Virus record (IMG/VR): IMGVR_UViG_3300009073_000030
Location: 1-32,472 of that record
Source of the DNA: a virus
DNA length: 32,472 nt
Reading direction: 5' to 3' (one strand)
The position numbers were made by a program, and so were the translations under genes. Shown piece by piece: positions 1 through 32,472 of the stretch; position 1 is the stretch's first letter; each line of letters opens with the position of its first letter. Under the pieces are notes generated by a model. It was not told where the DNA came from, made no database searches, and saw only the letters and a list, made by a program, of their open reading frames with translations.

Positions 1-1
1 C

Positions 2-628
2 GGGTCGATGGAGTGGGGATCGGCCTGCGCCCTTCCCGGCGGCGGCTACTATAGCGTCCACCACGTCACGCAGAACGGCGATAAAGCCCCGCCACGCCTC
101 GGGCCGCGCGGCAAGGTTACGGCGTTCAACGAAACGTCGGACTGGTCGTTTATCGGTGTCGATCCCAAGACGCTCAACGCCGACGACTTTCCTGAAATCA
201 AGGTCGGGATGGATCTGTTCATTCACGGCTTTGTCGCACGGGATCGGCGCGGCCAGATCGTGCCGGGGGTCGCCTATCTGGATGATCCGAACAAACCGTT
301 CTGGTGGCTGGAGCTGCGCGACGAGTTCACCGATAAATTCGGGGAAACGATCGCCGCCGAGGGTGTGCTGGGCGGGTTCTCCGGTTCATGCGTTCTCGAT
401 GCACAAGGCCGTCTCGTGGCGACGACGCACGCTAACGGGTTCAGCGTGATCGACGGCACCACGAACACCTGGGCAATGATTATCCCGATCCGCGATGCCA
501 TCCAAGAGGCGCAAGGCAAGGTGGACTTTGGGGCGGCTGCGCCTGTGTCACTGCTCAATGATCCGCGCCTGCCGAAGATCGAGATGCGGGCGCTCGATAC
601 ACGGGGCCGTCTCGTCGCTATCGACTGA
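2..628 (+). CDS. Trypsin-like serine peptidase, 5'-truncated by the window edge
   Basis: Chymotrypsin-fold (S1-like) peptidase, recognised from the order of its catalytic motifs. Counting from the first in-frame Met (base 8), a His pair lies at residues 18-19 (YYSVHHV), a candidate Asp at 45 (DWSFIGVD), and the nucleophile Ser at 125 in GGFSGSCVLD, followed by the usual GRLVATTHA strand. The frame is open to the first base, there is no ribosome site before base 8, and the His lies unusually close to that Met, so the true start is probably upstream of the window. The next gene, 686-1318, is co-directional and begins 57 bp downstream; it encodes a membrane-anchored protein, so the two may work as a pair at the cell envelope. 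No signal peptide can be judged. The substrate is unknown. A catalytically inactive homologue cannot be excluded. Confidence 0.6.
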   Translation, partial: GSMEWGSACALPGGGYYSVHHVTQNGDKAPPRLGPRGKVTAFNETSDWSFIGVDPKTLNADDFPEIKVGMDLFIHGFVARDRRGQIVPGVAYLDDPNKPFWWLELRDEFTDKFGETIAAEGVLGGFSGSCVLDAQGRLVATTHANGFSVIDGTTNTWAMIIPIRDAIQEAQGKVDFGAAAPVSLLNDPRLPKIEMRALDTRGRLVAID

Positions 629-685
629 CCACCACCGGGACACCATCGAAACGGCCTGTGGGGGCGGGCAAATTGAGAGAAAATC

Positions 686-1318
686 ATGACGGTAGAAGGC
701 ACCCAAAAAAGCATCTGGAGCTGGATGACAAGCGTTCCCGCCAAGATTGCGGGGGTTATAGCGGCGATCCTTATGCTCGTCAGTTTTGCCATATCCGGCG
801 GGAAACTCATCATTGAAGGCCATGCGTTCACCAAACGCGGCACGGCGGCGATGGCAAAAGTCGAAAAGGTCGAGGGCGATATGGAAAAAATGAAGATGGC
901 CATCGACGGGATCCGGGACACCCTCGATGAGCTCAGGGCGAAGGGTACCGCCGACGCTATGCCCCCCGTCCGTTTCGCCGAGTTTGGCAGTAGTGTTGAA
1001 GACACCAGACCGGGCGGTATCGCGACCGTCACATGGTTGCTGTGGATCCAGCGGGACGACTGCCCGCCGCCGCAACTCGCGCTGAACATGGAAGACGTGG
1101 AGCGCATTGTTCGCCCTGTCGCCTTGGGCGATTTCCGGCCCGTGAAGCTGGAGAAAGGCCCCCGCCCCCTGCGTATCAGCTACGAGGTCATCGCTCCTAA
1201 GCAGGCTCATGTCGGGCTGGGCATCCTGTGGGCCGAGGTGCAGTACGAATGTTCCGGGCGAAAGTTTGCGCTCCGCTCGCCCTCGATCCCGTGGCGGATC
1301 GTCGAGCCTGACGACTGA
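686..1318 (+). CDS. Membrane-anchored coiled-coil protein of unknown function
   Basis: 210-aa protein that I do not recognise. A short amphipathic N-terminus is followed by one hydrophobic helix (about residues 20-42, KIAGVIAAILMLVSFAISGG). A charged helical stretch (about 55-90, with Lys/Glu/Met/Asp heptad-like spacing) looks like a coiled coil. The remaining ~115 residues read like a globular beta-rich domain with two cysteines. It lies 57 bp after the trypsin-like peptidase gene and in the same direction, which suggests a two-gene unit, perhaps a lysogenic-conversion or exclusion module; that role is inference only. The start ATG is preceded by a purine-rich stretch (gagagaaaatc). After it comes a 355-bp spacer. 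Confidence 0.6.
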   Translation: MTVEGTQKSIWSWMTSVPAKIAGVIAAILMLVSFAISGGKLIIEGHAFTKRGTAAMAKVEKVEGDMEKMKMAIDGIRDTLDELRAKGTADAMPPVRFAEFGSSVEDTRPGGIATVTWLLWIQRDDCPPPQLALNMEDVERIVRPVALGDFRPVKLEKGPRPLRISYEVIAPKQAHVGLGILWAEVQYECSGRKFALRSPSIPWRIVEPDD

Positions 1319-1403
1319 TGCGTGGATTGAAAGTGGGACAGGTTGTCCGCAAGTTATTGAAGTTGTTTGGGCCGTAAAGGCTACGACGTGGGACAGAACT
1401 TTG

Positions 1404-1431
1404 TTGACGCGCAACGGCTATTCGATACTTT
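1404..1431 (+). promoter_or_regulatory. Possible sigma70-type promoter for the 1674 methyltransferase
   Basis: TTGACG at 1404-1409 and TACTTT at 1426-1431 are separated by 16 bp. The -10 is poor. It lies in the 355-bp gene-free stretch 1319-1673, which also holds a 9-bp direct repeat GTGGGACAG (starting near 1333 and 1388), the phased GATA array at 1497-1534 and a stem-loop at 1547-1578. Confidence 0.25.
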
Positions 1432-1496
1432 CCGTCCCTCCTCCGGAGCCGTCTTTACATAATGCGGATTCCGCGACTCAAAAAAAAGCGCATGAA

Positions 1497-1534
1497 AATA
1501 CTTTACGATACCCCGTGATACGCTGGGATATCCT
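1497..1534. repeat. Phased GATA array, site A (candidate partition/operator site)
   Basis: Four ATA cores occur at exact 10-bp steps (1498, 1508, 1518, 1528): AATACT, GATACC, GATACG, GGGATATCCT. The same design recurs at 2508-2535, 3860-3937, 5505-5586 and 13266-13304. One-helical-turn spacing puts all copies on one DNA face, as expected for cooperative binding by a ribbon-helix-helix protein such as the product of 2862-3185. Here it would lie between the candidate promoter and the methyltransferase gene. Confidence 0.55.
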
Positions 1535-1546
1535 AATGCAGAGACG

Positions 1547-1578
1547 AGGGCGAAGCTGGAGATATCCAACTTCGCCCT
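1547..1578. other. Stem-loop with 9-bp perfect arms
   Basis: AGGGCGAAG (1547-1555) and CTTCGCCCT (1570-1578) are perfect inverted repeats around a 14-nt loop that contains another GATATCC. No T-run follows on either strand, so it is not a classical rho-independent terminator. It could be part of site A or a leader structure of the methyltransferase mRNA. Confidence 0.4.
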
Positions 1579-1673
1579 GGGGCGAATTCTGACCTCCCCC
1601 CATCGACCGGGAAAAAGTTACGGTCGCTCGCCACCCTTTCGGGCAAGCGAACCATAATGGTAGACCTCTTTAA

Positions 1674-2507
1674 ATGACCTCAATGGAATCCGCGCCGTTT
1701 GCCGAACCTGTTGCACCATGGCTTGGCGGAAAGTCACGGTTGGCAAAAACAATCATCGATAAAATCAGTGCGATCGAACACGGCATTTATGCCGAACCGT
1801 TTGTTGGGATGGGTGGCATATTCCTGCGCCGCACTATGCGTCCGAAATCGGAGGTCGTGAACGACCTGAATGGTGAAATCATCAACCTGTTCAGGATTCT
1901 GCAGCGGCACTACCCGCAGTTTATCGATCACTTGAAATTTCAAGTAACCAGTCGGCGCGAGTTTGAGCGTCTGCGTGTTACCGACCCCAAAACATTAACC
2001 GATCTAGAACGCGCTTCCCGCTTTCTGTACCTGCAACGTTGCGCATTTGGCGGTAAGCCTGACGCTACATTCGGGGTATCCCCCAGCACCCCTGCCCGGT
2101 TTGATCTGAGCAAGATTGGTCAAAGTCTTGAAGCTGCACACGAGCGGTTATCGGGCGTTGTCTTTGAATCATTGCCCTGGGCAGATTTTATCGATCGATA
2201 TGACAGTCCGCAGACGCTGTTTTACCTCGACCCGCCTTACTGGGGCGGTGAGATGGACTACGGGAAGGGCATGTTCGATCGTTCGGAGTTTCGAAAAATT
2301 GCGCGAAGGCTGGAAGGCATAAAGGGTACGTGGCTCCTATCGATCAACGACACGCCCCAGATTAGAGAGCTGTTCGAAGGGTTTCATCTGGAGCCACTTC
2401 ACGTCAGCTATTCGATAGCGCGAACACGATCACCTACAGACCCAAAGGCGAAACCGGCAAAAGAGCTGCTGATATCGCCCACGCCTATTGTTTCAGGATT
2501 TCTGTAG
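1674..2507 (+). CDS. D12-class (Dam-like) DNA adenine N6-methyltransferase
   Basis: 277-aa enzyme predicted to transfer a methyl group from SAM to N6 of adenine in a short DNA site. The SAM-binding motif I is YAEPFVGMGG at about residues 39-48 and the catalytic motif IV is DPPY at 186-189 (FYLDPPYWGG). The order I, recognition domain, IV is that of the alpha/Dam family, and length is normal for it. The N-terminal PWLGGKSRLA fits the family's PxxxxGGK-type N-terminus. No restriction endonuclease partner is adjacent, so it looks like a solitary phage methylase that could protect against host restriction or mark replication and partition sites. Base composition is visibly lower in GC than its neighbours, suggesting separate acquisition. 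The ribosome site is weak; a second ATG at 1683 is possible. Target sequence cannot be read from the protein. Confidence 0.85.
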   Translation: MTSMESAPFAEPVAPWLGGKSRLAKTIIDKISAIEHGIYAEPFVGMGGIFLRRTMRPKSEVVNDLNGEIINLFRILQRHYPQFIDHLKFQVTSRREFERLRVTDPKTLTDLERASRFLYLQRCAFGGKPDATFGVSPSTPARFDLSKIGQSLEAAHERLSGVVFESLPWADFIDRYDSPQTLFYLDPPYWGGEMDYGKGMFDRSEFRKIARRLEGIKGTWLLSINDTPQIRELFEGFHLEPLHVSYSIARTRSPTDPKAKPAKELLISPTPIVSGFL

Positions 2508-2535
2508 GATACGCTTGAGTATCTCAAGATATCCT
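2508..2535. repeat. Phased GATA array, site B
   Basis: GGATAC, GTATC and GATATCC cores are centred near 2510, 2521 and 2530. A palindrome CTTGAG-TAT-CTCAAG (2514-2528) lies in the middle. The site occupies the junction between the convergent methyltransferase and par-operon genes and overlaps the last codons of 2524-2865. It resembles sites A, C, D and E. Confidence 0.5.
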
Positions 2536-2865
2536 AAACATCGTAGGGAGTCCTGACTTCAGTCGGGTATTCTCGACGGCCTTATGCAGCTGGCGGGCGT
2601 AGCGTCTGGCAGACCGGGGCGAGCGCGCAATCATCAGCGCGGTGCCGATGAATGCATCGCTGCTATCGACCAGCTCGGCAAAGGACAGATCATCCATCTT
2701 GTCCAGGGCATGACCCGGATAGCCAAGCAACCGGCGCAGCTCGGATACGCAAACGCCATTCGCCCTGCCCTCGATCGCGATAATGGCAACGCGCAGCAGC
2801 AGTTCCGCGCCATCCCCATGCCGCGCATCGATCAAAGACAGGGGCTTGATCGGGGCAGGTGTCAC
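2524..2865 (-). CDS. Small protein of unknown function in the par operon
   Basis: 113-aa protein that I do not recognise. It is soluble and largely helical. Its central part (GVCVSELRRLLGYPGHALDKMDD) could form a helix-turn-helix, but this is weak. It is the third gene of a leftward operon after parA and the ribbon-helix-helix gene and overlaps the latter by 4 bp (ATGA), so it is probably translationally coupled. A role in partition or plasmid maintenance is inferred from context only. Its 3' end runs into phased repeat site B. Confidence 0.6.
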   Translation of the reverse strand: MTPAPIKPLSLIDARHGDGAELLLRVAIIAIEGRANGVCVSELRRLLGYPGHALDKMDDLSFAELVDSSDAFIGTALMIARSPRSARRYARQLHKAVENTRLKSGLPTMFRIS

Positions 2866-3185
2866 TCCCCTGCCCCGTTCTTTTCCTGATATGCGGCCAA
2901 CATCATCGCGAACAGCTTGCCATTCGGCACTTCCAGCTCGTCGCGGATCGCGATGAAAGCATCGCTGTCTTCCTCGCGAATCTTGAGATTGAGCTGCACA
3001 GGATAGCGCACGGCGGGTTTACGCTTCGCCCTGCCCTTCACGGCCCCTTCCCTACTCGTGAAGCCCTGCGCCTCGGCTGTGGCGTCCTGCACGGCCTGTG
3101 CGCCCTTGTCAGGCCGCTTCGCCGCTGTACCGGGCTTGATGTCGTCCAGATCGTCGATGACGATCGCTGCGCGCTTCTTGGCCAT
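2862..3185 (-). CDS. Ribbon-helix-helix ParB-like centromere-binding protein
   Basis: 107-aa protein with a basic, disordered N-terminal half (residues 1-58, rich in Lys/Arg/Ala). The C-terminal part fits a ribbon-helix-helix fold: strand PVQLNLKI, helix EEDSDAFIAIRDEL, turn, helix NGKLFAMMLAAYQ. This layout is that of small centromere-binding proteins paired with type Ib ParA ATPases (ParG, omega, RHH ParB), in which the mobile basic tail stimulates the ATPase. Its start overlaps the parA stop by one base, the expected gene order. Such proteins bind arrays of short repeats and repress their own operon. The 10-bp phased GATA arrays, especially the one directly upstream of parA, are the obvious candidate targets. 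Family assignment is from pattern, not alignment. Confidence 0.7.
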   Translation of the reverse strand: MAKKRAAIVIDDLDDIKPGTAAKRPDKGAQAVQDATAEAQGFTSREGAVKGRAKRKPAVRYPVQLNLKIREEDSDAFIAIRDELEVPNGKLFAMMLAAYQEKNGAGE

Positions 3186-3859
3186 CAGGCACCCTCCCCT
3201 ATCATTTTCAGTTTCTCGATCATCTCGGCAGCAAATGCGGCCGCATTTTCCGTTGCGGCGGCGATTCCGCTGACTTCACTTTTTGGCAAGTCTCGGACGC
3301 CTCCACCATAAGCGAACAATGCGCGATAGGCTGCGCGATCGACGATCTTGGTATCGAAGATCGGGATGCCCTGCCCTTCCAACTGGCCGCGAACGGCGCG
3401 CTCGTCGCGCGTGACGATCGCGGCATTCGCCCTAGTGAACAGCGCAGAATACGGTATCGGACGACGGACGCTGCGTTCCTGCATCTTGATCATCTTGATC
3501 GCCTCTGCCGCGCGCAGCGCGTCCACATGGCTGCCATTCATCGGCACCACCACGAAATCGCTGTTCGCGATCGCGGTGGCCATCATCAAGTTCTTGGACC
3601 CTTCCAGATCCACGATGACAAACTTCACCCGATCAACTTCCTCGAAGATTACATCGAGCATCGTATCCTCGGTGACATCGCCTCGAACAGTGATGCGCTC
3701 CACGTCATCGAGGCGGGACCATTCGACAAGCACCTTGTTCGGGTCTGCATCGATAATAGCGACATCCGCACCGCGATGCGCCAGTTCGGTTGCCAAGATC
3801 AGGGCGCTTGTTGATTTGCCGACGCCGCCCTTGGGCGAGGCAAAGGATATGATGGGCAT
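3185..3859 (-). CDS. parA: ParA-family partition ATPase (type Ib)
   Basis: 224-aa Walker-type ATPase predicted to move plasmid copies apart over the nucleoid. The deviant Walker A PKGGVGKST is at residues 9-17, the A' box IIDADP at 35-40, and Walker B FVIVDLEG at 80-87. There is no N-terminal HTH domain, so this is the short type Ib class that works with a ribbon-helix-helix partner, encoded immediately downstream. The ATG at 3859 is preferred over an in-frame TTG at 3892: it has AAGGA about 8 nt upstream, while the TTG falls inside the repeat array. The promoter region is filled by phased site C, which implies autorepression. There is no chromosomal-type ParB and no RepA/RepB pair, although the replicon uses a RepC-type initiator. 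Confidence 0.9.
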   Translation of the reverse strand: MPIISFASPKGGVGKSTSALILATELAHRGADVAIIDADPNKVLVEWSRLDDVERITVRGDVTEDTMLDVIFEEVDRVKFVIVDLEGSKNLMMATAIANSDFVVVPMNGSHVDALRAAEAIKMIKMQERSVRRPIPYSALFTRANAAIVTRDERAVRGQLEGQGIPIFDTKIVDRAAYRALFAYGGGVRDLPKSEVSGIAAATENAAAFAAEMIEKLKMIGEGA

Positions 3860-3937
3860 AGCGTATCCTTGCGATACTTTGGGATACGTCAAGATATCCT
3901 ATATCTTGACGTATCTTGCAATACCCTAGGATATCCT
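3860..3937. repeat. Phased GATA array, site C: operator/centromere upstream of parA
   Basis: Eight GATA/TATC cores are centred near 3865, 3875, 3885, 3895, 3903, 3913, 3922 and 3933, i.e. about one per helical turn. At the centre is a perfect inverted repeat with 15-bp arms, GATACGTCAAGATAT (3883-3897) and ATATCTTGACGTATC (3901-3915), separated by CCT. It abuts the parA ribosome site, so binding here should repress the operon. It is the longest and most regular copy in the window. Confidence 0.7.
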
Positions 3938-3945
3938 TAAACGAA

Positions 3946-3970
3946 GAAAGGGCGCATGATGCGCCCTTTC
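3946..3970 (-). terminator. Rho-independent terminator of the 5304-3997 membrane protein gene
   Basis: Perfect 10-bp stem GAAAGGGCGC (3946-3955) / GCGCCCTTTC (3961-3970) with a 5-nt loop. On the minus strand the stem is followed by a T-rich run (TTCTTCGTTT). It lies 27 bp after the stop of the membrane protein gene and before the parA operator, insulating the par operon. Confidence 0.7.
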
Positions 3971-3996
3971 CTCTTCATTCAAAGCTGTTGCCGCTG

Positions 3997-5304
3997 TTAC
4001 GAGGCCGCGCGCAGCATCTCGATTTGGCCGTTAGGCATTGCCATCGCCAATCCTTCACTGACCAGCTCGGCCCGTATGAGCTTGCCTGCCTCGTCTCCCC
4101 CTCCATATTTTCGCAGAGTGCTGAAGCTGGCGCTGGTCAGGCTTCCTGCCCGAGCATCTGCAAGAGCATTGGCGATCCGATCCGAGTGGCGCATTCGCGC
4201 GGCCTGTAACATCGGATCGTTGGAATCCGCCATCGAAACGACATTGCCCTGACTTAACCCGTCGCCCGCGATAGATGGTGCGCCACCCTGCCCTGTAATC
4301 GTTGCGGCAGCTTCGTTCTGCACCCGGTTACGTTCTCGGTTGATGGTCTGGGCTTGCCCTACGGTCATGGCGCGCAGGGACCGCGCACTACCGGCTTGCG
4401 TAGCGTAGCAGATGATCTCCAGAAAGATCGCGCAGAAGAAACCGAATGCCATCGCCGTCTGTGCCGCAGTCAACGGTCCACCAAAGCGTTCCGGAAGATA
4501 GGAGCCAACAATCGCGAGCTGCGTCTTGTGGGCATCGCCCTGGTCAATGATGCGTTCCTGATTGTTCGCGGCCATCGATACCGATCCAGACGCGCGCTGC
4601 GCACTGGATCGGGCGCGATCAACACCGAGCTCCGCTTCACGGATTGCCGCGAGGTACGGCGCGATGGCGGAAGGCCGCAACATCCATCCCTCGCCGTCTC
4701 GATCCTGAAGCGCCGCACGATCCTGATACGATTTCCAGCGATCGTTCGCATCGTCGCGAGCCTGAATGGCGCGGGACAGATCGGATGCGGCGGCATTGGC
4801 GATAGAGCGTTGCGCGGCAGTATCCTGCCGAGCATCCTGCGCGGCCACGGTCATCTGCGCGCTGCGGTCCATCCTCTCTTGAACGCCAACGCTGACGCCC
4901 ATGGCGGCGGTGAATATGGAAAACGCGATGCACCCTGCCATGCACAGGTCGAGAAACCAGTTCTCCCAGAGTTTCTTGGGCTGGTCTTCGTCAACATGCA
5001 GCGTTGCATCGAAGCGCAAGACCATCAAGACGCGCCCTGCAACGATGAAGATGGCGGCGATCCCCCAGTTCATCGCTTGATCAAGCGTCATTTGAAGGAT
5101 CGGGATCATGGTGTCACCGGGATGGCTAGGACTGATCGAAACCAGATAGCGACCGGCAAGGTAGAGGTTGATGATGGTCGCGACGACGATCATGGGGAAA
5201 GCGTTCTTGCGCCAGAAGCTCCGCTCCCACACGAAACGTTTCATGTCGCGCGCATCGTTATCGTCGATGGTTGTGCGAATGTCGCCGATGTCTTCACTTC
5301 TCAT
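3997..5304 (-). CDS. Multi-pass membrane protein with cytoplasmic coiled coil, unknown function
   Basis: 435-aa protein that I do not recognise. Hydrophobic segments are at about residues 36-56, 79-96, 117-140 and 280-303. Between the third and fourth lies a long Ala/Gln/Arg/Asp-rich helical region (about 145-265) likely to be a coiled coil. A charged C-terminal tail (about 310-435) ends in a region that could hold a small helical domain (SASFSTLRKYGG). It is leftward, between the 21-bp iteron array (its upstream region) and parA, and has its own terminator at 3946-3970. The ATG at 5304 is chosen as the first Met after the repeat array. A role in plasmid maintenance or superinfection exclusion is possible but unsupported by any motif. 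Confidence 0.65.
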   Translation of the reverse strand: MRSEDIGDIRTTIDDNDARDMKRFVWERSFWRKNAFPMIVVATIINLYLAGRYLVSISPSHPGDTMIPILQMTLDQAMNWGIAAIFIVAGRVLMVLRFDATLHVDEDQPKKLWENWFLDLCMAGCIAFSIFTAAMGVSVGVQERMDRSAQMTVAAQDARQDTAAQRSIANAAASDLSRAIQARDDANDRWKSYQDRAALQDRDGEGWMLRPSAIAPYLAAIREAELGVDRARSSAQRASGSVSMAANNQERIIDQGDAHKTQLAIVGSYLPERFGGPLTAAQTAMAFGFFCAIFLEIICYATQAGSARSLRAMTVGQAQTINRERNRVQNEAAATITGQGGAPSIAGDGLSQGNVVSMADSNDPMLQAARMRHSDRIANALADARAGSLTSASFSTLRKYGGGDEAGKLIRAELVSEGLAMAMPNGQIEMLRAAS

Positions 5305-5328
5305 GGTGTTGCCTCCGGGCAGGATCGG

Positions 5329-5496
5329 GTTGTCAAAAGATCGATTGAGGTTGGCAAAGGACGCCGCGCGGTTGTCACCAGATGGTTTGAAGTTGTCACC
5401 AGATGGTTTGAAGTTGTCACCAGATGGTTTGAAGTTGTCGGGTGGCAGCCAAGAGTTGTCTCGCGATAGCTTTTGGATGTCAGATGATGGACAGAG
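5329..5496. repeat. Tandem array of eight 21-bp iterons
   Basis: Units start at 5329, 5350, 5371, 5392, 5413, 5434, 5455 and 5476, exactly 21 bp apart. Each starts GTTGTC (GTTGGC in unit 2, GATGTC in unit 8), and most have GAT at unit positions 11-13. Units 3, 4 and 5 are identical. 21 bp is two helical turns. The array fills the gene-free stretch 5305-5635 together with phased site D. Its position upstream of the membrane protein gene and about 600 bp from repC suits either an operator or a replication/incompatibility iteron set. All frames through it are open only because 21 is a multiple of 3, so I do not call a gene here. Confidence 0.85.
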
Positions 5497-5504
5497 ATCA
5501 TCTC

Positions 5505-5586
5505 GGGATATCTTGTGATGATCTGTGACAATCCGAAGATATCCCCGTCATGTCGCAACATATCCTGTGATATCTCGGGATATCCT
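5505..5586. repeat. Phased GATA array, site D
   Basis: GATATC/CATATCC cores start at 5507, 5538, 5559, 5569 and 5579, with degenerate copies near 5517, 5528 and 5549, so the 10-bp phase is kept across about 80 bp. It directly follows the 21-bp iterons and precedes the 3' end of the ASCH gene (5636). It is probably bound by the same protein as site C at parA. Confidence 0.6.
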
Positions 5587-5635
5587 GCATTCATCACGGC
5601 ACGGCATGGTGTTGTCGGAAGGGCAGGGCGTGACA

Positions 5636-6097
5636 TCATGGGTTCCAATTCCAGAAACCTTGAGCACCGCGCGCCTCCCTTGGAGGATCATAGGGCTCGA
5701 TATCGACGAGCGGCCACGCCCAGTTCGCGTGGTTGTCGCGGTCACTATCGTTCAAAATGCCTCCGAACTCTTCTGCGATGCGTTCGGAATTCATGAACGG
5801 CTCCTGAAGAACCGCAGTGCCAAGAACCGCAGCGCGCCAGAGAGAACCGGGCGCTGTCAGCCATCTTTCAAGGTGGGGCAGGGCATCATGATGGAGCGCG
5901 GTTGCCCACGCTTCGTCAGATTTGAGCCGCAAGATCAGATCGGCGATCTCTCTCTTTCTGACCGGACGCGCGCCCGCGTGGATAGCGATGCGCTGGCCGA
6001 TGATTGATTGATGTGCAGGCCACCCCCTGAATTCATAGGGTTTGCACCCGAGAATGATCAGGGATGCCCATGGTTGCCAGATTGTCAGTGCTTTCAT
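5636..6097 (-). CDS. ASCH-domain protein
   Basis: 153-aa protein starting with the typical ASCH opening KALTIWQPWASLIILGCKPYEFRGW, followed by a beta strand with IAIHAG and ending in WAWPLVDIEP, a common C-terminal ASCH signature. ASCH domains have a PUA-like beta-barrel and bind RNA or modified nucleosides; some members are ribonucleases or amidohydrolases acting on N4-acetylcytidine. The exact role here is unknown. The ATG at 6097 overlaps the repC stop by 4 bp (ATGA), making it the last gene of the leftward repC operon, so it should be co-expressed with the initiator. Longer in-frame upstream extension runs across repC in another frame and is rejected. Confidence 0.75.
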   Translation of the reverse strand: MKALTIWQPWASLIILGCKPYEFRGWPAHQSIIGQRIAIHAGARPVRKREIADLILRLKSDEAWATALHHDALPHLERWLTAPGSLWRAAVLGTAVLQEPFMNSERIAEEFGGILNDSDRDNHANWAWPLVDIEPYDPPREARGAQGFWNWNP

Positions 6098-7308
6098 GAT
6101 GCCCTCATGTTGCCAGCGAGGCCGAATATTGTCGGGGATAAGTGGAGCTGGCCGGTCGCGGCCTTGCGCACCATCCCGCGCAGGAAACCGCCGACACTCT
6201 TGCGTATTTCTCCCCGGTTTTTCCGGGCATCCGCGATCAGGATGCACAAGGCCGCACCCTCTCGACCAAGGGTGCCGCACGCCTCGCGCCATGCATCCTC
6301 GCTGATGCCCAGATCGGGGCGAAGGAGGGCGGCGGCTTCGACCATCCCGCGCCAGCCGGGGGTGGTTTGCATCTCGAATGCCTGCACGAAGGACGGCGAT
6401 GCCGCCCTAAGCGCCATCTCGATAGGAATGCGCTCTATTCCGGTGTTTTTTTCAGGTGCGGACGGTCGATTTTGCTTGTGCCGGTCCCGCTCGCACTGAT
6501 CATTTCCCAAGCAATGCGGCGCGTCAGCGCCGTTCTTTTGAAAATGACTTCGTCGGCGACTAGCCGACACCGCATGATCGTTGTCCACAGGACGACTACA
6601 GTATTCCGAAGGAATAGAATCGCTTGTAGTAGTATTAGGTCTGACAAAAGAGTCCGACGTGTCCGACTCTTTTGTCAGACTGACTGTCTGTTCTCCACAG
6701 GTCAGAGCCGCTGCGAGTGCCTCAAGCGCATCGACCAGAGCAGACTTGATCGCATCCAGACTGCCCACAATGCTCCGCTGGAAGCGCGTAGGAACACCCT
6801 CAATCGCGCGTGACAGGGTGTCTGCAATCGCGCGGGGGAGGGCGTCAGGGGCAGACAGCGCCCCCTCTGCCTGCCCCTTGAGCGCCCTGATTTCCTCCCA
6901 TATCGAGCGCGTCTGGCGCTTGTCATGACGGCGTTCATCCCCGTCAGGATGCTGCGCCGTGATGGCGGGAGAAAGGTCGATGCCACGGGCAAAGCGCCGC
7001 TCGCCCGTGTTTCGATCCAAGAGGCCGGGGGAGCGTGCCCCGCGCGATCCGACGCGCCGGGTGATCAATCCGGCCTCTTCGAGCTGGTGGATGTGCCGGT
7101 TCAGGCTGCGCGGCGTGATGTCGAGATCGAGGGCGAGAAAGTTCACGCTCTCGAAGCACAGCGGGGTCGCGCCATCCCCCCAGTCGCGGATCGGCGTTGT
7201 CCTGGCCATCGCCTCGTATGTCGCGCGGGCACCCTTGGAGATGATGCCAACCTGACAGGCGATCTCGACAGACCGATAGGCGCGGTTTTTGCGGGTTTGA
7301 GGCGTCAT
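6094..7308 (-). CDS. repC: RepC-family plasmid replication initiator
   Basis: 404-aa protein. The N-terminal part (about residues 1-110) carries a winged-helix DNA-binding region with TPRSLNRHIHQLEEAGLITRR, then RFARGIDLSPA, the RepC-like transition. The middle (about 110-300) is low in conservation and is encoded by DNA full of dyads. The C-terminal domain has the RepC pattern EAWREACGTLGREGAA...RKSVGGFLRGMVRKAATGQLHL. RepC initiators of alphaproteobacterial repABC replicons act in cis at an origin inside their own gene. Here repA and repB are missing and a separate ParA/RHH pair does partition, so this is a solitary RepC. ATG 7308 overlaps the previous gene (ATGA). It is the eighth of nine overlapping genes, so initiator supply is tied to translation of the genes before it. 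Confidence 0.8.
   Translation of the reverse strand: MTPQTRKNRAYRSVEIACQVGIISKGARATYEAMARTTPIRDWGDGATPLCFESVNFLALDLDITPRSLNRHIHQLEEAGLITRRVGSRGARSPGLLDRNTGERRFARGIDLSPAITAQHPDGDERRHDKRQTRSIWEEIRALKGQAEGALSAPDALPRAIADTLSRAIEGVPTRFQRSIVGSLDAIKSALVDALEALAAALTCGEQTVSLTKESDTSDSFVRPNTTTSDSIPSEYCSRPVDNDHAVSASRRRSHFQKNGADAPHCLGNDQCERDRHKQNRPSAPEKNTGIERIPIEMALRAASPSFVQAFEMQTTPGWRGMVEAAALLRPDLGISEDAWREACGTLGREGAALCILIADARKNRGEIRKSVGGFLRGMVRKAATGQLHLSPTIFGLAGNMRAS
6510..6700. other. Candidate oriV inside repC
   Basis: Dyads cluster within 170 bp of repC coding sequence. They are a CGGCGC/GCGCCG hairpin near 6515, GTCGGC-gacta-GCCGAC (6552-6568), ATTCC-gaa-GGAAT (6603-6615), and a perfect 16-bp inverted repeat GTCTGACAAAAGAGTC (6639-6654) / GACTCTTTTGTCAGAC (6665-6680). 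TTGTCCACA (6581-6589) is one base from the DnaA box TTATCCACA; TTCTCCACA (6691-6699) is a weaker match. The stretch is also the most AT-rich part of the gene. RepC-type origins are known to lie in the middle of repC, which fits. Confidence 0.6.
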
Positions 7309-7454
7309 GATGCACCCCCGATCATCCGCATGATCGTTTCCAAAACGAACAGAACGCATAAGACAGTCAGGACGACGACAACGAGGAAATCCCCGTTTGT
7401 CTCGACGCGAGGGGTCAGCCTGTGCCGCACCCTTTCAATGATGCGGCCCATCAT
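7305..7454 (-). CDS. Small single-pass membrane protein
   Basis: 49-aa protein: a basic N-terminus (residues 1-20) followed by one strongly hydrophobic helix (DFLVVVVLTVLCVLFVLETIM, about 23-43). Two consecutive Met codons at 7454 and 7451 are both possible starts; the first overlaps the upstream stop by 4 bp. It overlaps repC by 4 bp (ATGA). Seventh gene of the repC operon. Unknown function; no family recognised. Confidence 0.5.
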   Translation of the reverse strand: MMGRIIERVRHRLTPRVETNGDFLVVVVLTVLCVLFVLETIMRMIGGAS

Positions 7455-7642
7455 GATACCGCTCCCATCGTGATGGATATCCATGCGACGAGGCCGAGGG
7501 CGACCGGGACGGTGCCCATGGCGATGGTGGCCAGGCGCTCGAAATGGTTGACCGGCACCTTGCCCTCGATCTTGCGAAGGTAGCGGTGCAGGTGCCAGCA
7601 CCCGAAAAGGGTGAGGCTGATGGCGGCAAGGAGCTGTGTCAT
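7451..7642 (-). CDS. Small membrane protein
   Basis: 63-aa protein with two hydrophobic segments (about residues 2-15 and 38-58, IAMGTVPVALGLVAWISITMG) and a basic loop between them. The start ATG is preceded by AGGAAGG at good distance, inside a 21-bp stretch identical to the one before gene 7639-7977. It overlaps both neighbours by 4 bp. A longer frame upstream is a shadow of the next gene. Unknown function. Confidence 0.5.
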   Translation of the reverse strand: MTQLLAAISLTLFGCWHLHRYLRKIEGKVPVNHFERLATIAMGTVPVALGLVAWISITMGAVS

Positions 7643-7977
7643 GATCCACCGCCTTCCTGCGGTGCGTTCGCTGCCTTCAATAGTTCGTCGGCGTGGCAGG
7701 GCTGGTCGAGAGGGCACCAGCAAGCGAGGTTCTTGCCTCGCAATGTTGGCAACGCGGCAATAATCTTTCCCATGTAGCTTTCAGGATGCGGGCGGGGCGG
7801 ACATCCCTCATCGAGGCGCAAGGCGAACTGGCGTACGGCCTCTTTCGCACCTCCGAATTGTTCGATGCTGTAAGGATTTCCGAACATCGTGGAGCGATCC
7901 ACCTTCACGGTATTGGGGGGCATCCGCCATCCTTTGGTGCGCCGTAATTGTATGCGCTGGGGTGCATTATCGCTCAT
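7639..7977 (-). CDS. DUF4326-type protein
   Basis: 112-aa protein recognised by IQLRRTKGWRMPPNTVKVDR, then the TMFGNPYS motif and a C-terminal GKNLACWCPLDQPCHADELL with paired Cys/His. DUF4326 proteins are common in phages and plasmids. Their biochemical function is not established to my knowledge, though a nucleotide- or nucleic-acid-related role is often assumed. Its last codons (QEGGGS, stop) encode the ribosome site of the next gene. It overlaps both neighbours by 4 bp in the repC operon. Confidence 0.75.
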   Translation of the reverse strand: MSDNAPQRIQLRRTKGWRMPPNTVKVDRSTMFGNPYSIEQFGGAKEAVRQFALRLDEGCPPRPHPESYMGKIIAALPTLRGKNLACWCPLDQPCHADELLKAANAPQEGGGS

Positions 7978-8156
7978 GATCCACCGCCTTCCTGTGCGTC
8001 GGGCAGGGGCACGATCTGGAGGAGGGTGGCGTCGGGGTCGCCGCCGCGCAGGGCGGAGCCGATCAACACCGTCATGATGGCCGCGAAGGCCACGATGGCG
8101 AGGATGTTGATGAAGGCTGCAATGCGTGCGGGCAGGGCGGTTTCGCTGGTACTCAT
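7974..8156 (-). CDS. Small membrane protein
   Basis: 60-aa protein with one hydrophobic helix (about residues 12-36, AAFINILAIVAFAAIMTVLIGSA) and a short tail ending DAQEGGGS. That tail is shared with the C-terminus of the DUF4326 gene because both codon strings contain the same ribosome site for the following gene. It overlaps neighbours by 4 bp on each side. Unknown function. Confidence 0.5.
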   Translation of the reverse strand: MSTSETALPARIAAFINILAIVAFAAIMTVLIGSALRGGDPDATLLQIVPLPDAQEGGGS

Positions 8157-8635
8157 GCCGCACCGCCTTCCGTCTGCACGTCTCTAAGCGCATTTACTTG
8201 TGCGGTTTCTGCTTCGTCTGCGTCGTTGAAGACTTCCCACGATCCCTCGACCATTGTGCCGTTTTCGTCGCATTTGCTGGGAATGAACACGCCGTAGCGG
8301 TTTTGGTGCGGGGCGAGGGTCAGGCCAGATGTGAATGCGATGGTGTCCAGCCGTTCGGCTATGTGACCATCTTCATTTTTGAGCCATTCCTTAAGGTCGG
8401 AGATGCCTAATTCGGTGTCATCAGCCAACCAGTACAGCGGCTCGGCACCGTCCAGCTTGCGCAGGGCGGCGGCACCGGCGCGCAGAGCGGCCATGTCAGC
8501 TTGAGCTATGCGGGTAAGCTCGGCTTCATCCGCTTGGGAAGCGGCAACAAAGCCCGAGCTGATTTCTTTTTGAAGGCTATCTGCGTAGCCATCAATGACG
8601 GTTGCGCAGTCTTCAAGATGCGTCGGATTACTCAT
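8153..8635 (-). CDS. Unknown soluble protein of the repC operon
   Basis: 160-aa acidic, mostly helical protein that I do not recognise. The N-terminal half is Ala/Glu/Asp-rich with heptad-like spacing (possible coiled coil at about 25-65). It contains WLADDTELGISDLKEWLKNEDGH and a beta-rich C-terminal part with one Cys. It starts 8 bp inside the previous gene and overlaps the next by 4 bp, so expression is coupled within the leftward repC operon. Confidence 0.6.
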   Translation of the reverse strand: MSNPTHLEDCATVIDGYADSLQKEISSGFVAASQADEAELTRIAQADMAALRAGAAALRKLDGAEPLYWLADDTELGISDLKEWLKNEDGHIAERLDTIAFTSGLTLAPHQNRYGVFIPSKCDENGTMVEGSWEVFNDADEAETAQVNALRDVQTEGGAA

Positions 8636-9206
8636 GCCGCACCCCTTGCGCCGTCGTCATTTCCTCGATCCGGTCGGCCATCATCACGGCGCAGCGGGTG
8701 GCGGTGTCGCCGCCGGTGCTTGTCATGATGACCATGGCGCGGCCTATGGCGGTCAGGGCGATGACGGCCCATGTGCCGTGGCGGCGTTCCGGGGAATGGC
8801 GCGGCAGCTCGTCGAGCATCGGGCGTATGGCGCGCATTGCCTCGCGGTCGTTGCGGGCATGGGCGCAGGTCAGCATGGCGTGCAGGTGATCGGCCAGTTT
8901 GCCGTCCGGCTGCACCTGGCCTTCATTGGCCAACATGACGAAGGACAGGATGGCGCGACCGATCTGCTCGTCGCGGGTGCCATCGTCTCCCTTCATCGCA
9001 ATCATGTTGCGGGTCAGGCCGTCCAGCGCATCGAGCGCGATGCTGACCCATCCGGAGTCGTTCCAGAGGCCGTGCGATTGCTCTATGAACTCAAGATCGC
9101 GCTTGATGCTCCCTGTCAGGGCATCGACATTGTCGCCCTCGCCCTGGACGCGGCGCGACCATTCCGCGAGGCGGGTGAACAATTCGGCGGTTGTGATCTC
9201 CGTCAT
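8628..9206 (-). CDS. Unknown soluble helical protein
   Basis: 192-aa protein that I do not recognise. It is predicted helical throughout, with several regularly spaced amphipathic helices (TRLAEWSRRVQGEG, SIALDALDGLTRNMIAM, AILSFVMLANEG, AMLTCAHARNDREAMRAI). No catalytic motif is visible. The ATG at 9206 overlaps the previous stop by 4 bp (ATGA). The same frame stays open far upstream to 10112, but that extension runs through gene 9203-9541 and non-coding DNA with low-complexity composition and is rejected. Confidence 0.6.
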   Translation of the reverse strand: MTEITTAELFTRLAEWSRRVQGEGDNVDALTGSIKRDLEFIEQSHGLWNDSGWVSIALDALDGLTRNMIAMKGDDGTRDEQIGRAILSFVMLANEGQVQPDGKLADHLHAMLTCAHARNDREAMRAIRPMLDELPRHSPERRHGTWAVIALTAIGRAMVIMTSTGGDTATRCAVMMADRIEEMTTAQGVRHE

Positions 9207-9541
9207 GCCGCGTCCCTCCCCGTCATGGCGCAGGGTTGCGCGGGATGAAACGTCTGGCTGATGCCGCCGAACAGGCTGTCGCCGGAGCCTTTCAGCCAAC
9301 CGTCCTCGACCAGCTTTTCCACCGCTGCCGCATCCAGCTCGATCAGCGGAGTGCAGGCATGGGCGGTCGGGCCGTTCGGTGATTGCTCGATCAGGACGAT
9401 TCGCCCGTCGCGGATGGCCTGCATCGCGAAGGACAGCGCCTCGCGGCGTGCCGGTTCCTGCGCCTCCAGATAGGCGCGGGCGCGCGGAGTGATGGTCATG
9501 TCGTCGGGCAATCCCGCGACGGGGGGATGGGGTTCGGTCAT
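9203..9541 (-). CDS. First gene of the repC operon, unknown function
   Basis: 112-aa soluble protein that I do not recognise. It has a helical segment RARAYLEAQEPARREALSFAMQAIRDGRIVLIEQ followed by a possible small alpha/beta part. It is the promoter-proximal gene of the nine-gene leftward operon ending at 5636. The ATG at 9541 has GGGAGG about 11 nt upstream, but that ribosome site is the 3' arm of a 7-bp stem-loop (9553-9570), which suggests control of initiation. Confidence 0.55.
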   Translation of the reverse strand: MTEPHPPVAGLPDDMTITPRARAYLEAQEPARREALSFAMQAIRDGRIVLIEQSPNGPTAHACTPLIELDAAAVEKLVEDGWLKGSGDSLFGGISQTFHPAQPCAMTGRDAA

Positions 9542-9552
9542 GGATCATAAGT

Positions 9553-9570
9553 CCTCCCGGTATCGGGAGG
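9553..9570 (-). promoter_or_regulatory. Stem-loop sequestering the ribosome site of the repC operon
   Basis: CCTCCCG (9553-9559) and CGGGAGG (9564-9570) form a perfect 7-bp stem with a 4-nt loop. In the leftward transcript the GGGAGG Shine-Dalgarno of gene 9203-9541 is paired in the stem. Opening it would permit translation of the first gene and, through the chain of overlaps, of repC. Confidence 0.5.
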
Positions 9571-10401
9571 GCCGCGTCGATCAGGCCGGGGGCGCGAGCC
9601 TCCGGTGCGAATCGGTTGGAATGTCGGGCCGGGGCCGCAGCCTGTGTCGGTCGGTCATTCGTCGCGTGCCCTCTTGTAGGCGTTTGCGAAATTCCGAATC
9701 GCCGCTTTTCAGACGGCGACCCGGAGGCGGGAGCTGAAAACCTGACAAGACAGGCCCGACCTGTTCCCCCGAAGGGTATTCTATTCGGACGGACTCCCGC
9801 CCCAGTCCGAAAGAATGGCCGGGGGAGGATGGCCCGCGATGACGGTGCGGGGCCGCTTGTCGAGTTTTCAGCTCGTGCTCCACCTGTCATTTTTTTTACC
9901 GCGTGCGTCAAGGGAAAACCGTCACGGGATGCCATGACGCATCCATGACGCGGGCGGGACGCCGGGGGCGGTATCGGGATGATGCGTGTCTTTTCAGCGC
10001 CCTGCGGGGCAGGGCGGGCACATAAGGTAATCTGTGAACTCATCTTCGCTCTCCATGAGAGCAGGCAAGCCGGACCCGTTCGCTCGAAAGCGTTTTTTCT
10101 TGCGGGGTCCATCGAAACCTGTAGGGTGAGCGGCGATCAAGCGAGCTCGTCGTTACCGGACTTCTTGAGAGCCTCGGCTTTCTTTTGTTGGTGGTTTCGA
10201 CGGGCCTTTTTTTTGGCCGTCCGCCTGATCTCCTCCTCAATGGTTACGATGCGTCACCCGCGAGTCGGGCCACGTCCTTGGATTGTTCCTTTTCGTTAAG
10301 GGAATGTCACGGACAGATTGCAGATCTACTTGCTTGCCCTTGACGAGAGCGGCGCGGGCGCGAAGTGTCGGTGTGGGTTTTACACTGAACGGGGACGTAT
10401 C
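9571..10401. other. 830-bp stretch without a convincing gene
   Basis: Gene-free region between the leftward repC operon and the rightward gene at 10402; it must hold the operon promoter. Visible items: TTCGGAC/GTCCGAA inverted repeat near 9782-9810; T8 run near 9886; direct repeat CATGACGC near 9934-9953; a bulged GACGG(g)CC/GGCCGTC hairpin around a T8 loop near 10200; a short Lys-rich minus-strand reading frame near 10142-10255 with no usable start codon. Long frames crossing it have composition typical of non-coding GC-rich DNA. Confidence 0.5.
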
Positions 10402-11388
10402 ATGCTGGAAGCTATTGCAATTATCGGAGGGATTATTGCCGTCTATTTCTTGATCCGCGCGCTGCTGGGGCTGTTCGCGCCGGGCATCGGGGTCAAGGCC
10501 GGTCAGCCGACGCCGTCGCGTCTTCATGTATTCGGGAAATATATGGGGCTGTGCTTTGTCGCCTCCTTTGTCGCGAATATCAGCGGCGTTCTCCTGTCGG
10601 GCGAGCCTCTGGTGCCAGAGCAAGAGCCGGTCGCGGTTGCGGCGGTCGAGCCGGAACCGGAGCCAGTACCGCGCACCCGCGCCGATGTGTTTGCCGATAT
10701 CAATGCGGCGCTGGTGACGTGGGATTCCGGACAGGGCGCCATTATGGACGGGGCGGATACGATCTCTGCCGATCTGGAAACGAGGTTTCTGACCGAGGCG
10801 GCAAAGCAAATCGTGGCCACCTTTTCCGCGCTTGCTGCGGACGGTGTCCAGGACAAGCCGGTCAGGATGGCCATGACATTGGGAGAGGAGGGCGACGATC
10901 CGCGCGAAACCGTCTCGCTCGAATGGCCTGCCGAGGTCGTGGCGGTCATTACTGGCGACATGACCTACAAGCAAGTGATGGATCGGGCGACGATCACCGA
11001 TGCCGGAACGTGGCCGGGTGGCGATTTGCGTGAATACTGCCAGATGTTCAGGCGCGATTCGGAACAGCTATGCGCGCAGTTCGATGCGCTGTGCCGCCCT
11101 CACCTCCGCTGCTGGGGCGAGGTTGCGCTTGGAACCGGGGAATTCAGGTGTGCAAGGGCCATCGAGCGCGCGGCGCAATACGGTCACGACTGGACGAACG
11201 GATGGCTGGAGGACAAGTTCACCCGCTATCTCTGGCAGGACGAAGAAGAGGGCGTCATCACGCTGATCGGCGACAGGATCAAACTCCAAAACGCTTTCGG
11301 GGCGTTCAGCAATTTCATTTACGATTGTGATTTCGATCCGGCGACCAAGATCGTGCATGACGTGCGCGTGGAGCAGGGCCGTCTTTGA
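10402..11388 (+). CDS. Membrane-anchored protein of unknown function
   Basis: 328-aa protein that I do not recognise. Two hydrophobic segments lie at about residues 3-22 (EAIAIIGGIIAVYFLIRALLG) and 46-64. They are followed by a Pro/Glu/Val linker (EPEPEPVPRTRADVF) and a globular C-terminal domain of about 230 residues with several cysteines (YCQMF, LCAQF, LCRPHLRCWG, YDCDF), so a secreted, disulphide-bonded domain is plausible. The ATG at 10402 is taken because GGGGAC precedes it and the hydrophobic start follows directly; an in-frame upstream extension adds only linker-like residues. It may affect the host envelope during lysogeny, but that is a guess. Confidence 0.6.
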   Translation: MLEAIAIIGGIIAVYFLIRALLGLFAPGIGVKAGQPTPSRLHVFGKYMGLCFVASFVANISGVLLSGEPLVPEQEPVAVAAVEPEPEPVPRTRADVFADINAALVTWDSGQGAIMDGADTISADLETRFLTEAAKQIVATFSALAADGVQDKPVRMAMTLGEEGDDPRETVSLEWPAEVVAVITGDMTYKQVMDRATITDAGTWPGGDLREYCQMFRRDSEQLCAQFDALCRPHLRCWGEVALGTGEFRCARAIERAAQYGHDWTNGWLEDKFTRYLWQDEEEGVITLIGDRIKLQNAFGAFSNFIYDCDFDPATKIVHDVRVEQGRL

Positions 11389-11438
11389 TCGAGGCGGGAT
11401 TGACCGCCCGCATACGATTATAAAACGATGAATAATCA

Positions 11439-11870
11439 TCATTCAGAACGGGACGGGCCTCGCGCGCTGTTCAATTCTGGGTCAAACTCGCCATAATTGA
11501 AAAAAATCAGCTCCTCGTACAGGGTGCCGATTGCCACCGCGCGGGCGTGGAATGTCGCCACGCGGCGGCGCTGTGCGAAGTTCGATTCAACCCGTTTGAT
11601 GGCCGTGGCGAGCAGGGCAAAATCTATTTTATTCGGGCCGCTCGGGGTGCCAAAAAAGGTTGCAACAGGCACATCTAAAACCTGCGCGATTTTCAAGAGC
11701 GTCAACAGGTTAGGCGGTGTTCCCCGCTTCATCGGCGATAACGCGCTGGAGGATAAATCCGCCTGTTCGAGCATCTCCTTTCGGGTCATGCCCGTGGTCT
11801 TACGACGCCGCTCGATTTCATCCAGTATCGTGTCCAGCACGGACTGGGTGGGGTCTATGGGTTGCATCAT
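11439..11870 (-). CDS. XRE-family (CI-like) transcriptional repressor
   Basis: 143-aa protein with an N-terminal helix-turn-helix of XRE type (about residues 12-70: DEIERRRKTTGMTRKEMLEQADLSSS, then NLLTLLKIAQVLDVPVATFF). A C-terminal helical part could mediate dimerisation. There is no LexA/S24 peptidase domain, so induction is not by RecA self-cleavage. It is divergent from a small HTH-like gene at 11954 across 83 bp containing a central palindrome, the classic layout of a prophage immunity switch. It therefore probably maintains the lysogenic plasmid state by blocking the rightward early promoter and controlling its own. A second ATG at 11867 is equally possible. Confidence 0.75.
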   Translation of the reverse strand: MMQPIDPTQSVLDTILDEIERRRKTTGMTRKEMLEQADLSSSALSPMKRGTPPNLLTLLKIAQVLDVPVATFFGTPSGPNKIDFALLATAIKRVESNFAQRRRVATFHARAVAIGTLYEELIFFNYGEFDPELNSARGPSRSE

Positions 11871-11901
11871 TTATCACCCGTTAACTTTATTTATCGTCAC
11901 A

Positions 11902-11930
11902 AGCATAATACGTCATTATTGTTTAAACAA
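11902..11930 (-). promoter_or_regulatory. Repressor promoter
   Basis: On the minus strand, TTGTTT (11930-11925) and TATGCT (11907-11902) are separated by exactly 17 bp. The -35 is one half of the palindrome TTGTTTAAACAA (11919-11930). Transcription would start near 11895, about 25 nt before the repressor ATG. Confidence 0.55.
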
Positions 11931-11947
11931 ATAGTTCGACTGATAAT
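11919..11947 (+). promoter_or_regulatory. Early rightward promoter, probably giving a leaderless mRNA
   Basis: TTGTTT (11919-11924) and GATAAT (11942-11947, preceded by T) are separated by 17 bp. The expected start point 6-7 nt after the -10 coincides with the A of the ATG at 11954, and there is no Shine-Dalgarno, so the Cro-like mRNA is likely leaderless. Its -35 is the other half of the palindrome used by the divergent repressor promoter. Confidence 0.55.
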
Positions 11948-11953
11948 CGGACC

Positions 11954-12268
11954 ATGAGAACTAATTCGGAACATAATCCGGGCGATGTACGGACGGGTGG
12001 CGGTGGCAATGACTCCGTCGCCGTGCCATCGGATGCCGTCATGACGGCGGGGGATTTCAGAATTCCCTCGTCGCGCGAATTCGGGTTCTGGCTGGCTCTC
12101 GCGCTGGCGGAAAAAGGTGTCTCACAACGGCAGTTCGACGAGGCGCACGGCTTGGGTGAAGGCATATCCGCCGACATCATCGACGGGGCCATGTCGCCCA
12201 CACTCGATACCGTCGCGGTCATCTGCGCCTGCATCAACACGCTGCCTGATCGTGATGGCGCGTCATGA
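11954..12268 (+). CDS. Cro-like HTH protein
   Basis: 104-aa protein. After a polar N-terminus of about 40 residues it has FGFWLALALAEKGVSQRQFDEAHGLGEGISADIIDGAMSPTLDTVAVICACI, which fits an XRE-like helix-turn-helix (SQRQF / GISADIIDG / PTLDTVAVIC). It is the first rightward gene from the immunity region, opposite the repressor, so it is probably the Cro analogue that favours lytic development. The ATG at 11954 coincides with the predicted transcript start. The next gene overlaps by 4 bp. HTH assignment is from pattern only. Confidence 0.6.
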   Translation: MRTNSEHNPGDVRTGGGGNDSVAVPSDAVMTAGDFRIPSSREFGFWLALALAEKGVSQRQFDEAHGLGEGISADIIDGAMSPTLDTVAVICACINTLPDRDGAS

Positions 12269-12489
12269 CCAGGCCGATGGCGCTTCGCGAGCAACTCTTC
12301 CGTCTGTACCGCCCTTTTCGAAACCGGCTCCGCTGGATGGCCAGCAATGCGCTTTCAACGCAGCATCTTGAGGCCGCGTTGATCGAGCGCGAGGGGGTCA
12401 CGCACGAATATATCGAGGCTGAAAAAACCGTTCTGCCCCGGAGCCTCACAGGCCCCGCGACCATGATCGTGCGTCGGGAGACAGACTGA
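12265..12489 (+). CDS. Small basic protein of unknown function
   Basis: 74-aa protein, Arg-rich N-terminal half (RPMALREQLFRLYRPFRNRLRW) followed by a mixed helical part. It overlaps the Cro-like gene by 4 bp (ATGA), so the two are coupled early genes. No family recognised. A possible 14-codon peptide (12491-12535) follows directly after it. Confidence 0.5.
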   Translation: MTRPMALREQLFRLYRPFRNRLRWMASNALSTQHLEAALIEREGVTHEYIEAEKTVLPRSLTGPATMIVRRETD

Positions 12490-12548
12490 CATGGGCAAGT
12501 GCTGCCTTGTTCCGAAAAGCAATTTCCCCTTGTGAAAGGACAGGGTTA

Positions 12549-12957
12549 ATGAACTGGCAAAAAGTAGAGCCTATGCCGCCTCGGGCCACGAAGGGGCCAA
12601 ATATAATGGCATGGATGTTGGGGGGGGGGGCGCTCTCTAACCGTCACCCTCAATTCTCTAGCGCAGGCCGAGTATTTCGGCGATTCCGTGATCGGAGAGC
12701 GGTTCTCTGTCGATTGGGGATATCAGGATGGCTTGCCGCATCTGCGTCTCAAGCTTTGCAAGGATGGGGCGGTGCCCGCTATCAACTCGATGCGCGGTTC
12801 AGCGCGCCTCACGATGGAGTCTTTCGGCAGCGGACTGCCGGGAGACAAGACGCCCTCGGCACCCTGCGCAATCGTCGAACACAACGAGGAAGATGGCTCT
12901 CTCGTGATTGCGCTGCCCGAGGTTATGCGCCTTCCATACCTTGCGCCGAAACGCTGA
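12549..12957 (+). CDS. Early phage protein interrupted at an 11-G tract (frame-disrupted)
   Basis: From ATG 12549 the frame runs 27 codons (MNWQKVEPMPPRATKGPN...) into G11 at 12620-12630. As sequenced it then continues in a frame that makes low-quality protein to 12962. The convincing continuation, RSLTVTLNSLAQAEYFGD...IGERFSVDWGYQDGLP...ending LPYLAPKR, is in the next frame and ends at 12957. With one G fewer the two parts join into one 135-aa protein. A gene caller would report only an internal start at 12688. Either the tract is phase-variable or slippage-dependent, or it is a homopolymer sequencing error. A purine-rich AAAGGACAGGG precedes the ATG. I do not recognise the family; it reads as a soluble beta-rich early protein beside the methyltransferase-like gene. 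Confidence 0.55.
12620..12630 (+). repeat. Homopolymeric G11 tract
   Basis: Eleven consecutive G, located 71 bases after the ATG of the gene at 12549. G10 would restore the reading frame. Confidence 0.9.
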
Positions 12958-12968
12958 TCTGATCGAAA

Positions 12969-13532
12969 ATGGGCAAGCGCAGCTCCTTTGACAAGCTCAA
13001 TGAACGGGATTTCCACCCGACCCCGCGCAAGGCGGTGTTGCCCTTGCTACGCCACCTGCGCGGGGTCCGGCGGTATATCGAACCATGCGCCGGGAATGGC
13101 GCACTGATCGGGCACTTGCGCTCGCTGAAAAAGCTCGAATGCGTCTACGCCTGCGATATTCAGCCGATCCGCCTCGGTGAGATCATCGAAAAACGCGATG
13201 CGATGACGCTGACCGGCGACGATCTGGGCGATGCAGACGCCTTCATCACGAATTTTCCTTGGACAAGGATACGCAAGGATAACTCGGGATATCCTTTGAT
13301 ACCCTTAATCGAGCATTGTTCGTCGCTGTTGCCGACGTGGACGCTGCTGGATGCGGACTTCATGCACATACAGCTTGCAGCGGGCGTGATGAAGCGTTGC
13401 GCCAAGGTCGTTTCGGTCGGGCGGGTCCGCTGGATCGAGGGCAGCGACAGCGACGGCAAGGATAACGCCTGCTGGTATCTTTTTAACGACATCGAGCGCC
13501 GAACGCGCTTTGTAGGAAGGCAAACCGCATGA
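12969..13532 (+). CDS. Short SAM-dependent DNA methyltransferase-like protein
   Basis: 187-aa protein with motif I YIEPCAGNGALIGHL (about residues 36-50), acidic motif II at ACDIQP (61-66), and a motif IV variant ITNFPWTR at 93-100. The expected NPPW/NPPF catalytic box has Phe in place of the first Pro. This looks like a compact phage N6-adenine methyltransferase without its own recognition domain; the altered box may mean changed specificity or reduced activity. The bases just after motif IV (13266-13304) contain phased array site E, so this segment serves both as coding sequence and as a probable protein-binding site. It overlaps the next gene by 4 bp. Confidence 0.65.
   Translation: MGKRSSFDKLNERDFHPTPRKAVLPLLRHLRGVRRYIEPCAGNGALIGHLRSLKKLECVYACDIQPIRLGEIIEKRDAMTLTGDDLGDADAFITNFPWTRIRKDNSGYPLIPLIEHCSSLLPTWTLLDADFMHIQLAAGVMKRCAKVVSVGRVRWIEGSDSDGKDNACWYLFNDIERRTRFVGRQTA
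13266..13304. repeat. Phased GATA array, site E, inside a coding sequence
   Basis: GATAC, GATAA, GATATCC and GATACCC start at 13268, 13278, 13288 and 13298, exactly 10 bp apart. It is almost superimposable on site A and lies 9.4 kb from parA, within codons 100-113 of the 12969 gene. Confidence 0.6.
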
Positions 13533-14071
13533 CGTGGGTCGTTCTCTCGAACGGCAAGGTGTTTGATTTCACGAAAAACACCATGCCGAATGTCACTCCG
13601 GACGTAATCGCCCATTCATTGGCGAACCAATGCCGGTTTGCCGGTCATACGCCAAGTTTCTATTCCGTGGCGGAGCATAGCTGGAGGGTGATGAGGCTGG
13701 TCGGAGACTCCGACGCCTATGCCGCGCTAATGCATGATGCGCATAAATCGGTCATTCAAGATATCATTCGGCCTCTCAAAACCTACGATTTCAAGAATTT
13801 TGAGGCCATGGTGATGGGTCTGTTCGAGGATCATTTCGGTTATGTGATCCATCAAGGGGTCGAGGCGGCTGATAGTGCGATTCTTGCGGCAGAGTTCCGT
13901 CATTTCTTCGGGCGCGATCTGCCCGATGTTGAGCTCGCCAAACGAGGCCGTGAGGCCCTGAAATCTCATGGCGCAATGGATAATTGCATGGACCCGACGA
14001 TTGCGAAAACCGTCTGGTTGGACGCTTTCGGTGCTCTGTGTCCTCCCCGGTTTTCATCTGAGGGGGATTGA
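13529..14071 (+). CDS. HD-domain nucleotide phosphohydrolase (YfbR-like)
   Basis: 180-aa protein of the HD superfamily. Metal-binding residues fit His50 (SVAEHSW), His69-Asp70 (ALMHDAHKSVIQDI) and Asp115 (EAADSAIL), the H...HD...D order of YfbR-type 5'-deoxynucleotidases. Length matches that family. Such enzymes hydrolyse deoxynucleotides; in phages they adjust the dNTP pool, and the DatZ branch removes dATP in phages that use 2-aminoadenine. No PurZ is visible in this window, so the plain nucleotidase reading is preferred. It sits between the methyltransferase-like gene (4-bp overlap) and ssb, within the early DNA-metabolism genes. Confidence 0.75.
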   Translation: MTWVVLSNGKVFDFTKNTMPNVTPDVIAHSLANQCRFAGHTPSFYSVAEHSWRVMRLVGDSDAYAALMHDAHKSVIQDIIRPLKTYDFKNFEAMVMGLFEDHFGYVIHQGVEAADSAILAAEFRHFFGRDLPDVELAKRGREALKSHGAMDNCMDPTIAKTVWLDAFGALCPPRFSSEGD

Positions 14072-14074
14072 GCC

Positions 14075-14575
14075 ATGGCTATGTCCTACCAATCCGTGAC
14101 GCTCTGCGGCCATATGGGGCAAGACCCGGAAATCAAGAGCTTCCAGAACGGCGGCAAGATTGCCAACTTGTCGATCGCGACCTCGCGGCGCTGGAAAGAC
14201 AAGCAAACGGGTGATGTCCGAGAGAAAACCGAGTGGCACCGGGTGTCCGTCCGAAATGATGCGCTGGTCGCCTTGCTCGCCGATTACACCCGCAAGGGGT
14301 CAGCGATCTTGGTAGTTGGCGAGTTGGAAACCCGCAAATGGCAAGATCAAAGCGGTAATGACCGCTACACCACCGAAATCGTTGTGGCGGGCTACAATGG
14401 CGTTGTGCGATTGCTCGATAGTCGCGAGCGTACAGGTCAAACCCAGAACCGGGATCGTGGTGGTTCATCGGGGGGTGGGTATGACAGCTCTCCCGGTGGC
14501 AATGATGGCGTATCGTCAGGTGGGGCAGGGCAGGGTAGTCGCTCGCTCGATATCGACGATGAGATTCCGTTCTGA
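14075..14575 (+). CDS. ssb: Single-stranded DNA-binding protein
   Basis: 166-aa SSB. The N-terminal OB fold (about residues 1-112) contains SVTLCGHMGQDPEIKSF, KIANLSIATSRRW and TEWHRVSVRND. A Gly/Ser-rich disordered linker (about 115-155) leads to the acidic tip DDEIPF, which recruits partner proteins. It coats single strands during phage replication and starts the replication cluster with primase and helicase. The start is ATG 14075 after GAGGGGG; a second ATG lies two codons later. The next gene begins in its stop codon (TGATG). Confidence 0.95.
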   Translation: MAMSYQSVTLCGHMGQDPEIKSFQNGGKIANLSIATSRRWKDKQTGDVREKTEWHRVSVRNDALVALLADYTRKGSAILVVGELETRKWQDQSGNDRYTTEIVVAGYNGVVRLLDSRERTGQTQNRDRGGSSGGGYDSSPGGNDGVSSGGAGQGSRSLDIDDEIPF

Positions 14576-14937
14576 TGAATCGTATCGAGCCTCGGGACAG
14601 ACGATTTTTGCATCGTTCAACATCATTCTTCCTGTCGCTTGCAGGGGTTCCCCTGGACAACTACGCGCAGGGCGTTGGGGTCCGGCTTTTCGAGTCGGAT
14701 TTTGCAAGTCTTCCCGAGTGGCATGTGGATCGATCTGAACAGCTCGAACGACTGGAAGACGATGCGCGCGGTGCGCTTGAGGGGCCGTATAGCGGCATCG
14801 CCCTGCCTATGCTGGGCATCCTCGCGCGGATGCGTTTCAGGGAGTGGCAAGACCCTCATTTCATCGCCGATATCGTGATGCTTGCCCATAAACTGAAAGT
14901 GGAGCATGGGCGGCTTTATGCCGAGGGTGTCCAGTGA
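14575..14937 (+). CDS. Small replication-cluster protein of unknown function
   Basis: 120-aa soluble protein that I do not recognise. The N-terminus is basic (RIEPRDRRFLHRSTSFFLSLAG), the middle acidic (RSEQLERLEDDARGAL), and the C-terminus helical. It is wedged between ssb (1-bp overlap) and primase (4-bp overlap), so it is co-translated with replication proteins and may be an accessory factor. Confidence 0.6.
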   Translation: MNRIEPRDRRFLHRSTSFFLSLAGVPLDNYAQGVGVRLFESDFASLPEWHVDRSEQLERLEDDARGALEGPYSGIALPMLGILARMRFREWQDPHFIADIVMLAHKLKVEHGRLYAEGVQ

Positions 14938-16202
14938 TCCGCTTCGACATCGAGGAGGTGCGCTCCCGCGTGTCGGTGGAGCAGATCGCGGGCCGCGACG
15001 TCTCATGGGACATGCGCAAATCAATCCCGTCGCGTGGCGATTATTGGGCCTGTTGTCCTTTTCACAGCGAGGCGACCCCCTCTTTTCATGTCATCGAGCC
15101 CGTTGTTGGTGAGGGCCGGTTCTACTGTTTCGGGTGCGGGGTTGGCGGGTCTGTTTTCGATTACGTCATGGAGCGCGACGGCTGTTCTTTTCGCGAGGCG
15201 CTGGAACTGGTCGCCAAGGCGGGCGGGATCGCACCGGGATCGAATGATGTGCCCCGCCTGTCGGATGCAGACCGCAAGGCTTTGGAAGACGAGGGTGGGG
15301 CTGCGTATTTTCGCAGGATAGACAAGGATAGCCGGGTCTATTCATCTGACAGGATAAGGCGAAGCGCTTGGCGCAAAGGGTGGTTGCGCGCGCAAGAGGC
15401 GGATCGGGTCAAGCGGTTCATTCGCACCGGAATCGAAATATGGGTGGATGCAGACCCTGATGATCCGTTGATCGCGACGTATATCGCCGCGCGGATCGGT
15501 ATCGAGAGACAGCAAGCCTTGTGGCATCTGTTCGAGGGTCCACCGCCAACGCTGCGCCTTGCGCCTGACCTTCCCTATCGCGACCTGAAGACGGGCAAGG
15601 TAATCGAGCGCGCCCCTGCGCTCGTCGGTCTGGTCACTCGGGATGGCCTGATCGCTGGAATACATCGCACCTGGCTGGAAAAAGACGGATCGTGGCGGCG
15701 GCGTGATCTGTCAAAGCGAATGCTCGGGGATACATACGCTGGGGCCATTACATTCGGGCCGCCTGCCGACTCTATGATCGTGGGAGAAGGGATCGAAAGC
15801 ACCCTGGCCGAACTGGGGCGCTTGGCGCTGGCCGGTCACGCGCTCGATGTCACGAATCCATCGGCCAAAACCGGCTGGACGGCTCATTGCGCCCTGACGC
15901 GCGGGGCCATGGTCGGGCGGGGCGACCCCAGATTCGCAGATCGCGGGGCAAATTCGCCTTCTCCCGTGCCGGATTGGCAGGGTGCCGGGTGGGCAGCGCC
16001 GCTCCAGTGCAGCGAACTTATCCTGCTGGGCGACGGCGATTCCAAGAATCCGGCGACAGCGCGGGGAAACCTCGCGCGAGGGCAGCGCCGACACAGCGTC
16101 AGGTCAGACGGTCGGCCTCGATCCTGCCTCGTTGATTGGGCGGGCGGAGACCCGGCTCTCGGGTTGGATCATGCGGATATCGCGTTGAGGCCCCATGTCT
16201 GA
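14934..16202 (+). CDS. CHC2 zinc-finger/Toprim DNA primase
   Basis: 422-aa primase. The zinc ribbon (about residues 40-70) is C-CPFH...FYCFGCGVGG, ligands C41, H44, C65 and C68. The Toprim domain has Glu285 in VGEGIES and the DxD pair D367/D369 in LLGDGDS. It synthesises RNA primers for phage replication. The start is GTG at 14934, overlapping the previous stop (GTGA); the downstream helicase gene starts 8 bp inside it. The C-terminal tail after DGDS (RGNLARGQRRHS...) is short but ends in the recognisable GLDHADIAL, so it is probably intact rather than frameshifted. Confidence 0.85.
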   Translation: MIRFDIEEVRSRVSVEQIAGRDVSWDMRKSIPSRGDYWACCPFHSEATPSFHVIEPVVGEGRFYCFGCGVGGSVFDYVMERDGCSFREALELVAKAGGIAPGSNDVPRLSDADRKALEDEGGAAYFRRIDKDSRVYSSDRIRRSAWRKGWLRAQEADRVKRFIRTGIEIWVDADPDDPLIATYIAARIGIERQQALWHLFEGPPPTLRLAPDLPYRDLKTGKVIERAPALVGLVTRDGLIAGIHRTWLEKDGSWRRRDLSKRMLGDTYAGAITFGPPADSMIVGEGIESTLAELGRLALAGHALDVTNPSAKTGWTAHCALTRGAMVGRGDPRFADRGANSPSPVPDWQGAGWAAPLQCSELILLGDGDSKNPATARGNLARGQRRHSVRSDGRPRSCLVDWAGGDPALGLDHADIALRPHV

Positions 16203-17841
16203 ATCCTCTCACCCATATGCGAGCGCTGGCCCAGCCGGAACGGATGCCTCCGATCCGTTGACGCGTTCCTCTTTGCCGCGCGATGACATGGGAAACGGGC
16301 GGCGGCTGATGGCGGTGCATGGTCATGACATCGCGCATATCGATAAATCGGGCTTCATCGTCTGGACCGGAGAGATATGGGATGCCGATCACGGCGATAA
16401 ACGGGCCTTGCAGCTCGCCATGCGCCTGTCGGAGATCGTCACCGAAGAGATGGAGGTCCAGTCGAGGCAGCCGGTCGAAAAATGGCTGCTCGATGCCACT
16501 ATGGCGTCCGATCAGATCGACGAGAAAAAGGCCACGGCAAAAATCAAGGCAGCGCGGCGGGGCGCTTGGCGGTCCTATATCGCACGCTGCGGTCGGTTGC
16601 CTGATATCGAGCGGGCGCTCAAGGTGCTGCGGACCTATGCCATGGGCAGCAAGGGCGACTTCGACAACAACACCCTGCGCCTGACCCTAGCAAACGGGAC
16701 GCTCGATCTGTCGAAGCTGCCCTCGGCTGCCGAGGTTGATGTCACGCCGGAAGAGATCGGCGCGGCCTTCGTTGAGGAATTCTTTCGCGACGATATGAGC
16801 ACGCATCAATCGCCGGTTCGGTTCGATCCCCGCGCGGATTGCCCGAAATGGATCGCGTTCATCGAACTGATCATGCCGTCCAGGCCAATGCAGCAATACA
16901 TGCAGATGGTTTTTGGGTACTGCCTTTCAGGATCGGTTTCAGAGCAGTGCATCTTTCTGTTTCAGGGCGAGGGCAAGAACGGCAAATCCGTTCTCCTGAC
17001 CATCATGTCCCGCATCTTGGGCGATTACTCCACCGTCACGCCCATTGAAACATTCTTGCGCGACAAGAATCGATCTGGGGCCAGCGCCTCGCCCGATGTG
17101 GCCCGCCTTGACGGACGGCGGTTGGTGCGCGCATCGGAGCCGCGCAAGGGCGACGTGCTCGATGACGGTCGGTTGAAGGAATTTTCGGGTGGCGAGCTGA
17201 TGGCCACGCGCGAACTGTACGGCAAGTATTACGAATTTCAGCCTCGGGCAAAGCTGTTCCTGTCGTTCAACCGCGTGCCGTCGATCTATTCGGATGACGA
17301 CGGGATGTGGCGGCGTATCCACCTGATCCCGTTTTCAGTGCAGATCCCTGAATCCATGCGCCGCGCCTTCGATGTTGTCGTGGCGGAGCTGATGGACGAA
17401 GCGCCCGGCATCCTCAACTGGATGATCGAGGGGTGGCGAGCCTATGCGGCTGCTGGCCGTATCGTTCGGCCCGAAGAGGTCGAGATCGCCAGTCAGGACT
17501 TGCGAGAGACCCTCGACACCATCGGCCAGTTCCTTTCCGAGTGCTGCATCAAGGGCAACGAGGAAAAGGCCCAGTTCGCACAGGTCTATGTCGTCTATGA
17601 AAAATGGGCGACTCGGCTGGGCGACAAGCCGGTCAGCCGCAAGGCGTTGGCGATGGCCTTGGAGAACAAGGGTTACAAGAAAGATCGCGGTGGCGGCAAC
17701 AACTCGGCCTATCGGTCGGGCCTGCGCCTTCGGTATCGCGACGAAATCGGGCCGGATATCGGCACCGAAATGTATGGCGAGTGGCTCCGCGCTGCATCTG
17801 CCCCAGTCGATAAGCCGATTGAGGGCGAAGATGTTTTCTAA
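16195..17841 (+). CDS. P4-family/D5-like replicative helicase
   Basis: 548-aa superfamily 3 helicase of the phage/plasmid primase P4 type. The N-terminal part (about 30-200) matches the D5_N region; Walker A QGEGKNGKS is at 257-265. Downstream are the ASPDVARLDGRRLVRASEP segment, sensor-1-like LSFNRVPSI and the MWRRIHLIPF motif. The C-terminal D5-type wing (about 440-530) ends in Ser/Arg-rich sequence. It unwinds DNA at the phage origin together with the adjacent primase. In P4 the related alpha protein also recognises origin iterons, so the iterons just downstream (18035-18359) are candidate targets. It overlaps primase by 8 bp. Confidence 0.9.
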   Translation: MSESSHPYASAGPAGTDASDPLTRSSLPRDDMGNGRRLMAVHGHDIAHIDKSGFIVWTGEIWDADHGDKRALQLAMRLSEIVTEEMEVQSRQPVEKWLLDATMASDQIDEKKATAKIKAARRGAWRSYIARCGRLPDIERALKVLRTYAMGSKGDFDNNTLRLTLANGTLDLSKLPSAAEVDVTPEEIGAAFVEEFFRDDMSTHQSPVRFDPRADCPKWIAFIELIMPSRPMQQYMQMVFGYCLSGSVSEQCIFLFQGEGKNGKSVLLTIMSRILGDYSTVTPIETFLRDKNRSGASASPDVARLDGRRLVRASEPRKGDVLDDGRLKEFSGGELMATRELYGKYYEFQPRAKLFLSFNRVPSIYSDDDGMWRRIHLIPFSVQIPESMRRAFDVVVAELMDEAPGILNWMIEGWRAYAAAGRIVRPEEVEIASQDLRETLDTIGQFLSECCIKGNEEKAQFAQVYVVYEKWATRLGDKPVSRKALAMALENKGYKKDRGGGNNSAYRSGLRLRYRDEIGPDIGTEMYGEWLRAASAPVDKPIEGEDVF

Positions 17842-18157
17842 TTACGCCCGAAAAATCAGAATGCGACGGCTATATGAGCGGTGGCAGCGCGAGCAATTTG
17901 TGCGGATGCGCGGCTATTCCTGTTCGCCAACCTTTAAGATCACCCCGCGCGATCCGCGCGGATGCGGTCGATTTTTTTGCCGAGGTCCTCCCTCTCTATC
18001 CTTTCCAAGATTGAGCTTTTCACAGGATCGATCCATCGGGACGATCCTGCTTTTACCCCCGGATGATCGTCCCGAAATCGGGATGATCGGGACGATGTTC
18101 TTCCGTTTGCGCGAGGCGCGGCACGGCTCCGGTTTTTGTGACCCTGACGAAAAGTGA
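17831..18157 (+). CDS. Possible small basic protein overlapping the helicase end
   Basis: 108-codon frame starting 11 bp inside the helicase gene after GAGGG. The first 45 residues (MFSNYARKIRMRRLYERWQ...) look protein-like and basic. The remainder runs through the 11-bp iteron region and reads poorly (RGPPSLSFPRLSFS...). It may be a short real gene whose 3' part is low-constraint, or only a coupled open frame. If it is not a gene, 17842-18252 is a 411-bp non-coding stretch holding mainly iterons. Confidence 0.3.
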   Translation: MFSNYARKIRMRRLYERWQREQFVRMRGYSCSPTFKITPRDPRGCGRFFCRGPPSLSFPRLSFSQDRSIGTILLLPPDDRPEIGMIGTMFFRLREARHGSGFCDPDEK

Positions 18158-18359
18158 CCAAGCCCCGAAATCGGGACGATAGACCCCCAAATCGGGACGA
18201 TATCGGGACGATGCCGGGACGATAAAGCCAGCGAAACTGGGGCATCGGGACGATGGGACGATTTTCTGTGACTAACGCGCGTGAGTCTAATTCTTCTAAT
18301 CTCTTTATGCGAAGAGATAGGAAATATCGTCCCGATCATCCCGAAGGGATAGGGACGAT
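18035..18359. repeat. Array of about 13 iterons ATCGGGACGAT in both orientations
   Basis: Direct copies start at 18035, 18077 (GATGAT ending), 18086, 18170, 18191, 18202, 18213 (GCCGGGACGAT), 18244, 18252 (GATGGGACGAT) and 18349 (ATAGGGACGAT). Inverted copies lie at 18066, 18326 and 18335. Units 18191/18202/18213 are head-to-tail at exactly 11 bp. Pairs of opposite copies form strong hairpins, for example 18066-18087 and 18326-18359. The array spans the helicase-NusG junction and enters the 5' part of the NusG-like frame. It is a candidate lytic origin for the primase-helicase, or an operator/antitermination site. Confidence 0.8.
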
Positions 18360-19017
18360 ACCGGATGATGATCTTCACTGGTATGTCGGGCTGGTCGCCT
18401 CGAACCCGGCCATTGGTGGCGAGGCCAGCATTCTGCGGCGATATCTGCCGGAAGGGTCTAGTGGTGCATTGCGCGAAGAGCGCGCGGCCTCGATCATCGC
18501 CCATGCCGGTCGGGATGAGGACGTTCAGGTCCGGGTGCCGATCTATCGCCGCGATCCGAGGGTGCGTTCGCCGGTCGGGCGCAAGCGGATCAGCGAGCGG
18601 CTGGTAATCTTCAGCGGATATCTGTTCATGGGCGTCCCATCGGGTTGCGATCCTCGTGCCCATGGGTTCGCGCCGGATGTGCGCAGCGTTCCTGCATTGA
18701 CCGGGTTTCTTAGTGAGCTCTATGGCACGAGAAGACTGCCGAAACGGCTTTCGAGTTCGGTCATAACGCGGCTATGCTTCGAGGCCGATGTTGGGACATT
18801 CGATGAAACCCGCGAATCGCGGCGGGTTCGGGCCAGCAGGCTGAAAGCCGGGGCGACGGTCTCTATTGCGGCAGCCCATCCTTTTCTTGCTGGCGAGATC
18901 AGCGAAATCGAAAAAATTGATGGGGAGGGGAGGGTGCATCTCACCATCGGTCGGGTGCGGGTTTCCCTCGCTCCGGAGGAGGTTTCGATGGTCGATGGGG
19001 AGGGTGCGGGCCGATAG
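18253..19017 (+). CDS. NusG-family transcription elongation factor (specialised paralogue)
   Basis: Up to 254 aa. An NGN-type domain starts at WYVGLVASNP (about residue 43), with the family strand RLVIFSGYLFMGVP and VRSVPALTGFL. A C-terminal KOW-like part (about 200-250) is LKAGATVSIAAAHPFLAGEISEIE...VHLTIGRVRVSLAPEEV, matching NusG's GDxVRIxxGPFxGxxGxV pattern. NusG paralogues (RfaH, LoaP, phage-borne types) bind RNA polymerase and suppress termination in selected operons. It stands alone directly upstream of the packaging and morphogenesis genes, so late-operon antitermination is the natural inference. The start is uncertain: ATG 18253 lies within an iteron, ATG 18307 has no clear ribosome site. 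A near-palindrome GACTAACGC/GCGTGAGTC (18270-18287) lies between the two. Confidence 0.7.
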   Translation: MGRFSVTNARESNSSNLFMRRDRKYRPDHPEGIGTIPDDDLHWYVGLVASNPAIGGEASILRRYLPEGSSGALREERAASIIAHAGRDEDVQVRVPIYRRDPRVRSPVGRKRISERLVIFSGYLFMGVPSGCDPRAHGFAPDVRSVPALTGFLSELYGTRRLPKRLSSSVITRLCFEADVGTFDETRESRRVRASRLKAGATVSIAAAHPFLAGEISEIEKIDGEGRVHLTIGRVRVSLAPEEVSMVDGEGAGR

Positions 19018-19291
19018 TGGCCGTCCATCCGGCCCCTTGCAAATATTTCCCGAGGCGTGTAACGGTCGAAAAAGGACGCGCGGTGTTGACGCCGTTCCAC
19101 CCCAGCCCTCGGCCCGATCCGCCAACGGATCGCCTCGAACGGCAGTGCGCAAGCCTGCGCAACCATCTCAGCCACACCCCAGCGGGTCCTTCCCAGCCTA
19201 AAACGTATACGGGGGACTTATGCGCAGGTGTTTTGTAAAGACTGTTGGATTTGAAAGCCTGAAATTTTCAGCCTGAAATAAACCTTCACCC
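19018..19291. other. Spacer before the terminase genes; possible late leader or cos region
   Basis: 274 bp without a convincing gene. It contains a tandem GCCTGAAAT pair around TGAAATTTTCA near 19256-19278, and an AT-rich end before terS. In lambda-like phages cos and late-leader control sites lie just upstream of the small terminase, so such sites are expected here, but no known cos sequence is recognisable. Confidence 0.3.
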
Positions 19292-19873
19292 ATGAAATCA
19301 GTCGTCACAAAATCCGCCTTTGCGACAATGATCGGTCGCGGGCCATCAGCAGTATCCAACTGGATCAAGGATGGGAAGCTGACTCGCGAGGATGGTGGTG
19401 GGCTGGTCGTCATCGACGGGCGCGAGCGGATAGATGTTGATGCCGCCGTCGAGCGCCTCTCGATAGAGATCGATCCGGGGCAATCCCTCGGCAATGCATC
19501 TGACACTCAGGCGGCGCTTTCGGGCCTGACGAACGATGATAAATCGCAGCGCGTGCCGTCGGCATATACGTCGACGAAGAACGATCTCGCGCAGGAAGCG
19601 CTGAAAGTCGCCCGGCTGAAGACGGCGAAAGAGGAAGGGCGGTATGTCGAGCGTGAGAGTGTCGAGCGGGCGTATCGCCGGGAAGCCTCCATCCTCATCG
19701 CTGAAATCGATACGATCGTCACCCGCGAGATACCTGCGCGCCTGGCGGAGCAATTCGGGATTGAGGCATCCGCCGTCCGCCACGCCGTTCGCACCATCTG
19801 GCGCGAAGAGCGCAGCCGCAAAGAACAATCCCTCCGCAATGCGCCGGAGGTGGCTGCGATAGCCGCCGAGTGA
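19292..19873 (+). CDS. Terminase small subunit (Nu1-like)
   Basis: 193-aa DNA-recognition subunit of the packaging motor. The N-terminal winged helix (about residues 1-60: VTKSAFATMIGRGPSAVSNWIKDGKL) binds the packaging site. A linker and a helical C-terminal region (NDLAQEALKVARLKTAKEEGRYVERESVERAY) resemble the Nu1 multimerisation and large-subunit-binding part. It is followed 46 bp later by the GpA-type large subunit, as in lambda. First gene of the late block. Confidence 0.85.
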   Translation: MKSVVTKSAFATMIGRGPSAVSNWIKDGKLTREDGGGLVVIDGRERIDVDAAVERLSIEIDPGQSLGNASDTQAALSGLTNDDKSQRVPSAYTSTKNDLAQEALKVARLKTAKEEGRYVERESVERAYRREASILIAEIDTIVTREIPARLAEQFGIEASAVRHAVRTIWREERSRKEQSLRNAPEVAAIAAE

Positions 19874-19919
19874 CACTGAGACCACGTCTACCCAAACTCA
19901 TGACAGCATTCATCGAAAC

Positions 19920-21893
19920 ATGCCGCTCGATTTGAACCCCGATCCGTTCCTCGCGGACCCGGACGAGGTGGCGCGTGCCATCCTCGCGGATGCAATCGCG
20001 CCTCCGCCTCCGATTGATCTCGCCGATTGGGCTGAGCAAAACATAAAGTACGGCGAGAACGATCCGATGCCGGGGCCGTTCCGCCTTGATCGTTTCCCGA
20101 TGCTCCGGCGGATACTCGAAGTACTTTCACCTGAGCACCCGGCTCGCGAGGTGGCGGTTCGTGGTTCTGCACAATGGGGCAAAACAAATCTGCTGAATAT
20201 CGTCATCGGCGCGGTTTTCGATCTTGCCCCGGTCAACACATTGTTGGCCTTTCCCACAGGGTCGGCACAGACGGAATGGTTGCGGTCGAAATTCGCACCT
20301 TTACGACGTGACATCAAAGCCATCCGTCGTGTCTTCGGAACCACTCGCAGTCGCGATATGGGCGACAATGCAGGGCGGATAGAAACCCTCGACGGCAGGG
20401 CGTCCCTTCGTCTCGTTTCGGCAGGGTCGCCGTCCGACCTGTCAGCCACAACACGCAAGATCGTGCTGATGGATGATCTGGCTAAGTGGGAAAACACCTC
20501 GCTGGGCGATCCGGAGGAGCTGGCGCGCAGTAGGGCCGAATCCTTCGACGATGCAAAGATCGCATATTTCTCGACGGCGATGCGGGCGGGTGACTGCCGG
20601 ATCACCAAGAACTACATGCGCGGGACGCAGGAAGAATGGCACGTTCCCTGCCCGCACTGCGGCACGCGACAGGCGCTGACCTGGGGGGCGATGGAGCCGA
20701 ACCTGCGGGAAGGTGACCCGCTCTCGGCTTATTTTACCTGCGTCGGATGTGGCGTCGGCATCGAGCAACAGCATCGGGCAGATGCGGTCGCGGCGGGCGA
20801 GTGGGTCGCCAAAAACCCGGAAGCGGCGTTCCCTTCTTTCCACCTTTGGCGCGCGTACTTTCCATTCCGTGACTGGGGTTCGCTGGTCGGGGAATGGTTC
20901 GCGGTCAAGGGCGACCCCTACGGCGAACAGACGTTCTACAATGATAAGCTGGGCCTGCCGTACTCGGCGGCGACAACGGGGCCAAAATGGGAGACGCTTC
21001 GCGACCGGGCCGAGGACGAGGATGCGGAGCCAATCGACAAGGGCCGCGTTCCGGCGCGTCATCCGATCCTGTGTATCGGTATTGATTGTCAGGACGATAG
21101 GACTGAATGGGCGCTGTGGGCGTTCGGTCAGGGCGGGCGTCGGCATTGCGTCGATTACGGCGTCGAGCCTGTGGTCATCACAGACCGCGAATCGTGGAAC
21201 GTTCTGGACGGATTGCTAAAACGCACATGGGCCTCGGTCTCGGGCCAGCCATTGCCGGTCAACGTCCTGTCGATCGATGGCGGTGCCTATACCAGTGACG
21301 TTTGGGAGTGGGCCAATCGTTGGCCGGTCTCTCGGGTCAAGGTGGTGAAGGGAACAGGGGCCGCTCGTGCGCCTCTGTTTGCGAAAATGAGGATGGAGGG
21401 GCGCAAGGATGTTCGCGCCCGTCGCGCCCGGAAGCGCGGATACATGCTCAATGTTGGCGACTTCAAATCCGCTTTCTATGCCGATCTCGCGAAAGATGAT
21501 CCGATGGGCCAAGGCTTTTGCGGGTTCGGAAGCGGGCTTGGCGATCTGTTCTACCGAGGTCTTGTGTCCGAGCATGTCGTCAAGAAGCGCGGGAAGAACG
21601 GTGTTACCGAGCATGTCTGGGATTTGATCGAGCCATCTCTTAGAAACGAGCCGCTCGATACAGCGGTCTATGCAGATTTCTCTGCACGAATTTGCGGATG
21701 GCGAACCTTATCGGCGCACGACTGGCAGGCGCTTGAGGCAATCGCTGATGCCCCGAAAGAGATGCCTGACCTTTTCGACCTGCCATCGCCGCCGCCGCCT
21801 CAGACCCATGTTTCTCCGGCCCCCGACACGCCAGTCGCCCCGTCTCCGAAAAAGTCGCGCCGTCGTAGGTCGCGCCGATCTGGATTTATGTGA
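19920..21893 (+). CDS. Terminase large subunit (GpA family)
   Basis: 657-aa packaging ATPase-nuclease. Walker A-like RGSAQWGKT is at residues 81-89 and the Walker B-like LMDDLAKW at 183-190. A zinc-finger-like insertion (CPHCGTR ... CVGCGVG) lies near residues 243-280. The nuclease domain begins near IGIDCQDDRTEWALWAFG. The tail is Pro-rich then Arg-rich (SRRRRSRRSG). Size matches lambda GpA, which cuts at cos sites, so cohesive ends are likely for this phage (inference from family). The ATG at 19920 lacks a clear ribosome site. The next gene starts in the stop codon. Confidence 0.95.
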   Translation: MPLDLNPDPFLADPDEVARAILADAIAPPPPIDLADWAEQNIKYGENDPMPGPFRLDRFPMLRRILEVLSPEHPAREVAVRGSAQWGKTNLLNIVIGAVFDLAPVNTLLAFPTGSAQTEWLRSKFAPLRRDIKAIRRVFGTTRSRDMGDNAGRIETLDGRASLRLVSAGSPSDLSATTRKIVLMDDLAKWENTSLGDPEELARSRAESFDDAKIAYFSTAMRAGDCRITKNYMRGTQEEWHVPCPHCGTRQALTWGAMEPNLREGDPLSAYFTCVGCGVGIEQQHRADAVAAGEWVAKNPEAAFPSFHLWRAYFPFRDWGSLVGEWFAVKGDPYGEQTFYNDKLGLPYSAATTGPKWETLRDRAEDEDAEPIDKGRVPARHPILCIGIDCQDDRTEWALWAFGQGGRRHCVDYGVEPVVITDRESWNVLDGLLKRTWASVSGQPLPVNVLSIDGGAYTSDVWEWANRWPVSRVKVVKGTGAARAPLFAKMRMEGRKDVRARRARKRGYMLNVGDFKSAFYADLAKDDPMGQGFCGFGSGLGDLFYRGLVSEHVVKKRGKNGVTEHVWDLIEPSLRNEPLDTAVYADFSARICGWRTLSAHDWQALEAIADAPKEMPDLFDLPSPPPPQTHVSPAPDTPVAPSPKKSRRRRSRRSGFM

Positions 21894-22114
21894 TGGCCGA
21901 TACCACGACTCTTGAAAAACAGCGTGACGCTCTCCAGACGGCGATCAATGGCGGTTACCGGAGCGTTTCTTATGCGGGTCGCCGGGTCGAGTACCGCGAC
22001 CAAGACGAGATGCTCGCGGCGCTGCGTCGCCTGAAAAAGGATATCGATGAGGCGGCAGGGACTGTGAAACGACGCTCGCGGATCACCTATGTCCGCCCAG
22101 GACGCGGCGCATGA
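21893..22114 (+). CDS. gpW-like head-tail joining protein
   Basis: 73-aa protein with the gpW pattern: N-terminal helix LEKQRDALQTAINGGY, hairpin SVSYAGRRVEYRDQ, second helix EMLAALRRLKKDIDEA. gpW completes the head after DNA packaging. It lies between terminase and portal exactly as in lambda. ATG 21893 overlaps the terminase TGA by one base (a GTG at 21890 is an alternative), and the portal start overlaps its end by 4 bp. Confidence 0.9.
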   Translation: MADTTTLEKQRDALQTAINGGYRSVSYAGRRVEYRDQDEMLAALRRLKKDIDEAAGTVKRRSRITYVRPGRGA

Positions 22115-23478
22115 ATCTGCGTTTGCCCTTCGGCCTGAACCTGTCCCGAGCACCGCAGGCGACCCGAAAAGAACGAATCCGTGCCCGGTTCGACGGGGCG
22201 GGCATGGGCCGGTCCCTGCGCGGATACACTCCGCCTCTTGCGCATATCAACACGCTGCTGGCCAGCGGCGGCACGCGGCTGCTGGCGCGCATTCGGGACA
22301 TGGAGGTCAACAATGCGCATATCGCCCGCGCCGCGCGGATGTGGCCTGCCTACGCTGTTGGCGTCGGCATCATGCCCGCACCGCGCATCGCAGACGACGG
22401 TGCCCGAAAGGCCAATGACGATTTGTGGTGGCGCTGGACGGATGAGGCCGATTTCGACGGGGCAACCGATTTCTATGGGCTTCAATCTCTGGCCGCGCGT
22501 GAGGCGTATGTTGGTGGCGAGGCATTCGTGCTTCGCGAGGAAGGGACTTTCGCAGAGGCTCCCTTAGCGTTGCGTGTCCTGGGGGCCGAGATGTTGCCCT
22601 TCGATGCGGTCGGCATGGCGGCAAACGGTAACATCATTCGCACAGGAATCGAGATGGACCCGCGCGGTCGCCGGGTCGCTTATCATTTCTACGGCGCGCA
22701 TCCGGGCGACGTGACCGAGTGGGGCCGCGCGCAACTGCCGCGTATTCGCATCCCGGCAGAGGATGTTTGTCATATCTACGACCCCTTGCAGGCAGGGCAG
22801 CTGCGCGGGGTATCGACCGTTGCCGCCGCGGTGCTGCGACTGCACCTGTTGACCCGATACGACGAGGCCGAATTGGAGCGACAGCGCACCGCAGCATTGT
22901 TCGCCGGGTTCGTGACTCGGTCGGTCGAGGATCTGGACGATAACGCGATCGCGGCAGTCTTCGGGACGCGGGAGGACGAAGACGAAGGCGAAGTTCCTGC
23001 ACTCGAACCCGGTGCGATGGCCGAACTGGAACCGGGCGAAGACGTGAAGTTTTCGGACCCGCCGCAGCTCGCTGGGGCGTTCGAGGCTTTCCAGTATCGC
23101 AGCCTGACCGCAATCGCAGCTGCGCTCGATCTTCCGTATCACACGCTGACGAACGACCCGGTTAAAGCCAACTTCGGATCGACGCGGGCGGTGCAGCTCG
23201 ACTTCAAGCGCAGGGTCGATGCTTACCAGAACAATGTGATGATCTTCAAACTGTGCCGCCGCGTGCGCCAGTGGTTTGACCTCGCCGCGCAACTAGCCGG
23301 GGCCGATATGCTGGACAGCCCCGTGATCGTCGACTGGGTGCCGCCCGCCTGGGACTGGATCGATCCGCTCAAGGATGCGCTGGCCGAAGAAAAGCGCATC
23401 GAAAACGAAACCCTCTCGAAACGCGAGGCAGTCGAGCGGCAGGGGAGACCCGACACCGCCGACCTGCCCGAACAATAG
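22111..23478 (+). CDS. Portal protein (lambda gpB family)
   Basis: 455-aa protein that forms the dodecameric DNA gate at one capsid vertex. Recognisable segments are RGYTPPLAHINTLLASGG, RDMEVNNAHIARAARMW, the HIYDPLQAGQLRGVST block (about 213-228), and the PYHTLTNDPVKANFGSTRAVQLDFKRRVD block. It is shorter than lambda gpB (533 aa), lacking an extended C-terminus. Position between gpW and the protease supports the call. Confidence 0.95.
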   Translation: MNLRLPFGLNLSRAPQATRKERIRARFDGAGMGRSLRGYTPPLAHINTLLASGGTRLLARIRDMEVNNAHIARAARMWPAYAVGVGIMPAPRIADDGARKANDDLWWRWTDEADFDGATDFYGLQSLAAREAYVGGEAFVLREEGTFAEAPLALRVLGAEMLPFDAVGMAANGNIIRTGIEMDPRGRRVAYHFYGAHPGDVTEWGRAQLPRIRIPAEDVCHIYDPLQAGQLRGVSTVAAAVLRLHLLTRYDEAELERQRTAALFAGFVTRSVEDLDDNAIAAVFGTREDEDEGEVPALEPGAMAELEPGEDVKFSDPPQLAGAFEAFQYRSLTAIAAALDLPYHTLTNDPVKANFGSTRAVQLDFKRRVDAYQNNVMIFKLCRRVRQWFDLAAQLAGADMLDSPVIVDWVPPAWDWIDPLKDALAEEKRIENETLSKREAVERQGRPDTADLPEQ

Positions 23479-23487
23479 GAGGCCCAG

Positions 23488-24744
23488 ATGGCCCGATACC
23501 TTGGAAAAATCATCGCTCTGGCTCCATCACGGGCCATGCGCGCAGCAATCACGACTGCGATGGCAGACGAAACCCTGCCTGCCGCCTCCGACGATGCAGA
23601 GAAGATTCGCGCGAATGGCATCCTTGCCGGGACGGAAATGGAGCCAGACGCGGTGCGCGACCTGCATGCGTGGTTTGTCAGCGCGGTAACGGCGCTTGAG
23701 GATGACGACAGTACCGACGATGACCCCTCCGCCCTGCGCGCAGCCTATGCGCTACTCGGTGGTGCCGAAGGTCGCGACTGGGCGGCGCAGGCCGTCGCCG
23801 CACTGGATCAGATCGTCGAGGATGCCAGCGATGCCAGTGCTCGCGCTGCCACCCGGATCACGGCCCGCGCGCGCGGTCGGGTCACCGCCAAGAGCACAGA
23901 TGGGCGAACGCAGATCATCTTGGCCGGAGAAATCTGGCATCGCGATCAATTCGAGGATTTTGCAGAGAAACTGACCAGCGCAGGGGATGGGGATGTCCTC
24001 GTGCGCATCGCCTCCGAAGGTGGTGATTTCCGGCTCGCACTCGCGATGTACAATATGCTTCGGACGCATCCTGGCGAAGTCGTCGCGCGGATCGAGAGCG
24101 AGGCGGCATCCGCTGCATCCTTTGTCGCGATGGCGGCGAACCGGGTGGAAATCCTCGACAATGCGTCGATGATGATCCATCGCGCCAGCGGCGGAACCTA
24201 CGACACAGCCGATGTTCTGCGCGATGTAGCGCAGGAGCTTGACGATATCGATGCGCTGATGGCCGGTGCCTATGCGCGGGGCGATGAGAGTAAGCGCGAG
24301 GGCATGGCTCTCGCTATGGCTGCCGAGACGACTTACAGCGCCGAAGAGGCCGTGACGGCTGGGCTGGCGGACACGGTCATTGGGGCTGCGACTGCCGAAC
24401 CTATCCCACCTGTTGAGGACGAAGAGCCGGACAACGCCGACGGCGGCGAAGGTGAAGGCGAAGGGGATGCAGTTGACCCCCCTGCGGAACCCGCCGAACC
24501 CGCCGCGAAGGATGAGGATAAGGAAACCCGAGCTGCAAAGATCGTGCAAATCTGCGCAGTCGCAGGCGTCGATGCCAAGGCAGCGGATGGATATGTCCGA
24601 TCCGGTCAGTCCGTTTCGGCGATCCGTACCGCTCTCGCAGCTAAGACTACGCCCGTCGAGTCGCCATCCGGTGCGCAAAGCAGCGGTGTCAAAGCTCGCG
24701 CCCCCTTCAATCTGAAGAACTGGAACGCGCGCAAGCGCCGCTGA
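23488..24744 (+). CDS. ClpP/S49-type capsid maturation protease with scaffold-like tail
   Basis: 418-aa lambda gpC-like protein. A helical N-terminal extension (about 1-140) precedes a ClpP-fold core. Candidate nucleophile is Ser208 in ESEAASAASFVAMAAN and general base His231 in MMIHRASGG. After about residue 310 come an acidic Glu/Gly/Pro linker and a basic C-terminal segment ending NARKRR, which looks like a scaffold with capsid-binding end. In lambda the scaffold Nu3 is made from an internal start of the same gene; a similar nested product is possible here but no internal start is clear. GGAGG lies 8 nt before the ATG. Confidence 0.85.
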   Translation: MARYLGKIIALAPSRAMRAAITTAMADETLPAASDDAEKIRANGILAGTEMEPDAVRDLHAWFVSAVTALEDDDSTDDDPSALRAAYALLGGAEGRDWAAQAVAALDQIVEDASDASARAATRITARARGRVTAKSTDGRTQIILAGEIWHRDQFEDFAEKLTSAGDGDVLVRIASEGGDFRLALAMYNMLRTHPGEVVARIESEAASAASFVAMAANRVEILDNASMMIHRASGGTYDTADVLRDVAQELDDIDALMAGAYARGDESKREGMALAMAAETTYSAEEAVTAGLADTVIGAATAEPIPPVEDEEPDNADGGEGEGEGDAVDPPAEPAEPAAKDEDKETRAAKIVQICAVAGVDAKAADGYVRSGQSVSAIRTALAAKTTPVESPSGAQSSGVKARAPFNLKNWNARKRR

Positions 24745-24792
24745 TCGCCAGCATCCAGACGCAATCTCAATCGTCCCTGAAAGGAGCCAATC

Positions 24793-25161
24793 ATGGCACT
24801 GCGTACCGAGTCCCGCCGAGCGGGTGAATTCATCGCTTCTGAAGCAAACGGCTCGCTGTCGCGCGGGTCCGGCACTCTTGCCATCACTGCTGTCGCACTT
24901 GCGGCGGGCACTGTGCTGGGCAAAGTCACCACGGGTGGTGAGTACGCGCCCTACGATGCCGCCGCCAGCGACGGCACCGAAACCGCCGCCGCGATCCTCT
25001 TCGCACCGGCTCCTATTTCGGAGGCCTCGCAGAGTGTCGCGCTGTTCGAGCGCCTCGGTGAAGTGACCGGTTCGCTGCTCGTCTTTGCCGATGATCAGGA
25101 TGCCACCGCCCAGACCGCCGCCCTCGACGATCTCGCTGCGCTGTTCATCATCGCGCGCTGA
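24793..25161 (+). CDS. Head decoration protein (gpD-like)
   Basis: 122-aa protein with TESRRAGEFIASEANGSLSRGSGTL, the typical N-terminus of lambda gpD-like decoration proteins, which trimerise on the expanded capsid. The region AAGTVLGKVTTGG and a C-terminal beta part match family style and length. A strong AAAGGAG ribosome site fits high expression. It lies between protease and major capsid genes, as in lambda. Confidence 0.9.
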   Translation: MALRTESRRAGEFIASEANGSLSRGSGTLAITAVALAAGTVLGKVTTGGEYAPYDAAASDGTETAAAILFAPAPISEASQSVALFERLGEVTGSLLVFADDQDATAQTAALDDLAALFIIAR

Positions 25162-25220
25162 TCCGCCGTCCATCCCGCCTTTAATTTCGCGCGATTTCGC
25201 GCCAACAGGAGTTCAAACCG

Positions 25221-26264
25221 ATGCCAGAGATCATCGATATCTTTAACGACGATGCCTTCAGCGTCGCCAACCTCTCGCGCGGATTTTCCGAAATCGATCA
25301 CGTTCCCGATCGCGCGGGAATTCTTGCATTCTCCGGAGTGCAGGAGGGTGAGACCACCACGACCGTCGCCGTCGAGGTCGATCCGCAGACCTTCGGCGTC
25401 ATCCCGACGCGCACGCGCGGCGAACCGGCGAACCGTGGCGATCGCGACAGGTCCAAGCTGATCGATCTTCCCATCCCGCATATTCCGGAAGAGGCGATGA
25501 TTGGTGCGGAGGAACTGTTGGCGATGCGGCGGTTCGGGGAAGTAACCGTCGAGACAGTTCAGAATGTCGTGACCCGCCGCATGGAGCGCCTTGCGGGGCG
25601 GCATGACATGACCCTCGAAAACCTGCGTCTCGGCGCGCTGATGGGGCAAATCCGGGATGCGGACGGCTCGATCCTCGTTGATCTCTTTGAAAGGTTCGGG
25701 ATCAGCGAACCAAGCGCCGTAGATTTCGCGCTCTCCACTGCGGACACAGAAGTCGAAACCGTGTGTCGCGAGGTCACCCGCACGATGCGCAAAGCGGCCA
25801 AGATGGCCCTGCCGTCCTCGGCTTATGTCCATTGTTTCTGCGGCGACGGGTTTTTCGATAAGCTGATCACCCATGAAGAGGTCAAGTTGGACAAGCGCGC
25901 CAACGAGGACGCCGCCGCGCGCAAACTGGGCGAAGACTTCGCCTATGGCTCCCAGATGATCGGTGGCGTTCTGTTCGAGAACTATCGCGGCTCTGACGAT
26001 GCCGACGGGTCAAGCAATACGACGGCAGGCGGCGCGGTCGGGGTCGCGTCTGATGAGGCACGGTTTTTCTGGGCCGGTGCGCCGGGGATGTATCTGGAGG
26101 CGCTTGCACCCGGAAACTTCCTGGACGCCGTGGTAGAGGTTGGCCTGCCGCGCTATGCTCGCACTCATGTCGACCCGCGCGGCAAGTTTGTCGAGCTGAT
26201 GACCGAGCAGAACCCGCTGCCAATCTGCCTGCGTCCGGCAACCCTGCTCAAAGGCACTGCCTGA
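25221..26264 (+). CDS. Major capsid protein (gpE family)
   Basis: 347-aa HK97-fold capsid protein of the lambda gpE family; lambda gpE is 341 aa. Visible family segments: the N-terminal IDIFNDDAFSVANLSRG, the IPHIPEEAMIGAEELLAMR stretch (about 90-108), YVHCFCGDGFFDKLITHEEV (about 198-217), and the C-terminal ARTHVDPRGKFVELMTEQNPLPICLRP. It has a strong AGGAG ribosome site. It forms the icosahedral shell together with the decoration protein. Confidence 0.95.
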   Translation: MPEIIDIFNDDAFSVANLSRGFSEIDHVPDRAGILAFSGVQEGETTTTVAVEVDPQTFGVIPTRTRGEPANRGDRDRSKLIDLPIPHIPEEAMIGAEELLAMRRFGEVTVETVQNVVTRRMERLAGRHDMTLENLRLGALMGQIRDADGSILVDLFERFGISEPSAVDFALSTADTEVETVCREVTRTMRKAAKMALPSSAYVHCFCGDGFFDKLITHEEVKLDKRANEDAAARKLGEDFAYGSQMIGGVLFENYRGSDDADGSSNTTAGGAVGVASDEARFFWAGAPGMYLEALAPGNFLDAVVEVGLPRYARTHVDPRGKFVELMTEQNPLPICLRPATLLKGTA

Positions 26265-26268
26265 TCCC

Positions 26269-26583
26269 ATGGTCGATTTTTCGGCCATAGCCGGGATCGC
26301 TACGAGCGTCTGCGCCGATGTCCTCGGCGAAGATGCGCGGGCGATCCCGGCATCAGGCGAGCCATTCGATGTTTCCGCACTTCGCGATGCGGAGCCGGAA
26401 CTGGTCGGGTTCGAAGCGCCCCGAAGGCGTCCAGCGATCATCCTGATCGTCGCTGTCGCGGATTGGCCAACAGTCGCGCGCGATGACCAGATCGAGATTG
26501 CCGGGGAAACTCGGCGGATTGCCGATGTCAGCCACGAGGACGAATTGCGTCTGTCCTGGCGGCTGGAAACCGAGGCAACCTGA
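26269..26583 (+). CDS. Head-tail joining protein (gpFII-like)
   Basis: 104-aa small beta-barrel protein. The C-terminal half, VADWPTVARDDQIEIAGETRRIADVSHEDELRLSWRLE, matches the FII-type pattern in which a strand pair forms the connector surface. It follows the capsid gene by 4 bp and overlaps the next gene by one base (TGATG). It is expected to form the ring that receives the preassembled tail. Confidence 0.75.
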   Translation: MVDFSAIAGIATSVCADVLGEDARAIPASGEPFDVSALRDAEPELVGFEAPRRRPAIILIVAVADWPTVARDDQIEIAGETRRIADVSHEDELRLSWRLETEAT

Positions 26584-27278
26584 TGCACTTGACCGCCGCC
26601 CTGCCCGGCACGCTTGAAGCGCAGGTCGAGGCAGAGATCGCGCGCGGAGGGCGGGCGCTGCGGACCGCTGCCAACCGCACGAACGACGCGATGAAAAACG
26701 AGGTGCGCGGGCATGTCCAGCGCGTCTACGGCGACAGGCTTGCGAAAACGTGGCGGGGCAAGGTCTACGACAATCCCGGCACGCTGGCCCCCGCCGTCTA
26801 TCAATGGTCCAAGGCCCCACGCCAGATGGAGAACCTGACCGGCACAGGGCCGATCAAATCACCGACCGGCTTTTGGCTACCGATTCCTACCGATGAGGCG
26901 CGTCGTTTGTTCCCGGCCCGCATGCTTCGATCCCGCAAGCGCAGCGGTGCTGCCGAGAGCGCAATCGCCAAGGTCGAGCAACGTGTTGGCACACTGCAAT
27001 TCGTGATGCCGCGCGGGTCTGGCCGGGGCAAGCGGGCGTACCTGGTCGCCAACAGCGTGCGTGAGCGCAGTCGCAAGGCGAAATCTGGCCCGACTCGCAC
27101 GTTGTCAAAAGCTCGAAAGCTGAAATCCGGCGGCTATGGCAAGGGGGCAACTTCCGTTGTCATGTTCATTTTGGTGCCGCAGGTGCGCCGTGTCGGGCAT
27201 CTCGATCTCAATGTCATCAAGGCGAAATATTCCCAACGCTATTCGATGCTGATCGCCGAAGAATGGAATCGTCAATGA
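26583..27278 (+). CDS. Tail completion protein (gpZ position, DUF6441-like)
   Basis: 231-aa basic protein. The N-terminal helix LEAQVEAEIARGGRALRTAANRTNDAMKNEVRGHV and the KTWRGKVY motif resemble DUF6441 proteins found at this position in alphaproteobacterial siphoviruses. The position between FII-like and U-like genes is that of lambda Z, a tail completion protein. Exact function is inferred from synteny. The next gene begins in its last codons (ATGA). Confidence 0.7.
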   Translation: MHLTAALPGTLEAQVEAEIARGGRALRTAANRTNDAMKNEVRGHVQRVYGDRLAKTWRGKVYDNPGTLAPAVYQWSKAPRQMENLTGTGPIKSPTGFWLPIPTDEARRLFPARMLRSRKRSGAAESAIAKVEQRVGTLQFVMPRGSGRGKRAYLVANSVRERSRKAKSGPTRTLSKARKLKSGGYGKGATSVVMFILVPQVRRVGHLDLNVIKAKYSQRYSMLIAEEWNRQ

Positions 27279-27727
27279 TCGTCACCCGCGACACCGTCAT
27301 GGCCGCTCTGTTCGCGCGTATCGAGGTGGCGGCGGGAACGCTGTCCGATGCCACAACCCGTCGCAACGCCACGCGCCCTGCAGTTCTTGAAAAGGGCGGC
27401 GTAGATTTCGCGATGATGGATGGGCGACCAGGCGCGCCAGAGGCAGAGGTCGAACCCGACCCGCCGTATTACATGATCGACGAGGCGGAGATCGCCGTCA
27501 CCGTGGCTGAGAGCGACGGCCTGCGCGATCCCGCCGTCGTCGCGGCCCTGTCGGCTCTCGACGCCGCTCTGAGCGCCGATGACGGGCTGGGCGGCATGGT
27601 CAAGGGTCGGATGCTCTGGAGCCTTTCAGATCGCGATGATGATGCCGTGACCGGTGCCGCCCCGGATGCCGTCGCCATCGTCGCCGTCACCCTCGAATAC
27701 GAAACCGCGACGCGACTCGGCGTCTGA
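27275..27727 (+). CDS. Tail terminator protein (gpU-like)
   Basis: 150-aa protein predicted to cap the tail tube and dock with the head. The N-terminal helix VTRDTVMAALFARIEVA is followed by an acidic middle (GAPEAEVEPDPPYYMIDEAEIAVTV) and a C-terminal strand AVAIVAVTLEYETA. Size and place before the tube gene fit lambda gpU. ATG 27275 gives an ATGA overlap and is preferred to the ATG at 27263. Confidence 0.7.
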   Translation: MIVTRDTVMAALFARIEVAAGTLSDATTRRNATRPAVLEKGGVDFAMMDGRPGAPEAEVEPDPPYYMIDEAEIAVTVAESDGLRDPAVVAALSALDAALSADDGLGGMVKGRMLWSLSDRDDDAVTGAAPDAVAIVAVTLEYETATRLGV

Positions 27728-27747
27728 CCGGAAAACAGGAGACTTCC

Positions 27748-29073
27748 ATGGCGATCCCCGTACAGCAAAGCGCGCGCGCTCAATCCGCAAAGGCCCGTGT
27801 CTTCATGGCCTTTGAGGCGACGCGCGGGGTGTCCCCCGAGACCGCCGCGTCGTATTATCCCGTCCGGCGCGATAGCCTGACGATAGGCGTGGCCGAAACA
27901 TGGGATGCCGATGCCGATCTGCAGAACGGTCGCGATCCGACCTTGCCCACGCTGCAGATGATCGATGGGTCTTTCAGCATGGCAGTCGGCATCGACAAGC
28001 GCCTGTTCGGTGCACATGTCGGAGCGCTGCTCGGCACCCCTGTCGTTACCGATGCCAAAGCCTACGGTTACCTGCAGTTCCGAAAGGAGGGGGTGGAGTC
28101 GGGCGACACCGTTACGATCAACGGCGTAGGCTGGACGTTCACGGCTGGCAGCGCGAGCGGGGATGAAACCGAAATCCAGACGACCGTTGCCGCGACCGTT
28201 GCGCAGCTGGCCACCGATCTCAACGCATCGGCGGATACCGACATCGCAGCGGCAACCTATGTCGCTGCCGGATGGCGTTTGTTCATTGAGGCAGACGTGA
28301 CTGGCGCAGCGGGCAATGCGATCACGATAGCGGCGGCTGAGGGGGTTGCCGACGTCAGTGCTGCCACGCTGGTCGGTGGTGGGCTGTACCGGCACGTCTT
28401 CAAGTCGGGGGCCGATGCGCTGCCCTCGGTCAGCTTCGCGACGGAGCATACGGATTTGGAGGAGGGATCGCACCGGTTCCCGGTTCTTTATGGTGCGGTC
28501 TACAATCAGATGTCGATAGCGGTCGAGCCGACAGGTCGAGCGACAGCGACATTCTCTGGCCTTGCCATCAACGAGCGCGAGCGCGAGACGGCCATTGTCG
28601 GCAGCGGCGCAAAGGCGTTGGCCTATGAGCGGTTCAGTCAGCTGCAAGGGGGGCTGCAGGTCGATGACGAATGTGTCTGCGGCGTCGTCCAATCTGGCAC
28701 GGTCGAATACTCGAACGGCCTGGACACAGATCGCACGCTCGGCTGCGGTTTTGATCAGGACGCGGGAGCGATTACCGAGGCACTGCCGGGTGCGGCATCG
28801 GCCAGCTTCCGCGCACAGACCCGTTTCTATTCGGAAAAGCTGCACGGTCAGGCGACGGCCACGCGCGATCCGCTGAAAGTGTACTGGATGCTGTTCGATC
28901 CAGTCGACGGGTCAATGGTCAAGATCACTCTCAATCAGGTGACCTTCCCGCGCGCGGCAAAGGAACATCGCACCGGCTCGACCATCGGCGTGAACCTGCA
29001 GGGCCTCGCCTCGGGCGAAGGGGTCGCGATGCTGGAAGTCGAAATCATCAATGACGTGGCGGAGTATTCCTGA
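27748..29073 (+). CDS. Major tail tube protein with inserted domain
   Basis: 441-aa tube subunit. The body comprises residues 1-105 (ARVFMAFEATRGVSP, DGSFSMAVGIDKRLFGAHVGALLG) and 214-441 (LYRHVFKSGADALPSVSFATEH..., LGCGFDQDAGAITEALPG...). Between them, about residues 106-213, is an extra module with GDTVTINGVGWTFTAG, VAATVAQLATDLNASADTDI and GAAGNAITIAA, a pattern I know as a mobile domain in many phage structural proteins. It probably decorates the tail surface. AGGAG lies before ATG 27748. The next gene starts in its stop codon. Confidence 0.85.
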   Translation: MAIPVQQSARAQSAKARVFMAFEATRGVSPETAASYYPVRRDSLTIGVAETWDADADLQNGRDPTLPTLQMIDGSFSMAVGIDKRLFGAHVGALLGTPVVTDAKAYGYLQFRKEGVESGDTVTINGVGWTFTAGSASGDETEIQTTVAATVAQLATDLNASADTDIAAATYVAAGWRLFIEADVTGAAGNAITIAAAEGVADVSAATLVGGGLYRHVFKSGADALPSVSFATEHTDLEEGSHRFPVLYGAVYNQMSIAVEPTGRATATFSGLAINERERETAIVGSGAKALAYERFSQLQGGLQVDDECVCGVVQSGTVEYSNGLDTDRTLGCGFDQDAGAITEALPGAASASFRAQTRFYSEKLHGQATATRDPLKVYWMLFDPVDGSMVKITLNQVTFPRAAKEHRTGSTIGVNLQGLASGEGVAMLEVEIINDVAEYS

Positions 29074-29483
29074 TGCGCCTGATCGACAGCGCCGCCACCT
29101 TCGAAAAGACGCTGCCCTCCGGTGTCGTCGTCACCCTGCGGCCCCTCGACGGGCCGCTGTTTCACGCCGCTCAGATGGCAGCAGCAACCCGGGCGCAGGC
29201 ATCCGAAGGCTGGCCCGAGGGCCTCGACCGCGAGAACGACGCACATCGTCTCGGTGTAGGTCTCTCGCTAATGGCACAGGAGATGGCTCGCCTCGCCGTC
29301 GTCGCGTGGTCAGGGGTCGAGGATGCAGAGGGCGAGCCGCTGGACTGCACCCCGGCCAACGCCACAATGTTGGCGCGTGCGATGCCTCATGACGGCGAGG
29401 CCATCCGCGATGCCGTCACGCGCCGCTCCGCGCCTGCCCTCGTCGAGGGTCAAGACGAGGGAAACGCCTCCGCGCCCGACTGA
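29073..29483 (+). CDS. Tail assembly chaperone, short form (gpG-like)
   Basis: 136-aa protein between the tube and tape-measure genes, the place of lambda G. The N-terminal ATFEKTLPSGVVVTLRPLDGPLFHAAQMAAATRAQ is beta then helix, the C-terminus acidic. It coats the tape measure during tail assembly. Near its 3' end is the slippery heptamer G GGA AAC (29459-29465) followed by a strong stem-loop, so a fraction of ribosomes shifts to -1 and makes the long form ending at 29821. Confidence 0.8.
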   Translation: MRLIDSAATFEKTLPSGVVVTLRPLDGPLFHAAQMAAATRAQASEGWPEGLDRENDAHRLGVGLSLMAQEMARLAVVAWSGVEDAEGEPLDCTPANATMLARAMPHDGEAIRDAVTRRSAPALVEGQDEGNASAPD

Positions 29484-29504
29484 CCTGGCGGTTGTCGGGC
29501 GCGG
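29459..29504 (+). promoter_or_regulatory. Programmed -1 ribosomal frameshift signal
   Basis: The heptamer GGGAAAC at 29459-29465 is in the correct phase (GAG GGA AAC in the G frame). After a 4-nt spacer comes a perfect 11-bp stem CCGCGCCCGAC (29470-29480) / GTCGGGCGCGG (29494-29504), whose 13-nt loop contains the UGA stop of the short form. Lambda uses GGGAAAG at the same place. Confidence 0.85.
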
Positions 29505-29821
29505 CTCAATTCTGCCCCTGTCCGGATGCGCCGGACAGGGGGCTATGTGACACCTGCCCCGGTCGCGACGCACCACGCACCGCACCGGGCGTCATCGCCG
29601 AAGCTGCGATGATGTCGCCCGCACTCTGGGCGCAAGCGCCGATGGCGGTTGTACCCGCCACCGGTGGGATAATCGGTGGCGGCGTCCTCGGCCTCGACGC
29701 CAACAATCTGACCGCCCGCCTTTCGATCCATCCCGACGATATCGCTCGCGCCGCAATGGCGTTGTGCCTCGACGCCGAATCCGCCGTGATTGCTGCGCTA
29801 CAACAGGATGAGACCCCGTGA
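29465..29821 (+). CDS. Tail chaperone frameshift extension (gpT-like part of GT)
   Basis: -1 frame continuation of the chaperone, giving a 249-aa fusion (131 residues of G, then 118: RLRARLTWRLSGAAQFCPCP...). The LTWRLSGAA join is typical of the T extension. A Cys cluster CPCPDAPDRGLCDTCPG suggests a small zinc-binding ribbon. It has no good independent start (only a TTG at 29492 without ribosome site), which supports expression by frameshift. In lambda the extension tethers the chaperone to tail tube and tape measure. The tape measure GTG overlaps its end by 4 bp. Confidence 0.8.
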   Translation, partial: RLRARLTWRLSGAAQFCPCPDAPDRGLCDTCPGRDAPRTAPGVIAEAAMMSPALWAQAPMAVVPATGGIIGGGVLGLDANNLTARLSIHPDDIARAAMALCLDAESAVIAALQQDETP

Positions 29822-32472
29822 ATACAGCTCAGACAAATGTGCGCCTCGGTATCGAAGGCGATGCCGAGACTCAGCGCCGGATGCGTGAAACCGGGCAGGT
29901 CGGCGACCGCGCGCTGAAACAGATCGCCGATGCGTCGGTGCCCGCGTCCGGCGGCCTGAAAGCCGTCAATGCCGCCTCGCAGGAAGGACAGGCTGCACTG
30001 AAGGCTTACGCCGCTCAGGCAGGGCCGGTCGGCAGTATCCTTACATCAATCGGCCCAGCAGGGTTCGCGGCGGCGGCGGGCATTGGCGCGCTGGTCGCCG
30101 GGATGCGCGGTGCGGCAGGTGCGGCACAGGAATTCGCGGGCATCAATCGCTCGGCGCAGGAACTTGGCACCTCGCTGCAAACCCTGCAGGAGGTTCGGGG
30201 ATTGGCGCTGCTCGGCAGTGGCGGTGATTCCGACGCGGCGGATGAAGGTCTAGCGACGTTCTTCGAGCGGATGTCAGAGGCGCGGCAGGGATCTGCAGAT
30301 GCGGCGGAGAGCTTTGCGCGTCTCGGCGTCTCGGTTGTCGATGTCAACGGCAAGCTGCGCGATGGCAAGGCCGTCATGCTCGATGTCGCCGATGGTTTGG
30401 AACGGCTCGACAGTGGGGCCGAGCGGCTGGAGCTGCGCCGCATTCTGTTCGGCGATACGGACGGCAAGGCGTTCGTTGCCCTGGACAAGGGTCGCGAGGC
30501 GGTGGAGGCGCTGATCGCCGAGGCGCGATCCCTTGGCCTCGTGCTCGACGAGGACATGATCCGCAAGGGTGCAGAGGTCCAGCGACAGATGACGATCACA
30601 TCGCGCGTGATCGACCTCAATCTCAAGCAGGCTTTTATCGAGCTGGCCCCGATCATGGTGGCCTCGGCAGAACTAGCGGGGAAGATTGCGGGCGGAATCA
30701 ACGACATTCGCGATTCGGTCGTTGAGCTGGAAAGGATGTCCCTGCGCGGATTGAAAGCCGAACTTGCAGAGTTTGACCGTTCGGCCAAGGAAATGCGCAA
30801 GGTTCTTGACGAGGGGGCCTATATCCCGTCCATCAAGAAGAACATACCGCTTGAAGGTCGCGCCCGGCAGCGGATGATCGATGACTTGACCGAAGTTGAG
30901 ATTCAGCGTGCTGAAATTGCCGCGATGATCAAGTCACGCGAGCCGATTGAATCCGCTGTCGCATCATTGCCCGGACTGCCGCCCGCGTTGCCTGACACCG
31001 GTGCAAAGACCCGCGACACCGCCGAGGAGCGGCGCGCTGCGATCCGTGCGATGGCCGATGCACTGGAAGACATTGAGCAGCGCAACAAGGCCATTGCCCT
31101 GATCGAGGCCGGACAGGTCGATGCAGCACAGGACATGCTGCGCCTTGCCGAACAACGCGCCTCCGTCGAGCGGGCGATGCGCGATGCCCGGCGCGAGGGC
31201 GAGGCCGATGGTCTGAAAGGCGCAGCCCTCGAAAACGTCGTGCGTGCTGCCGAGATCGAGGCGACGACGGCCAATGCCGCCGCCGAGTCGCAGCGCGCCT
31301 TGTCCGACGCCCGCTCTGCCGCTTCTAAACGCGAGAGCGATGCGGCGGCGCAGGCGGCAAAGGATGCAGCCGAGCGCGCGCGACTCGATGCCGGTGCCCT
31401 CGCTGCCACCAAGCGCCTTGCGGAACAGACGGTCACGCTGACACATGCGCGCCGCGACGCCGGGTTTGTCGCTGCTGCTGCCGCAGATGCTGGGCTTGCG
31501 GCAGATCGCGAGGCGCTCAAGGTTGTCGAGATGCGCCTGCAGCGTGATCGTGATGCCGCAAGCATTCGTGCTGCGGGAGATACCGCCGCGCGCGGAGCCG
31601 GAGAGTTCGACGACGCGACCGCCCTGCGCGCCAAGGCCGAAGCGATTGCGACTCAAGAGATCGAGACCCGCAAGCTCAACGAGACCTATCGAGAAAATCG
31701 ACGCATCGTCGCGGGGCGCGAGGATGCGGTGCGGTCCCTCGCGGCTGCGGAGCAAGGGCTTGCCGATGTTCGTCGTGATGCCGCCCCCGTTTTGGCCGCG
31801 TTGGATGAAGTTGCCGCCGCGCGGAGCCTCGCCGATCTCGAAACCTTGCGCGACCGCATTGAGGCGGAGGGCGACCTTGCGAAGGTCAGGGCAGCCGGTG
31901 ACGCCGCCGCCCGTGCCGCCAAGGAATTCGAGGACCCCACCGCCCTGCGCCAGATCGCCGAGGCGCGCGCCGAGGAGGTCATTGCCCTGCGCGAAGGCAA
32001 TGAGGCGCTGGCCGACCGCACCCGTGTGTTGCGCGATCAGGAGGCGGCGCGCAAATCCCTTGCCGAGGCCGAGACCCGATTGTCAAACGCTCGCGCCGCC
32101 GCCGCCCCGGGCGCGCAGGCCGCTGCCGCCGTTGGTGGCGCGTCCAATATTGTGGATTTCAAGGCGATCCTCGCCGAACGCAAAAGACAGGAAGACGCAC
32201 TCGCCATCATCGCCGCCGGAGATGCCGCCGCGCGCGGTGCCGGAGAATACGGTGACCCCGAACGCCTGCGCGCGGTCGCCGAGGAAATGGCGCGCATCAC
32301 TCAGGCTCGCCGGGACGACAACGATATGATCGCCGAAGCGCGCAAGGCGCTGGAGGATCAAGCCGCCGCACAGGCCAAGATGACCGAGGCGGTCGAGCAA
32401 ACTCGCAAGGCCAGCGACGATGCAAACCGCGCGCTGGTGGCCGGCTTTGCAAGCGCGATCGAGCAGGCCGAC
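29818..32472 (+). CDS. Tail tape measure protein, 3' end outside the window
   Basis: At least 885 residues, open to the window edge. It starts at GTG 29818 (NTAQTNVRLGIEGDAETQRRMR), overlapping the T frame by 4 bp, with AGGATGAG upstream. A hydrophobic Ala/Gly-rich stretch (about residues 68-100, VGSILTSIGPAGFAAAAGIGALVAGMRGAAG) is typical of tape measures. The rest is almost wholly helical, Ala/Arg/Glu-rich coiled coil. Three copies of a 107-residue repeat begin with AGDxAARxAxEFxD at 31573, 31894 and 32215, exactly 321 bp apart; more may follow beyond the edge. The length of this protein sets tail length. Confidence 0.9.
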   Translation, partial: MNTAQTNVRLGIEGDAETQRRMRETGQVGDRALKQIADASVPASGGLKAVNAASQEGQAALKAYAAQAGPVGSILTSIGPAGFAAAAGIGALVAGMRGAAGAAQEFAGINRSAQELGTSLQTLQEVRGLALLGSGGDSDAADEGLATFFERMSEARQGSADAAESFARLGVSVVDVNGKLRDGKAVMLDVADGLERLDSGAERLELRRILFGDTDGKAFVALDKGREAVEALIAEARSLGLVLDEDMIRKGAEVQRQMTITSRVIDLNLKQAFIELAPIMVASAELAGKIAGGINDIRDSVVELERMSLRGLKAELAEFDRSAKEMRKVLDEGAYIPSIKKNIPLEGRARQRMIDDLTEVEIQRAEIAAMIKSREPIESAVASLPGLPPALPDTGAKTRDTAEERRAAIRAMADALEDIEQRNKAIALIEAGQVDAAQDMLRLAEQRASVERAMRDARREGEADGLKGAALENVVRAAEIEATTANAAAESQRALSDARSAASKRESDAAAQAAKDAAERARLDAGALAATKRLAEQTVTLTHARRDAGFVAAAAADAGLAADREALKVVEMRLQRDRDAASIRAAGDTAARGAGEFDDATALRAKAEAIATQEIETRKLNETYRENRRIVAGREDAVRSLAAAEQGLADVRRDAAPVLAALDEVAAARSLADLETLRDRIEAEGDLAKVRAAGDAAARAAKEFEDPTALRQIAEARAEEVIALREGNEALADRTRVLRDQEAARKSLAEAETRLSNARAAAAPGAQAAAAVGGASNIVDFKAILAERKRQEDALAIIAAGDAAARGAGEYGDPERLRAVAEEMARITQARRDDNDMIAEARKALEDQAAAQAKMTEAVEQTRKASDDANRALVAGFASAIEQAD

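Follow-up and report, generated by a model that had tools for sequence, protein, structure and literature searches.

A probable type Ib partition system of a RepC phage-plasmid with 10-bp phased RRGATAYCCT arrays at five sites

The delta/omega system of plasmid pSM19035 is a type Ib partition system with a small ParA, an RHH ParB and short contiguous direct/inverted repeats, and the replicon carries several separate parS arrays that overlap promoters (PMC9499535, PMC5016525). The viral locus reported here, with its predicted RHH partner, is alike in all these respects. The repeats of pSM19035 are 7-bp WATCACW and its genes are transcribed separately (PMC9499535, PMC5016525), whereas the viral locus has 10-bp RRGATAYCCT units, an overlapping parA-RHH gene pair, fewer units per distant array, and one array that is intragenic. 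Activation of the ATPase needs at least four contiguous repeats in pSM19035 (PMC9499535), so that the three-unit arrays of the viral locus are possibly too short for this function; they may be weak centromeres or operators. The ParFGH system of TP228 likewise is of type Ib, has a small ParA and the RHH protein ParG in one operon, and has a centromere 5' of the operon that is built of direct and inverted repeats; unlike the viral arrays, this centromere is single and continuous with AT-rich spacers, and dispersed sites are not described (PMC5016525).

In the prophage-plasmid N15, the centromere sites IR1-IR4 are scattered in the genome (PMC5016525), and the viral record resembles it as a phage-plasmid with several scattered candidate sites (PMC7205306, PMC5016525). 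However, the Sop system is of type Ia, SopB is not an RHH protein, and the N15 sites are single inverted repeats, not phased arrays (PMC7205306). The parallel to N15 drawn in the original prediction holds for layout only, because the N15 ParB partner has another fold (HTH-type SopB versus the 107-aa RHH-like protein predicted here); the RHH system of pSM19035 is a closer precedent. Plasmid pAMI4 of Paracoccus aminophilus is similar in being an alphaproteobacterial replicon with a distant extra parS: its 3parS locus lies 11.5 kb from the rep/par genes, is bound, and is essential for proper partition. It differs in being of the RepABC type, with a RepB that is not RHH and parS that are not phased short-unit arrays (PMC9040568). 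Plasmid pMARC3 of Paracoccus marcusii, likened here by description only, has a ParA classified as type Ib, a small ParB and repeats at the parA promoter, but these are three 13-bp repeats at one place (PMC3832669).

The window analyzed here is the whole IMG/VR record IMGVR_UViG_3300009073_000030, a linear sequence of 32,472 bp that is probably an incomplete fragment. This virus record encodes terminase, portal, head protease, capsid E, tail tube, primase, SSB and a D5-type helicase, together with the replication and partition genes listed in Table 1. Having RepC and ParA besides phage genes, it is read as a phage-plasmid, which probably persists as a small DNA circle inside the bacterial host; the RepC family suggests that the host is alphaproteobacterial. 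Among 50,697 phage records, RepC gave a single match, which is short and partial. Protein family scans gave no confident assignment for the 435-aa protein, and an automatic scan for promoters and terminators returned no more matches than in shuffles.

Table 1. Coordinates of the arrays and genes in the 32,472-bp window
Feature	Position	Strand	Basis
Site 1: ACGATACCCC GTGATACGCT GGGATATCCT	1505..1534	+	
D12 adenine methyltransferase gene, between sites 1 and 2	1674..2507	+	domain match
Site 2: AGGATACGCT TGAGTATCTC AAGATATCCT	2506..2535	+	
113-aa ORF following the RHH gene directly; overlaps site 2 at its 3' end	2524..2865	-	
Predicted RHH centromere-binding protein, 107 aa	2862..3185	-	
parA: small ParA/VirC1-type ATPase, 224 aa, deviant Walker A KGGVGKS	3185..3859	-	
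Site 3: about 8 units immediately 5' of parA, densest array	3860..3937	.	
Perfect inverted repeat in site 3, 15-bp arms (3883-3897 / 3901-3915), CCT centre	3883..3915	.	
435-aa predicted protein, upstream of parA; site 4 in promoter region	3997..5304	-	
Site 4: about 5 units, gapped	5505..5586	.	
RepC-type replication initiator (RP-C N- and C-terminal domains)	6094..7359	-	domain matches
XRE-type repressor-like protein	11439-11870		
Methyltransferase-like gene hosting site 5	12969..13532	+	protein family scan, homolog alignment
Site 5: four units within the methyltransferase-like CDS	13266..13305	+	

We consider it probable that these features form a type Ib parABS system of a RepC phage-plasmid, in which the RHH protein acts on the phased units, site 3 is the main site and the others are additional. 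A scan of the sequence together with chain counts located dispersed phased arrays at all five places where they had been predicted. The 10-bp phasing stands, and the proposed GATAC core is broadened to GATAY within a unit, repeated at 10-bp steps, whose consensus is RRGATAYCCT. At least one palindromic strong unit, RRGATATCCT, occurs in each array; in sites 1, 2, 3, and 5 it mostly has the weaker GATAC units to its left, and weak-weak-strong is the commonest unit order. Site 1 has an extra weak unit at 1495. Core pairs spaced exactly 10 bp number 11 in the window vs. 0.4-0.55 in Markov sequences of order 2 and 3 (highest count among 100, 4), so phased pairs are not equally frequent in randomized sequence, and starts of dense clusters number 16 vs. 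about 0.5. Strict chains, defined as at least three cores at 10 +/- 1 bp with one skipped unit allowed, occur six times in the 32-kb window and twice in 1,310,636 bp of DNA lying away from parA in related loci. The control rate is 0.05 per 32 kb, and the window lies about 120 times above it; this excess, and the unit shared by the extra sites, agree with the distributed site set originally proposed. Isolated strong words are found at 1559, 7474, and 13758, outside the arrays and unphased.

The ParA protein matches the Pfam families VirC1/CbiA/AAA_31. It has no N-terminal HTH domain, since KGGVGKS begins at residue 10 and leaves no room for one. The start of the RHH gene overlaps the parA stop. 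Its product has an N-terminal GFTSRE motif, a strand region at 63-69 (QLNLK), and helices at 71-84 and 88-103. The predicted structure is a C-terminal strand-helix-helix with a pLDDT of 97-98 over the helices, and the top fold neighbors are CopG, TacA, and Arc, with weak E-values (E > 0.8), probably because the RHH domain is short. Neither a PDB sequence search nor an NCBIfam scan with the RHH alignment was informative, and the window proteins scanned included no member of the ParB/SopB family. R45 of GFTSRE, a putative ATPase-stimulating arginine at the N-terminus, shows a conservation of 90% or more among 38 relatives. The small ParA, the downstream predicted RHH protein, the conserved arginine, and the upstream repeat centromere candidate are the features of a type Ib system, and both the family matches and the predicted fold are in line with the type Ib-like ParA and RHH-type partner anticipated from the sequence. 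The locus does not look like RepABC: the RepC gene lies apart from the parA operon, and a Pfam scan of the ParA partner gave no match.

A tblastn search of plasmids with the RHH protein returned five records, and in all three that were inspected the match lies directly behind the ParA gene. A scan of genome contigs then provided 80 ParA loci, nearly all of which have behind them a small partner with GFxSRE and a QxNxK-like strand. Related ParA genes on plasmids likewise have a small partner immediately behind them in nearly all loci inspected; in several related loci this partner is annotated as a 'stability/partitioning determinant'. In about 80 related plasmid loci the ParA-RHH pair is accompanied by a 10-11-bp phased array immediately 5' of parA. 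Compared with control regions from the same loci, 6-mers repeated upstream of parA are enriched 7.5-fold at a spacing of 11 bp and 3.4-fold at one of 10 bp. The commonest repeat word in the relatives is AGCTATC/GATAGC. Others are GATATC (the window, L043, L053), GAATTC (L006, L050, L052), AAGCTT/CAGCTG-like words (L005, L030, L035, L044), and GGAACC (L002, L068). The Pseudomonadota plasmids L087, L089, L091, and L092 share with the window a ParA of 47-51% identity, an RHH partner, and a phased array upstream of parA, but such plasmid pairs mostly have AGCTATC/GATAGC at 11-bp steps and arrays only at the par locus. In the viral contigs, single-protein searches with RHH, ParA, and RepC brought up no relative, a terminase search led to distant phages only (none of nine window proteins, terminase excluded, matched those loci), and the pattern GATACN5GATACN5GATATCC gave five matches, about the rough chance estimate, none near a ParA gene. 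The phage-like plasmid L104 from Sulfitobacter lacks an annotated ParA.

Alternate strand residues of RHH proteins such as Arc, equivalent to positions 64, 66, and 68 here, point into the DNA. The similarity of repeat words tracks identity at these three RHH positions with a partial Mantel r of 0.50 (permutation p 0.001), in a test on pairwise identities that is corrected for ParA identity and not fully for shared ancestry. K68, N66, and Q64 rank 1, 2, and 4 of 95 RHH columns (partial r 0.41, 0.38, 0.31), and the best of 206 ParA columns, with a partial r of 0.29, is below all three. Since the repeat word covaries with Q64, N66, and K68, the RHH protein is likely the reader of the arrays, and the array upstream of parA is likely a type Ib centromere and operator. 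The phased centromere candidate predicted at this place thus gains from both its recurrence in about 80 relatives and the covariation of its word with the RHH strand.

We infer binding, ATPase stimulation, partition, autorepression, and use of the distant sites, and propose the following mechanism. Dimers of the RHH protein would line up on the 10-bp phased units, with the beta-ribbon residues Q64, N66, and K68 reading RRGATAYCCT. Site 3 would serve as the main centromere and as the operator for autorepression of the par operon by the RHH protein. Sites 1, 2, 4, and 5 would bind further RHH protein and extend the partition complex across 12 kb; sites 1 and 4 may also have an operator function, site 1 for the D12 methyltransferase and site 4 for the 435-aa gene. 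Site 3 is not the longest array, as had been thought (site 4 is longer but gapped), although its perfect palindrome is present as described. Long near-perfect palindromes are also centered in the parA-upstream arrays of L031 and L011.

The most serious competitor to this mechanism holds that only site 3, perhaps with site 2, is a working centromere, and that sites 1, 4, and 5 are operators or leftovers, for example array fragments spread by recombination, without any role in partition; we regard it as rather unlikely. It draws on the relatives, most of which have their arrays confined to the region upstream of parA: a self-similarity scan of 78 loci places them there in nearly all. Some relatives have an additional array just 3' of the RHH gene. 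The position of site 2, which lies 3' of the parA-RHH genes and is flanked by convergent gene ends, resembles this second position, and sites 1, 4, and 5 are extra. Outlying clusters in L060, L062, L077, L085, and L017 lie within about 2 kb of parA. Clear arrays farther away, out to 9.4 kb, are found in the window alone, as four distant clusters between -9.5 and +2.3 kb of parA; for this comparison, 72 loci extended 9 kb or more to one side, and distant arrays could be missed in relatives because these are often contig fragments. In the Cupriavidus relatives L060 and L062, several AGCTATC-type arrays extend over about 1.8 kb, about 0.6-1.8 kb upstream of parA, which is dispersion in a milder form. 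Several of 14 loci flagged as dispersed were dismissed by eye as low-complexity or barely above threshold, the non-array examples being L058, L070, AmM1, L003, and L088 at -39695.

The small size of sites 1, 2, and 5 (3-4 units each) and the position of sites 1 and 4 in promoter regions fit this restricted reading as well. Site 1 occupies the 1319-1673 gap 5' of the D12 methyltransferase gene, and roughly 200 bp separate site 4 from the 435-aa gene downstream of it. This interval holds 3.3 copies of a perfect 21-bp repeat, GTTGTCACCAGATGGTTTGAA, at 5371-5439. The predicted regulation of neighboring genes is only partly supported, because three of the five sites (1, 3, and 4) are in promoter regions, one is between convergent genes, and one is intragenic; it is possible for sites 1 and 4 and unlikely for sites 2 and 5. 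Against a role of site 3 alone, the strong RRGATATCCT unit is common to all arrays, mostly in the weak-weak-strong order, which drift would erase.

Site 5, which does lie within a coding sequence as predicted, also speaks against that reading: being intragenic and not at a promoter, it is unlikely to be an operator. It codes for a 7-residue in-frame insertion directly after motif IV, which is missing in four of five homologs, while the fifth has a shorter insertion in the same loop. The absence of this insertion from most homologs argues that the array is kept for its DNA and is not a coding by-product. Motif IV reads NFPW in this protein vs. NPPW in all five homologs, and for this reason the methyltransferase-like enzyme may be impaired.

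Systems of the type Ib parABS kind are known; what is unusual is the dispersal of arrays over 12 kb and the intragenic array. Only tentatively do we extend the favored mechanism to a distributed type Ib RHH centromere of at least 12 kb, with one array intragenic, that couples partition to the control of phage genes and is read through a short code between RHH strand and repeat word. The element would offer a testable example of a dispersed RHH centromere in a phage-plasmid, which has to coordinate partition with its lytic switch. Across the wider family, RHH strands and repeat words are naturally paired many times over, always with the array in the same place, and a recognition code and incompatibility groups could be predicted from these pairs.

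A lysogeny regulon, in which a different phage regulator (for instance the XRE-type repressor) would use the arrays as its operators, appears very improbable. Several sites are intergenic and a repressor-like protein is encoded, yet no array adjoins the repressor gene and the densest one touches parA. Moreover, ParA-RHH pairs occur with this array architecture in about 80 loci that differ widely in their gene content, and the repeat word covaries with strand residues of the RHH protein. A role as replication iterons of RepC or the D5-type helicase module, which the direct, phased repeats of a plasmid-like RepC replicon might suggest, has hardly any likelihood: save one unphased GGATATCC at about 7474-7475, no array is in or beside repC, relatives with quite different initiators retain arrays at parA, and an iteron-like cluster of GGGACGAT at 18.0-18.4 kb, beside the helicase gene, is better suited. 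Recognition of the arrays by a GATATC methyltransferase was rejected, as it leaves the 10-bp phasing unexplained.

The cluster beside the D5-type helicase gene, at 18026-18360, comprises about ten copies of GGGACGAT/ATCGTCCC, several of them within an 11-bp unit, ATCGGGACGAT, and is a candidate replication origin with iterons.

Follow-up and report, generated by a model that had tools for sequence, protein, structure and literature searches.

A probable lytic replication origin downstream of the D5/P4-family helicase gene of a phage-plasmid

The array of short iterons that follows the D5/P4-family helicase gene very probably serves the phage as its own (lytic) origin of replication, with the helicase encoded just upstream as the enzyme that uses it; we give this reading a probability of about 0.87. 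By comparison with other elements it is well supported, namely by the helicase-adjacent position, the opposed iteron sets, an AT-rich segment of low stability, the phasing of the copies, and a layout shared with other phages, including Streptococcus phage Sfi21. The lytic origin proposed in the initial annotation of this DNA is thus upheld. The likely lytic origin of a RepC-carrying phage-plasmid is placed within ~330 bp, and its probable initiator is named.

Layout of the iteron array

The stretch of DNA analysed (the window) is a whole IMG/VR virus record of 32,472 bases. Its plus strand carries genes for SSB, a CHC2 primase, the D5/P4-family helicase, a NusG-like protein, the small and large terminase subunits, and the portal protein, with a tape-measure-like ORF at the end of the record. 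The minus strand carries genes for a RepC-type replication protein and a ParA-type ATPase. Such a gene content is that of a phage-plasmid equipped with two systems of replication, and the RepC-type replicon is separate from the array, as had been proposed. A DNA similarity search of the window against plasmids gave no match. The features of the region are listed below, with coordinates in the window.

14075-14575, plus strand: SSB (single-strand DNA-binding protein) gene (Pfam SSB, 6.4e-30)
14934-16202, plus strand: CHC2 zinc-finger primase gene, separate from the helicase (Pfam Zn_ribbon_DnaG, 7.8e-20; DUF7146, 2.1e-13)
16195-17841, plus strand: D5/SF3 P4-family helicase, proposed initiator (TIGR01613, D5_N, DUF5906; AlphaFold; Foldseek)
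17482-17739, plus strand: C-terminal helical/winged-helix-like region of the helicase, proposed iteron-binding domain (Pox_D5, model helices)
17954-17977, plus strand: terminator-like hairpin and T-run 3' of the helicase gene (hairpin scan)
18035-18045, plus strand: iteron 1, ATCGGGACGAT
18066-18076, minus strand: iteron 2, inverted, one mismatch, not conserved in the relative L005
18077-18087, plus strand: iteron 3, ATCGGGATGAT
18086-18096, plus strand: iteron 4, exact
18170-18180, plus strand: iteron 5, exact
18191-18201, plus strand: iteron 6, exact
18202-18212, plus strand: iteron 7, exact
18213-18223, plus strand: iteron 8, GCCGGGACGAT, exact core
18244-18254, plus strand: iteron 9, exact; its final two bases are the first two of the NusG-like ATG
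18255-18262, plus strand: iteron 10, core GGGACGAT alone
18263-18325, no strand: AT-rich centre, 63 bp, proposed DNA-unwinding element (AT content, stability)
18326-18336, minus strand: iteron 11, inverted, exact
18335-18345, minus strand: iteron 12, inverted, core with one mismatch
18349-18359, plus strand: iteron 13, one mismatch
18253-19017, plus strand: NusG-like gene, 5' end overlapping the proposed origin (PHROG 6386 antiterminator, 1.8e-4)

The 8-bp core GGGACGAT is present in 11 exact copies at 18038-18359 and in one copy elsewhere in the 32 kb (24770), against a maximum of 2 cores per 330 bp in 60 dinucleotide shuffles of the whole window. All seven exact copies of ATCGGGACGAT in the window lie inside the array. 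With one mismatch allowed, 13 iterons are found in 18035-18359 (10 on the plus strand and 3 on the minus strand), in agreement with the dense array of about 13 copies in both orientations initially described. The first iteron is located ~194 bp past the helicase stop (17841), with no convincing gene between. The terminator-like hairpin lies in this interval, and L005 keeps most of its stem and T-run; the region holds two such hairpins, compared with 1.0 expected from shuffles.

The left set comprises ten copies (18035-18262, one of them inverted), and the right set (18326-18359) consists of two inverted copies and one forward copy. The iterons read toward the AT-rich centre, and the inverted copies stand beyond it. 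The AT content of the centre is 0.62, compared with 0.39 for the record, and nearest-neighbour energies place the 60-mer at 18281-18340 within the least stable 0.24% of the window. The AT-rich centre, the switch of orientation and the 10.5-bp phasing (see below) are additions to what was originally observed. In the head-to-tail trio reported there, the exact 11-bp spacing holds (starts at 18191, 18202 and 18213); the third copy is exact in the core only.

The array enters the NusG-like gene, as had been noted: the ATG at 18253 overlaps the copy at 18244-18254. As this is the first ATG of the ORF, the AT-rich centre and the right-hand copies fall inside the N-terminal codons. The alignment of these codons with those of L005 is free of gaps, which suggests that they are translated. 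The L005 protein itself matches the PHROG 6386 antiterminator profile (4.6e-6). The AT-rich centre also contains an inverted repeat, TCTCTTtatgcgAAGAGA (18300-18318), with an in-frame ATG in the loop and a z of -3.4 as RNA; its L005 counterpart is weaker (z -0.4). The GC skew shows no switch at 18 kb, a point against an origin there, though most genes in that part share one direction.

L005 is the nearest relative of the window, with 81% identity for the helicase and 57% for the NusG-like protein. The spacings of the forward copies (42-9-84-21-11-11-31) are identical in the two, and the sequence between the copies is partly changed. These distances are in phase at 10.5 bp, with a mean cosine of 0.86, and when positions were moved by up to 5 bp the optimised phase value was reached in 3 of 20,000 trials. 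The target of the iterons is likely to be duplex DNA.

The helicase and the proposed initiation

The helicase scores 224.8 bits against primase_Cterm TIGR01613 (curated cutoff 108.7), which places it in the P4-family/D5 (SF3) group; the earlier label "P4-type" was right at the family level. The AlphaFold model (pLDDT 88.8) has a D5-type fold, and its top Foldseek matches are hexameric/dodecameric AsfvPrimPol (E 4.3e-25, TMq 0.66). The sequence also matches D5 primases and 7ola. In the C-terminal region, residues 440-491 match Pox_D5 with 21.2 bits, slightly below the cutoff of 21.4, and the model has helices at 442-450, 461-474 and 482-491.

By homology and anatomy, the array would work like the origins of SaPI Rep, Cch2 and the PICIs. 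The C-terminal domain of the helicase would bind the GGGACGAT iterons, largely on one face of the helix, at multiples of ~10.5 bp, and one hexamer could form on each of the two opposed sets, the pair melting the AT-rich segment that lies between them. Moving outward, each hexamer would then encircle one strand; priming and coating of the opened DNA would fall to the CHC2 primase and SSB, whose genes lie just upstream. As for timing, plasmid maintenance of the element would depend on the RepC/ParA replicon, with the array origin amplifying it on induction.

Related arrays and the survey of D5-helicase loci

In L042, an unrelated phage, GGGACGAT copies are followed by a very AT-rich stretch and then by inverted copies, directly 3' of a D5 helicase gene whose product is 22% identical to that of the window over 313 residues (partial length). 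No NusG-like gene is found in L042; the array therefore tracks the helicase, not the NusG-like gene, and an assignment of the array to NusG was given up on the strength of this case. With the NusG-like protein as the search key, viral contigs returned L005 alone and phages none; its AlphaFold model, from a two-sequence alignment, is uninformative (pLDDT 39). A helicase-pair search of genome contigs gave zero confirmed relatives.

The DNA-pattern scan of viral contigs yielded clear arrays, beyond that of the window, in L005 and L042. When viral and genome contigs were scanned for tandem CGGGACGAT, most matches had too few copies or were regularly spaced repeats, some apparently in coding sequence, and arrays of the window's kind were limited to L005, L042 and L163. 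The last, a Myxococcales MAG contig, has a two-sided CGGGACGAT array (3017-3299) with a ~100-bp spacer, upstream of a CHC2-type primase ORF inside which the contig stops. No D5 helicase was found in that genome, which is a counterpoint to the origin reading. Long regular CGGGACGAT repeats with 18-, 21- and 19-bp spacing also occur in bacterial genome contigs (L221:3453-3767, L182:4-180 and L243:5463-5604, respectively), in a layout unrelated to the origin arrays.

Similar arrays with other words are found as well. The next-closest helicase (L065, 40%) is followed by a CCGAACGAT array with a low-GC centre and inverted copies (L065:5048-5345), ~460-770 bp past the helicase and beyond one small ORF. 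Among cultured D5-helicase phages, such arrays are present in RcapNL, Pan4, R18.1, R4C, RcRhea and RR1-A (those of R4C and RcRhea were judged by eye).

For the survey, 80 D5-helicase loci from viral contigs and those found earlier were reduced to 71 usable non-redundant loci, and a locus was scored as having an array if a single 8-mer recurred four times or more within the 540 bp that follow the helicase stop. Owing to the shared ancestry of the loci, the pooled numbers given here do not amount to independent trials. Arrays are located directly 3' of the helicase in 54 of the 71 loci, compared with 0/71 for the in-gene control and 1/66 for the upstream control; the 8-mer count exceeds all 60 dinucleotide shuffles in 52/71. 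The G-rich strand reads toward the centre (polarity >0.7) in 39 of 55 arrays, and a polarity <0.3 is observed in one, L118, for which the strand assignment of the word is ambiguous. The centre, usually 66-100 bp in size, is AT-richer than its own locus in all 53 measurable cases. When same-strand distances are pooled, they fall into phase at 10.7 bp with a value of 0.52; jittered positions gave 0.14 at most. In the remaining 17 of the 71 loci, which count against the origin reading, the DNA directly 3' of the helicase lacks a strong array; some have one at a greater distance (~+460 in L065 and ~1.8 kb downstream in RR1-A), and in others none was found.

Similarity of the iteron words follows similarity of the helicase C-terminal regions, with the ATPase core allowed for (partial Mantel r 0.14, p 0.01), a weak signal but of the sign expected if the C-terminal region reads the iterons. 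On balance, we lean toward a view in which each lineage has its own word (GGGACGAT, GGGAGGAT, GCGAGGGT, GTGACGGA and others) co-diverging with the helicase C-terminal domain, and in which the position of the window's melting segment inside the NusG-like gene could couple expression to origin firing. If this is true, origin specificity could be read from sequence, and satellites would share or borrow the origin type of phages. A recognition code from helicase to iteron becomes testable, and for uncultured D5-helicase phages the rule would be to seek a repeated word 3' of the helicase that inverts across an AT-rich centre.

Comparison with known origins and alternative explanations

Judged from sequence, the window array has the known layout of SaPI/PICI/Sfi21-type origins. 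PICI origins lie 3' of the initiator gene and have two iteron sets around an AT-rich region, and one of them was shown to support replication (PMC6092414). The window array is likewise immediately 3' of its proposed initiator helicase gene, and its two iteron sets enclose an AT-rich region, although the right set is small (2-3 copies versus ~10 on the left), which counts against the origin. Unlike in SaPI/PICI, the primase and the helicase are separate genes, the iteron is GGGACGAT, and the AT-rich centre lies inside the next ORF. A PICI is a helper-dependent satellite, and the element, which itself encodes a large terminase and a portal protein, does not belong to that class. In SaPI Rep and in Cch2, the D5-type helicase of SCCmec, it is the C-terminal domain that recognises the repeats, which lie downstream of the respective gene (PMC7581432), as proposed here; the Cch2 case differs in that it has only three AAGTG iterons, is not a phage, and its origin is putative.

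An annotated parallel in layout, which served as a positive control, is offered by Sfi21, where a D5 helicase gene (profile E 4.7e-31; DUF5906, Pox_D5) has at its 3' end a feature described as "origin of replication, 302 bp non-coding region, phage inhibitory sequence"; this feature contains oppositely oriented repeats around an AT run. In multicopy, the Sfi21 origin is reported to inhibit the phage (PMC6356513). The Sfi21 feature shares both traits with the window, but the iteron is of AGTAAC type, the host belongs to another phylum, and the origin is annotated as non-coding. Phage P4 alpha has the P4-family helicase domain (TIGR01613) and binds repeats as the initiator; there, a single protein combines primase and helicase, and ori is separated from crr.

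The PICI layout was stated to be shared by no other known bacterial replicon (PMC6092414). From our survey, it looks general in D5-helicase phages, with lineage-specific iterons. This goes beyond that statement and is possibly new, but it may be known already; no paper stating such a rule was found in the literature searched, which took in few subscription papers.

The strongest rival is an operator array, in which a phage regulator would act on the repeats and control the NusG-like/late operon starting inside the array. The overlap with the NusG-like gene start and the position after the terminator-like hairpin are consistent with this. Furthermore, a PHROG 9306 gene (function unassigned) occupies the slot of the NusG-like gene, directly after the array, in 9 of 10 tested Gram-negative D5 phages (L063, L069, L070, L072, L076, L078, L084, L093, L117 and L127; the exception is L063). 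It may be a late regulator, so that a regulated late operon could begin there. However, no sigma-70-like promoter was found in 17700-18500 and no core copy near the divergent intergenic region of the repressor-like gene, and arrays are present without a NusG-like gene in L042 and with other downstream genes in Gram-positive D5 phages. With the corresponding Sfi21 region annotated as an origin, we consider the operator unlikely, while a secondary regulatory role could coexist with the origin. A packaging site, where the small terminase subunit would bind the repeats (cosB/pac-like), is suggested by the terminase genes ~1-1.6 kb beyond the array (TerS 19292, TerL 19920) and by the RcapNL array near an annotated cohesive end. 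It is very unlikely, since the position of the arrays is fixed to the helicase; the gene that follows them is usually no terminase, the Sfi21 equivalent has none adjacent, and the AT-rich centre would be left unexplained.

The hairpins at 18066-18087 and 18326-18359, initially called strong, do fold, but their strength is modest compared with shuffles (z -1.7 and -2.3, respectively). A role at the transcript level is conceivable, such as in antitermination or in translation of the NusG-like gene, and the L005 equivalent of the second also folds (z -2.6). The RNA role raised in the initial annotation is nevertheless highly improbable: in L005, 3 of the 10 pairs of the first hairpin are broken with no compensatory pair, and the inner stem of the second is lost. 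The covariance sought among homologues was not seen, in a comparison of low power because L005 is the one alignable relative. There is also no Rfam family match, and phasing at 10.5 bp belongs to the DNA duplex. Sites of the ops type that recruit the NusG-like protein would fit the adjacent gene, but arrays occur without it in L042 and most D5 phages, the gene being found only in the window and L005, which makes this explanation scarcely credible.

Repeats are also observed in the part of the window devoted to the plasmid replicon. Between the ParA and RepC genes, GTTGTCACCAGATGGTTTGAA is present in three perfect 21-bp tandem copies (5371-5439), followed by several GATATC-type repeats (5490-5590); together they are candidates for the iterons or the partition site of this replicon. 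A gene for a D12-class adenine-specific DNA methyltransferase is located at 1674-2507.
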